Shown: positions 1 through 44,987 of the stretch, one piece after another
Numbering within the stretch: position 1 is the first letter of the stretch
Layout of the letters: each line of letters starts with the position of its first letter
Notes under the pieces: generated by a model
Database searches by the model: none
What the model saw: only the letters and a program-made list of their open reading frames with translations
What the model was told of the DNA's origin: nothing
DNA from: a bacterium
GTDB lineage: Bacteria; SZUA-79; Acidulodesulfobacterales; Acidulodesulfobacteraceae
Length of the DNA: 44,987 nt
Assembly (NCBI GenBank): GCA_021822485.1
Contig: JAKAQP010000010.1
Coordinates: forward strand, 1 to 44,987
Reading direction: 5' to 3'
Position numbers and translations under genes: made by a program

Positions 1-5
1 TTAAT

Positions 6-719
6 ATGGCTGAGAAAATATTTTTTATAACTGGAATCGATACAAATATAGGGAAAACATTTTGCAGTTCCCTTTTATTGTCTGCTATTAAGGAGAAAGG
101 TATTGATGCCGGATATATGAAGCCCGTAGAAACGGGCGTTGAAATCGGCAAAGACGGCTCAAGAAAATATATAGACGGTCTTTACGTTAAAACATACTGC
201 GATTTAAAAGAAAATCTCGACGTTATAACTCCGTTTACTTTCCGGCTGCCTTTGTCGCCGTATGCGGCGATTAAAAAAGAAGGCGGAGAATTATGTATTA
301 AGGAAATCCTTTTTAAATTTTACGAACTTAATAAAATTCACGATTATATGCTGGTGGAAGGGGCAGGCGGAATGCTTGTTCCGTTAAAACGCGGTCATTT
401 TATGATAGATATAGCAAAATACTTAGACGCAGGGGTTGTTTTAGTTACTAAAGCAGGTTTAGGCATGATAAATCAAACTCTTTTGAGCATAGAATATGCA
501 TTAAATAAAGGCATTAAAATGTCCGGTATAATTATAAACAATGTTTTAGGCGAAAATGATGAAAGCGTATCTTCCAACAAAGAAATTTTATGCGAATTTA
601 CCGACGTTCCTATTATCGGCGAAATCCCTTATATTCCTAAAGAAAAACGATACGGAGAAATAAAAGTGCACAAAGACTTTGCTTTAAAATATATAGACTT
701 AGAAAAAATTTTATTATAA
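6..719 (+). CDS. bioD: ATP-dependent dethiobiotin synthetase
   Basis: Closes the ureido ring of dethiobiotin from 7,8-diaminopelargonate, CO2 and ATP, the penultimate step of biotin synthesis, in the cytoplasm. The 237-residue product has the family length. A P-loop GIDTNIGKT lies at residues 10-18, Lys40 sits in the YMKPVETG substrate motif, LSPYAA is at 83-88 and the VEGAGG switch motif is at 117-122. The ATG at 6 is nearly at the window edge, so the upstream neighbours (probably other bio genes) are not visible. It is followed 43 bp later by dapL. Family call is secure from motifs. Confidence 0.93.
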   Translation: MAEKIFFITGIDTNIGKTFCSSLLLSAIKEKGIDAGYMKPVETGVEIGKDGSRKYIDGLYVKTYCDLKENLDVITPFTFRLPLSPYAAIKKEGGELCIKEILFKFYELNKIHDYMLVEGAGGMLVPLKRGHFMIDIAKYLDAGVVLVTKAGLGMINQTLLSIEYALNKGIKMSGIIINNVLGENDESVSSNKEILCEFTDVPIIGEIPYIPKEKRYGEIKVHKDFALKYIDLEKILL

Positions 720-762
720 AATATTAATAAAAATAATTATCTTTCATGGAGGATTCCTACCA

Positions 763-1923
763 ATGCACATTAATCAGTCGGATAGACTTAAACAATTGCC
801 CGTGTATCTTTTTGCGGAAATAGATAAACTGAAGTCTCAAGTAAAAGCAAGAGGAGTCGATATAATAAGTTTTGGAATAGGAGATCCTGACCTGCCGACG
901 CCGAAAGCAATAGTCGATGTTTTAAAGAAAGAAAGCGAAATAGACGCAAATCAAAAATATCCTTCATACGAAGGTCTTTTAAAATTCAGGGAATCGGTTT
1001 CGAACTGGTATAAAAAAAGATTTAACGTAATGCTTGACCCCGAAACGGAAGTTCTGTCTTTAATAGGCTCAAAAGAAGGAATAGGACATTTACCTCTTGC
1101 TTTTATTAATCCGGGTGACGTAGTTTTGATACCGGATCCAGGATATCCCGTTTACAGAGCAGGCACTATTTTTGCAGGAGGCATCCCTTATATTATGCCG
1201 CTCAAAGAGGAAAACGATTTTTTGCCCGATTTTTCAATTATACCCAACGATATTTTAAAAAAAGCAAAACTTATGTTTCTTAATTATCCGAACAATCCCA
1301 CTTCCGCATCAGCGGACAGGCATTTTTTCAACGAGGTAGTAAAATTTGCAAAGACTAATGAAATTATAGTCGCTCACGATTTTGCGTATTCCGAAGTTTA
1401 TGCCGGCGAAAAAGGAAACGATTCTTTTCTGGAAGCAAACGGCGCAAAAGCAACAGGTATAGAGTTTCATTCGCTTTCTAAAACGTTTAATATGACGGGT
1501 TTCAGGATAGGGTTTGCGGCAGGAAACGAAGAAATAATAAAAGGACTTGGAGCAGTTAAAACAAATCTAGACTCCGGTGTATTTCAAGCCATCCAGCTTG
1601 CCGGAGCTTACGGATTAGACAATGAACTTAAAACCGTAGAGGATAATAATAAAATATATAAAAAAAGGCGTGAACTTTTAGTGTCCGGTCTGGAAAAATT
1701 GGGTTATAAAGTATTTAAATCCGATGCAACGTTTTACGTCTGGGCGCATGTTCCTAAAACAGGCATAACTTCTAAGGATTTTGCCGTATCGCTCTTAAAC
1801 GAAACCGGAATCATAATTACGCCAGGTTCAGGCTTCGGCGAATATGGCGAAGGTTTTGTGCGGTTTTCATTAACCATAAGCGAAAATCGCATAAAAGAAG
1901 CTTTAGTAAGAATGGGAGCATGA
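763..1923 (+). CDS. dapL: LL-diaminopimelate aminotransferase
   Basis: PLP-dependent class I/II aminotransferase that makes LL-diaminopimelate directly from tetrahydrodipicolinate, bypassing the succinylase or acetylase branch of lysine and peptidoglycan synthesis. The 386-residue protein has the fold-type I signatures: the N-terminal GIGDPDLPTP segment, NYPNNPT near 175-180, HDFAYSE near 205-211 and SLSKTFNMTGFRIGF with the Schiff-base Lys240. GGAGG lies a few bases before the ATG. The N-terminal INQSDRLKQLPVYLFAEI segment is typical of the DapL group rather than of aspartate aminotransferase, although a related aminotransferase specificity cannot be excluded from sequence alone. Its stop overlaps the folK start. 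Confidence 0.85.
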   Translation: MHINQSDRLKQLPVYLFAEIDKLKSQVKARGVDIISFGIGDPDLPTPKAIVDVLKKESEIDANQKYPSYEGLLKFRESVSNWYKKRFNVMLDPETEVLSLIGSKEGIGHLPLAFINPGDVVLIPDPGYPVYRAGTIFAGGIPYIMPLKEENDFLPDFSIIPNDILKKAKLMFLNYPNNPTSASADRHFFNEVVKFAKTNEIIVAHDFAYSEVYAGEKGNDSFLEANGAKATGIEFHSLSKTFNMTGFRIGFAAGNEEIIKGLGAVKTNLDSGVFQAIQLAGAYGLDNELKTVEDNNKIYKKRRELLVSGLEKLGYKVFKSDATFYVWAHVPKTGITSKDFAVSLLNETGIIITPGSGFGEYGEGFVRFSLTISENRIKEALVRMGA

Positions 1924-2600
1924 ATTTAGCAAGCTCTAAGTTTGACGAGGAAGATTTTATCGTATGTTTAGGATTAGGCAGTAATGTCGGCAATAAAGAG
2001 TCTAACTTATTAAAAGCATTGGATTTTATTAAAAACGGAACAAAAATTATAAGCGGACTTAGCCATAAACATAGAAGTCTGCTGTCCGAAGCAAAGATTT
2101 TAGGCGTTTCGTCCATATATCTAACTTCACCGGTTGGAAACGAAAATCAGCCCTTTTTTTTAAACTGCGCGGTTATTCTTAGTATTCCGTCGAAATCACA
2201 TAATAATATCGATGACTTATCAAGTTTTTTTCATGAACTTCTGTCGTTTCTTAAAAATATCGAAAAAATTATGGGCAGAAAAGAATATTCGGTAAGATAT
2301 ATGCCCCGTGTTATAGATATAGATATTCTTTTTGCTTATAATGTCAGTTCAAAAAAATATATTCATATAGATTCACCGGATTTAAAAATTCCACACAAAG
2401 AGATTTTTAAACGCCTGTTCGTCATGCTTCCCTTATTAGACCTTATAAATATTTCAAACGGCTTTATTTTAAAAAAGCCGTTCGTTGAAGAAAGCATAAA
2501 AAAAGCCCTTGCAAATTTAAAAAAAACAGATGCAGGGGCTTCTCAGAAAATATCTTATTACGCCAAATTCGACGAAAATTTAAGAGGAATTGCACGCTAA
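1920..2600 (+). CDS. folK: 6-hydroxymethyl-7,8-dihydropterin pyrophosphokinase (HPPK)
   Basis: Transfers pyrophosphate from ATP to 6-hydroxymethyl-7,8-dihydropterin in folate synthesis. The 226-residue protein starts with LGLGSNVGN (about residues 17-25), has an FLNCAV strand and carries the diagnostic IEKIMGR and PRVIDIDILF motifs (metal-binding aspartates) in the second half. It is longer than the roughly 160-residue minimal HPPK, with an insertion near residues 85-110 and a C-terminal extension of about 50 residues after the core. The ATG overlaps the dapL stop as ATGA, so the two are translationally coupled. It converges on speD with overlapping stop codons. Confidence 0.9.
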   Translation: MNLASSKFDEEDFIVCLGLGSNVGNKESNLLKALDFIKNGTKIISGLSHKHRSLLSEAKILGVSSIYLTSPVGNENQPFFLNCAVILSIPSKSHNNIDDLSSFFHELLSFLKNIEKIMGRKEYSVRYMPRVIDIDILFAYNVSSKKYIHIDSPDLKIPHKEIFKRLFVMLPLLDLINISNGFILKKPFVEESIKKALANLKKTDAGASQKISYYAKFDENLRGIAR

Positions 2601-3004
2601 CGGGCGACGAGCTTCTCTTCGCATAGTACTTTATGAGGAAGCTCTTCGTTGTAAATAGATATAAGACCTCTTTTTATTTCCATAATTTGCGGCTCTAACG
2701 AACCGAATCTTTCCACTAAGAATTCGGCGGCTTCTTGAGGTTTAATTATGTCGCCGCAAGTAAAAATATCTACGGCCGCATAGTCGTATTCCGGCCATGT
2801 ATGAATAGAAAGATGAGATTCGGCAATAATAACCATTCCGCTTATTCCAAACGGATTAAACTCATGAAATTTATGCTCGACTATCGTAGCTTTTGCTTCC
2901 GATGCCGCATCCAGCATTGCAGTTTCTACAAATTCTAGATCGTCTAAGATATTTTTTCTGCATTTTTTTAATTCTAAAAGCAAATGCGTTCCTAATGAAT
3001 TCAT
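2597..3004 (-). CDS. speD: S-adenosylmethionine decarboxylase proenzyme
   Basis: Makes decarboxylated AdoMet, the aminopropyl donor for SpeE, which is encoded 26 kb away in this window. The 135-residue protein is of the short bacterial/archaeal type. The autocleavage site lies in IIAESHLSIHTWPEY: Glu62/Ser63, with Ser63 becoming the pyruvoyl group. His68 and Cys83 fall at the same numbers as the known processing and proton-donor residues of the Thermotoga enzyme. An AAGGAGGT ribosome site sits 7 bases before the ATG. The gene is monocistronic, convergent with folK, and their stop codons overlap (2597-2600), leaving no room for a terminator between them. Confidence 0.95.
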   Translation of the reverse strand: MNSLGTHLLLELKKCRKNILDDLEFVETAMLDAASEAKATIVEHKFHEFNPFGISGMVIIAESHLSIHTWPEYDYAAVDIFTCGDIIKPQEAAEFLVERFGSLEPQIMEIKRGLISIYNEELPHKVLCEEKLVAR

Positions 3005-3011
3005 TTTACAT

Positions 3012-3037
3012 ACCTCCTTCGGAGAACTAAAATCTCC
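3012..3037 (-). promoter_or_regulatory. Possible alternative hairpins over the speD Shine-Dalgarno
   Basis: Read on the minus strand, GGAGA (3037-3033), TCTCC (3025-3021) and GGAGGT (3017-3012, the ribosome site) occur in order. TCTCC can pair either with the upstream GGAGA (7-base loop) or with the Shine-Dalgarno GGAG(G) (3-base GAA loop), so the two hairpins exclude each other and one hides the ribosome site. The pairing is seen in sequence; any regulatory role is inference. Confidence 0.35.
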
Positions 3038-3082
3038 AGATAAATTTTAATTAGTATAAATAAAATTTTTGCACGATTTTTT

Positions 3083-3110
3083 ATTATATGTTATTTGCCG
3101 AAAAATGCAA
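3083..3110 (-). promoter_or_regulatory. Sigma-70-type promoter for speD
   Basis: On the minus strand TTGCAT (3110-3105), a 16-bp spacer and a consensus TATAAT (3088-3083). Predicted start near 3076 gives a leader of about 70 nt that contains the alternative hairpins next to the ribosome site. Confidence 0.6.
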
Positions 3111-3149
3111 GAAAAAAATATATAAAAAAGATAAAAAAAGATAAAAATC

Positions 3150-3176
3150 TTGACTTAATTTTTTTTTTAGTATAAT
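3150..3176 (+). promoter_or_regulatory. Probable promoter for first cytochrome c gene
   Basis: TTGACT at 3150-3155 and a consensus TATAAT at 3171-3176. The spacer is only 15 bp and includes a run of T, so use of this -35 is less certain than the -10. Confidence 0.45.
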
Positions 3177-3243
3177 ATTATGTAGATAAAGAAATAATGC
3201 ATTAATAATTTATTAATTTTAAGTTTAAGGGGGTTGAATTATT

Positions 3244-3594
3244 ATGGAAATGAAAAAAGTAATTTCGTCTTTATTAATCGCTTCTGCTTTAATTTTTAGC
3301 GCTACTACGGTTTTTGCTTCAACCGGCTCTTCACTTTTTAGTTCCGAAGGATGCATTGCATGCCACACGATTAACGGACAGGGCGGTTCGGTAGGACCAG
3401 ACCTTTCTCATGTCGGCAGCAAAAGAAGCCTTTCTTGGATTAAAACTCAGATTACAAATCCTTCCGCTCATTTTGCGTCTGGCAGTTCCGTAACTATCAA
3501 CGGACAATCTTATATTGCGATTATGCCATCGCATAAGCATATGTCCGCTTCAAAAGTCGACGCTCTTGCAAATTATCTTGAATCTTTGAAATAA
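3244..3594 (+). CDS. Small monohaem c-type cytochrome
   Basis: Exported electron carrier. The 116-residue protein has a signal peptide (MEMKK, hydrophobic core, cleavage near VFA-S at 25-26) and one haem-attachment motif CIACH at 37-41 near the mature N terminus, followed by GGSVGPDLSHVG, the usual class I layout. The likely Met ligand is in AIMPSHK near the C terminus and the protein ends in an amphipathic ALANYLESLK helix. A GGGGG ribosome site precedes the ATG. It is a close paralogue of the cytochrome at 3829-4185, but each has its own promoter region and terminator, so they are separately transcribed. The redox partner is not shown. Confidence 0.9.
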   Translation: MEMKKVISSLLIASALIFSATTVFASTGSSLFSSEGCIACHTINGQGGSVGPDLSHVGSKRSLSWIKTQITNPSAHFASGSSVTINGQSYIAIMPSHKHMSASKVDALANYLESLK

Positions 3595-3604
3595 TTTATC
3601 TATT

Positions 3605-3657
3605 GTTTTGTTTGTCCGAAACCGCTGTTATCTTGCGGCTCTTCGGACAAACAAAAC
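3605..3657 (+). terminator. Long hairpin after first cytochrome c gene
   Basis: A perfect 16-bp stem: 3605-3620 (GTTTTGTTTGTCCGAA) pairs with 3642-3657, with an inner CCGC/GCGG stem (3622-3625/3635-3638). It starts 10 bp after the stop codon. A TTTATT tract follows only weakly, so it may act mainly as a 3'-end stabiliser as well as a terminator. Confidence 0.7.
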
Positions 3658-3828
3658 TTTATTGCTAAAAAATACCTGATATACCCTACATAAAATAATT
3701 ATAATTTTTAACCTATTTAATTTTTTAAATTTTAGTATTTTTGTGCTTTAACTTTTTATTGATTGCTGTTATTGTTAAAATATTATTGAGATATAATAAT
3801 ATTTATTAAAAAAAGGGGGTGAATTACA

Positions 3829-4185
3829 ATGTTTTCAAAAATGGGTAAATTAATTGCTGCCGCTTTAGTATTTGCAGGAGTTTCGTCGTTTGCGGTTTCG
3901 GCTTTTGCCGCTTCTGGACCGGCATTATTCAAGTCGGAAGGATGCATAGCCTGCCACACTATAGACGGACATGGCGGGCAAGTAGGTCCGAATCTTTCTC
4001 ATATAGGTTCCCAGAGGAGCCTTTCATGGATTAAAACGCAGATAGTAACCCCTGGAGCGCATTTTGCTTCGGGAAGTACGGTTACTCTTAACGGAAAGTC
4101 CTATATGGCTATTATGCCGAATCACAAAGGCATGCCGGCTTCAGATGTTAATACTATTGCAAAATATCTTGAGTCTTTAAAGTAA
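3829..4185 (+). CDS. Small monohaem c-type cytochrome (paralogue)
   Basis: Second exported monohaem cytochrome, 118 residues, with a signal peptide ending near AFA-AS (about residue 28), haem motif CIACH at 39-43 and a probable Met axial ligand in AIMPNHK. The mature part is nearly colinear with the preceding cytochrome (shared EGCIACHTI, RSLSWIKTQI, YLESLK), so they arose by tandem duplication; the signal peptides differ more. A GGGGG(T) ribosome site precedes the ATG. TATAAT at 3792-3797 is a likely -10 with no clear -35. A strong terminator follows. Confidence 0.9.
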   Translation: MFSKMGKLIAAALVFAGVSSFAVSAFAASGPALFKSEGCIACHTIDGHGGQVGPNLSHIGSQRSLSWIKTQIVTPGAHFASGSTVTLNGKSYMAIMPNHKGMPASDVNTIAKYLESLK

Positions 4186-4232
4186 TCGTCCGAGGATAAT
4201 TTAAAACTAAAAGATAACGCAAAAAATTGTTT

Positions 4233-4283
4233 GAAAACCCCCCAATCGTTAAAATTTAATACGATTGGGGGTTTTCTTTTTTC
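4233..4283 (+). terminator. Intrinsic terminator after second cytochrome c gene
   Basis: GAAAACC..CCAATCG (4233-4248) pairs with CGATTGGGGGTTTTC (4262-4276) with one bulged C, and a T tract follows (4277-4282). Classical rho-independent form. Confidence 0.9.
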
Positions 4284-4313
4284 TTGACGGTCATTCGGCT
4301 AAACTGTTATAAT
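4284..4313 (+). promoter_or_regulatory. Sigma-70 promoter for the ahbAB-exbBD unit
   Basis: TTGACG (4284-4289), 18-bp spacer ending in TGT, and consensus TATAAT (4308-4313): a near-consensus promoter with an extended -10. It begins directly at the end of the preceding terminator. Predicted start is near 4320, a leader of 20-40 nt. Confidence 0.75.
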
Positions 4314-4359
4314 CTATATAAATAAAATTATTAATTATATTTTGCCGAATTTAAAATCT

Positions 4360-5349
4360 ATGGAACTTGAACTTACAGACAGAAAAATATTAAATATTCT
4401 TCAGACCGATTTTCCTATCGCCAAACACCCTTTCTTAGAAATTGCTAATATTACGGGCATTAAAGAAAATGAAGTAATAGACAGAATACTGCGCATGAAG
4501 AACGGTAAAATTATCAGACAGATAAGCGCAATATTCGATTCGCACAATATCGGCTATAAAAGCACTCTTGCTGCTTTTAAAGTAGCCGATAAATCGGCGG
4601 ATTCGGCTGCCGTAATAATAAATTCACATAGCGGAGTGAGTCATAATTATCTAAGAAACCACAAATATAATATATGGTTTACAATAACTCTTCCTTGCGA
4701 ATACTCGCTTGAAGAAGAAATAAAAAAGCTCTCGGAAAAATCGGGCGCGGAAGACTATCTTATTCTCCCTACCCTGAAACTTTATAAAATCGGCGTTAAT
4801 TTTGATATGACTGGAGCTGACGATGCTTCTTCTTTTAAGTTCTTTTCCCATGAAGATTTTAAAAAAGATTTGGAAATAAAAATTTCCGAATTTGAAAAAG
4901 CCTGCATAAGAGAACTTCAAAAAGATATAGAAATTACTCATGAACCTTTTAAGAATATGTCTGAGGTTTTAGGTATTTCTCAGGAAAAATTACTTGAAAC
5001 CGTAAAAAATTTTATAAGCGAAAGAAAAATGAGAAGATTTGCCTGCGTTTTATATCATCAAAAAGCTGGGTTTAGCTGCAATCTTATGGGAATATGGAAA
5101 ACAAACAGTGAAGAAGCCGATAAAAACGGCGAAATTATGTCTTCCATGAAAGAAGTTTCACACTGTTATCTTAGGCCGGTTTATCCCGGAAGATGGGAAT
5201 ACAATATATTTACTATGATACATGCAAAATCAAAAGACGAAGCATGGAGCATTATGAATAAAATTTCTTCTCTAACAGGGCTTAATGATTTCGACGCTCT
5301 CGAAAGCACTAAAGAATTTAAAAAGGTGAGGGTGAAGTATTATGTTTAA
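4360..5349 (+). CDS. ahbAB: Fused siroheme decarboxylase (AhbA-AhbB)
   Basis: Decarboxylates siroheme to 12,18-didecarboxysiroheme in the alternative haem pathway used by sulfate reducers and archaea. Both halves are Lrp/AsnC-like: helix-turn-helix-like residues 1-60 followed by a ferredoxin-like domain, then the same order again from about residue 165. The first half (ELTDRKILNIL, KIIRQISAIFDSHNIGYKSTL) resembles AhbA; the second (RRFACVLYHQKAGF, VSHCYLRPVYPGRWEYNIFTMIHA) resembles AhbB. These are normally two separate genes, so this is a fusion. I chose ATG 4360; an in-frame TTG at 4342 would add six residues and neither has a clear ribosome site. The stop overlaps exbB by 8 bp. A transcriptional regulator is the alternative, but the AhbB-type motifs argue against it. 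Confidence 0.85.
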   Translation: MELELTDRKILNILQTDFPIAKHPFLEIANITGIKENEVIDRILRMKNGKIIRQISAIFDSHNIGYKSTLAAFKVADKSADSAAVIINSHSGVSHNYLRNHKYNIWFTITLPCEYSLEEEIKKLSEKSGAEDYLILPTLKLYKIGVNFDMTGADDASSFKFFSHEDFKKDLEIKISEFEKACIRELQKDIEITHEPFKNMSEVLGISQEKLLETVKNFISERKMRRFACVLYHQKAGFSCNLMGIWKTNSEEADKNGEIMSSMKEVSHCYLRPVYPGRWEYNIFTMIHAKSKDEAWSIMNKISSLTGLNDFDALESTKEFKKVRVKYYV

Positions 5350-5950
5350 TCAAAGCGAACTGCTTACGGAATTTTTTTTATATCCTTTAATACTATGTTC
5401 GGTTATTGCACTTGCAATAATAATTGAACGTTTTTACAGCCTTAGGAAATCCAAAATTTTTCCGGAAGATTTTCTCGCCAATGTAGAGAAATCTCTAAAA
5501 AACGGGGACATAGAAAAGGCTAAAGGTATGTGCATGACGGCAAAAACGCCTATAGCTAAAATTTATCTTTCTATCATAGACAACTATAAAAATCCTATAG
5601 ATACCGTTAAATTAGAGGTTGAGGAATCCGGCAAAAGGGCATACTTAGATCTTGAAAAAAATTTAGAAGGACTCAGCGCTATTACCACTATATCTCCGTT
5701 ATTGGGTCTGCTTGGAACCGTAGTAGGCATGATAAAGGCTCTCAGCGCCGTATCATACAGAAACGGCATAGCGAATCCGCATCTTCTTGCGCTCGGCATT
5801 TCAGAGGCATTGTATTCAACGGCTATCGGACTTATAATAGCCATAGTATCTTTTTTGTTTTTTAAATATTTTGCTTCTAAAGCGTTTAACTTTGGAGCGG
5901 TTATGGAAGATACCGCGTCAAGGGTTATATCTTTTATTAAAGCCGAGTGA
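5342..5950 (+). CDS. exbB: MotA/TolQ/ExbB proton channel family protein
   Basis: Inner-membrane subunit of a proton-motive-force energiser (ExbB-ExbD with TonB, or TolQ-TolR). The 202-residue protein has three membrane segments (about residues 12-32, 112-135 and 155-178), with the large cytoplasmic loop between the first and second as expected. The conserved ISPLLGLLGTVVGMIKAL stretch in the second segment is diagnostic. Its ATG lies inside the end of ahbAB and the GAGGGTGAAG before it gives a ribosome site, so translation is coupled to the haem gene. No TonB or TolA gene is present here, so the partner is unknown. Confidence 0.88.
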   Translation: MFNQSELLTEFFLYPLILCSVIALAIIIERFYSLRKSKIFPEDFLANVEKSLKNGDIEKAKGMCMTAKTPIAKIYLSIIDNYKNPIDTVKLEVEESGKRAYLDLEKNLEGLSAITTISPLLGLLGTVVGMIKALSAVSYRNGIANPHLLALGISEALYSTAIGLIIAIVSFLFFKYFASKAFNFGAVMEDTASRVISFIKAE

Positions 5951-6001
5951 AAATAATTTTATTATAATCATAATTAGCGCCGATTATATAAAACAAGTAA
6001 A

Positions 6002-6400
6002 ATGAAATTTACGTCTAAAAGAAAGCCCGATCCTATAATTAATGTTATTAACATGGTTGACGTATTTTTAACCCTGTTAATATTTTTTATGATGACAACG
6101 ACTTTTACTTCAAATTACGGTATAAAAATTCATCTGCCGAAATCAGGAGTAAAATCTTTTGCTTCTTCAAAAAAACCGGTTACGCTTTATATTACCAAGG
6201 CAGGTAAGATATATTACAGAAATAAAGAGCTTTCGCTGAAAGAATTGTCTTTATTTTTAAAAGACGTTAAAAAGTCTCAGGGAAACGCCACTATAATTAT
6301 AAAAGCGGATAAAAAATCTACTGCCGCAAGCATAGTAAACGTAATGGGATTAAGCATAGAGCATGGATTGTATAAAATAGCTATCGCTACAAAAAAATAA
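6002..6400 (+). CDS. exbD: ExbD/TolR family biopolymer transport protein
   Basis: Second subunit of the proton channel complex. The 132-residue protein has a short cytoplasmic N terminus, one membrane helix (INMVDVFLTLLIFFMMTTTF, about residues 16-35) with the essential aspartate in MVD at its start, and a periplasmic domain with the KADKKSTAASIVNVM segment seen in ExbD. It follows exbB by 51 bp. The next gene, purB, has its own strong ribosome site after 76 bp. Confidence 0.87.
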   Translation: MKFTSKRKPDPIINVINMVDVFLTLLIFFMMTTTFTSNYGIKIHLPKSGVKSFASSKKPVTLYITKAGKIYYRNKELSLKELSLFLKDVKKSQGNATIIIKADKKSTAASIVNVMGLSIEHGLYKIAIATKK

Positions 6401-6476
6401 AAGATCGGACGAAATCCGGCGCAGTTGACTGATATCTAAATAAGATAAACGATAAAAGTAATCAGGAGGTCTAAAT

Positions 6477-7769
6477 TTGATAGAAAGATATTCTCTTCCG
6501 GAAATAGCCAAAGTATGGTCGCTTGAAAATAAATACATGACCTGGCTGAAGGTCGAACTTGCCGTATGTACGGCTTATAATAAAATAGGAAAAATCCCCG
6601 ATACTTCTTATGAAAATATAATTCGGAAAGCAAAGTTTAACGTTAACGAGATACAGGAAATAGAAAACGTTACAAAGCACGACGTCATAGCTTTTTTAAC
6701 AAACGTCGCAAAATATGTCGGCGAAGATTCTAGATTTATTCATCTTGGACTTACTTCTTCGGATGTGGGAGATACATCTTTTTCTTTACTGCTAAAGGAA
6801 TCTCTCGAATTAATACTTAAAAAAACCGAAAGTTTAAGAGAATCTTTAAGAAATCAGGCCGTAAGGTATAAACATACGCCGGTAATGGGAAGAACCCACG
6901 GAATACATGCGGAACCGGTAACATTCGGATTTAAGCTTCTTATATTTTATGAAGACATTAAAAGAGCCGAGGAGAGAATAAAAACAGCGATAAAATCGGT
7001 ATCTTTCGGCAAGCTGTCAGGAGCCGTAGGGAATTATGCCAATATTTCGCCCGAAGTAGAACAAACGGCTCTCGATATTCTCGGGCTTAAACATATTTTG
7101 TCTAATCAGGTTATACAGAGAGACGTTTATGCGGATGCTTTTTATTCCCTTGCTTCTCTTGCAGCGTCATGCGAAAAAATAGCTTTAGAAATCAGGCATC
7201 TAATGAGGACGGAAGTTGCCGAAGCCGAAGAGCCTTTTGCGCCCGGACAGAAAGGTTCTTCCGCGATGCCGCACAAAAAAAATCCTATAGTATCCGAAAA
7301 CATTTGCGGGCTTTCCCGCGTAGTCCGTTCTAATCTTATAGCATCGCTTGAAAATATACCGCTCTGGCATGAAAGGGATATTTCCCATTCGTCCGTCGAG
7401 AGAATAATTGCGCCGGATTCTACGATTTTAGTATATTATATAGTTCATCAGTTAACATATTTGATCGAAAATTTAATAGTCAAAGAAGAAAATATGTTAA
7501 AGAATATAAATTTGACTAAAGGCGTTATTTTTTCTCAAAAAGTTTTGCTGGCTCTTATCGATAAAGGAATATTAAGAGAAGATGCTTATAAAATAGTACA
7601 GGGTCTTGCCCACGAAAGCATCCGTTCGCAGATAGATTTCAGCGAACTGTTAAAAAAAGATGCATACGTTTCTAAGCATTTTACGGCTCAAGAAATAGAC
7701 GAATTATTCGATATTAATTATTACTTTAAACATATTAACTATATTTTCGACAGATACAATGCGGAATAA
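6477..7769 (+). CDS. purB: Adenylosuccinate lyase
   Basis: Cleaves SAICAR to AICAR and adenylosuccinate to AMP, the two fumarate-releasing steps of purine synthesis. The 430-residue protein has the fumarase/aspartase superfamily regions: TSSDVGDTSFSLLL, MGRTHGIHAEPVTFG (catalytic His) and the flexible signature loop GQKGSSAMPHKKNP with its catalytic serine. The start is TTG at 6477, supported by AGGAGGT at 6464-6470, six bases upstream; no ATG fits. It leads a purine cluster and ends just before purS. Confidence 0.96.
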   Translation: MIERYSLPEIAKVWSLENKYMTWLKVELAVCTAYNKIGKIPDTSYENIIRKAKFNVNEIQEIENVTKHDVIAFLTNVAKYVGEDSRFIHLGLTSSDVGDTSFSLLLKESLELILKKTESLRESLRNQAVRYKHTPVMGRTHGIHAEPVTFGFKLLIFYEDIKRAEERIKTAIKSVSFGKLSGAVGNYANISPEVEQTALDILGLKHILSNQVIQRDVYADAFYSLASLAASCEKIALEIRHLMRTEVAEAEEPFAPGQKGSSAMPHKKNPIVSENICGLSRVVRSNLIASLENIPLWHERDISHSSVERIIAPDSTILVYYIVHQLTYLIENLIVKEENMLKNINLTKGVIFSQKVLLALIDKGILREDAYKIVQGLAHESIRSQIDFSELLKKDAYVSKHFTAQEIDELFDINYYFKHINYIFDRYNAE

Positions 7770-7803
7770 AATATTAACGGTAACAACGGTAAACGAGGAA
7801 AAA

Positions 7804-8058
7804 ATGAATAAAAAAGCTTTTATAAAAATTATGTTGAAGGATGAAGTATTAGACCCTCAGGGCAAAGCCGTTTTGTCGGTTCTTAAATCCTCCGGTTACG
7901 ATAACGTAAAAGACGTAAGGGTAGGCAAGTATATCGAAGTCGATTTTGCCGGAGAAGTAAAAGACGGGCATGCCTCTCTAAAAGAAGAGGCAGAAGAAAT
8001 TTCCGAAAAGATTTTGTCAAATCCCCTGATAGAAGAATTTACTATAGAAATTAAATAA
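7804..8058 (+). CDS. purS: Phosphoribosylformylglycinamidine synthase, PurS subunit
   Basis: Small structural subunit that bridges PurQ and PurL in the three-part FGAM synthase. The 84-residue protein matches family length (about 80) and carries the conserved LDPQGKAVLSVLKSSGY and VRVGKYIEVDF segments. I chose ATG 7804, preceded by GAGGAA at 7795-7800. An in-frame ATG at 7759 inside purB would add 15 residues not seen in the family. The order purS-purQ-purL confirms the three-subunit form. Confidence 0.93.
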   Translation: MNKKAFIKIMLKDEVLDPQGKAVLSVLKSSGYDNVKDVRVGKYIEVDFAGEVKDGHASLKEEAEEISEKILSNPLIEEFTIEIK

Positions 8059-8073
8059 AATTAAATATTACTT

Positions 8074-8790
8074 ATGAACAATAAAAAAATAAAAGCCGGC
8101 ATAACGGTTTTTCCGGGTTCAAACTGCGATGCCGACGTATATAGGGTTTTGAACGAAGTATTTGGGCTTAGCGCTTCGTTTATATGGCATAAAAATAAAA
8201 TTAAAGATCTTGGCGGATATGATTTCATAGTAATTCCCGGCGGATTTTCCTACGGCGATTATTTAAGGTCGGGTGCTCTCGCCGCCAGAAGTCCCGTAAT
8301 GGAATACGTTAAAGATTATGCCTATAAAGGCGGTATAGTGTTAGGAATCTGCAACGGTTTTCAAATACTTCTTGAGGCAGGTCTTTTAAGCGGCGTTATG
8401 CTTACAAACGATTCTTTAAAATTTGAATGTAAAGACGTTTATTTAAAAACCTTAAATACGGAAACGCCTTTTACATGCGCTTTAAAAAAAGACTCTTTGC
8501 TAAAAATGCCTATTGCCCATCACGACGGGAACTATTTTGCCGAAAAGAAAATAATAGAAAGCTTAAACCATAAAAATACCGTAATTTTTAAATATTGCGA
8601 CGAAAACGGCGCTATAACCGAAATTTCAAACCCCAACGGTTCTATGTATAATATTGCCGGCATTTCAAACGAAAACGGCAATATTATGGGATTAATGCCC
8701 CACCCCGAAAGGTCTTCCGAAAAGATTCTCGGAAGCGAAGACGGAGGATATATTTTTCAATCTATTATTAAATATATAAAAGAAAGATAA
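8074..8790 (+). CDS. purQ: Phosphoribosylformylglycinamidine synthase, glutaminase subunit PurQ
   Basis: Class I glutamine amidotransferase supplying ammonia to PurL. The 238-residue protein has the oxyanion region IPGGFSYGDYLRSGALAA (about 54-71), the nucleophile Cys93 in GICNGFQ, and the catalytic His in MPHPERSSE near residue 211. This matches PurQ rather than other amidotransferases. It is 15 bp after purS and 67 bp before purL. The bases before its ATG show no clear Shine-Dalgarno. Confidence 0.96.
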   Translation: MNNKKIKAGITVFPGSNCDADVYRVLNEVFGLSASFIWHKNKIKDLGGYDFIVIPGGFSYGDYLRSGALAARSPVMEYVKDYAYKGGIVLGICNGFQILLEAGLLSGVMLTNDSLKFECKDVYLKTLNTETPFTCALKKDSLLKMPIAHHDGNYFAEKKIIESLNHKNTVIFKYCDENGAITEISNPNGSMYNIAGISNENGNIMGLMPHPERSSEKILGSEDGGYIFQSIIKYIKER

Positions 8791-8857
8791 AGATAAAAAT
8801 TAAAATAAATAATTTAAAAAACGTGAAATAAAATAAAATAAAGCAAACAAAATTCAA

Positions 8858-11116
8858 ATGGATAACGTTAGCGCTAAAAAAAACGATACAAAAAAAACCG
8901 AAAAACTTTTCGGTTTGTCTGCGGAAGAATATAGCAAGATTTCGGAACTGCTCGGACATGAACCGGATGCTTTCGAACTCGGTATATTTTCGGCTATGTG
9001 GTCGGAACACTGTTCTTATAAAAGTTCCAAAGTCTATTTAAAAACTCTGCCGACGGAAGGGAGCAAAGTTCTTATAGGACCAGGCGAAAATGCCGGAGTA
9101 GTGGATTTTGGAGACGGCGACGTGCTTGTGTTCAAGATGGAAAGTCATAATCATCCTTCTTTTATAGAGCCTTTTCAGGGTTCGGCCACCGGAGTAGGCG
9201 GCATTATGCGCGATATCTTTACTATGGGAGCAAGGCCAGTAGCAAATCTAAATTCTTTAAGATTCGGAAGTTTTTCCCATCCAAGAACGCCTTATTATCT
9301 GTCCGAAGTCGTTAAAGGAATAGGTTTTTACGGAAACTGTATGGGCGTTCCGACCGTAGGCGGAGAAGTCGTATTCGACGAATGTTATAACGACAATATC
9401 CTGGTAAACGCTTTCACTATAGGCATAGCTAAAAAAGACGGCATATTTCTTTCATCTAAATGCGAAGAGGGCAATATCGTTGTTTACGTCGGTTCTTCGA
9501 CGGGAATGGACGGTATGCACGGAGCCACTATGGCATCCGAAGAATTCGATTTAAAAAAGAACAAAAAAAGAAGCACAGTTCAAGTAGGAGATCCTTTTAC
9601 CGAAAAACTCCTTCTCGAAGCATGTCTTGAGGCTATGGAAAAAAAACTTATAGTTTCTATACAGGATATGGGTGCCGCCGGTTTAACCAGTTCATCGTTT
9701 GAAATGGCGGATAGCAGCGGAAAAGGGATGATTATAAATTTAGACGCAGTTCCGTTAAGGACGTCCGAAATTACTCCGGCAGAAATGATGTTATCGGAAT
9801 CTCAGGAGAGAATGTTATTGGTATGCGGCAGGGATAAATTTGACGAATTAAAAGCGGTTTTCGACAAATGGGGATTGAATTGCGTCGAGGTAGGCGAGGT
9901 TATTAAGGAAAAAGAAATCAGATTTTTTTATAAATCAAAACCATATAAAACGTTAGGCGTAAATACCGTAGTAAAAGGACCCGAATATAAAAGGCCGGTT
10001 AAAAAACCTAAGTACTTAAACAGCGTAAAACCGTTAAATATAGACAATTATAAAATACCGGAAAATATTAACGATGCAGCCTTTAAAATAATAACGCATC
10101 CTAATATAGCGTCTAAAAAAAGTGTTTTTACCCAGTACGATTATACGATAGGGACGGCTACCATTGTTCCGCCGGGTTTTTCCGCCGCAGTTTTAAGAGT
10201 TAACGGCAGCGGAGCCGGTAAAAAAGGCTTTTTGTTAAACGTAAGCGGAAACTCAAAATATACCTATTTAGATCCGTTTACGGGAGGAGCGCTTGCCGTA
10301 ACCGAGTGCGCGCGCAATATAACCGCGTGCGGCGGGTATCCGGCAGCTATTACCGACTGCCTTAATTTTGCAAGTCCCGAAGATCCCGAAGTTATGTGGC
10401 AGTTCGTAAATGCTTTAGAAGGTATAAAATCTGCCGCATTAAAATTAAATACTCCTGTAATAAGCGGAAACGTTAGTTTTTATAACGAAACTGCAAAAAA
10501 AGACGGCGATAAAACGACGGTTCATAAAATTTATCCTACGCCGGTTATAGGCATGCTAGGGTTTATAGACGACGTCGAAAAAGCGGTAACTCCATATTTT
10601 AAAAGCGAAGGCGATGAAATTTATATTCTGGGCAGATTATCCGGCAATCTTGGAGGTAGCCTGTATATGGACTTAGAATACGGAAATTTTATGCAAAAAC
10701 CTTCGGAGATAGATTTAGATTATGAAATCCGTCTTCAAAACTGCCTGAGGTCTTTAATCAATAAGGGATTTTTAAAAAGCGCGTCCGATATTAGCGAAGG
10801 TGGAATTTTTGTTTCGCTGGCGGAGAGTGCGATAACCTGTCCAAATCAAACTCTCGGTTTTGCAGTAAATTGCGATACCTCAAAAAGCGGAGTAAGAATC
10901 GAATCTTTCTTATTTTCGGAATTCGAACAGGCGTTTATAATAAGCGTAGATAAAAAATTAAGCGGACCGCAAAAGACGGCTGTTTCGGAAATTTGCGCCG
11001 AATACGGAATAAAATTGGAAAAAATCGGCGATGTTAAAAAAGGCATAATGAAAATTAACGACAAAATAGACTTAAAAAGTGATAAAATAAAAGAAGGGTA
11101 TTTTTCTGTTATTTAA
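8858..11116 (+). CDS. purL: Phosphoribosylformylglycinamidine synthase, synthetase subunit PurL
   Basis: ATP-dependent synthetase that aminates FGAR to FGAM. At 752 residues it is the short PurL that works with separate PurS and PurQ. Visible signatures are [12 protein letters not shown] (about 46-57), [51 protein letters not shown] and [13 protein letters not shown], followed by a second AIR-synthetase-like half with [27 protein letters not shown]. The sequence is uninterrupted over the full family length. It precedes purF by 18 bp. Confidence 0.96.
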
Positions 11117-11134
11117 ATTATTTATTTAATAATT

Positions 11135-12547
11135 ATGGAAGAGATAAAAGACGAATGCGGCGTATTCGGTATATACAATAACGAAGAAGCCGCTAAAATA
11201 ACTTATTTGGGACTTTACGCGCTTCAGCACAGGGGGCAGGAGTCTTGCGGAATAGCATCGTCGGATATGAACAGCTTATATTTTCACAAGAGCCTTGGTC
11301 TTGTTAGCGACGTATTTAAAGAGAATACCCTTTTACAGCTCAAAGGAAAAAACGCCATAGGACATGTAAGGTATTCAACGGCAGGAGAAACGCTTCTTAA
11401 AAACGCGCAGCCGCTTGTTGCAGATTACTATTCCGGCTCGATAGCCGTGGCTCACAACGGCAATATTACTAACGCCCACATAATAAAAGACGAAATTGAA
11501 GAAAACGGCTCTATTTTTTCATCTACTTCCGATACCGAAGTCGTTATTCACCTGACGGCTTTATCTAAAGAAAACCTTCTCATAGACAGGATAGTAAGTT
11601 CATTAAAAAAACTTAAAGGCGCATACTCTTTCCTATTTCTTTCTGAAAAAGAGATGATAGCCGCAAGAGATCCTTTCGGTTTCAGACCTCTCGTTATGGG
11701 AAGGCTCAACAGCTCTATAGTTTTTGCTTCGGAAACATGCGCCTTAGATCTTATAAATGCCGAATATATAAGAGACGTAAGGCCGGGCGAAGTTATACTC
11801 GTCAACGGCGAGGGCATCAGAAGCATATTTCCGTTCAGGATAGAAAGAAATTCAGCCTGCGTATTTGAACTTATTTATTTTTCACGACCCGACAGTATTT
11901 TTAACGGCAAATCCATTTACAGCCTGCGTATTCAAATGGGCAAAGAACTTGCAAAGGAGTCTGCTCCCGATGCAGATATAGTAATACCGGTTCCGGATTC
12001 GGGAGTACCGGCGGCTTTAGGTTTTTCAAAAGGCTCCGGCATAGATTTTGAAATGGGCTTTACAAGAAACCACTATGTCGGAAGAACGTTTATAGAGCCT
12101 AAAAAATCCATAAGGCATTTTGGCGTTAAAGTAAAACTAAATCCCGTTCCCGACGTCATAAAAGGCAAAAGAGTCGTTGTCGTCGACGACTCTGTAGTAA
12201 GGGGAACGACTTCTAAGAAAATCGTCGATATGTTGAAACTTGCCGGCGCAAAAGAGATTCATCTTCGTTTAAGTTCGCCTATGGTTATTGCTCCATGTTT
12301 TTACGGAATAGACACTCCGGTAAAGGAAGACCTTATGGCGGCCAAATACAGCGAAAAAGAGATAAACGCCAAACTTGGCGCTACTACTACAAAATTTCTT
12401 TCGATAGACGGCTTAAGCAGGGCTGTAGGAAACGGCATTAATTTTTGCGAAGCTTGTTTTTCAAACGTTTATCCTCAGGAAACATTCGACGAATCCGAAT
12501 ATGAAAATCAAGTGCAGTTAAAACTGTTCAGTAAAGAAGTTTTTTGA
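11135..12547 (+). CDS. purF: Amidophosphoribosyltransferase
   Basis: First committed step of purine synthesis, making 5-phosphoribosylamine from PRPP and glutamine. The 470-residue protein starts MEEIKDECGVFGIY: Cys8 would be the N-terminal nucleophile after removal of a seven-residue propeptide. The glutaminase part includes ALQHRGQES and RDPFGFRPL; the PRPP loop VVVVDDSVVRGTTSKK lies near residue 350. Cysteines in ACVFE, IAPCFYG and the C-terminal NFCEACFS pair match the four ligands of the 4Fe-4S cluster in the Bacillus-type enzyme, so an oxygen-sensitive clustered form is expected. Confidence 0.96.
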   Translation: MEEIKDECGVFGIYNNEEAAKITYLGLYALQHRGQESCGIASSDMNSLYFHKSLGLVSDVFKENTLLQLKGKNAIGHVRYSTAGETLLKNAQPLVADYYSGSIAVAHNGNITNAHIIKDEIEENGSIFSSTSDTEVVIHLTALSKENLLIDRIVSSLKKLKGAYSFLFLSEKEMIAARDPFGFRPLVMGRLNSSIVFASETCALDLINAEYIRDVRPGEVILVNGEGIRSIFPFRIERNSACVFELIYFSRPDSIFNGKSIYSLRIQMGKELAKESAPDADIVIPVPDSGVPAALGFSKGSGIDFEMGFTRNHYVGRTFIEPKKSIRHFGVKVKLNPVPDVIKGKRVVVVDDSVVRGTTSKKIVDMLKLAGAKEIHLRLSSPMVIAPCFYGIDTPVKEDLMAAKYSEKEINAKLGATTTKFLSIDGLSRAVGNGINFCEACFSNVYPQETFDESEYENQVQLKLFSKEVF

Positions 12548-12642
12548 AGAAATTTATAAAATGGCGCAATATAATTAATATGCAATTAATATAATAATAT
12601 ATAATATAATAATATATAAATAGTCCTTATACGGTAAAAATA

Positions 12643-13227
12643 ATGATAGATAACGATTTAAACTATGCCGGCGAAAAACTTAAAATGTCCGTATTGAATG
12701 CCGTAAAAACTTTATGTTACGAAAAAAAAGAATTCGTTCTGGCCTCTGGTAAAACAAGCGATTTTTATATAGATTTACGCAGAATTTCTTTCGACGGAGA
12801 GTATTTATATCTTGTCGGCAGACTGCTTTACGATGAAATTAAAAAAATGAAAGATTTAAAATTTTCGGTAATTGCCGGCGTTCCGGTGGGAGGCATTCCT
12901 TTAATTTCGTCAATTCTGACCGCGAGTTTTTTGGATAAAAATCCTTTAAAATCCGTCGTTATCAGAAAAGAAAAAAAAGAATACGGCAAAGGCAATCTTA
13001 TCGAACCTGTACAGTTTTTATCCAAAGGAGCAAATATTTTAATAATAGAAGACGTAGTTACGACCGGCGGTTCAATTTTAAAAGCCGTAAAAAACGCGCG
13101 TGAAGAAGGTTATGAGATAACGGATGCAGTCTGCATCGTCGACAGGCAGGAAGGCGGGGCCGAATTTCTTAAAGAGAATGGCATTGAGCTTCATTCCTTA
13201 TTTTCTAAAAACGATATAACACAATAA
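12643..13227 (+). CDS. pyrE: Orotate phosphoribosyltransferase
   Basis: Converts orotate and PRPP to OMP in pyrimidine synthesis. The 194-residue protein has family length, the KTSDFYIDLRRIS substrate loop region, GVPVGGIPL and the PRPP-binding motif LIIEDVVTTGGSILKAV, then the C-terminal VCIVDRQEGG. The ATG at 12643 is preceded by a 95-bp, almost purely A+T spacer with repeated ATAATAT units and no clear ribosome site. It is followed 10 bp later by a lipoprotein gene. Confidence 0.93.
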   Translation: MIDNDLNYAGEKLKMSVLNAVKTLCYEKKEFVLASGKTSDFYIDLRRISFDGEYLYLVGRLLYDEIKKMKDLKFSVIAGVPVGGIPLISSILTASFLDKNPLKSVVIRKEKKEYGKGNLIEPVQFLSKGANILIIEDVVTTGGSILKAVKNAREEGYEITDAVCIVDRQEGGAEFLKENGIELHSLFSKNDITQ

Positions 13228-13237
13228 TATTTTATTT

Positions 13238-13873
13238 ATGAAAAAAACAGTTTTTTTAATAATTTTACTTTTTGCATTTATCATACCTATTTTTCTGCTA
13301 TCCGGTTGTTCCGTTTTTAGTTCTCTCGGTTTAAAACATCCGTTTCCGTCAAATGGCGGATATAGTTCGTCTTTGCGTAAAGCGACCCGCAAAGCTGATA
13401 TATATAATAATCTTAATACCGTTATGTATATAAGAGCTACTTATTTTAACAAGCCTTTTATGCGTTCATATGAAGATAAATATTACGGTTATTATATGAA
13501 ACGCCCCAAAAAATTAATAAAAAAAATCGGAAAAAGTACCGTATTTTTAGTTTCGGTTTACACTCCCCGCAAATCTTATAACAACTTAGATTCAAAAAGA
13601 TCGATATGGATGGTGTATTTAACGAATAACGAGGGCGAAAGCCTTATGCCGCTCAGCATTAAGCTATCGCAGCAAAAAAAAGTTTTTTTAAAGAAATTTT
13701 TTCCTTACGTTACGGATTGGTCAAGGCAGTATATTATAAAATTTCCAAAATATTACGACAAAAAAGAACATAAATTATTTTTAAACCCCGGCGTTAAATG
13801 GATTAAACTTTTGATTACCGGAGTAAACGGAAAAGCGGTTTTAAAATGGAATTTAAACAGCGGCACAAATTAA
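13238..13873 (+). CDS. Predicted lipoprotein of unknown function
   Basis: The 211-residue protein has a lipoprotein signal: MKKTVF, a hydrophobic core and lipobox LSGC with Cys24, followed by Ser-Val-Phe, so it is likely outer-membrane anchored. The mature part is basic and rich in Tyr and Lys, with no motif I recognise; its end (GVKWIKLLITGVNGKAVLKW) looks like beta strands. It sits between pyrE and nadB with gaps of 10 and 15 bp, so it is probably co-transcribed, but these neighbours say little about its job. Confidence 0.75.
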   Translation: MKKTVFLIILLFAFIIPIFLLSGCSVFSSLGLKHPFPSNGGYSSSLRKATRKADIYNNLNTVMYIRATYFNKPFMRSYEDKYYGYYMKRPKKLIKKIGKSTVFLVSVYTPRKSYNNLDSKRSIWMVYLTNNEGESLMPLSIKLSQQKKVFLKKFFPYVTDWSRQYIIKFPKYYDKKEHKLFLNPGVKWIKLLITGVNGKAVLKWNLNSGTN

Positions 13874-13888
13874 ATATTAAGTTATTTT

Positions 13889-15529
13889 ATGCATTTTAAC
13901 GTTCTCGTTATAGGTTCGGGCATAGCCGGTCTTTCGCTTGCCAATAGATTTGACGACTCTGTTTCAGTAGGAATTTTTACTAAAAAAGAAGAAGCAGAGT
14001 CTAACACCAACTACGCTCAGGGCGGGCTTGCCGCCGTTATGAATCTCGATAAGGATTCATACGAAAAACATATTCGCGACACGCTGACTGCAGGCGACGG
14101 ACTCTGCGACGAAAAAATAGTGAGAATGGTAGTAGAGGAAGGACCAGGAGTAGTGCAAGATCTTTTAGACTGGGGCGTTAAATTCGCAAAACAATCGGAA
14201 AATAATAAGGAGTTTGATCTTGGCAGGGAAGGCGGGCATTCCGAAAGAAGGGTTTTGCATGCGGGGGATATAACAGGAAGAGAAATAGAAAGAGCCTTAG
14301 TCGATACTTCAAGAGAAAAATCCAATATAAAAATATTTGAAAATCACATAGGCATAGATTTAATTACCGCCCGCAAGCTAAAAATAGAAAAAGAAAAGGA
14401 AAACAGGGTTTTAGGCGCATACTTCCTGAATAAAAATACCGGCGAAGTGATGACCGTGAGTGCTGATATAGTAGTCCTTGCTACGGGCGGAGCAGGAAAA
14501 GTCTTCTTATACACTTCAAATCCTGATATTTCTACCGGCGACGGAATAGCTATGGCGCACAGGGCAGGGGCTAAAATAGCGAATATGGAATTTTATCAGT
14601 TTCACCCTACTATACTTTACCATCCTGAAGCGAAGTCTTTTTTAATATCCGAAGCTCTCAGGGGAGAGGGCGGTACTTTAAGATTGAAAGACGGAACGCC
14701 TTTTATGGATAGCGTTCATCCGTTGAAGAGTCTTGCCCCCCGCGATATAGTAGCAAGAACTATCGACTTTGAACTTAAAAGAACCGGAGACGAATGCGTA
14801 TATCTCGATATGACGCACAAAAGCAGAGAGTTTTTGGAAAAGAGATTTCCGGATATTTTTAAAACTACGTTGAGTTTCGGTATAGATATGTCTAAAAAAT
14901 GGATACCGGTCGTTCCTGCCGCGCATTATTTATGCGGAGGGATACTGACAGACGAAAACGGCTTAACCTCGGTAGGCGGTCTTTACGCCATCGGTGAAGT
15001 AGCCTGCACCGGACTTCATGGAGCGAACAGGCTTGCAAGCAATTCTCTGCTTGAAGGATGCGTTTTTGCTAAAAAGTCTTATGAAGCGGCGCAGCGATTT
15101 TTGAAAGAATCGCGTAAAATTTCCGAATCCAAAGTTTTAATTAAATCTAATTTTGATGCCGCAGAAAACGAAAAACCGGCTCTGCCGGAATGGAAAGATT
15201 TCGGTTTAACGGGCGGCGACGAAATGATAGTCGTTTCTCATAACTGGGACGAACTCAGGCGGACAATGTGGAATTATGTCGGCATCGTCAGGTCGGATAA
15301 GCGCTTAGAAAGGGCAAAAAGGCGAATAGACAATCTGCTTTACGAAATAAAAGAATACTACTGGAATTTTAAAATAACCACCGACCTCCTTGAATTAAGA
15401 AATATAGCCGAAGTAGCCAATCTTATAATAACTTCCGCAATATTAAGAAAAGAATCCCGAGGCACGCATTACAATATAGATTATCCCGAAAAAGACGATA
15501 AGAACTTCAAACATCCTACGGTGTTATAA
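13889..15529 (+). CDS. nadB: L-aspartate oxidase
   Basis: FAD enzyme that oxidises L-aspartate to iminoaspartate for quinolinate and NAD synthesis. The 546-residue protein has the N-terminal dinucleotide motif GSGIAGLS, the substrate loop SNTNYAQGGLAAV, GREGGHSERRVLHAGD, ATGGAGKVFLYTSNPD, EFYQFHPTILYHP and the C-terminal flavin motif GLHGANRLASNSLLEG, then the helical succinate-dehydrogenase-like tail. These distinguish it from fumarate reductase. No nadA or nadC is next to it; the region downstream becomes accessory DNA. Confidence 0.95.
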   Translation: MHFNVLVIGSGIAGLSLANRFDDSVSVGIFTKKEEAESNTNYAQGGLAAVMNLDKDSYEKHIRDTLTAGDGLCDEKIVRMVVEEGPGVVQDLLDWGVKFAKQSENNKEFDLGREGGHSERRVLHAGDITGREIERALVDTSREKSNIKIFENHIGIDLITARKLKIEKEKENRVLGAYFLNKNTGEVMTVSADIVVLATGGAGKVFLYTSNPDISTGDGIAMAHRAGAKIANMEFYQFHPTILYHPEAKSFLISEALRGEGGTLRLKDGTPFMDSVHPLKSLAPRDIVARTIDFELKRTGDECVYLDMTHKSREFLEKRFPDIFKTTLSFGIDMSKKWIPVVPAAHYLCGGILTDENGLTSVGGLYAIGEVACTGLHGANRLASNSLLEGCVFAKKSYEAAQRFLKESRKISESKVLIKSNFDAAENEKPALPEWKDFGLTGGDEMIVVSHNWDELRRTMWNYVGIVRSDKRLERAKRRIDNLLYEIKEYYWNFKITTDLLELRNIAEVANLIITSAILRKESRGTHYNIDYPEKDDKNFKHPTVL

Positions 15530-15568
15530 TTAAAATAATCTAAAGCATCTTCCAAACTTGGTTCTATA

Positions 15569-15975
15569 ATGTCGTCATACCTTACGACGAAGGATGAAAT
15601 AATAAAATTTTGGATAGAATCTTCCGATGATAATTATAAAGATATGATAGCCCTATATAGTTCGGAAAGATATTCTTTTGCATTGTTTAGGGGCATCTTG
15701 TTATTGAAAAATTATTAAAGGCATTATATGTAAAAAATGTTGCCATAGATGTTCCAAAAATTCATAATCTCCTTATACTTGCCGATAAAATAGGCTTAAA
15801 ATTAACAAAAAAACAGGTGAATGTATTAAAAGATATTAATGCTTTTAATATTGCGGCAAGATATAACGATGCAAAGTTAAATTTTTATATAAAATGCACT
15901 AAAGAATATACCGGAAAAAATATAGAAATAATAGAGGAATTTAGAAAATGGCTAAAAGAAAAAATAATGCAATAA
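15569..15975 (+). pseudogene. Frameshifted HEPN-domain protein (toxin of a HEPN-MNT pair)
   Basis: An ATG at 15569 opens a frame of 49 codons (EIIKFWIESSDDNYKDMIALYSSERYSFALF) that ends at 15718. After a one-base shift near 15685-15692 the next frame reads HLVIEKLLKALYVKN and continues to a stop at 15975. Joined, it is a HEPN domain of about 135 residues, with helices and length typical of the HEPN partner in HEPN-MNT modules. The C-terminal frame overlaps the MNT start by 28 bp. The family is known for toxin or RNase activity; here it is probably inactive unless the frameshift is a sequencing error. Confidence 0.7.
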
Positions 15976-16169
15976 TAGCAGGGCAGAACGATAAAACGGC
16001 TTATGAAATAATAAATAAATATATAAATGAATTAAAAAAACACAACATCGATTTAGTTTCCGTTTATTTATTCGGTTCTTATGCTAAAGGTACGGCCAGC
16101 GACTGGAGCGATATTGATTTGGCTATAATTGGAAAAAAATTGCCTTTGAAGAACTTTTGGGGAAAATAG
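15948..16169 (+). pseudogene. MNT-domain nucleotidyltransferase, truncated (antitoxin remnant)
   Basis: The 73-residue frame carries the minimal nucleotidyltransferase core: SVYLFGSYAKGTASDWSDIDLAII, the G-S-x10-D-x-D signature with both metal-binding aspartates. MNT antitoxins are usually 100-140 residues, so the C-terminal third is missing. An overlapping frame (about 16139 onward, IAFEELLGKIDNAKL) looks like the natural continuation, implying a frameshift in the run of A at 16133-16139. It directly follows the broken HEPN gene, as expected of the pair. Confidence 0.65.
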
Positions 16170-16183
16170 ATAATGCAAAGTTA

Positions 16184-16672
16184 ATGTGTTTGTCCCCGAA
16201 GGAGCTAATTGATGAGTTATTATTAGAGCCTATCGATATATATGGACGTAAATTAGATATTATTAATAGATTGCGTGACATAGGGATAGAACAAGAAGCC
16301 GACATTATAATCCAGCTAATTAACTATATCATTAAAAATAGCGAAGATATTCCTTCGAATGACAAATCTAAAACTGATAGTTATCTAAATAAGTTAATTT
16401 ATTTACTTCCTCCTCGCCAAGGTGCAAAATATGCATTAATCTTTTTGGACCATAAAAGAAAAAACCGAAGAAATATAGGCTTTAAATACTTAAAGTATCT
16501 TGATTATGATGAAGAAGAGGCAAATTTAATGATAAAAAGGTATACGAAAAGTAAAAATCAGACTTTTCTTGAATACCTTGCTAGAAATTTTAATGGGCTT
16601 ACATTAAGCGATGATAAAATAACCTTTGTTTTGCAAGAACTTAATGGAGAATACTGGAGATGTAGAATTTAA
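16184..16672 (+). CDS. Hypothetical alpha-helical protein, HEAT-like
   Basis: A 162-residue frame from ATG 16184 (a TTG at 16157 would add nine residues). It is almost all predicted helix, with repeated amphipathic helix pairs such as KLDIINRLRDIG, AKYALIFLDHKRKNRRNIGFKYLKYL and LMIKRYTKSKNQTFLEYLARN, which suggests HEAT-type repeats. I do not recognise a specific family. Its first residues may belong to the frameshifted MNT gene just upstream, so the true start is uncertain. No good ribosome site is seen. Confidence 0.45.
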   Translation: MCLSPKELIDELLLEPIDIYGRKLDIINRLRDIGIEQEADIIIQLINYIIKNSEDIPSNDKSKTDSYLNKLIYLLPPRQGAKYALIFLDHKRKNRRNIGFKYLKYLDYDEEEANLMIKRYTKSKNQTFLEYLARNFNGLTLSDDKITFVLQELNGEYWRCRI

Positions 16673-16815
16673 GAGTTTTCCGCTTGAAACGTTTCACGCA
16701 ATTTTTTCAATACCTGTTAAAAGTTCTTTTATAGAATTTCCGCCGGCTTGATTATCTTTCCGTATAGTGCTATATTTATTTTATAGAGTTATAAATTTTT
16801 AAACAGAGGTTTACG

Positions 16816-17007
16816 ATGTCGGGCAGAGATTTAATAATCGACGAAATTGACAGATTACCGGAAGAACTTCTTCCTGAAATATTGGATTTTATTAAATTTT
16901 TAGAAGTTAAAGAAGAAAATACGATTCATTCTTCACAGGTTCTTTCCGAAAGAATTTTTGAAAAGATATGGGATAACGCCGAGGATGCCGCATATGACGC
17001 CTTATAA
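16816..17007 (+). CDS. Small DUF2281-like antitoxin
   Basis: A 63-residue acidic protein beginning IIDEIDRLPEELLPEILDFIKFLE, the helical segment typical of short DUF2281-type antitoxins paired with MazF or VapC toxins. AGAGG precedes the ATG. Its stop lies inside the start of the MazF-like gene (14-bp overlap), the usual antitoxin-toxin coupling. The antitoxin frame is intact although the toxin is frameshifted. Confidence 0.65.
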   Translation: MSGRDLIIDEIDRLPEELLPEILDFIKFLEVKEENTIHSSQVLSERIFEKIWDNAEDAAYDAL

Positions 17008-17334
17008 AAAGGGCGATATAATTCTCGTTCCCTTTCCTTTTAGCGATCAAACATTTTCTAAAAAAAGACCCGCGGTTGTAATAAGTTCCGATGTTTACAA
17101 TAGCCGTTATTTGGATATAATTATAATGGCAGTTACAAGCAATACCCAAAATCCTCTTAGAATCGGAGAGTGTCTTATCGGGGATTACGCTTCTGCCGGA
17201 CTCCTAAAGCCTTCGGTTATTAAATCCGCTATATCTTCATAGATAAATCCTTGATTTTGAAAAAATTAGGGGCATTGTCATCCGGCGATTTAGATTTGCT
17301 AGATAAAACGCTAAAAGAATTACTATCCTTATAA
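16994..17334 (+). pseudogene. MazF/PemK-like toxin, frameshifted near the C terminus
   Basis: The frame reads KKGDIILVPFPFSDQTFSKKRPAVVIS, the start of a MazF/PemK endoribonuclease fold, and goes on to LLKPSVIKSAISS before a stop at 17240-17242. In another frame the sequence continues exactly as expected for the family (IDKSLILKKLGALSSGDLDLLDKTLKELLSL) to a stop at 17332-17334, so one base has been lost or gained near 17238. About 30 C-terminal residues are cut off. ATG 16994 is preceded by GAGG; ATG 16985 is an alternative start. Confidence 0.7.
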
Positions 17335-17350
17335 TAATCATTTTTATAAA

Positions 17351-17420
17351 AAATCCTTTCATATTTGTGTTTTAAGGGCTTTAATTTTTCGTTTAGGTAT
17401 AAAATCCACTAACCTTTTTT
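17351..17420. repeat. Degenerate copy of the 20693-20766 sequence
   Basis: This stretch, just outside the left attachment repeat, resembles 20693-20766 inside the element. The best matches are TTAGGTATAAAA and TAACCTTTTTT in the same order and spacing. The remaining sequence between 17335 and 17545 shows no gene. Confidence 0.45.
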
Positions 17421-17545
17421 ATCGTCCTTATTCTATACGTCGTTAATTTGTGATAAATTTGTGACAAAAATCATATAAAAATTATAAAATTTATGCAAAT
17501 TATAATCAATACAAAATTTAGTAAGGTAGTCTGAAAAGGCTTATT

Positions 17546-17610
17546 TACTGCGGTTTTTAATGGTGGAGCTGATCGGGGTCGAACCGACGACCTCTTGCAT
17601 GCCATGCAAG
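17546..17610. repeat. Left attachment site (partial tRNA-Ala copy)
   Basis: Identical over 65 bp to 28184-28248. Bases 17561-17610 are the 3' 50 nt of tRNA-Ala on the minus strand, from the anticodon stem to CCA; the copy stops at GCATGCAAG and then diverges. The 5' half of the tRNA is absent, so it is not a functional tRNA. A further imperfect match (GGCTTA, then two mismatches) extends the similarity leftward. Confidence 0.9.
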
Positions 17611-17667
17611 GTATAATATATTACAACTAATTGATTTTATTAATTAATTTATACTCTAAAAAATTAC

Positions 17668-17685
17668 CTGTATGCGTTTTTGTAT
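17668..17685 (+). repeat. Possible integrase arm-type site, left copy
   Basis: CTGTATGCGTTTTTGTAT, identical and in the same orientation at 28086-28103. The copies lie 58 and 81 bp inside the two attachment repeats, where lambda-type integrases bind arm sites. Function is inferred from position. Confidence 0.5.
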
Positions 17686-17692
17686 TTTTCGG

Positions 17693-18007
17693 TTATTTTT
17701 GCCCGGCGGGATGTATAAGGTTAAACAGTCTTTCATTAAACTTATTCATTAAATCTATCTTTTCGTCAAGACGGTTAATATCGGCTTTAAGCTCATTTCT
17801 GAAAGAGTCTATCTTGTCGTCAAGAGCTGTAATTTTAATATCTATCTTTTCGTCAAGACGGTTAATATTGGCTTTAAGCTCGTTATTAACGGAACTTATC
17901 CTTTCTTCGAGAATGCCTATTTTATTCTTAATTTCTTTTAGGTCAGGAACGATAAGCTCCTGAATAACCTTTCTTACAGCATTTTCTTTAATACTTTCTG
18001 CGGACAT
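17693..18007 (-). CDS. Coiled-coil protein of unknown function
   Basis: A 104-residue protein that is nearly all heptad-repeat helix, including a repeated unit (NELKANINRLDEKID near 44-58 and NELKADINRLDEKID near 71-85), so part of it arose by internal duplication. No membrane segment or catalytic motif is visible. An AGGGG ribosome site precedes the ATG and an extended -10 (TGGTATAAT) lies at 18054-18046. It is the first gene inside the left end of the element. Proteins of this type often pair with toxins or membrane partners, but nothing here identifies one. Confidence 0.6.
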   Translation of the reverse strand: MSAESIKENAVRKVIQELIVPDLKEIKNKIGILEERISSVNNELKANINRLDEKIDIKITALDDKIDSFRNELKADINRLDEKIDLMNKFNERLFNLIHPAGQK

Positions 18008-18045
18008 TTTAAACCCCTAAATAAAATAAATTAACTAATAGTATT

Positions 18046-18054
18046 ATTATACCA
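18046..18054 (-). promoter_or_regulatory. Extended -10 promoter for the coiled-coil gene
   Basis: TGGTATAAT on the minus strand, with no clear -35. Bases 18032-18100 around it resemble 24865-24935, including this -10 and a TTCTTTTGGC-type palindrome upstream of it. Confidence 0.5.
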
Positions 18055-18145
18055 AAGTTTTTAAAAAATAATAAAGATTTTTCTTTTGGCGGCCAAGAAA
18101 AAATATTTAAAAATATTTTAAAAAAAACAATTTTAAAAAAAACAC

Positions 18146-18174
18146 TTGACAAAACTTTAAAATACAGGTATCCT
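18146..18174 (+). promoter_or_regulatory. Sigma-70 promoter of the structured RNA locus
   Basis: Consensus TTGACA (18146-18151), exactly 17 bp, then TATCCT (18169-18174). The expected start is near 18181. The next protein-coding start on this strand is 1.3 kb away, and a hairpin-dense region without a coding frame lies between. Confidence 0.65.
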
Positions 18175-18180
18175 AAAATT

Positions 18181-18415
18181 ATATTATGACTTATCTCGTT
18201 CTGTTATGTCGGCTCTGCCAAAACGAACGACTTCCGGCGATGCCATTTTCATTCTGAGTTATGAAAATGTTATCTTTATGATAATTAGCTTTATGCCGGA
18301 CAATTCTTAACTCAGCGTAGTATCGGAGCAACGAAGGCAAGTTGGAGTATGGGCTTAATTTCGTCTCTCATATATTTATAAATTAGATTTTAAAATTTAT
18401 AAATATACTTTTTTT
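18181..18415 (+). ncRNA. Candidate structured RNA with pseudoknot and terminator
   Basis: Downstream of a near-consensus promoter. Pairings seen: TCGTTC (18196-18201)/GAACGA (18225-18230); TCCGGC (18233-18238)/GCCGGA (18295-18300), enclosing a perfect 9-bp hairpin CATTTTCAT/ATGAAAATG (18244-18252/18261-18269); the hairpin loop CTGAGTT (18254-18260) is complementary to AACTCAG (18309-18315), an H-type pseudoknot. The region ends in a 14-bp hairpin (18371-18384/18394-18407) followed by seven T, an intrinsic-terminator layout with an all-A/T stem. I recognise no known RNA family and no coding frame of useful length. RNA identity is inference from structure and promoter. Confidence 0.5.
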
Positions 18416-18648
18416 ATTCTACGGATACCCCTGCAAAACCTCTAATCACCAATACACAAAGAGACAGCTATTTTATTATAAAATAGGTAAAAAGCCCTGT
18501 CTATCCTTGCCGTCCGCACACGTTACGAAAAACAAATTTTACTAAATTAAAGCTCGGATTTTTTGATTCTTAAAAGAAAAATAAAAAATCCGTTCTAATG
18601 TTTTTGCTTTTTGCACTTAAAATTAAAAAGATTTAGTTCGTCGCCGTC

Positions 18649-18814
18649 GCAAGATTTTTAAGGTTTATCAACAAAATTCAATAACGGTTTCATGCTGTTG
18701 AATTTTGCGAAGCAGGCAAAATTAGATTTTTAAATAACAGTTTTATCGTTGTTTAAAAATCGTCAAATTTTGACTGTTGATTAACCGTCAGGCTTTAGCC
18801 TGTAAAAATCTTGC
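18649..18814 (+). other. Four-stem branched structure within the hairpin locus
   Basis: Outer perfect 12-bp stem GCAAGATTTTTA (18649-18660)/TAAAAATCTTGC (18803-18814). Next inside, GGTTTATCAACA (18662-18673)/TGTTGATTAACC (18775-18786), 11 of 12 paired, encloses two hairpins: a 10-bp one (18672-18681/18698-18707) and a 17-bp interrupted one (18717-18734/18752-18772). A CAGGC-TTTA-GCCTG hairpin (18789-18802) fills the gap. This nested arrangement is hard to explain by chance in A+T-rich DNA. Confidence 0.6.
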
Positions 18815-18829
18815 CCACTTACCTAAAAT

Positions 18830-18943
18830 GTTTTTGCCGCCGTAAGGCTTGCGCTCTTTTGTTTTACCCGAAGGGCTTGGGCTTTTAACCGTTTACGGTT
18901 AAAAGACTAAAACAAAACAGCAAGACTGAAGCAAGGCAAAAAC
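18830..18943 (+). other. Nested long hairpin within the hairpin locus
   Basis: GTTTTTGCC (18830-18838)/GGCAAAAAC (18935-18943), then CTTGC (18848-18852)/GCAAG (18920-18924), then TTTTGTTTTA (18857-18866)/TAAAACAAAA (18908-18917), then an 11-bp tip CTTTTAACCGT/ACGGTTAAAAG (18882-18892/18895-18905). All stems are coaxially nested. TTTTGTTTTACCCG recurs at 19306-19319. Confidence 0.55.
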
Positions 18944-18967
18944 CACCCCACTTAAAAACTTCGGAAC

Positions 18968-19079
18968 TAACGAGATATTCGTCGCCGATTTTCTTTTTTT
19001 TACGAAATTTTTCGCAGAAAAATAAGAAAAAAAAGAGAAGCGGCGGGAAACGCAGGCTACGCCTGATATATTTTCGTTA
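18968..19079 (+). other. Nested hairpin with side arm within the hairpin locus
   Basis: TAACGAGATAT (18968-18978) pairs with the 19068-19079 segment ending TCGTTA, with one bulge and one G-T pair. Inside are CGCCG (18983-18987)/CGGCG (19041-19045), CTTTTTTTT (18993-19001)/AAAAAAAAG (19027-19035), ATTTTTC/GAAAAAT with a GCA loop (19007-19023), and a side hairpin CAGGC-TAC-GCCTG (19053-19065). Confidence 0.5.
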
Positions 19080-19145
19080 AATCCGTTGTCAAATATCAAA
19101 ACGCCCGTATTCACGGGAAATCAGAGAATTAAAACCATATAGGGA

Positions 19146-19249
19146 ATCCTAACCCATAAAATTATCTAATGTAAGTCGCCCCGACGTCTTATTAGCCGTA
19201 AGATGTTTTTAAAGATTCGAAAATGGGCGCTGACAGATAATATTAGGAT
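19146..19249 (+). other. Nested hairpin within the hairpin locus
   Basis: ATCCTAA (19146-19152)/TTAGGAT (19243-19249), ATTATC (19161-19166)/GATAAT (19236-19241), CGCCC (19177-19181)/GGGCG (19225-19229) and ACGTCTTA (19184-19191)/TAAGATGT (19199-19206), all nested in order. Confidence 0.45.
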
Positions 19250-19480
19250 AAAATTTTGGCTTATAGAGAGCCAATCAAAATAAATCTCTTTCATGCATTT
19301 ACAATTTTTGTTTTACCCGGAACGCTCAGCGTATCCGGCTGCACTAAAATAGGCTATAAGGCAGGCGCAACCTTTAAATTGCGTATTATTGCAAAATTGA
19401 GTTTTGCAATAATTAAAGGATATAGTCTTGTCTAAAAACAGACACACCCCCCTGCCTACGGCGGGGAAAAAGGAGAATTT

Positions 19481-20413
19481 ATGAAAGAAAAAGAAAGAGT
19501 ATTTGAACATTCACGCTTTAACAGCTCTATTAACGCCGGCTATATTGCTCGCGATATTATTACAAACACAGAGCGCGGAACTGCAACGGAGGAAAAAATA
19601 GTCACGGTTCTTAATGCAATTCACGCGACTGAACACATTTCGAGTTTAAACCGTATTAATACAGATGTTATTAAAAATTACGAAAATTATCTAAAAGATA
19701 GATATGATAATAAATCCACCAAACCCCTTAAAGCCCACAGCGTTCAAGGCTACGCCGCCGCCATGAACGCTATCACAAATTATATAAACTTAAGAACCGA
19801 TAAAAATTTACCCGAAGTCTCCGCTTTCAAAGATTTGGGCATTAAAAATGTTATTAAGTATGGCGGAAAATCTACGCCTACGGAGCTTTTTAAAAGAGTT
19901 TACGAAAAATTAAGCGAAGCGAACCAAATAAAGCAGGAACTTCAACGAAACTTAGGTTTACGGGTTCGGGAATCGCACTGGATTAAAATAGACACGATTA
20001 AAGAAGCTCTGCAAACCGGCATTTTAAGACTCAACGCAATAAATAACGACGGCACCAAAAATTCAAGGATGCGCGAAATGAAAATCTGGACTGATAAGCA
20101 AAGAAACACGCTGATTAAAACTTTAAACTATATGGAAAAAACAGGGCAAAAGTCTATGATTGAAAACGATAAAACTTGGGCGCAGGCTCAGGATAAATTC
20201 TATAGGGATATGGAAAAAGCCGGCGGAACCAGAGCCGCAAATAATGGAAATAATTTTTGCCACGGAAACAGGCATTATAACACGAATGACAAAGCAGATA
20301 ATATTCTGCCCGCCTTCAAAATTAAAAATGAAAAAGAAATCGATAAAATATGCAGTCAAGAAAATGGACACGGCGAACTGCGGACGACGGACATATATCG
20401 GGGTAAACATTAA
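19481..20413 (+). CDS. Tyrosine recombinase of the Integrase_1-like group
   Basis: DNA strand-exchange enzyme, second recombinase of the element. Of 310 residues, about 1-120 form an SAM-like core-binding domain (INTDVIKNYENYLKDRY, HSVQGYAAAMNAITNYI). The catalytic part has LGLRVRES (first Arg), a GTKNSRMREMKI strand turn, HGNRH (His-x-x-Arg) and GHGELRTTDIY with the Tyr nucleophile, so the active site looks complete. The wording of the motifs fits the integrase family often found inside ICEs rather than Xer or phage integrases. GGAG precedes the ATG. It directly follows the hairpin-dense region and overlaps the next small gene by one base. Confidence 0.7.
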   Translation: MKEKERVFEHSRFNSSINAGYIARDIITNTERGTATEEKIVTVLNAIHATEHISSLNRINTDVIKNYENYLKDRYDNKSTKPLKAHSVQGYAAAMNAITNYINLRTDKNLPEVSAFKDLGIKNVIKYGGKSTPTELFKRVYEKLSEANQIKQELQRNLGLRVRESHWIKIDTIKEALQTGILRLNAINNDGTKNSRMREMKIWTDKQRNTLIKTLNYMEKTGQKSMIENDKTWAQAQDKFYRDMEKAGGTRAANNGNNFCHGNRHYNTNDKADNILPAFKIKNEKEIDKICSQENGHGELRTTDIYRGKH

Positions 20414-20691
20414 TGGGACAATTAATAAACGAATACTATCAAACTAAAGAATTTAAGAAACGAAACCGGAAACGTTCTAAAGAATGGCAAACCCGCCGGA
20501 CTAATATCGTTCTGGAATTTCTACGGTATGCCGAATTTAAAAAAATCCTGCGGCTAAAAGATATTGACGAAGCGATTTATTCGGCTTATATTAATCAACT
20601 GCACAGGTCAACCCATTCAGAAAATACAATACGACAATATAAAAATATCCTTAAGCAAGACCTGTTAAGCCACTTTCAACCTTTAAAATAA
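20413..20691 (+). CDS. Small core-binding-domain protein
   Basis: A 92-residue basic protein, TAATG-coupled to the recombinase. Residues 1-35 are highly basic; the rest (LKDIDEAIYSAYINQLHRSTHSENTIRQYKNILKQDL) resembles the SAM-like N-terminal domain of tyrosine recombinases. No catalytic domain follows, so it is either a domain-only DNA-binding accessory (excisionase-like or competitor) or the remnant of a longer integrase. Its 3' end overlaps a weak minus-strand frame. Confidence 0.5.
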   Translation: MGQLINEYYQTKEFKKRNRKRSKEWQTRRTNIVLEFLRYAEFKKILRLKDIDEAIYSAYINQLHRSTHSENTIRQYKNILKQDLLSHFQPLK

Positions 20692-20887
20692 AAAAACCCT
20701 TTCTAAAATGCGTTTTAAGCACTGCTAAATATCGATTAGGTATAAAACCATTAACCTTTTTTGCCCCGCCTTCGCTTCTGCGTCTTTCACGAAAGCCGCC
20801 CGCTTCGGCGGTATTGCTTTTTTGTTTATCCTGAGGCTCGTCATAATGGACGGCGAAAGCCACCCTCATAGTCGTAAGGACGAACAT
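20651..20887 (-). CDS. Doubtful small hypothetical protein
   Basis: A 78-residue frame from ATG 20887, which has AGGTGA just upstream; an upstream ATG at 21007 has none. It is basic with a low-complexity middle and I do not recognise it. The DNA encoding its KKVNGFIPNRYLAVLKTHFRKGF part has a degenerate copy at 17351-17420, broken by stops, so this may be a dispersed repeat rather than a gene. It overlaps the preceding gene tail to tail by 41 bp. Confidence 0.3.
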   Translation of the reverse strand: MFVLTTMRVAFAVHYDEPQDKQKSNTAEAGGFRERRRSEGGAKKVNGFIPNRYLAVLKTHFRKGFFILKVESGLTGLA

Positions 20888-21083
20888 AATCTCACCTTTA
20901 TCATTAGTTACTTTTTTATACCGGTAAGTATGTTCATACCTATCTACCATTTTTTTTAAAATTTCTAAAGAAAGTGCTTGGTATGAACATAATATCGCTA
21001 TTATCATTATGAGTTACTTTTTATAATAAATCTTCAAGCGAAAATCCTTTATCCTTTTTTTATTTTTTTTCCGCTAACGGAAC

Positions 21084-21115
21084 AAAAAAACATGGCGGGT
21101 GTTTTACCCGCCATG
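21084..21115 (-). terminator. Intrinsic terminator of the first propeller gene
   Basis: A 10-bp stem CATGGCGGGT/ACCCGCCATG (21091-21100/21106-21115) followed, on the minus strand, by seven T (21090-21084). Almost identical to the one at 23310-23340. Confidence 0.9.
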
Positions 21116-21161
21116 AACGTTCAAATCCGTTATTTTATTTCTTTATCAGCCTTATACTAAT

Positions 21162-22313
21162 TTACGGATGCTGCGGACCGGAATAAGGGAAATATTGCGG
21201 ACCCTTTGCTACGGATACAAGTTTCGTAACACTGTTGCTGCCGGAATTTGCCACCCATACGTTACCCGAAGCGTCGATTGCTATGGCGTCAGGCTCAGTC
21301 CCGGCAACGTAAGTGCCTATAGTAGCGCCGGACGGACTTAATTCCGTAACATTAGAGTCTTCGGGGGCCGTTCCTACGGTGCCGTTGCCCACATTTGCCA
21401 CCCATACGTTACCCGAAGCGTCGATTGCTATGGCGTCAGGCCAAGACCCGGCAGCATAAGTGCCGATAGTAGCGCCGGAAGGACTCAGTTCCGTAACGTT
21501 GTTGCTGAACTTATTTGTCACCCATACGTTGCCCGAAGCGTCGATTGCTATGGCGAGAGGATTAGACCCGGCAACGTAAGTGCCTATAGTAGCGCCGGAC
21601 GGACTCAGTTTCGTAACATTAGAGTCTCCGTGAGCCGTTCCTACGATGCCGCCGTTGCCAAAATTTGCCACCCATACGTTACCCGAAGCGTCGATTGCTA
21701 TGGCTTGAGGATTAATCCCGGCAGCATAAGTGTGTAAAAGCGCGCCGGACGGACTTAATTCCGTAACATTAGAGTCTTCGGTGGCCGCTCCTACGGTGCC
21801 GTTGCCGTAATTTGTCACCCATACGTTACCCGAAGCGTCGATTGCTATGGCGAGAGGATTAGTCCCGGCAGCATAAGTGTGTAAAAGCGCGCCGGACGGA
21901 CTCAGTTCCGTAACGTTGTTGCTGAACTGATTTGTCACCCATACGTTACCCGAAGCGTCGATTGCTATGGCGTCAGGCCAAGACCCGGCAGCATAAGTGC
22001 CGATAGTAGCGCCGGAAGGACTCAGTTCCGTAACGTTGTTGCTGAACTTATTTGCCACCCATACGTTACCCGAAGCGTCGATTGCTATGGCGGAAGGAGC
22101 AAACCCGACAGCATAAGTAGGACCACTGCTTGGACTGCCGCTTGAACTGCTTGAACTGCTGTTAGAACTGCTTCCTCCGTTTCTGAAGCCGGACAAGGCA
22201 AACGGTATAACGGCAAAGATAAACAATAGCGCAATTAATACGGAAAACTTGCGGGCATTGTTTTTTAGCGGCCGGTTTTTTAGAGCGCTCGTTTTAAAGA
22301 TAGATTTAAACAT
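21162..22313 (-). CDS. Exported seven-bladed beta-propeller protein (NHL/Vgb-like)
   Basis: A 383-residue protein with a basic N terminus, one hydrophobic segment (about 25-43, a signal anchor or signal peptide ending near ALSGF), a Ser/Gly linker and then seven near-identical repeats of 40-48 residues with the core AIAIDASGNVWV and VTELSPSGATIGTY. Seven such repeats make one complete propeller of the NHL/virginiamycin-lyase-like type, usually a binding or scaffold domain. No lyase residues were recognised. AAGGAG precedes the ATG. The repeats are so similar at DNA level that unit loss, gain and conversion with the paralogue at 23387-24676 are expected. Confidence 0.75.
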   Translation of the reverse strand: MFKSIFKTSALKNRPLKNNARKFSVLIALLFIFAVIPFALSGFRNGGSSSNSSSSSSSGSPSSGPTYAVGFAPSAIAIDASGNVWVANKFSNNVTELSPSGATIGTYAAGSWPDAIAIDASGNVWVTNQFSNNVTELSPSGALLHTYAAGTNPLAIAIDASGNVWVTNYGNGTVGAATEDSNVTELSPSGALLHTYAAGINPQAIAIDASGNVWVANFGNGGIVGTAHGDSNVTKLSPSGATIGTYVAGSNPLAIAIDASGNVWVTNKFSNNVTELSPSGATIGTYAAGSWPDAIAIDASGNVWVANVGNGTVGTAPEDSNVTELSPSGATIGTYVAGTEPDAIAIDASGNVWVANSGSNSVTKLVSVAKGPQYFPYSGPQHP

Positions 22314-22431
22314 AAATACTCCTTAAGATTAAAATTATTAATTTAACTTTCGGTATAACTTTATTATAAATTATGCCCACCCCCAGAGAATAGTCAAGGC
22401 AGTTTTTATAATTAAAGTTTATGGCGTAAGT
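22314..22431 (-). repeat. 118-bp duplicated promoter region, copy 1
   Basis: Identical over 118 bp to 24677-24794. On the minus strand it holds TTGACT (22397-22392), a 16-bp spacer and CATAAT (22375-22370), followed by a leader with AAGGAG before the propeller gene. The stretch 22432-22630 beyond it holds no gene I can support. Confidence 0.8.
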
Positions 22432-22630
22432 ATAATGTTCCCATCAATTAATACAACTCCTATAGGTGGATTTAAAGATATGCAAATATCCCAAAATTAT
22501 AGTAAAATTATAATAAGGTCTTCCCGGCATATTTAAGACATTCTTTTACGACTCTTTTGTTCATACTTCACACCGTATTTAAGTGCGTAATTAAGCGATA
22601 TTACCGACGTTAACCCTTAAAACGCATACC

Positions 22631-23101
22631 TTAACCTTCGCCGACATTAGAGGCCATTTTCTTAACCAGATAGGATCCTTGACTGATTCCGAAGCCTGAA
22701 AGTAAAGTAGTGTCAACATCGGGAAGCGTAATATGACTTGCAAGGGAAAGCGCACCGAGAAAATGAAATGCCGTAACGAAGTAAACAACTATAGCAAGCA
22801 GAGTGATGAACAGCATCTGAAAATCCCCTATATCAGGTTTGTCTTTGTCGTTCTGAACAAGATTGTAAAAAGATGCGGGCTTCAGGTTCTCACGCTGCGG
22901 GTCTTTAATATCCCCGTTACTTTTGCCATTCTTTAATTTCTGGGTCGTAACCGCCCTTGCCCCTCCGTAGGTTAGGGCGCTTAACCCGGACAGAACTAAT
23001 AGATTTTGCGGAATTTCAACGTATCCCATAAAACCAAGCCCTCCCTCGTAGACGCGAAGTATAATCGTCGAGATGTAAACGGTGAATAACGTAAAAACCA
23101 C
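22631..23101 (-). CDS. Membrane protein, possibly 5'-truncated
   Basis: A 156-residue frame from GTG 23101 with three probable membrane segments: the N-terminal FTLFTVYISTIIL, a stretch around NLLVLSGLSALTYGGA (about 33-50), and LFITLLAIVVYFVTAFHFLGALSLA near 97-122, with a charged loop between the last two. There is no ribosome site and the frame is open back to a TAG at about 23130 with protein-like sequence (ISGIA), so the N terminus has probably been lost. I do not recognise the family. It lies between the two propeller genes and was probably trapped or split by their duplication. Confidence 0.5.
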   Translation of the reverse strand: MVFTLFTVYISTIILRVYEGGLGFMGYVEIPQNLLVLSGLSALTYGGARAVTTQKLKNGKSNGDIKDPQRENLKPASFYNLVQNDKDKPDIGDFQMLFITLLAIVVYFVTAFHFLGALSLASHITLPDVDTTLLSGFGISQGSYLVKKMASNVGEG

Positions 23102-23309
23102 AGCGATACCTGAAATTGGGAATTGCTATACCGCATGTTTTTATAAATTAATTAAGACGATATTCATTTATCTCGCTTCAAACCATTGCAAATCTTTTCG
23201 AATGCCGCATTTGCCCTGTCAAAATAGACGGCAATATAAAAACCGGCATTCATTGTTTTTTTATCTAAAATTTAGCCGGCTTAAATTAAATATCCGATAT
23301 GTTCCCTTT

Positions 23310-23340
23310 AAAAAACATGGCGGATGTTTTACCCGCCATG
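23310..23340 (-). terminator. Intrinsic terminator of the second propeller gene
   Basis: Stem CATGGCGGAT/ACCCGCCATG (23316-23325/23331-23340) with one G-T pair, followed on the minus strand by a T tract (23315-23308). Near copy of the terminator at 21084-21115. Confidence 0.85.
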
Positions 23341-23386
23341 AACGTTCAAATCCGTTATTTTATTTCTTTATCAGCCTTATACTAAT

Positions 23387-24676
23387 TTACGGATGCTGCG
23401 GACCGGAATAAGGGAAATATTGCGGACCCTTTGCTACGGATGCAAGTTTCGTAACGCCGCCGCTTTCGCCGATGCTGGCCTCATTTGCCACCCATACGTT
23501 GCCCGAAGCGTCGATTGCTATGGCGTGAGGATAAGACCCTGCAGCATAAGTGCCTATAGTAGCGCCGGACGGACTTAATTCCGTAACGTTAGAGTCTTCG
23601 GGGGCCGTTCCTGCGGTGCCGTTGCCGTAATTTGTCACCCATACGTTACCCGAAGCGTCGATTGCTATGGCGAGAGGATTAGACCCGGCAACGTAAGTGC
23701 CTATAGTAGCGCCGGACGGACTCAGTTTCGTAACATTAGAGTCTCCGGGAGCCGTTCCTGCGGTGCCGTTGCCCTCATTTGCCACCCATACGTTACCCGA
23801 AGCGTCGATTGCTATGGCTTGAGGCCTAACTCCGGCAACGTAAGTGCCTATAGTAGCGCCGGACGGACTTAATTCCGTAACGTTAGAGTCTTCGGGGGCC
23901 GTTCCTGCGGTGCCGTTGCCGTAATTTGTCACCCATACGTTACCCGAAGCGTCGATTGCTATGGCGAGAGGATTAGACCCGGCAACGTAAGTGCCTATAG
24001 TAGCGCCGGACGGACTCAGTTTCGTAACATTAGAGTCTCCGTGAGCCGTTCCTACGATGCCGCCGTTGCCAAAATTTGCCACCCATACGTTACCCGAAGC
24101 GTCGATTGCTATGGCGTCAGGCTCAGTCCCGGCAACGTAAGTGCCTATAGTAGCGCCGGACGGACTCAGTTCCGTAACATTAGAGTCTCCGGGAGCCGTT
24201 CCTACGATGCCACCGCCGCCGTTGCCCACATTTACCACCCATACGTTGCCCACATTTACCACCCATACGTTGCCCGAAGCGTCGATTGCTATGGCGTGAG
24301 GATCAGACCCGGCAACGTAAGTGCCGATAGTAGCGCCGGACGGACTCAGTTCCGTAACGTTAGAGTCTCCAAAGGCCTTTGCTTCGATGCCGGTGCCGTA
24401 GCCCTCGTTTGCCACCCATACGTTACCCGAAGCGTCGATTGCTACGGCGAAAGGAGCAAGCCCGGTGGCGTAAGTAGGACCACTGCTTGGACTGCCGCTT
24501 GAACTGCTTGAACTGCTGTTAGAACTGCTTCCGCCGCTTGTGTTTCTGAAGCCGGACAAGGCAAACGGTATAACGGCAAAGATAAACAATAGCGCAATTA
24601 ATACGGAAAACTTGCGGGCATTGTTTTTTAGCGGCCGGTTTTTTAGAGCGCTCGTTTTAAAGATAGATTTAAACAT
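23387..24676 (-). CDS. Exported seven-bladed beta-propeller protein, paralogue
   Basis: A 429-residue paralogue of the protein at 21162-22313. The first 45 residues and the last 15 are almost identical, with the same Ser-rich linker and again seven AIDASGNVWV-type repeats; most blades carry a longer DSNVTELSPSGATIGTYVAG segment. One blade contains a duplicated NVWVVNVG octapeptide caused by a 24-bp tandem duplication (24221-24268). Promoter region and terminator are copies of those of the first gene. Location is probably periplasmic or surface; the ligand is unknown. Confidence 0.75.
   Translation of the reverse strand: MFKSIFKTSALKNRPLKNNARKFSVLIALLFIFAVIPFALSGFRNTSGGSSSNSSSSSSSGSPSSGPTYATGLAPFAVAIDASGNVWVANEGYGTGIEAKAFGDSNVTELSPSGATIGTYVAGSDPHAIAIDASGNVWVVNVGNVWVVNVGNGGGGIVGTAPGDSNVTELSPSGATIGTYVAGTEPDAIAIDASGNVWVANFGNGGIVGTAHGDSNVTKLSPSGATIGTYVAGSNPLAIAIDASGNVWVTNYGNGTAGTAPEDSNVTELSPSGATIGTYVAGVRPQAIAIDASGNVWVANEGNGTAGTAPGDSNVTKLSPSGATIGTYVAGSNPLAIAIDASGNVWVTNYGNGTAGTAPEDSNVTELSPSGATIGTYAAGSYPHAIAIDASGNVWVANEASIGESGGVTKLASVAKGPQYFPYSGPQHP
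24221..24268. repeat. 24-bp tandem duplication inside a propeller blade
   Basis: Two exact copies (24221-24244 and 24245-24268), adding eight residues in frame to the second blade. It is a recent slippage or unequal crossover event and is absent from the paralogue. Confidence 0.85.
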
Positions 24677-24794
24677 AAATACTCCTTAAGATTAAAATTA
24701 TTAATTTAACTTTCGGTATAACTTTATTATAAATTATGCCCACCCCCAGAGAATAGTCAAGGCAGTTTTTATAATTAAAGTTTATGGCGTAAGT
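24677..24794 (-). repeat. 118-bp duplicated promoter region, copy 2
   Basis: Identical to 22314-22431; the promoter TTGACT-16-CATAAT lies at 24760-24733 on the minus strand. Confidence 0.8.
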
Positions 24795-24864
24795 TATTGA
24801 TTTTTACTTATAATATCGACACGGATACGGATAAACAGCCTTAAAATAAACAAAATTATTTTAT

Positions 24865-24935
24865 GTAATAATATTATTATACCAGATGTTTTTAAAAAGT
24901 AATAAAGGCTTTTCTTTTTGGCTGCCAAAAAGAAA
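24865..24935 (-). promoter_or_regulatory. Extended -10 element and palindrome, related to 18032-18100
   Basis: On the minus strand TGGTATAAT (24884-24876) lies downstream of an 11-bp palindrome TTTCTTTTTGG/CCAAAAAGAAA (24911-24921/24925-24935). The same arrangement precedes the coiled-coil gene near 18007. It may give a second, more distant promoter for the propeller gene. Nothing else is seen between 24795 and 25145. Confidence 0.4.
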
Positions 24936-25145
24936 GGTCCAATCAAATATTTCAAAATGCTTTACGCTTCGGCGGCTTGCCGCCTTCGCATATTCTTTCG
25001 CTGAAAAAGACATATCGTTTAGTATAAAGCCTTTGGCTTTATAAACGCTAAACTCCATATTTTTTCAAAACATGCGAAAGAATATATGTAAACCATTTTT
25101 ATTCGTCCTTTTCGTCTTGTCCTATGTAACCCCGTGTATTCCGAC

Positions 25146-25541
25146 TCACTTGCTTTTTCCTTCAGGAGCACTTAACAGCTTGACTAGACTATATAGAAGG
25201 TACAGTACTATAAGGACTACAAACGAGCCGGCGGCGGCAAGAATAATGCGCCATAACACAGCCCACCAATAACCTGTCCAAAATGGAAACATCCATTCCC
25301 TGAACATAACCGCAGCTAATAAAAAGCCGGCTATGCCAAGCGGTAATCCAAGAGGCAGCCCATTACAAATCCATGAATCAATATTAAACATAAGGGCTAA
25401 AGCAGCGGTTCCAATAATACTTATTACGATGAGCATTAGAATTGCAATAAGAATGGAATGGACCTGCCCATGAAAAAAAGATGTTAGTGTATAACCGATA
25501 ATAGCAACAAAGAAGGCTATAACTATTCTTTCCCAAAACAT
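25146..25541 (-). CDS. Four-helix membrane protein of unknown function
   Basis: A 131-residue, very hydrophobic protein with four predicted membrane helices (about 5-25, 28-52, 60-82 and 92-120), a Trp-rich loop (REWMFPFWTGYWWAVLW) and a short basic tail. AGAGGTGA precedes the ATG. I do not recognise a family. It stands alone within the element, 130 bp downstream of a truncated gene on the same strand. Confidence 0.6.
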   Translation of the reverse strand: MFWERIVIAFFVAIIGYTLTSFFHGQVHSILIAILMLIVISIIGTAALALMFNIDSWICNGLPLGLPLGIAGFLLAAVMFREWMFPFWTGYWWAVLWRIILAAAGSFVVLIVLYLLYSLVKLLSAPEGKSK

Positions 25542-25653
25542 TAATCACCTCTTCCCTATAAATATTTTATATATATTTTATCTTTAATAAACTTTTTATG
25601 CTCCCGCCTTTAATCTTAAACTCTTAATATTTTAAAGTTTATTATATTTAGAA

Positions 25654-25884
25654 TTAACCATACATATAGTAAAAATGGTATTGCGCCGGCAAAACAAGCT
25701 TCAATAAACTCAGATAAATAGGAATGCCGCTGATACACAATGTAATCATAAATTTACAAAAATCACGCTCTACGCTAATAGAATTAACCACAATTGATTT
25801 ACCTGCTTCATATAAAGCTTTATCATACGTCGAAAAGCGGCGAACCTTCTTTGCAATAGGTTGCAACGATTTTTTTATCTCCAA
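25654..25884 (-). CDS. Short membrane-associated protein, probably truncated
   Basis: A 76-residue frame: a basic N-terminal part (KKVRRFSTYDKALYEAGKSIVVNSISVERDFCKF), then one hydrophobic stretch (MITLCISGIPIYLSLLKLVLP), then an abrupt AQYHFYYMYG end. The ending looks like out-of-frame or replaced sequence, suggesting the C-terminal part of a larger multi-helix membrane protein has been lost. No ribosome site is clear. Function unknown. Confidence 0.4.
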   Translation of the reverse strand: MEIKKSLQPIAKKVRRFSTYDKALYEAGKSIVVNSISVERDFCKFMITLCISGIPIYLSLLKLVLPAQYHFYYMYG

Positions 25885-26141
25885 TTTTTGAAATTTCTGT
25901 CTGATTTAAAAAAACAGCAGCTTTAAAAATATCTCCGGTTTTTGGGCATGTAAAAAACATTATATAAGGTATTTGTTATGAATCTGTATTAAAAGATTAA
26001 GGCAAACACAGGTATTTCATTTTCTCCTTCCACATTCAAATTATAGGTATTTGCGTCAGAACATATTGGATATTTTATTTTTAAATTGTCGTAGTTATCC
26101 ATAGTTTTATCCCCATTAACCGCTGAAATCTTAAACCTTTA

Positions 26142-26390
26142 TCATTTCTGCTTCTGGATTACGCTTAAATTATGCTGGGCCGTGGCATTTCCCTGTGCGG
26201 CGGCTAATTTAAGCCAGTAGACGGCCGTATAATAGTTTTGCGGCACTCCGTGACCTAAATAATAAGCATAGCCTAAATTATTTTCCTCCTTTGGAGTGAG
26301 GGTTTGACCATAGCTTAAGGAGGGTGCTTCAACCATTGCCGATAGTAAAACAAATAATAAAACAATTATGAGTCGTTTAATTTTCATCAT
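26142..26390 (-). CDS. Exported Sel1-repeat protein
   Basis: An 82-residue protein with a signal peptide (MMKIKRLIIVLLFVLLSAMVEA) and a single Sel1-like repeat pair: NNLGYAYYLGHGVPQNYYTAVYWLKLAAAQGNATAQHNLSVI. Sel1 repeats mediate protein contacts; most family members have several, so this is a minimal or cut-down one. AAAGGAG lies just before the ATG pair at 26390/26387. The A+T-rich stretch 26391-26759 upstream shows no gene. Confidence 0.65.
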   Translation of the reverse strand: MMKIKRLIIVLLFVLLSAMVEAPSLSYGQTLTPKEENNLGYAYYLGHGVPQNYYTAVYWLKLAAAQGNATAQHNLSVIQKQK

Positions 26391-26759
26391 TCCACTCCTT
26401 TAACAGTTAAATTGAGTTTTAAATTAATTAATATGTAAGATGATAATATTAAATAAATATTATTTAAAAAAATCAATAATTTTTTTATGCCCAAATCCAG
26501 AATTTATGATTTTATTATTGCTATATTATCTTATATAATTATTACAATATTATGAAGTTTATATTAAATTTTTGTTACGGTTTTTAAATAATATAATATT
26601 TTTATTTTAATTATTGCCGCCGCCAAAAACAAAAACGGCACGGACGCTATATGAAACATCTTTACTCTGTTATAATAAGCCTAATATTGCGCTCAAATAA
26701 TTGACTACCTTTACTAATATTATAGCGCATATTGAACAATATAATGACGGAAGATTAAA

Positions 26760-26990
26760 ATGTTTATCGCAGAATTAATTTTAGCGGCGGCGGAAATTTT
26801 GCTTTTGGTTTATTTGGTCGGGAAACAAAAAGAAATGGCAAGGGGAAAGCGCAGAATAGAGTTTGAGAAAAAATCTGTTAAAAATCTTAAAGAAATACTC
26901 TAAGAAGATTTTATCCCTGAACTTGAGGCAAGGAAAAATAAAATATTAGACGAGTTTGCGGAGAAATTATATAACTGCCATATGCGATAA
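26760..26990 (+). pseudogene. Small membrane-anchored protein with in-frame stop
   Basis: ATG 26760 opens a 47-codon frame (FIAELILAAAEILLLVYLVGK as a membrane helix, then a basic tail) that ends at TAA 26901-26903. The same frame continues as charged helical sequence EDFIPELEARKNKILDEFAEKLYN to a stop at 26988-26990. The two parts look like one 75-residue protein split by a nonsense codon; alternatively the 47-residue form is the product. It ends seven bases before the convergent integrase stop. Confidence 0.4.
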
Positions 26991-26996
26991 TCAGCT

Positions 26997-28067
26997 TTAT
27001 TTTTTACTCCAAACATCGTCAACCGCTTTCTTAAGCGTCTCAGGGACTAAATGGCTATACCGCTTCGTCATTTGCGTCGTCCTATGTCCTAACAGTTCGC
27101 CTGTAATAAATAAAGACGTCCCGTTTTTAACCATTTTTGACGCAAAAACATGCCTTAAATCATGTATCCTTAAGTCTTTTAATCCCGCATTTTTACAGGC
27201 GGTTTTAAAAGAACGCTTAAAATCGTTTAATTTAGCCCCGTTTTTATTGAATACATATTCAGATTTTTCTTTTTTGGTAGGGGACAAATTGTCCCCTACC
27301 ACTTTTTCTTTCTCAATACCGCCTAAAAGTTCTTTCAGCGGCTTACTTATAGGAACATAGCGGTCGTATTTCGTTTTAGTCCCTTTTATCGCTATTATAT
27401 CGTTCTGCAAGTCCACGTCGTCCCATTTAAGATTTAAAGCCTCGCCTTTACGACAGCCGGTATAAATAAGAAAGGTTATCAGGTCTTTAGTAAGTTTATT
27501 CGTAGCCCCGGCGATAAGTTTATTTATATCTTGGTCGGATAAGGTTTTTAGGCGGGATAGTTCGTTGAGTTTCTTAATGCCGACGCAGGGGTTCTTATCG
27601 AGATAGCCTTTTTTAATGCAAAAAACAAAAAAATTATATAATGTAGCAATTTCGATATTAATTAATCTGAAACTTATATCCTGCTCTCTTTTGCCTGTAT
27701 TTTTTGGCATAGATAATACTTCAAGTTTTCTTATAAGCTGATATTTCTCTAAATCGGCGACGGAAATATTTTTAATATCCGAATTATTAAATACCGGCAA
27801 GAAATGTTTTGACATATGCGTCCTTAATTCTTTAGTCGCGAATGAAACTGTTTGGCTCCCGATATATTCTGTAAAAACTTCTTTAAATGTATATTTGCCC
27901 GCATTTTTAATCGGTATATTAAACCTATCCCGTATCGTATCCGCATAAATTGCCGAAGCTATCTCTTGGGCGGTTTCTTTATCTTTCGTCTTGCAGGAAT
28001 ATTGATAATGCTTGTTATCAAGCCTAAATTCGCACCAAAAAACCTGTCCGCGCTTATAAATTCTCAT
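26997..28067 (-). CDS. int: Tyrosine-type site-specific integrase
   Basis: Catalyses integration at tRNA-Ala. The 356-residue protein has an N-terminal arm-binding-like part (IYKRGQVFWCEFRLDNKHYQYSCKTKD), a SAM-like core-binding domain (about 65-165) and the catalytic domain with the full set: TGCRKGEALNLKW (Arg), the TKTKYDRYVPI beta-turn Lys region, HDLRHVFAS (His-x-x-Arg), LGHRTTQMTKRYSHL (His and the Tyr nucleophile). It sits 131 bp from the tRNA-Ala 3' end and faces away from it, as in other tRNA-borne islands. It appears intact. Confidence 0.93.
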   Translation of the reverse strand: MRIYKRGQVFWCEFRLDNKHYQYSCKTKDKETAQEIASAIYADTIRDRFNIPIKNAGKYTFKEVFTEYIGSQTVSFATKELRTHMSKHFLPVFNNSDIKNISVADLEKYQLIRKLEVLSMPKNTGKREQDISFRLINIEIATLYNFFVFCIKKGYLDKNPCVGIKKLNELSRLKTLSDQDINKLIAGATNKLTKDLITFLIYTGCRKGEALNLKWDDVDLQNDIIAIKGTKTKYDRYVPISKPLKELLGGIEKEKVVGDNLSPTKKEKSEYVFNKNGAKLNDFKRSFKTACKNAGLKDLRIHDLRHVFASKMVKNGTSLFITGELLGHRTTQMTKRYSHLVPETLKKAVDDVWSKK

Positions 28068-28085
28068 ATTAATTTACCCTAAAAA

Positions 28086-28103
28086 CTGTATGCGTTTTTG
28101 TAT
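28086..28103 (+). repeat. Possible integrase arm-type site, right copy
   Basis: CTGTATGCGTTTTTGTAT, an exact match in the same orientation to 17668-17685. It lies between the integrase start and the right attachment repeat, so integrase binding here could also control its own gene. Confidence 0.5.
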
Positions 28104-28183
28104 GTAAATTTCGTTAAATTTACGTAAATTCTATCAAAATTTAGAAATTATGTCAAGATAGGATATTGCTTGAAAGGCTTAAA

Positions 28184-28248
28184 TACTGCGGTTTTTAATG
28201 GTGGAGCTGATCGGGGTCGAACCGACGACCTCTTGCATGCCATGCAAG
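28184..28248. repeat. Right attachment site (overlaps tRNA-Ala)
   Basis: Identical over 65 bp to 17546-17610. It covers the 3' 50 nt of the intact tRNA-Ala and 15 bp beyond its CCA end. Recombination between the two copies would excise 10.6 kb and leave the tRNA intact. Confidence 0.9.
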
Positions 28249-28274
28249 CGCTCTGCCAACTGAGCTACAGCCCC
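28199..28274 (-). tRNA. tRNA-Ala (anticodon GGC)
   Basis: A 76-nt cloverleaf on the minus strand: acceptor GGGGCTG/CAGCTCC with the G3-U70 pair that identifies alanine tRNAs, D arm with AGCTCAGTTGGCAGAGC, anticodon stem CTTGC/GCAAG with loop ATGGCAT (anticodon GGC), T arm with GTTCGAC, and an encoded CCA. It serves as the integration target of the adjacent element. Confidence 0.97.
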
Positions 28275-28610
28275 ATTATATACATTTCGGTTTAATTAAT
28301 TTTATAATACTATAATATAAGGTTTTAAGTCAATAAAAAACATAAACTTAATCCTGCGTTAGAAATTTTTAATCCTATCGTATCCCTAAGGGGGGTATTT
28401 TTTAAATTGAATAAATTAAACAATTTTTTAGGCGGTTTTTTTCGTCTAAATTCTATAATGCTATATTATAATGCATTATATTATTATTTATCTAAATTTA
28501 CATTTATATTTATCTTAACATAAGATTATGTGTAGAATATTACATAATTATATAGTCCATATATTTAATTCCATATGTTTTTATAGCTTTTAATCAAATA
28601 AAGGCATAAA

Positions 28611-28681
28611 AAAATAACCGTACAAAAATAACCGTACAAAAATAATTGGACAAAATTAACCGGACGAATTAACCGGACGAC
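28611..28681. repeat. Degenerate 13-14-bp tandem repeat
   Basis: About five units of the form AAAATAACCGTAC, drifting to AATTAACCGGAC. Located in the gene-free stretch 28275-29029. No gene is seen in 28275-28610. Confidence 0.6.
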
Positions 28682-28709
28682 TTGAAATTTCAAAAATATG
28701 CGTTATAAT
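28682..28709 (+). promoter_or_regulatory. Promoter for a candidate small RNA
   Basis: TTGAAA (28682-28687), 16-bp spacer, consensus TATAAT (28704-28709). Predicted start near 28716. Confidence 0.55.
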
Positions 28710-28715
28710 TAAATT

Positions 28716-28881
28716 AAAGAAAGAAAATAAATTTGAGGCAAAGGAATTTAAGAATATATATTTATCAAAGGAATTTAAGAATATATATTTATTATGCAGC
28801 ATGCCGCCGTCAGTCAGTTTAATGCTTAACTTTAAGCACATTGGACGTTAAAAACCAGTGACTGCAACGGCGGTATTTTTA
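28716..28881 (+). ncRNA. Candidate small RNA of about 165 nt
   Basis: Runs from the promoter to a strong hairpin with a T tract and contains no credible gene. The 5' part holds two copies of a 27-bp unit (28740-28766 and 28767-28792; AAAGGAATTTAAG core). The 3' end is ATGCCGCCGT (28801-28810) paired with ACGGCGGTAT (28867-28876), AGTCA/TGACT inside (28812-28816/28859-28863), and an inner hairpin TGCTTAA/TTAAGCA (28823-28829/28832-28838), followed by TTTTTATTT. It could be an independent RNA or a terminated leader ahead of the HIT gene. I recognise no riboswitch class. Confidence 0.4.
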
Positions 28882-29029
28882 TTTCAAAATAAGATTTTGC
28901 TTTCATGTATTAATCTCAATCCTACCGAATACCAAAAATAACAAATATAATTTATCGCCGTCCCGCTTTTAAATTCTTTTCGTAAAATTTTATTGTTTAA
29001 ATTTCATAAATTATTTATAATAAAAAATT

Positions 29030-29392
29030 ATGAAATTTAAAGACGACTGCATTTTTTGTAAAATAGCGAATAAACGGATACCTGCCGAAATAATCGAGGA
29101 AACCGACGGTTTTATCGTAATAAAAGATATGAATCCGGTAGCTCCGATACATCTTTTAATAATCTCTAAGTCGCACTACGACAGCGTTTTGGATGTAGGA
29201 TGCAAAGGCGGCGCCGATAAAAGCGGCGGCAGAGAACTTTTTGGAATATTAGGCTCGCTTGCCGACAAATTTAACGTTGCGGATAAAGGTTTCAGGACTG
29301 TTATCAATACTAAAGAAGACGGCGGACAGACCGTCAACCATCTTCATATTCATTTTATGGCGGGCAGGGGATTCGGCTGGCCTCCCGGTTAA
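29030..29392 (+). CDS. HIT family nucleotide phosphohydrolase (HinT-like)
   Basis: A 120-residue histidine-triad protein, probably a purine nucleoside phosphoramidase. It has the N-terminal DDCIFCKIANKRIPAEII segment, DMNPVAPIHLLII and the histidine triad HLHIH near residues 104-108, ending in RGFGWPPG as in HinT. A Gly/Lys-rich insertion (GCKGGADKSGGRE) lies between the two halves. No clear ribosome site precedes the ATG. It is separated from speE by 89 bp. Confidence 0.92.
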   Translation: MKFKDDCIFCKIANKRIPAEIIEETDGFIVIKDMNPVAPIHLLIISKSHYDSVLDVGCKGGADKSGGRELFGILGSLADKFNVADKGFRTVINTKEDGGQTVNHLHIHFMAGRGFGWPPG

Positions 29393-29481
29393 TCCAAGTG
29401 TTATAGCTTTATATTGAACTGCTGCGTTTTAGAACAATAAATAAAAAATTTAAACTGGAAAAATTAAAACTGGAAAAATTA

Positions 29482-30345
29482 ATGGAAACTTGGTTTTTTG
29501 AGAATCAGACGGGCAATTTTGGAATAAAAATTAGGGTTGAATCTATATTGTTTCACGAACATTCTGATTATCAGGAGATAGCGGTTTATGATACTTTGGA
29601 ATTCGGCAAAGTGCTTGTTTTAGATAAAGCGGTTATGTTTTCGGATAAAAACGAGTTTGTTTACCATGAAATGCTTGGTCTAGTCCCTTTATTTTCGCAT
29701 AAAAAACCTGAAAGAATTCTCATAATCGGCGGCGGCGACGGCGGCGTAGTTAGGGAATGCCTCAAAAATCCTTTCGTTAAACACATAGACCTTGTCGAAA
29801 TAGATAAAAAAGTAATCGACGTTTCCAAAAAATTTTTTCCGGAAATCGCCTGCAAACTTGACGACAAAAGGGTAAGGATATTGGCAGAAGACGGAATAGC
29901 ATTTGTAAAAAGAGTTAATTCTGGCAACAGGGAAGACGAAAAGTACGATGTTATACTTATAGATTCTACCGATCCCATAGGTCCGGCTGAAGGGTTGTTC
30001 AGGCGCGATTTTTACGAAGCTGCCTCCGGTTCTCTGAAAGGCGACGGAATATTTGCGGCGCAGACTGAATCTCCATTTTTTAATAAAAATTTAATTAAAG
30101 ACGTAGGAAAAATTATAAGGGAAATTTATGAAAAATCATCGCTTTATCTGGCTTCTATACCGGTTTATCCCAGCGGTTTATGGAGTTTTACGGCAGGCTC
30201 CAAAAAATATGATACTAAAGTTATAAACGAAAGTTACGATAATTTTGATTTTGCGGGTCTTGAGCCTGATTTAAAATACTATTCCCGCGAAATACATTCC
30301 GCCTCTTTCATTTTACCTAACTTTATAAAGGAGATATTAAAATAA
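29482..30345 (+). CDS. speE: Polyamine aminopropyltransferase (spermidine synthase)
   Basis: Transfers aminopropyl from decarboxylated AdoMet to putrescine. The 287-residue protein has the N-terminal beta domain (FHEHSDYQEIAVYDTLEFGKVLVLD), the AdoMet loop IIGGGDGGVVRECLK, LVEIDKKVIDVSKKFFP, the catalytic region DSTDPIGPAEGLF and a C-terminal tail near SYDNFDFAGLEPDLKYYSREIHSASFILP. Family length is normal. The next gene is speB, 9 bp later, and the donor comes from SpeD encoded at 2597-3004. Confidence 0.95.
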   Translation: METWFFENQTGNFGIKIRVESILFHEHSDYQEIAVYDTLEFGKVLVLDKAVMFSDKNEFVYHEMLGLVPLFSHKKPERILIIGGGDGGVVRECLKNPFVKHIDLVEIDKKVIDVSKKFFPEIACKLDDKRVRILAEDGIAFVKRVNSGNREDEKYDVILIDSTDPIGPAEGLFRRDFYEAASGSLKGDGIFAAQTESPFFNKNLIKDVGKIIREIYEKSSLYLASIPVYPSGLWSFTAGSKKYDTKVINESYDNFDFAGLEPDLKYYSREIHSASFILPNFIKEILK

Positions 30346-30354
30346 AAAAATTAT

Positions 30355-31233
30355 ATGATAGAAACCAACTTATCGAAAACCTCTTCATTTTTTAGTTCGA
30401 CGGATTCTTATGATAAATCCGATTTAATTCTTCTCGGTATTCCTATGGATTATACCGCAAGCAATATCCCGGGTTCTCGGTTTGCGCCCAAAAGAGTCAG
30501 AGAGTTGTCATATACGCTCGAAAATTACAGCCCTTTTTTTGACGATTTTATCGACGAAAAGTTTTACGATGCAGGGGATATAGTTCTGCCTTGGGGAAAT
30601 ACCGGCAAAAGCATTAAATTTATAGAAGAAACAGCAAAAGGAATCCTCGCCGACGGCAAAAAAATAGTCAGTATCGGCGGCGACCATTTAATCACGTATC
30701 CCATAGTAAAAGAGTATGCTGACAAATATAAAGATTTAGTCGTCTTGCAGTTTGATGCCCATACCGATTTAAGGGATGAGTGGAATGACGAAAAATATTC
30801 TCACGCTACGGTTCTAAAGCTTGTTTACGATATTATAAAAAAAGGCAATCTTTATCAGTTTGGAATTCGTTCAGGTTCTAAAGAAGAGTTCGATTTTGCT
30901 AAAAAAAATTGCCATATATATATAAACGATGTTTACGAACCTTTAAAAAAAGTTTTGGGCAATTTGTCGAATAAAGACGTTTATGTTACTATAGACATAG
31001 ACGTTCTGGACCCGGCTTTTGCGCCCGGAACCGGATATATAGAAGCAGGCGGAATATCCTCGAAAGAGCTTTTGGATTCGGTATCGCTTCTGTTGTCTGA
31101 ATCTAACATAAATATAGTTGGAGCCGACATTGTGGAAGTTTGTCCTCCTACCGATAATTCTGACAGGACTTCCGCTATTGCGGCAAAACTGCTTAGGGAA
31201 ATAATTATCGGAATGGCTAAAACTAATAAATAA
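30355..31233 (+). CDS. speB: Agmatinase
   Basis: Binuclear manganese ureohydrolase, agmatine to putrescine and urea. The 292-residue protein has all arginase-superfamily metal motifs: SIGGDHLIT, QFDAHTDLRDEW and TIDIDVLDPAFAPGTG, then EVCPPTDNSDRT. The context (spermidine synthase before, arginine decarboxylase after) fixes agmatine rather than arginine as the substrate. The ATG follows speE by 9 bp; pdaD follows after 117 bp. Confidence 0.93.
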   Translation: MIETNLSKTSSFFSSTDSYDKSDLILLGIPMDYTASNIPGSRFAPKRVRELSYTLENYSPFFDDFIDEKFYDAGDIVLPWGNTGKSIKFIEETAKGILADGKKIVSIGGDHLITYPIVKEYADKYKDLVVLQFDAHTDLRDEWNDEKYSHATVLKLVYDIIKKGNLYQFGIRSGSKEEFDFAKKNCHIYINDVYEPLKKVLGNLSNKDVYVTIDIDVLDPAFAPGTGYIEAGGISSKELLDSVSLLLSESNINIVGADIVEVCPPTDNSDRTSAIAAKLLREIIIGMAKTNK

Positions 31234-31350
31234 AATAAAATAAAAGATAAAATGAAAGATGAAGTAAAAAGACAGGTAAAATATTAAGCAAGACAAATTC
31301 AATCGTTAAATTATTAAATAAACGAACAGATTAAAACGGAGGAAATAACA

Positions 31351-31824
31351 GTGTTTGAAACACCCGATATATATACTCTGGCGGCGGGTACGTCGGAGGG
31401 AACTTCAAAATTGGGGGCATTCGATAATGCCATTTTAATAGCGGGAGTAGGTAATACTAATTTAATAAAACTTAGCTCCATTCTTCCGCCGAAAGCGGTT
31501 TATAAAGAAAAAATAGTTTATCCGAGAGGAGTTTTGGTTCCTATAGCATACGGCGCTATTACCGGCGATAAAAAAGGAGAAAAAATTGCTGCCGCCGTAG
31601 CAATCGCCGTTTCCGTAGAAGACGGCTTCGGAGTCATAATGGAATTTTCCGGCGTAACTTCCGCTCAAAATGCTGAGAAAACCGTTAGGAAGATGGCGGA
31701 AGACGCAATGAAACACAGAAATATAGGAATTAAAGAGATAATTTCTAAAAGCGCGGAACATACCGTAGAAAATTTCGGGTGCGCGTTTGCGTCTGTTCCT
31801 ATGTGGTATTCCAATCTTATATGA
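31351..31824 (+). CDS. pdaD: Pyruvoyl-dependent arginine decarboxylase
   Basis: Makes agmatine from arginine with a self-generated pyruvoyl group. The 157-residue proenzyme has GTSEGTSKLGAFDNAILIAGVGNTNLIKLSSILPP: the chain should cut between Ser42 and Ser43, leaving the pyruvoyl on the larger part. The C-terminal half has GVIMEFSG with the catalytic Glu region. The start is GTG 31351, supported by GGAGGAA ten bases upstream. It lies downstream of speB, so the three enzymes from arginine to spermidine are clustered. Confidence 0.93.
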   Translation: MFETPDIYTLAAGTSEGTSKLGAFDNAILIAGVGNTNLIKLSSILPPKAVYKEKIVYPRGVLVPIAYGAITGDKKGEKIAAAVAIAVSVEDGFGVIMEFSGVTSAQNAEKTVRKMAEDAMKHRNIGIKEIISKSAEHTVENFGCAFASVPMWYSNLI

Positions 31825-31914
31825 TATAATAAGTTCGCGTACGTAATGCTTTGTTCTTTCGTCGATTAATTATATTCGATTAAGCATCTTAAGATAATTT
31901 AAACAATGGGGGAT

Positions 31915-31982
31915 TAAGGCGCGGCAAAATCGGTGCTTCGTGTTTCTTAAAACGCCTTGCCGGTTTATATCCGCGCCTTAAA
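31915..31982 (+). promoter_or_regulatory. Inverted repeat directly before the flippase-like gene
   Basis: A perfect 11-bp repeat TTAAGGCGCGG (31915-31925)/CCGCGCCTTAA (31972-31982), with a competing inner CGGCAA (31923-31928)/TTGCCG (31958-31963). It ends 5 bp before the predicted GTG start and occupies the place of a ribosome site. It could be a terminator for pdaD or a structured leader; no T tract follows. Confidence 0.4.
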
Positions 31983-31987
31983 AAACA

Positions 31988-33010
31988 GTGAATAAAACCT
32001 TTATAATATCGACGTCTCTCGGTTTAATATTTGTCGTCGTTTTAGTAGTTTTGCTAGGTCCTAAAAATATAATTCAGATGGTTGACCGCTTGAATTATAT
32101 CGATTTTTTTATTTTATTTTTTATTTCTTATCTCGCGCTTTCTTTGTCGGCTCTTTCATTTAACAACGCTTTAAACGTATATGATTCAAAAATAGGTTTA
32201 ATAGATCTTTTAAATATAAAGCTTATAGGGTACAGCGCTAATTATATAGCTCCTTCTGGTATTTTTGCAGGTTTTATAGGGGGAGACGCCATAATGGCGC
32301 TGATGATTAAAAAAAGGACGTCGCTGGATTTCAAGCGAGGATTCTCTGCCGGTCTTGCAGCAAAGGTTATAGAATTTGCAATATTTCTTTTATTTATTTA
32401 TCTTGGACTTATATTGGGGTTTAAGTACTTTTATCTGCCGCCTGAAATATGGTATTTGCTGCTAATAGCGGCGATTTTCGTAGGAGTCGTAACCCTTATT
32501 TTTTTAATAAATCCAATAATCGACAACAGGTTTTTTACAAAATTCTTAAAATATTTGACGAGATATAAAGTATTAAACAAAGCAATTTTTAAAATACTAA
32601 AACATATAAATAATTTTGAAAAAGAGCTGCATCTTTTTTACGTTAAAGGTAAAAAATATCTTTTTTTAAGCCTTTTTTTAAGTTTGGTACAAACTGTAGT
32701 CCTTATATTTCAAATATGGCTTTTAGTTCATTATCTTGGCGTAAATATGGGATTTTCTAAAACGTTATTGGTATTTTCCGTGTCCATGCTGGTATTTGCG
32801 CTTCCTCTTGCGCCAGGTTCGGCAGGAACATACGAACTTTCGCAGGTCGGTCTTTTCGATTTGCTCGGACTCGGTTCGGATGTCGGACTTGCTTTTAGTT
32901 TGATAATGAGAGCTATTAATATACTTATGGTGGCTATATCTTTTTTTCTAGTGCCTCATTACGGTTTTCATTTTTTTAAAAAAAGGGAAGAAGAAAAGGA
33001 GGCAGTTTGA
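31988..33010 (+). CDS. Flippase-like membrane protein, LPG synthase TM/UPF0104 (YbhN) family
   Basis: A 340-residue integral membrane protein with about eight hydrophobic helices and the family's PSGIFAGFIGGDAIMALMI and LAPGSAGTYELSQVGLF segments (the second contains the conserved PGxxGxxE motif). The soluble acyltransferase domain of MprF is absent, so only the transport-like part is present. The start is GTG 31988 with no clear ribosome site, just after a hairpin. It is coupled to the following glycosyltransferase (TTGA overlap), suggesting a role in glycolipid or envelope polymer assembly; this is inference. Confidence 0.8.
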   Translation: MNKTFIISTSLGLIFVVVLVVLLGPKNIIQMVDRLNYIDFFILFFISYLALSLSALSFNNALNVYDSKIGLIDLLNIKLIGYSANYIAPSGIFAGFIGGDAIMALMIKKRTSLDFKRGFSAGLAAKVIEFAIFLLFIYLGLILGFKYFYLPPEIWYLLLIAAIFVGVVTLIFLINPIIDNRFFTKFLKYLTRYKVLNKAIFKILKHINNFEKELHLFYVKGKKYLFLSLFLSLVQTVVLIFQIWLLVHYLGVNMGFSKTLLVFSVSMLVFALPLAPGSAGTYELSQVGLFDLLGLGSDVGLAFSLIMRAINILMVAISFFLVPHYGFHFFKKREEEKEAV

Positions 33011-34074
33011 AAATAATATATTCTCTATGCAGTTGGGGACTCGGCCATGCTACGAGGGGGCTTCCGGTTATCAGGAGGCTCGTAAAAGACGGTCATGAAG
33101 TAATCATTTATACTTCGGGAAGAAGCCTTGAACTGCTTAAATCCGAAATTGGAAATAACGCAAGATATATTCCTTCCGTTCCTTATCCTTCACCGTATTC
33201 CGATAAAATAGGGTTTGCATTCAGATTTCTTAAAACCGCTCCCAAAATATTGGCTCTTATCAAAGAAGAAGAAAAAGACGTTGCCAAGATAGCGCAGGAA
33301 AACAAAATAGATATTATAATTTCCGATTCAAGGTTCGGTTCCCACTGCAAGTTTGCGCCGTCATACCTTCTGTTTCATCAGCTAAGGTTCATCGCACCTT
33401 TAAGGCTTCTTCCCGCAGAGATGTTTACGGAATATTATAATCATTTTTTACAGGATAAATTTGAAAAGATAATAGTCCCGGATTATGAGGATAATTCTCT
33501 TTCAGGCGATTTATCCCATAATTTAAGATATTTTAAAAAAGAAAAAGTGGAATATATAGGCATACTTTCCGATTTTGAAAAAATTCAGACGGACGAAGAT
33601 ATAGACTATCTTTTTTCTATTTCAGGCCCTGAACCCACCAGAACTATTCTTGAAGAAAAACTTTTTTCGCAGATAGGTCTCCTTAAAGGCAATATAGCCG
33701 TTTCGCTTGGAAAACCGGGGAAGTTTACGAAAGAAACCGTCAAAAATGCCGTCGTATATTCTTTTTTGGAAAAAAAGAGAAGAGACGAACTTATGAACAG
33801 AGCTAAAATAGTTGTTTCCAGATCAGGATACACGACTATTATGGACGTAGCGGAAATAGAAAAAAAAGCTTTTTTTATTCCTACGCCCGGGCAGACGGAA
33901 CAGCTTTATCTTGCAAGCTATTTGGAAAAGGCCGGTTTTTTTCATTCGGTAAAGCAAAATAAATTAAAGATTGACATTGATACCGAAGTAGCTTTACAAT
34001 ATAAAGGTTTCACGCCGCCTTGGAGAACCGACGAAAGCGTCGGCAGGTTTCTTAAGGCGATAGGCATTAATTAG
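33007..34074 (+). CDS. MurG/GT28-like glycosyltransferase
   Basis: A 355-residue GT-B type protein. The N-terminal SLCSWGLGHATRGLPVIRRLVKDGHEV loop resembles the acceptor-domain start of MurG-like and UDP-glycosyltransferases; the C-terminal part has VVSRSGYTTIMDVAEIEKKAFFIPTPGQTEQLYLASYLEKAG, the nucleotide-sugar binding region of the GT28 C-terminal domain. The start is TTG 33007 with AAGGAGG before it, overlapping the previous stop. Sugar and acceptor are unknown. The neighbours (flippase-like protein and two family 2 glycosyltransferases) suggest envelope glycan work. Confidence 0.82.
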   Translation: MKIIYSLCSWGLGHATRGLPVIRRLVKDGHEVIIYTSGRSLELLKSEIGNNARYIPSVPYPSPYSDKIGFAFRFLKTAPKILALIKEEEKDVAKIAQENKIDIIISDSRFGSHCKFAPSYLLFHQLRFIAPLRLLPAEMFTEYYNHFLQDKFEKIIVPDYEDNSLSGDLSHNLRYFKKEKVEYIGILSDFEKIQTDEDIDYLFSISGPEPTRTILEEKLFSQIGLLKGNIAVSLGKPGKFTKETVKNAVVYSFLEKKRRDELMNRAKIVVSRSGYTTIMDVAEIEKKAFFIPTPGQTEQLYLASYLEKAGFFHSVKQNKLKIDIDTEVALQYKGFTPPWRTDESVGRFLKAIGIN

Positions 34075-34138
34075 TTTTATTTAAAATATATATATTTACG
34101 TTATTTTAATTTATTTTTAATTTAAATTTTCAAACTAA

Positions 34139-34885
34139 ATGGTTTCTATAATAATACCTGCTCACGAAGAAGAAAAATACATAGGAATTTCCATAGAAAG
34201 GCTTTTAAGCCAGAGTGGGACCGTTTTTTTGAAAAAAGACGAAAAAAACGGCTTAAAATTAAACGGTTCGGATAATTTAGATAATTCCGGAAAAGTTTTA
34301 TGCGAATTGACCATCGTGGTAACTCACGGCAAAGACGATACCGAGGGCGTCGTTTCAAAATACAAAGAAGCCGGCGTTAATCTTGTATCCGGAAATTTCA
34401 GCGGAGTATCGGAGGCGAGGAATATAGGCGCATCCGTCTCCACCGGCGACGTTTTATTGTTTTTAGACGCAGACACTCTTTTAAACGACGGTTTTATAAA
34501 GAGGCTCGACGATTTTAAAAATCAAGCCGATTTTATAGGAACGTCTAAGCTCCTGCCCGATATTAATACCTTTAAAGCGCGTATTTTTATGTTCTGCAAT
34601 AATATAGCGCATATAATAACCAAAACCTCTATGGCTTTAATATTCTGCCACAGGAACGTTTATAAAAAAATCGGCGGTTTCGACGAAAGAATGCAGGCAG
34701 GCGAAGACCTTAAATTTATAAATTTAGCGGTAAAAAACAAATTCGGCAGTTTTAAATATCTCGGAGATATAAGCGCCGTTACGTCGATGAGAAGATTTGA
34801 AATTAACGGATATTTCAAAACTGCCATGGAATGGATGGGCGGATATTTCTTTAAACCGCCGGAACATTATGATGTGGTAAGATAA
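34139..34885 (+). CDS. Family 2 glycosyltransferase
   Basis: A 248-residue GT-A enzyme: SIIIPAHEEEKYIGISIERLL at the N terminus, VSEARNIGASVSTGDVLLFLDADTLL with the metal-binding Asp-x-Asp (DAD), and GGFDERMQAGEDLKF with the ED catalytic region. A Lys/Gly/Asn-rich insertion lies at about residues 33-53. No membrane helix is seen at the C terminus. It is 4 bp before the next glycosyltransferase. Donor and acceptor are unknown. Confidence 0.85.
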   Translation: MVSIIIPAHEEEKYIGISIERLLSQSGTVFLKKDEKNGLKLNGSDNLDNSGKVLCELTIVVTHGKDDTEGVVSKYKEAGVNLVSGNFSGVSEARNIGASVSTGDVLLFLDADTLLNDGFIKRLDDFKNQADFIGTSKLLPDINTFKARIFMFCNNIAHIITKTSMALIFCHRNVYKKIGGFDERMQAGEDLKFINLAVKNKFGSFKYLGDISAVTSMRRFEINGYFKTAMEWMGGYFFKPPEHYDVVR

Positions 34886-34889
34886 CGAT

Positions 34890-35744
34890 ATGAAAGTATT
34901 AATAGCTATACCGACTTATAACGAAAAAGAAAATATAAGCCGGATGTTAAATTCCGTTTTAAGTATTAACGAAACGATAAGAACCGCAAGCAATTTCAAT
35001 CCTTTACCTTTATATATTAGCGTTTTAATAATAGACGACAATTCCCCGGACGGCACCGCAGAAATAGTTAAAGAATATATAAGTTCGCGCAAGCGGCTAG
35101 CCGCAGATACGGACGTAAACGCAAACATAAATATAAACGAAAGCGTAAATAAAAATATGAACTTAATTTCGAGCAACTGCGTAAATGCCGAAAAACGGGT
35201 TTTTATTATAGAACGCGAGAAAAAACTGGGGCTTGGAACGGCATATGTAGCGGCGTTTAATTTTGCTTTAGACAACGGTTACGATTACGTTATCACCATG
35301 GATTGCGATTTTTCGCACAATCCCGAAGAAATTGCGGGATTTATCGGACTTATGGAATCGGAAAAATGCGGGATGATAGTAGGCTCGCGTTATTCCGGCG
35401 GAGTACGCGTAATCGACTGGAGCATGAAAAGGCTTTTAATTTCATATTCCGCAAATATTTATGCAAAATTTATTACCGGTATTAAAATTACCGATTTGAC
35501 CGGCGGCTTTAATATGTACGACGTAAACTGTTTAAAAAAAATAAATTTAAGCGGCATAAGTTCGCGCGGATATGCTTTCCAGATAGAAATGAAATACAGA
35601 ATGGTAAAAGAAGGCAAATGCAGCTTTAAAGAGTATCCTATAATATTTTACGAAAGAACTTACGGCAAATCGAAAATGTCCAAAGGTATTATTTTTGAGG
35701 CATTTTTCAAGGTCATAAAACTGAGGTTCGGGTTTTTTAAATAG
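34890..35744 (+). CDS. Polyprenol-phosphate glycosyltransferase (DPM1-like, family 2)
   Basis: A 284-residue enzyme resembling dolichol/polyprenol-phosphate mannosyltransferases: VLIAIPTYNEKENI, VLIIDDNSPDGTAEIV, GLGTAYVAAFNFALDNGYDYVITMDCDFSHNPEEI (DCD metal site), IVGSRYSGGVRVIDW and DLTGGFNMYD, then YGKSKMSKGIIFEAFFKVIKLR. The usual C-terminal membrane helices are absent. It has an Asn-rich, low-complexity insertion (about residues 73-103) between the first and second conserved blocks. It probably charges a lipid carrier for the neighbouring glycosyltransferases. Confidence 0.88.
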   Translation: MKVLIAIPTYNEKENISRMLNSVLSINETIRTASNFNPLPLYISVLIIDDNSPDGTAEIVKEYISSRKRLAADTDVNANININESVNKNMNLISSNCVNAEKRVFIIEREKKLGLGTAYVAAFNFALDNGYDYVITMDCDFSHNPEEIAGFIGLMESEKCGMIVGSRYSGGVRVIDWSMKRLLISYSANIYAKFITGIKITDLTGGFNMYDVNCLKKINLSGISSRGYAFQIEMKYRMVKEGKCSFKEYPIIFYERTYGKSKMSKGIIFEAFFKVIKLRFGFFK

Positions 35745-35754
35745 TCCGCAAATA

Positions 35755-35779
35755 ATACTTGACTAATTTAGTCAAGTAT
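35755..35779 (+). promoter_or_regulatory. IscR type-1-like operator upstream of iscU
   Basis: A perfect 25-bp palindrome: ATACTTGACTA, spacer ATT, TAGTCAAGTAT. It agrees at every position with the enterobacterial IscR type-1 consensus (half-sites ATASYYGACTR and YAGTCRRSTAT around three A/T). It lies 73 bp before the iscU ATG. TTAGTC (35768-35773) and TATATA (35791-35796), 17 bp apart, could be the repressed promoter. A TTTT run follows, so it may also terminate the preceding gene. No iscR gene is in this window. Confidence 0.6.
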
Positions 35780-35852
35780 GTTTTAATCAATATATAAATT
35801 ATAAAACATTAAAAATCATTAATATAAAATATAAATAAATCGGAGGTATGTT

Positions 35853-36299
35853 ATGCCTGTATATTCGGAAAAAGTAATGGATCACTTTCAGAATCCAAGA
35901 AACGTAGGGGAAATAGAAAATGCCGACGGCGTAGGCGAACTAGGAAATCCTACATGCGGCGACATAATGAAAATATATATTAAAGTTAAAGACGATAAGA
36001 TTGAAGACGTAAAATTTAAAACTTTCGGATGCGGAGCCGCTATAGCGACCAGTTCTATGGTAACGGAGCTCGTAAAAGGCAAGACTCTCGAAGAAGCCGA
36101 GAAAATATCTAATGAAGCCGTCGCAGAAGCCTTGGACGGGCTTCCTCCGGTAAAGATGCACTGTTCAAATCTCGCCGCCGATGCGCTTCATCTTGCCATA
36201 GAAGATTATAAAGCCAGAAAAGACGGCAAAGGACCTATAGGCAGGGTTGAAACGCCGGAACACGACGAAGACGAACACGATCTGCTTGAACAGGCATAA
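35853..36299 (+). CDS. iscU: Iron-sulfur cluster scaffold, IscU/NifU N-terminal type
   Basis: Assembles 2Fe-2S clusters for transfer to apoproteins. The 148-residue protein has MDHFQNPRNVGEI, GNPTCGD (Cys35, Asp37), FGCGAAIATSS (Cys60) and VKMHCSNLAADAL (Cys104), the three scaffold cysteines and the conserved Asp. A charged tail (EHDEDEHDLLEQA) extends the core. CGGAGG precedes the ATG. It leads iscU-tusA-nifS. The missing LPPVK chaperone motif is replaced by LPPVKMH, so that motif is in fact present. Confidence 0.94.
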   Translation: MPVYSEKVMDHFQNPRNVGEIENADGVGELGNPTCGDIMKIYIKVKDDKIEDVKFKTFGCGAAIATSSMVTELVKGKTLEEAEKISNEAVAEALDGLPPVKMHCSNLAADALHLAIEDYKARKDGKGPIGRVETPEHDEDEHDLLEQA

Positions 36300-36360
36300 A
36301 TAGGAACGGTTTGTAAATTTGCAACGGCATGTAATATTCTATACGGGTGATATAATAATT

Positions 36361-36585
36361 ATGGATTACGATTACGAACTTGATACTTTTGGTTTAATGT
36401 GTCCAATGCCTATTATGGAAGTTGCCGAAGAGTTTAAAAAAATACCGAACGGTTCGGTATTAAAAGTTACGGCGTCCGACGAAGGTATCATAGAAGACTT
36501 AAAGAGTTACTGCAAAAAAACCGGACATGAATTTCTGTCTTACGAGATTAATCTGCCGGAATACGTAGTTTATGTTAAAAAATAA
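36361..36585 (+). CDS. tusA: TusA-family sulfurtransferase
   Basis: A 74-residue sulfur carrier with the signature FGLMCPMPIMEV (Cys14 in CPxP) and the usual beta-alpha fold ending in YEINLPEYVVYVKK. I chose ATG 36361, preceded by GGGTGA; an in-frame ATG at 36319 would add 14 untypical residues. It lies between the scaffold and the NifS-like gene, so it may relay persulfide sulfur to IscU or to other acceptors. Confidence 0.9.
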   Translation: MDYDYELDTFGLMCPMPIMEVAEEFKKIPNGSVLKVTASDEGIIEDLKSYCKKTGHEFLSYEINLPEYVVYVKK

Positions 36586-36675
36586 AGACGATAATATATA
36601 AAAAATATTACAATATAATAATAATATAATTATAATATATAGTTTGCAGCATATTTTTTAAATTTGGAGGCAAAA

Positions 36676-37860
36676 GTGAAAATAATAAATTTCGATCATT
36701 TTGCTGCTACGAAAATGAGGCAGGAAGTAAAAGATGCAATGGAACCTTACTTTATTTCCGAATACGGCAATCCACAAAGCATACACACCTTAGGCGACGA
36801 GCCGAGAGAAGCATTATCCAAAGCCAGACTGCAGGCCGCCGAACTTTTAAACGCTTCAAGCAATGAAGTCATATTTACGGGAAGCGGCTCCGAATCTAAT
36901 AACCTTGCAATAAAAGGAACGGCTTTCGCCAGAACCGATAAAGGCAAACATATAGTTGTTTCAAAAATAGAACATTTCAGCGTTTTAAATTCCGTTAAAT
37001 CTCTGGCTAAACTTGGGTTTGAATTCAGCGAAGTTCCGGTCGATAAATACGGTTCGGTCGACCCGCAGGACATTAAAAACGCCTTAAGAAAAGATACCGT
37101 ACTTGTCAGCATTACTCAGGCATCTAACGAAATCGGCACTATTCAGGATATCAAAGAAATTTCAAAAATAGTCCATGAAAACTCCGCGGCTTATATGCAT
37201 ACAGATGCAAATACTTCATGCGGTTTTACGGAAACAGACGTTAAAGAGCTTGGCGTAGATATGCTTTCTGCCGCACCGCACAGATTTTACGGACCCAAAG
37301 GCGTCGGTCTTTTTTATCTTAAAAAAGGGATACGCATAATGCCCCTTATAGACGGCGGAATTCAGGAATTCGGCCGCAGGGCGGGTACAGAAAACGTGCC
37401 GGCTATTGCCGGAGCCGGGGTTGCATGCGAACTTGCCAAAAAAGAGCTGAAAGACAGAACGTCTCATCTTCTGCCGATTCAAAAGGCCATCAAAGATGGC
37501 GTGCTTAACAGCCTTGACGAAGTTTATTTAAACGGTCATCCGGAAAAAAGACTTCCAAACAATCTCAATTTTGTCGTAAAATACATAGAGGGCGAGTCGA
37601 TGCTTATGTGGCTCAACAATAATGGGATTATGGTCGCTAGCGGTTCTGCCTGCACGTCTAAAATATTAAAATCGTCGCACGTATTAAGCGCAATCGGAGT
37701 CGACGCCGCGCTTGCTCAAGGCTCTCTTTTAATATCCCTCGGCGAGGATAACACCTTAGAAGATGCGGAATATTTCGTAAAAGAACTTCCCGCCGTAGTT
37801 AAAAAATTAAGGGAAATGTCTCCTCTTTACGAAGAGGTTATGAAAGCGAATAAAAAATAA
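36676..37860 (+). CDS. NifS/IscS-like protein lacking the PLP lysine
   Basis: A 394-residue fold-type I protein that aligns throughout with cysteine desulfurases: NFDHFAATKMRQEV, GNPQSIHTLG, FTGSGSESNNLAI, IEHFSVLNSV (catalytic His present), ASNEIGTIQDI, HTDANTSCGF and SGSACTSKIL with the persulfide Cys. At the Schiff-base site, however, it reads SAAPHRFYGPKGVG: His is kept but the lysine is Arg. The Gln of the usual DAxQ is Thr. A normal PLP reaction is therefore unlikely. Start GTG 36676 is favoured because GGAGG (36666-36670) lies five bases before it; TTG 36664 would precede that site. Confidence 0.85.
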   Translation: MKIINFDHFAATKMRQEVKDAMEPYFISEYGNPQSIHTLGDEPREALSKARLQAAELLNASSNEVIFTGSGSESNNLAIKGTAFARTDKGKHIVVSKIEHFSVLNSVKSLAKLGFEFSEVPVDKYGSVDPQDIKNALRKDTVLVSITQASNEIGTIQDIKEISKIVHENSAAYMHTDANTSCGFTETDVKELGVDMLSAAPHRFYGPKGVGLFYLKKGIRIMPLIDGGIQEFGRRAGTENVPAIAGAGVACELAKKELKDRTSHLLPIQKAIKDGVLNSLDEVYLNGHPEKRLPNNLNFVVKYIEGESMLMWLNNNGIMVASGSACTSKILKSSHVLSAIGVDAALAQGSLLISLGEDNTLEDAEYFVKELPAVVKKLREMSPLYEEVMKANKK

Positions 37861-37877
37861 ATATTGAATAATAAACA

Positions 37878-37952
37878 GGGCGCGTAACTCAGGGGTAGAG
37901 TGTTACCTTCACACGGTAGAAGCCGCAGGTTCGAGACCTGCCGCGCCCACCA
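37878..37952 (+). tRNA. tRNA-Val (anticodon CAC)
   Basis: A 75-nt cloverleaf: acceptor GGGCGCG/CGCGCCC, D arm with AACTCAGGGGTAGAGT, anticodon stem TTACC/GGTAG with loop TTCACAC (anticodon CAC), T arm GCAGG-TTCGAGA-CCTGC and encoded ACCA. No insertion is seen at this tRNA. Confidence 0.96.
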
Positions 37953-38070
37953 CGCAAAAAAATTCCTTTCGTTCGGCAAAAAGTAAAATTTATGCAAAAT
38001 TTCCTGCTTTAAAGCCGTAAAATAAGGTTTAAACAGATAGCTGATTTGACGATAAAAAATATAAATAAGT

Positions 38071-38098
38071 TTGATACAATTTACTTAAATGATATAAT
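38071..38098 (+). promoter_or_regulatory. Promoter for the EAL remnant and cob operon
   Basis: TTGATA (38071-38076), 16-bp spacer, consensus TATAAT (38093-38098). The leader to 38172 is A+T-rich and has no cobalamin riboswitch signature. Confidence 0.6.
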
Positions 38099-38171
38099 AA
38101 TAAATAATAAAAAAATAATAAAAATTATTTTTATTATATATTTTATTGTAAATTGTAATTAAACTGAATTT

Positions 38172-38484
38172 ATGGAAACAAATGAAAATTTTAACATTCA
38201 AAGCCTCGATGTCGGAGGACTTATCGAAGCTTTGCTCGATTCAAATCGATATACTTAAAATCGATATATCTTTCGTCAGGAAAATGCTTGCGGACAAACA
38301 TTCCAGATATATAGTCGAAACAATAATCTATCTTTCCAAAAAATTAAATATGAAATCTATCGCTGAGGGCGTCGAAACCGACGAACAGTTTAACCTCTTG
38401 AAAGAATTAGGTTGCGATTGCATTCAGGGATTTTTGCTTTCAAAACCTTTAGATGTTGAAAAATTTAAAACAATGCTGGTTTAA
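38172..38484 (+). pseudogene. Internally deleted EAL-domain (c-di-GMP phosphodiesterase) remnant
   Basis: A 100-codon frame (from ATG 38182) carries only the last third of an EAL domain: IDILKIDISFVRKM, IVETIIYLSKKLNMKSIAEGVETDEQFNLLKELGCDCIQGFLLSKPL. The ExL metal motif and most catalytic residues are missing. A different frame starts at ATG 38172 (TNENFNIQSLDVGGLIEALLD) and runs into this one without matching phase, as if a start region was joined out of frame to the 3' end by a deletion. It lies just before cobU. Confidence 0.6.
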
Positions 38485-38490
38485 AAAAAT

Positions 38491-39222
38491 ATGGCTAAAA
38501 TTTTTATAACTGGCGGAATTTCATCCGGCAAGTCGGAGTTTGCCGAAAATACGGCGCTTGCTATTTATAAGTCCTATACTTATAAGTCCAATATTATTGC
38601 AGATGCCGGAATGTCAGACGTCATGGCAGACGTAAGGGGAACGGATGCCGGCAATTTTCCCCTGCTTCATTTTATAGCCACCGCAAAGACGAAGATTAAG
38701 GCAAATGCAAAGAAGAGCGGGGACGCCGAATATAATGCAAAATATGAATATAATCGGCAAAATAAAAACGATATCTATGACTCAGCCGAAGTAAAAGACG
38801 ATGAAATGTTTTTGAAAATTAAAAAGCATAAGGAAAAGCGGAATAAAACATTTATAGTGCATGAAAATTTCGACGATTTAACTGCTGAAATAGATGCCGT
38901 ACGCAATTCTTTCCCCGACGAACGAAGTGAGGAAAGGTGCGTAATATTAATAGATTCAATGACTTTATGGCTTTCGTCCGTTTTTGCCGACATAAAATAT
39001 TTTGATTTTGCCGCTGAAGCGGTTTTGAAGTTTTCCGAATATCTTTCTGTCGTAAGATGCTCCGTAGTAACGGTTTCCGATTCTCTCGGCTTTGATTTGG
39101 TTTCAGTGGATGCTTACGTCAGAAAATTTGTAGAACTAAACGGTTTAATGGAGCAGAAACTTTCCGCCGTTTCCGATAAAGCTTACTGCGTTATTGCCGG
39201 AAACCCGCTTGCTTTGAAGTAA
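38491..39222 (+). CDS. cobU: Adenosylcobinamide kinase/guanylyltransferase
   Basis: Phosphorylates adenosylcobinamide and transfers GMP to it for cobamide loop assembly. Residues 1-25 hold the P-loop FITGGISSGKSEFAE. ILIDSMTLWLSS and VTVSDSLGFDLVSVDAYVRKFVELNGLMEQKLSAVSDKAYCVIAGNPL match the family core. At 243 residues it exceeds the usual 170-185 by a charged, low-complexity insertion (about residues 40-115). Next is cobT, 24 bp downstream. Confidence 0.88.
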   Translation: MAKIFITGGISSGKSEFAENTALAIYKSYTYKSNIIADAGMSDVMADVRGTDAGNFPLLHFIATAKTKIKANAKKSGDAEYNAKYEYNRQNKNDIYDSAEVKDDEMFLKIKKHKEKRNKTFIVHENFDDLTAEIDAVRNSFPDERSEERCVILIDSMTLWLSSVFADIKYFDFAAEAVLKFSEYLSVVRCSVVTVSDSLGFDLVSVDAYVRKFVELNGLMEQKLSAVSDKAYCVIAGNPLALK

Positions 39223-39246
39223 AATCTAATTTATAATTAATCTTAT

Positions 39247-40368
39247 ATGAATAGCAAAGAACGTTTATTTTCTATTGCAAACACGATTAAACCCGTTAAT
39301 AAAAAAAAGTTTTATAAAATTGCCGAAAACAGGCTGAATAAGCTGATTAAGCCCAAGGGCAGCCTCGGCAGGTTAGAGGACTTTGCAAAAGACGTAGTAG
39401 CTATTACGGAAGAAGAAAGACCTTTTTTGGCTTATTATAATAAAGAAAATCAGTGCTTAATTATTAATAAATACGTATGCGTTTTTGCCGGGGACCACGG
39501 AGTCGTCGAAGAGGGCGTCAGCTTGTTTAAGCAGGACGTTACTTCTCAAATGGTCCGGAATTTTCTTAGCGGCGGAGCCGCAATTAACGCCATAGCCGCT
39601 TCCGTCGGCGCAGGCGTCATAGTAATCGATGTAGGAATAAAAAGCGATGCATCTTTTCAAGGAGATAATTTCATAAGCGGAAAAGTAAAGAACGGCACCT
39701 TTAATCTTTACAAAGGTCCGGCAATGACGGAAAACGAAGCCGCAGAGTCGATTTTAAAAGGCATAGAAATCGCCGATATAGTAATTAAGGAAAAAGGCGC
39801 CAAAATATGCGCGACCGGCGATATGGGCATAGGCAATACGACGCCGGCCTCCGCGATTACCTGCTTTTATTCAAAAAAATCTCCGGAACTCGTCTGTGGA
39901 AAAGGGACGGGTGTGAGCGCCGCCGTAATTAAGAAAAAAGCGGCAATTATTAAAAAAGCCGTCGAATCCAATATAAAAGGCGGCGTAAACGGCGATGCCG
40001 TGGATGTCCTCGCCGGCATCGGCGGACTTGAAATAGGCGCCATAGCCGGATTTATAATAGGATGCGCTCTAAACAGGACGCCCGTCGTAGTTGACGGTTT
40101 TATTTCTACGGCCGGGGCGTTGATTGCTTTAAATATAAATCCGGCGGTTGCCGATTACATGTTCATGGGTCATCTTTCCGAAGAAAAAGGGCATAAAACC
40201 GCGGCGGCTCTTATCGGAAAAACCCCTATATTAAACCTTTCTATGAGGCTCGGTGAAGGAACCGGAGCGGTTATCGCTATGAAGATAATCGAAACGGCGC
40301 TTAATATGTATAATAATATGCTTACGTTCGACGAAGCGGGCGTTATAGCTTCAAAACTTAATGTTTAG
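39247..40368 (+). CDS. cobT: Nicotinate-nucleotide:benzimidazole phosphoribosyltransferase
   Basis: Activates the lower-ligand base of cobamides as its alpha-ribotide. The 373-residue protein has KPKGSLGRLEDFA, FAGDHGVVEEGVSLF, DVTSQMVRNFLSGGAAINAIA, GDMGIGNTTPASAI and the C-terminal GEGTGAVIAMKI with the catalytic Glu. Family length is usual. CobT enzymes accept several benzimidazoles, so it does not define the ligand by itself; see the ThiC-like gene at 43028. Confidence 0.94.
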   Translation: MNSKERLFSIANTIKPVNKKKFYKIAENRLNKLIKPKGSLGRLEDFAKDVVAITEEERPFLAYYNKENQCLIINKYVCVFAGDHGVVEEGVSLFKQDVTSQMVRNFLSGGAAINAIAASVGAGVIVIDVGIKSDASFQGDNFISGKVKNGTFNLYKGPAMTENEAAESILKGIEIADIVIKEKGAKICATGDMGIGNTTPASAITCFYSKKSPELVCGKGTGVSAAVIKKKAAIIKKAVESNIKGGVNGDAVDVLAGIGGLEIGAIAGFIIGCALNRTPVVVDGFISTAGALIALNINPAVADYMFMGHLSEEKGHKTAAALIGKTPILNLSMRLGEGTGAVIAMKIIETALNMYNNMLTFDEAGVIASKLNV

Positions 40369-40469
40369 CTAATCTTGCGCCGCCGCAACGTTATCCGTTT
40401 AGAAATAAATAATAAATAATAAATAATAAACTATTACTACTAATTCATTGTCGTTTCTATAAAGAGCAA

Positions 40470-41330
40470 ATGGCTATATTGAGCGAATTTTTAGAGTCCG
40501 TAAATTTTTTGACCGTATTTAAATTCAAAAGCAAAAAAAACGCGGCGGTTTCGCAGACGGAGCTTCTAATAAAATCTATTAAATATTTTCCCGCTGCAGG
40601 TCTTTTTATAGGCATTATAACAGCCTTAGTTTTTTATGTATTTAATAAATTTTTACCCCTATATCCTTCTGTTTTAATTTCGATATTTTGCCTTTACGCC
40701 GTTACCGGCGGTCTTCATTTCGACGGTCTGTCGGATACTTCGGACGGTTTTTTCGCATATATGAAAAGCGGAGATAAAAAAAGATTTTATAAAGCTATGA
40801 AGGATGTCAATACCGGTACTGCAGGAAATATTGCCGTTATTTTTTACGTTTTAATTATGTGGTCGCTTATTATATCGGCAAATCAAATGTATAGCTTTTA
40901 TGCATCCCTGCCGTCTTTTTTAGATTTAAAAAACCTTGCCGGAATTTTTAGCGTTTTTAATTTTCAATTTAATTTTGTGTATTTAGTTTTATTTCTTTTC
41001 CCTGTGGCGGGAAGATATACCATAGTCGTTATGTCTTATTTTTCGGAAACTCCGGAAAATTTTAAAGGAATCGGAACTGTTTTCACTGAAGGAACCGATA
41101 CTAAAACATTTTTATGCGCCTCTATTATCGCTTTTTTAATTATATGCCTTCTTGCAGGCCTTGCAGGTTTTTTTTCCGTTTTGATTACTATTCTCGCCGT
41201 TCTTCTGACGGCGCTGTATTTCAGAAAAAAATTTGGCGGCGTAAACGGAGACATGATAGGTTTTACGGTTAAATTATCGGAACTTGTTTTTGTTGCGGCT
41301 TTGTTGGGATTTCATAAAGTCCTATATTGA
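40470..41330 (+). CDS. cobS: Adenosylcobinamide-GDP ribazoletransferase
   Basis: Joins adenosylcobinamide-GDP and alpha-ribazole in the final step of cobamide synthesis. The 286-residue, multi-helix membrane protein has the defining TGGLHFDGLSDTSDGFFA motif (about 73-90) and NTGTAGNIAVIFYV, then PVAGRYTIVVMSYFS and GGVNGDMIGFTVKLSELVFV near the C terminus. A stretch around residues 137-165 is longer than in short members. The next gene starts within about 30 bp. Confidence 0.9.
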   Translation: MAILSEFLESVNFLTVFKFKSKKNAAVSQTELLIKSIKYFPAAGLFIGIITALVFYVFNKFLPLYPSVLISIFCLYAVTGGLHFDGLSDTSDGFFAYMKSGDKKRFYKAMKDVNTGTAGNIAVIFYVLIMWSLIISANQMYSFYASLPSFLDLKNLAGIFSVFNFQFNFVYLVLFLFPVAGRYTIVVMSYFSETPENFKGIGTVFTEGTDTKTFLCASIIAFLIICLLAGLAGFFSVLITILAVLLTALYFRKKFGGVNGDMIGFTVKLSELVFVAALLGFHKVLY

Positions 41331-41359
41331 TATGTTTAAAAAAAGAAAAAGAAGAAACA

Positions 41360-42991
41360 ATGAAAAAAAAGGTGTCTAAAATAAAAAGGAATTTTATGTT
41401 TGCGGTTTATTTTGCGTCCGACAGGTCGTCTTCCGGAAAATCCACGGTTACTCTTGCTTTTTCGAGAAAATTAAAGGACGAAGGATATTCATTAAACCTT
41501 TATAAAACCGGTCCGGATTTTATAGACCCCGTAATACTGTCGAAAGCTTTAAATTCCGAAATTCAGGTTAAAAATTTAGACCCCTTTTTAATTCCAGACA
41601 GATTTTTAACGGAATGGTTCTTTAAAGAAACATCTCCTGAATTTGGTTCGACGGTTAACGCAGGCGTAAATTTTAACGGCCTAAATTTCTACGGCGGAGA
41701 AAACAAAAAAGCGTTTATCGCCGAAAGCGCAATGGGACTTTACGACGGAAACTCTTTTAAGGTAGCAAAAAAGTTTAAATTTCCCGTCGTATTAATTATG
41801 GACTGCAAAAAAATTTCTTCTACTATGGCTTCATTAATTTACGGCCTGAAAAATTACAAAAAAGGCATAAACGTTTGCGGTGTTATTTTAAATAATATTT
41901 CTTCCGAAAGGCATTATGAAATAATCCGGAATGAAATCAAAGAAAATATCGCCGGAGTAAAGGTTTTCGGCTATATTAAAAATGACGAAAATATTTTTTC
42001 GATTAAAGAACGCCATCTCGGACTTATAGTTCCGGAAGGCGGATATAAAACGGCAGACAGCGTTAAAGACGCCGGCGGATTTTGCGGTGAATACGAAAAA
42101 GAAAACGAAATAAACGGGTTTGAAAAAACCGTTATGAAAATAAAAGAAACGGTATTTAAAAACGTAGATTTTAAACTTATGGTAAATATACTGGAAAAAA
42201 ATTCTAAAAATTTTATCGGGTTATTTAAAAAGCAGGCAGACAGAAACTATGCGCGCAATAATAAAATCAATAAAAACGTTTCAAAAATAAAAATAGCCGT
42301 TGCTTTCGACGAGGCATTCTTTTTTTATTATAATTTTAATTTTGAAATATTAAAAAGTTTCGGAGCGGAAATCGTTTTTTTCAGCCCGTTAAAGGACAGG
42401 TTTCTGCCTTCGGGTATAAAAGCGGTTTACATAGGCGGCGGATATCCCGAAATTTATTCCGCCGCTTTGGAAGGCAATCATTCCATAAAAAAAGAAATTT
42501 ATGAATTCCATAAAAATAATGGTATAATATATGGCGAGTGCGGCGGACTTATGTATCTGTGCGAAAAAATTTCCTATAAAGGAGAAAGTTACGACGCATG
42601 CGGAATTTTCCCTTTTGAAGCCTCTATGGACAAGGGGGGCTTGTCACTGGGTTATAGGACTGTCAGGTTAAAAGAAAATACGTTTCTTGGAGAGGCGGGT
42701 TTAACTATAAACGGGCATGAATTTCATTATTCAAAACTTTTGCCCTCTGCGCCTGCTTCAAAAGGCGCGTCGGTTGTTCATACACAGGCGGCGGGTTCGG
42801 CTGATTTAAAGACGGCGTTTCCGGAAACGGCGGTAAAAACCGTTACGGAATACGAAAGTTTAAGCGCTCCGGGTATATGGAAACGGGAAGGATATAACGT
42901 TTTAAATACTATAGGCAGTTACGTGCATCTGTCTTTTTATTCAAACAGACTTGCGGCGGAAAATATCGTAAAATCGGCTAAAAATTTATAA
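41360..42991 (+). CDS. cobB: Cobyrinate a,c-diamide synthase
   Basis: ATP- and glutamine-dependent amidation of the a and c carboxylates of the corrin ring (CobB/CbiA). The 543-residue protein has an N-terminal P-loop (ASDRSSSGKSTV), YKTGPDFIDP, ESAMGLYDG, and a C-terminal amidotransferase domain with GGGYPEIYSAALE, the nucleophile Cys in GECGGLMYL and NGHEFHYSKL. I chose ATG 41360; a TTG at 41327 overlapping cobS would add 11 residues. Longer than many CbiA (about 460) because of a Lys-rich linker near 290-320 and an Ala-rich insertion near the end. Confidence 0.88.
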   Translation: MKKKVSKIKRNFMFAVYFASDRSSSGKSTVTLAFSRKLKDEGYSLNLYKTGPDFIDPVILSKALNSEIQVKNLDPFLIPDRFLTEWFFKETSPEFGSTVNAGVNFNGLNFYGGENKKAFIAESAMGLYDGNSFKVAKKFKFPVVLIMDCKKISSTMASLIYGLKNYKKGINVCGVILNNISSERHYEIIRNEIKENIAGVKVFGYIKNDENIFSIKERHLGLIVPEGGYKTADSVKDAGGFCGEYEKENEINGFEKTVMKIKETVFKNVDFKLMVNILEKNSKNFIGLFKKQADRNYARNNKINKNVSKIKIAVAFDEAFFFYYNFNFEILKSFGAEIVFFSPLKDRFLPSGIKAVYIGGGYPEIYSAALEGNHSIKKEIYEFHKNNGIIYGECGGLMYLCEKISYKGESYDACGIFPFEASMDKGGLSLGYRTVRLKENTFLGEAGLTINGHEFHYSKLLPSAPASKGASVVHTQAAGSADLKTAFPETAVKTVTEYESLSAPGIWKREGYNVLNTIGSYVHLSFYSNRLAAENIVKSAKNL

Positions 42992-43027
42992 TAATAAAAA
43001 AACAAAAATAAAAAGGAAAATAAAAAA

Positions 43028-44341
43028 ATGACCGAAAAAGAATATGCGTTAAAAAACGGCGGTACGAATGTTTATTCTGAAGGAATGACATTTGTCGCAT
43101 CTAAGGAAAATATAGAACCCGAAAATCTTAAAAAAAATATTATTAACGGCAAAGCGGTTATTTTACATAACAAAGATAAGAATAAATTCGTCGGAATAGG
43201 AAAAGGCTTAACGACTAAAATAAACGCAAGCATAGGAACTTCCACCAATCATATAAATATAGAAGAAGAGGTTGCAAAAGCCGTCATAGCCGAAGAATCC
43301 GGAGCCGATACTTTAATGGAGCTCAGCGTGGGCGGCGATTTAGACTTTATAAGAAGAAAAGTCATTGCGAATACGTCCCTTCCCGTAGGAACCGTTCCGC
43401 TTTATCAAGCTTTCAGGGAGGCGATAGATACTTATAAAAATCCGATAAAAATGCCCGAAGAATTAGTTTTCGACGTAATAGAAAAGCAGTGCGCCGACGG
43501 TATCTCGTTTATGGCTATCCACTCCGGTTTAAACATGATGTCATTAGAAAGATTAAAAAAACAGTCTTACAGATATGCCGGTCTCGTTTCAAAAGGCGGA
43601 GCCTACATGATTGCGTGGATGATTGAAAACAACAAAGAAAATCCTTTATACGAAAGATTTGAAGACGTACTTAAAATTTTAAAAAAATACGATACCGTTC
43701 TCAGCCTCGGTAACGGTTTGAGGGCGGGAGCGACTGCTGATTCATTCGACAGGGCGTACATGCAGGAACTTCTTATAAACTGCGAACTTTGCGATATCGC
43801 TAGAGATTACGGAGTTCAGGTTATAGTCGAAGGTCCGGGACATATTCCCATAGATGAAATAGAAGCAAACGTTAAAATTCAGAAGAAAATGTCGGGAGAC
43901 GCTCCTTTTTATGTCCTCGGTCCTTTAGTAACGGATGTAGCCGCCGGCTACGACCATATATCTTCGGCAATAGGCGGAGCTCTTTCATCTTCTTTCGGCG
44001 CCGATTTTCTTTGTTACGTTACTCCTGCCGAACATCTGGGACTGCCTTCCGAAGAGGACGTGGCTATAGGCGTAAAATCGGCAAAGATTGCGGCTCATAT
44101 AGGAGATATGATAAAATTAAAAAAGACGGACGACGACTTGAATATATCCAAAGCCAGAAGAGATATAGACTGGGAAGGGCAGTTCAGGCATTCCATAGAC
44201 CCTGAATATTCAAGGAGTATTTTTGAATCTAAAAATAATAAGGACGAAATAGCGGGCTGCAGTATGTGCGGAGAGTTCTGCGCTCCTTTAAGGGTAAAAA
44301 AATATTTTAGATATGAAATCAAACAAGGGAAAAAAGCATAA
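43028..44341 (+). CDS. ThiC-family radical SAM protein, likely 5-hydroxybenzimidazole synthase BzaF
   Basis: ThiC and its paralogue BzaF both rearrange aminoimidazole ribotide by radical SAM chemistry, giving HMP phosphate (thiamine) or 5-hydroxybenzimidazole (cobamide lower ligand). The 437-residue protein has NASIGTSTNH, SGADTLMELSVGGDL, TSLPVGTVPLYQA, DGISFMAIHSG, IVEGPGHIP, FYVLGPLVTDVAAGYDHI and the C-terminal cluster motif CSMCGEFC, which is CxxCxxxC, one residue shorter than the CxxCxxxxC of E. coli ThiC. It ends the cobU-cobT-cobS-cobB run, 36 bp after cobB, with no TPP riboswitch. This context favours BzaF, but sequence alone does not exclude ThiC. Confidence 0.7.
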   Translation: MTEKEYALKNGGTNVYSEGMTFVASKENIEPENLKKNIINGKAVILHNKDKNKFVGIGKGLTTKINASIGTSTNHINIEEEVAKAVIAEESGADTLMELSVGGDLDFIRRKVIANTSLPVGTVPLYQAFREAIDTYKNPIKMPEELVFDVIEKQCADGISFMAIHSGLNMMSLERLKKQSYRYAGLVSKGGAYMIAWMIENNKENPLYERFEDVLKILKKYDTVLSLGNGLRAGATADSFDRAYMQELLINCELCDIARDYGVQVIVEGPGHIPIDEIEANVKIQKKMSGDAPFYVLGPLVTDVAAGYDHISSAIGGALSSSFGADFLCYVTPAEHLGLPSEEDVAIGVKSAKIAAHIGDMIKLKKTDDDLNISKARRDIDWEGQFRHSIDPEYSRSIFESKNNKDEIAGCSMCGEFCAPLRVKKYFRYEIKQGKKA

Positions 44342-44621
44342 CATTAAATACGCCCCGTTTATTATATTTTCGACCGTATTTATTTTAATAGTCGTTTTTA
44401 GCTTAAAGGGCGTTATAAGAGTTTACAGGCTCAGGTCGGAACAGCTTGCCGTACGGAAAAATATTGCCGAAATTAAGAAAAAAAACGAAAAAATAGAAAA
44501 CCGGATACGCGAACTCACCCATAACAAGCAGTATATCGCCTATATAGCCCGCGAAAAACTAAATATGATAAAACCCGGAGAAATAGTTTTTAAATTTATA
44601 GGCAAAAAGCATAAAAAATAG
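44313..44621 (+). CDS. Septum formation initiator (DivIC/FtsB/FtsL-like)
   Basis: A 102-residue protein with a short basic cytoplasmic N terminus, one membrane helix (about 14-36), a coiled coil (RLRSEQLAVRKNIAEIKKKNEKIENRIRELTHNKQYIAYIAREKLNMIKPGEIVFKF) and a basic tail. The final REKLNMIKPGE box is typical of FtsB/DivIC. It acts in the divisome with FtsL and FtsQ. The ATG lies 29 bp inside the ThiC-like gene, with no obvious ribosome site, so it depends on read-through or coupling. It converges on the RNase G gene. Confidence 0.8.
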   Translation: MKSNKGKKHNIKYAPFIIFSTVFILIVVFSLKGVIRVYRLRSEQLAVRKNIAEIKKKNEKIENRIRELTHNKQYIAYIAREKLNMIKPGEIVFKFIGKKHKK

Positions 44622-44628
44622 CCTGACT

Positions 44629-44987
44629 CTATAAAATTTCAAAATATTCGGGATAAAACCCGTCCTGCATTTTTATATTTATCTTTTTCTTTATTTTAGA
44701 TTCAAGAGCATTAAGCATTTTTTCGTTTTCGTACAGCTTGCTCATAACGCTCGGGTTAACCGTTACGGTTATTTTTCTTGCCTTAGTTTTTTTGGCAAAC
44801 GCCGAAACCGCTCTCAATACTTCAAAACATATCGTTTGAGCGGATTTTATCATGCCGGAGCCTTCGCACATAGGGCAGTGTTCCAGAAACGTAGAGACGA
44901 GGCTGTTGCCCGTTCTTTTCCTCGTCATTTCTACGAGACCGAGTTCGGTTATTTTATTTATGGTAGTTTTAACCCTGTCTTTCTTAA
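44629..44987 (-). CDS. rng: Ribonuclease G/E, C-terminal part (runs off the window)
   Basis: The minus-strand frame enters at the right edge and ends at 44629, giving about 119 C-terminal residues. It has VKTTINKITELGLVEMTRKRTGNSL, then CPMCEGSGMIKSAQTICFEVLRAV, in which the CxxC is the zinc-link motif that holds the RNase G/E dimer, and a degenerate tail ending NIKMQDGFYPEYFEIL. These regions are diagnostic of RNase G/E; the length ending suggests RNase G. ATG 44928 is internal, not the true start. Confidence 0.88.
   Translation of the reverse strand, partial: KKDRVKTTINKITELGLVEMTRKRTGNSLVSTFLEHCPMCEGSGMIKSAQTICFEVLRAVSAFAKKTKARKITVTVNPSVMSKLYENEKMLNALESKIKKKINIKMQDGFYPEYFEIL

Follow-up and report, generated by a model that had tools for sequence, protein, structure and literature searches.

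A gene-free kilobase of closely packed hairpins lies directly upstream of a tyrosine recombinase gene in the 44,987-nt stretch of DNA analyzed here (the window), and it raises the question of what kind of element these hairpins form. The first-pass annotation had offered three readings: a large ornate RNA such as GOLLD or ROOL, a giant leader, or DNA folded for replication or transfer. By a stem scan and in the predicted fold, all stems that it had named were found in their places, including the exact 12-bp outer stem, the coaxial set, the last nested set, and the final hairpin just before the GGAG of the recombinase (Table 1); a further nested set, described at 18968-19079, was present and was mapped with slightly wider limits. 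When folded as RNA, the plus strand of 18462-19461 gave a z score of −10.55 against dinucleotide shuffles, none of which was equally stable, and the minus strand gave a weaker −5.95; with DNA energies the region reached −11.8, never equaled by a shuffle. One control gap (28280-29020, +) also gave a z score of −7.6, on 10 shuffles. The excess stability of −0.070 kcal/mol/nt compares with a median of about −0.02 in 35 intergenic gaps of related loci, three of which equal or exceed the hairpin kilobase, one of the three being a recombinase-upstream gap. For the most upstream long-range pairings (18463-18617) the pair probability is only 0.1-0.2. The gene-free sequence 18462-19461 had no Pfam, Rfam, or conserved ORF match. 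Chance as the source of its fold is excluded, and the hairpin kilobase is real as an observation and stronger than chance.

Table 1. Features of the hairpin region and of the island around it (positions in the window)
Feature	Positions	Strand	Remarks
65-bp exact copy of tRNA-Ala 3′ part, far attachment repeat	17546..17610	−	Exact repeat
M1: promoter TTGACA-17-TATCCT and compact, apparently pseudoknotted leader	18146..18321	+	
14-bp perfect A/T-rich inverted repeat, then T-run	18371..18417	+	Terminator-like by eye; not in scan, which requires G-C pairs
Hairpin with minus-strand promoter TAGACA-17-TATAAT (11/12)	18460..18505	−	−35 in stem, −10 over loop
A/T-rich hairpin	18551..18596	+	Pair probability 0.96
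M2 element copy, ends approximate	18599..18829	+	Outer stem 18649-18660/18803-18814
M2 core, 143 nt	18646..18788	+	Four covarying helices, tip hairpins at 18681 and 18734
D3 coaxial hairpin	18830..18943	+	Predicted fold, comparison with G002
D4 nested set	18958..19089	+	23-pair stem 18978-19003/19026-19049
D5 nested set	19146..19249	+	Predicted fold, comparison with G002
Nearly invariant stretch	19250..19303	+	Hairpin GGCTTATAGAGAGCC; loop possibly pairs with ATCTCT downstream
Perfect 12-bp hairpin	19385..19413	+	Overlaps promoter-like TTGAGT-18-TATAGT (19397-19426)
G/C hairpin	19447..19466	+	Directly before recombinase ribosome site (GGAG)
Tyrosine recombinase, 310 aa	19481..20413	+	Catalytic R-K-H-x-x-R-H-Y conserved
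92-aa SAM-like (integrase N-terminal type) partner	20413..20691	+	3′ of tyrosine recombinase
Island's own integrase adjoining tRNA-Ala	26997..28067	−	
Partner attachment repeat inside intact tRNA-Ala (GGC) gene 28199-28274	28184..28248	−	

The 65-bp tRNA-Ala repeat, together with an integrase beside the intact tRNA gene, places the hairpin region within a 10.6-kb integrated island. The recombinase that follows the hairpins is the second tyrosine recombinase of this island and keeps all catalytic residues. NCBIfam had no model for it, and an IMG/VR search with it returned no relative. Phage and plasmid blastn searches gave no match. Related islands in other genomes were inserted at tRNA-Pro, tRNA-Val, and tRNA-Gly genes. 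The cargo of the window island apparently includes two NHL/SMP-30-type beta-propeller proteins (21162-22313 and 23387-24676). Among the related loci, a conjugation-gene cluster with a tyrosine integrase (L099, G004:C126) abuts tRNA-Ala (GGC), the tRNA type of the window island, and another such cluster (L165, G016:C1) carries two tandem tyrosine integrases. Possible multi-recombinase (RIT-like) elements are three operons (L172 136-4135, L175 1167-5194, and L174 248-3832) that combine a tyrosine recombinase with a SAM-like protein and proteins of ~330 and ~440 aa.

MAGs of a single family make up the related genomes; in the genome collection this family forms its whole phylum (30 genomes), presumably the acid-mine-drainage Acidulodesulfobacterota (SZUA-79). 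The whole kilobase was common to one related genome alone, G002 (~71-79% identity; 69% amino acid identity for the recombinase), in which many stems were kept. The helix 19161-19167/19235-19241 of D5 had 6/7 pairs doubly changed between G000 and G002, D3 retained its outer pairs with the remainder redrawn, and the hairpin that opens the region on the left (18460-18505) was identical at 45 of 46 bases. D3-D6 in full were common to one other genome only. A D3-like sequence stands upstream of another recombinase in G019, where M1 and D3 precede the recombinase without M2 in between, and was also found in G023:C195. Two modules were distributed more widely, M1 upstream of the hairpin region and M2 (18617-18815) inside it. 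Most related recombinases are preceded by hairpin-rich gaps of unrelated sequence, which fold about equally well on both strands. We give an even chance to the view that this kilobase is pieced together from DNA hairpin elements and set between the M1 promoter/leader and the recombinase within the tRNA-Ala-integrated island.

M1 was placed upstream of different mobile-element operons, twice in some of them (L084 7704 and 13731; L088 6038 and 11213; L087 6515; L090 3300). Its apparent pseudoknot pairs CUGAGUUA with UAACUCAG, changing to CGGAGU/ACUCCG, and M1 has the look of a leader family, put- or riboswitch-like. Matches of the M1 pattern in IMG/VR were due to chance. The minus-strand promoter in the 18460-18505 hairpin faces the M1 promoter, so that an antisense transcript may cover M1. 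The suggestion of a giant leader fared poorly here: the M1 leader is followed by the A/T-rich hairpin and T-run, and a promoter-like site precedes the recombinase itself (Table 1).

The comparison of homologues called for by the first-pass annotation showed that the stems of M2 are conserved by covariation. Across 15 homologues and four helices, 97.1% of cells were paired and 25 of the 47 pairs showed double changes. The covariation score was 0.384, against 0.110 after shuffling (0/500 shuffles), and slid versions did not exceed 0.124; the M2 fold is strongly supported. One stem of the M2 part in the window (18725-18738/18748-18761) paired at 14/14 positions in the predicted fold and at 13/14 in the ungapped repeat list. 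Two of the M2 helices are copies of one hairpin, which consists of a perfect stem of free sequence and an ATARC...GYTGT tip with an invariant T.G pair. More than 20 distinct versions of this tip hairpin were found, with stems that were perfect but variable and with ATARC/GYTGT and the T.G pair constant. Conservation extends to the internal loop TTAG/CGTTAA, which separates helices 3 and 4, and three G.U pairs in M2 are fixed. With DNA energies, the plus strand of M2 folded with a z score of −7.2.

A covariance model identified 34 M2 matches in 17 of the 30 genomes of the phylum, one of them in the genome of the window, at 1-4 copies per genome. The M2 pattern had 11 matches among 84,980 species genomes, in MAGs of the same family, and no match in IMG/VR. 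M2 copies share flanks well beyond the core. At the VirD4-c45 junction, a 12-bp gap in G004 corresponds to ~360 bp holding a ~0.3-kb M2 unit in G023, and a 270-aa tra gene has M2 directly upstream in G004, which is absent from the orthologues in G023:C51, G022, G019, and G026. Since these two tra-operon junctions with M2 are empty in orthologues, M2 behaves as a dispersed, apparently mobile unit of ~0.3 kb. The junctions examined had no terminal inverted repeats and no clear target duplication, and we found no transposase, relaxase site, or target duplication tied to M2. M2 is apparently a dispersed, non-autonomous, mobile structured element of ~0.2-0.35 kb on the plasmids, ICEs, and islands of the phylum. 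With regard to the counter-suggestion that the hairpins are unrelated inserted repeats, insertion holds for the M2 part, while "unrelated" does not, because its copies form one structured family.

In one genome (G014), retron-type reverse transcriptases lie near M2-like matches (L160 4919-5680 (−) and L164 989-1696 (−)), and a gap upstream of a retron-type reverse transcriptase (L164 2814-3403) folds with a z score of −15. A retron reading of M2 was rejected; retron-like reverse transcriptases were near M2-like matches in this genome alone, and M2 is antisense to the reverse transcriptase in L160. The same contig carries a HEARO RNA (L160 14279-14503 (−), 110 bits) outside the hairpin region.

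When we examined orientation, the folded strand of M2 was antisense to TrwC/VirD4/ParA/ParB/Rep genes on 12/12 annotated plasmid-type contigs, which would give p ~0.0005 if the counts were independent, which they are not, as plasmid lineages are shared. Islands carry M2 in either orientation, and the window copy has the same sense as the recombinase. The polarity on plasmids is that expected of the transferred strand, and analogy with F suggests that the folded strand is the T-strand. DNA rather than RNA is favored because of this polarity and because G-U is rare in M2, where extra pair types comprise 7 G-U and 37 Watson-Crick (7/44, vs 9:9 or 9/18 in M1); at variable pairs, G-U and A-C are equally frequent in M2 (9:8, vs 10:2 in M1, a difference that is not significant). 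It is also favored because no conserved −35/−10 promoter occurs inside M2, plasmid copies included, and because the recombinase-upstream gaps of unrelated sequence fold on both strands; despite this both-strand folding, the fixed T.G pairs of M2 single out one strand. Against DNA stand the mixed orientation in islands and the three fixed G.U pairs, which would suit RNA too.

We consider it an evenly balanced matter whether M2 is a strand-specific single-stranded DNA element of mobile DNA and not a GOLLD/ROOL-like RNA or a giant leader. In the single-stranded DNA reading, one defined strand would be active in folded form; its stems may vary freely while pairing perfectly, and its fixed tip and T.G mismatch would mark the strand for a protein. 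M2 would act during conjugative transfer or some other single-stranded stage of the mobile element, and its job may be that of a priming or processing site, or its own movement. A wider proposal, which we put forward tentatively and with a modest chance of being right, is that M2 would be the first known family of strand-marked mobile single-stranded DNA and a transfer or priming signal that plasmids, ICEs, and non-conjugative islands within a single phylum have in common; the islands would thus use plasmid transfer machinery, and the 1-kb region would be a composite landing and processing platform beside a dedicated recombinase. For this uncultured phylum of acid mines, M2 is a well-defined structured element, backed by covariation and common to plasmids, ICEs, and islands; should the single-strand reading be true, it would offer a testable signal for the movement of relaxase-less islands. 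Although covariation is commonly taken to prove an RNA, its source in M2 is probably a DNA hairpin, a warning that a large covarying fold is not always a noncoding RNA.

Selfish or neutral debris would account for stems that are perfect yet freely changing, for the few G-U intermediates, and for the dispersed copies and mixed island orientation, if template switching keeps hairpins perfect and they build up in a tolerant gap with no role in the island. However, the fixed T.G mismatch and the conserved TTAG/CGTTAA loop should be corrected or lost without selection, and the plasmid polarity also argues against debris, which we regard as unlikely. One large structured RNA of the GOLLD/ROOL kind, or a giant 5′ leader of the recombinase, is rather unlikely as well. 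The plus strand does fold better than the minus strand as RNA, the whole stretch and its stems are common to G002, the M1 promoter is directed into the hairpin stretch, and the fixed G.U pairs fit, whereas no Rfam match was obtained at gathering thresholds or permissive E-values, the region is a mosaic with M2 alone at ~30 other places and with M1 and D3 but no M2 in G019, M2 is antisense to its neighbors on plasmids, and G-U intermediates are scarce. The Rfam covariance models of GOLLD, ROOL, OLE, and HEARO had no match in the window, and those of the first three had none in related loci either; a weak group I intron match (13.8 bits vs gathering 50) was attributed to chance. That the hairpins are a recombination site, folded or double-stranded DNA bound and joined by the tyrosine recombinase in the manner of integron integrases acting on attC, is improbable, for although recombinases catalytically intact by their residues adjoin hairpin-rich gaps in many elements and M2 has a strand-marking mismatch, plasmid copies of M2 have no recombinase nearby, the M2 tip is unlike the attC R-box pattern, and the island already carries an integrase and tRNA attachment repeats of its own. 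Overall, a single giant RNA finds no support, the suggestion of DNA folded for replication or transfer is favored on the polarity of M2, its few G-U pairs, and the both-strand hairpin gaps, and part of the hairpins are inserted copies from a structured mobile family. The first-pass annotation is partly supported.

These features can be set beside known systems. GOLLD, ROOL, and OLE RNAs likewise consist of nested stems over ~0.6-1 kb and are found in mobile DNA with a tRNA link; in contrast, the hairpin kilobase matches no model, is a mosaic with DNA-like evolution, and is linked to a tRNA only as the insertion site of its island. Integron attC sites have RYYYAAC...GTTRRRY boxes at the hairpin base, whereas M2, by eye, conserves the tip and varies at the base. 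MITEs or IS200/IS605-derived non-autonomous elements are, like M2, short, non-coding, and dispersed with subterminal hairpins, and presence or absence at two orthologous junctions is also in keeping with such mobile repeats, but M2 has no terminal inverted repeats or clear target duplication. REP/REPIN sequences with RAYT are dispersed palindromic DNA whose hairpins contain mismatches, as in M2 (PMC3116915, PMC6006769); the M2 fold is longer and branched (core of 143 nt vs a 20-40 nt palindrome), has few copies rather than a high copy number, and carries its tip motif instead of a GTAG/CGTC foot. A RAYT/REP link was rejected: the flanks retrieved for the Y1/RAYT-like loci that were examined contain no M2 tips, and no Y1 transposase locus bearing M2 tips was found among them. 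In L233, a RAYT-like Y1 gene lies between two copies of the hairpin ATAAAAGCATTGCTTTTAT (1049-1067 and 2759-2777), which is probably the REP of this phylum; related hairpins occur in L231 and L232.

In F-like plasmids, early transcription and priming begin at single-stranded hairpins known as Frpo (PMC9849209, PMC11541004). M2 resembles these Frpo/ssi single-stranded DNA promoters as a few hundred bases of hairpin-rich DNA on conjugative plasmids, with several copies per element (PMC9849209, PMC11541004). It also folds as single-stranded DNA, and its antisense position relative to plasmid genes is what the transferred strand would be expected to show. The separate hairpin at 18460-18505 has a −35/−10 pair across stem and loop. 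Unlike Frpo, M2 has no conserved −35/−10 pair for a promoter inside it, and the likeness is drawn from features, not from sequence similarity. M2 belongs to the dispersed structured elements, a kind already known, and within that kind it is a previously unlisted family of strand-marked hairpin elements.
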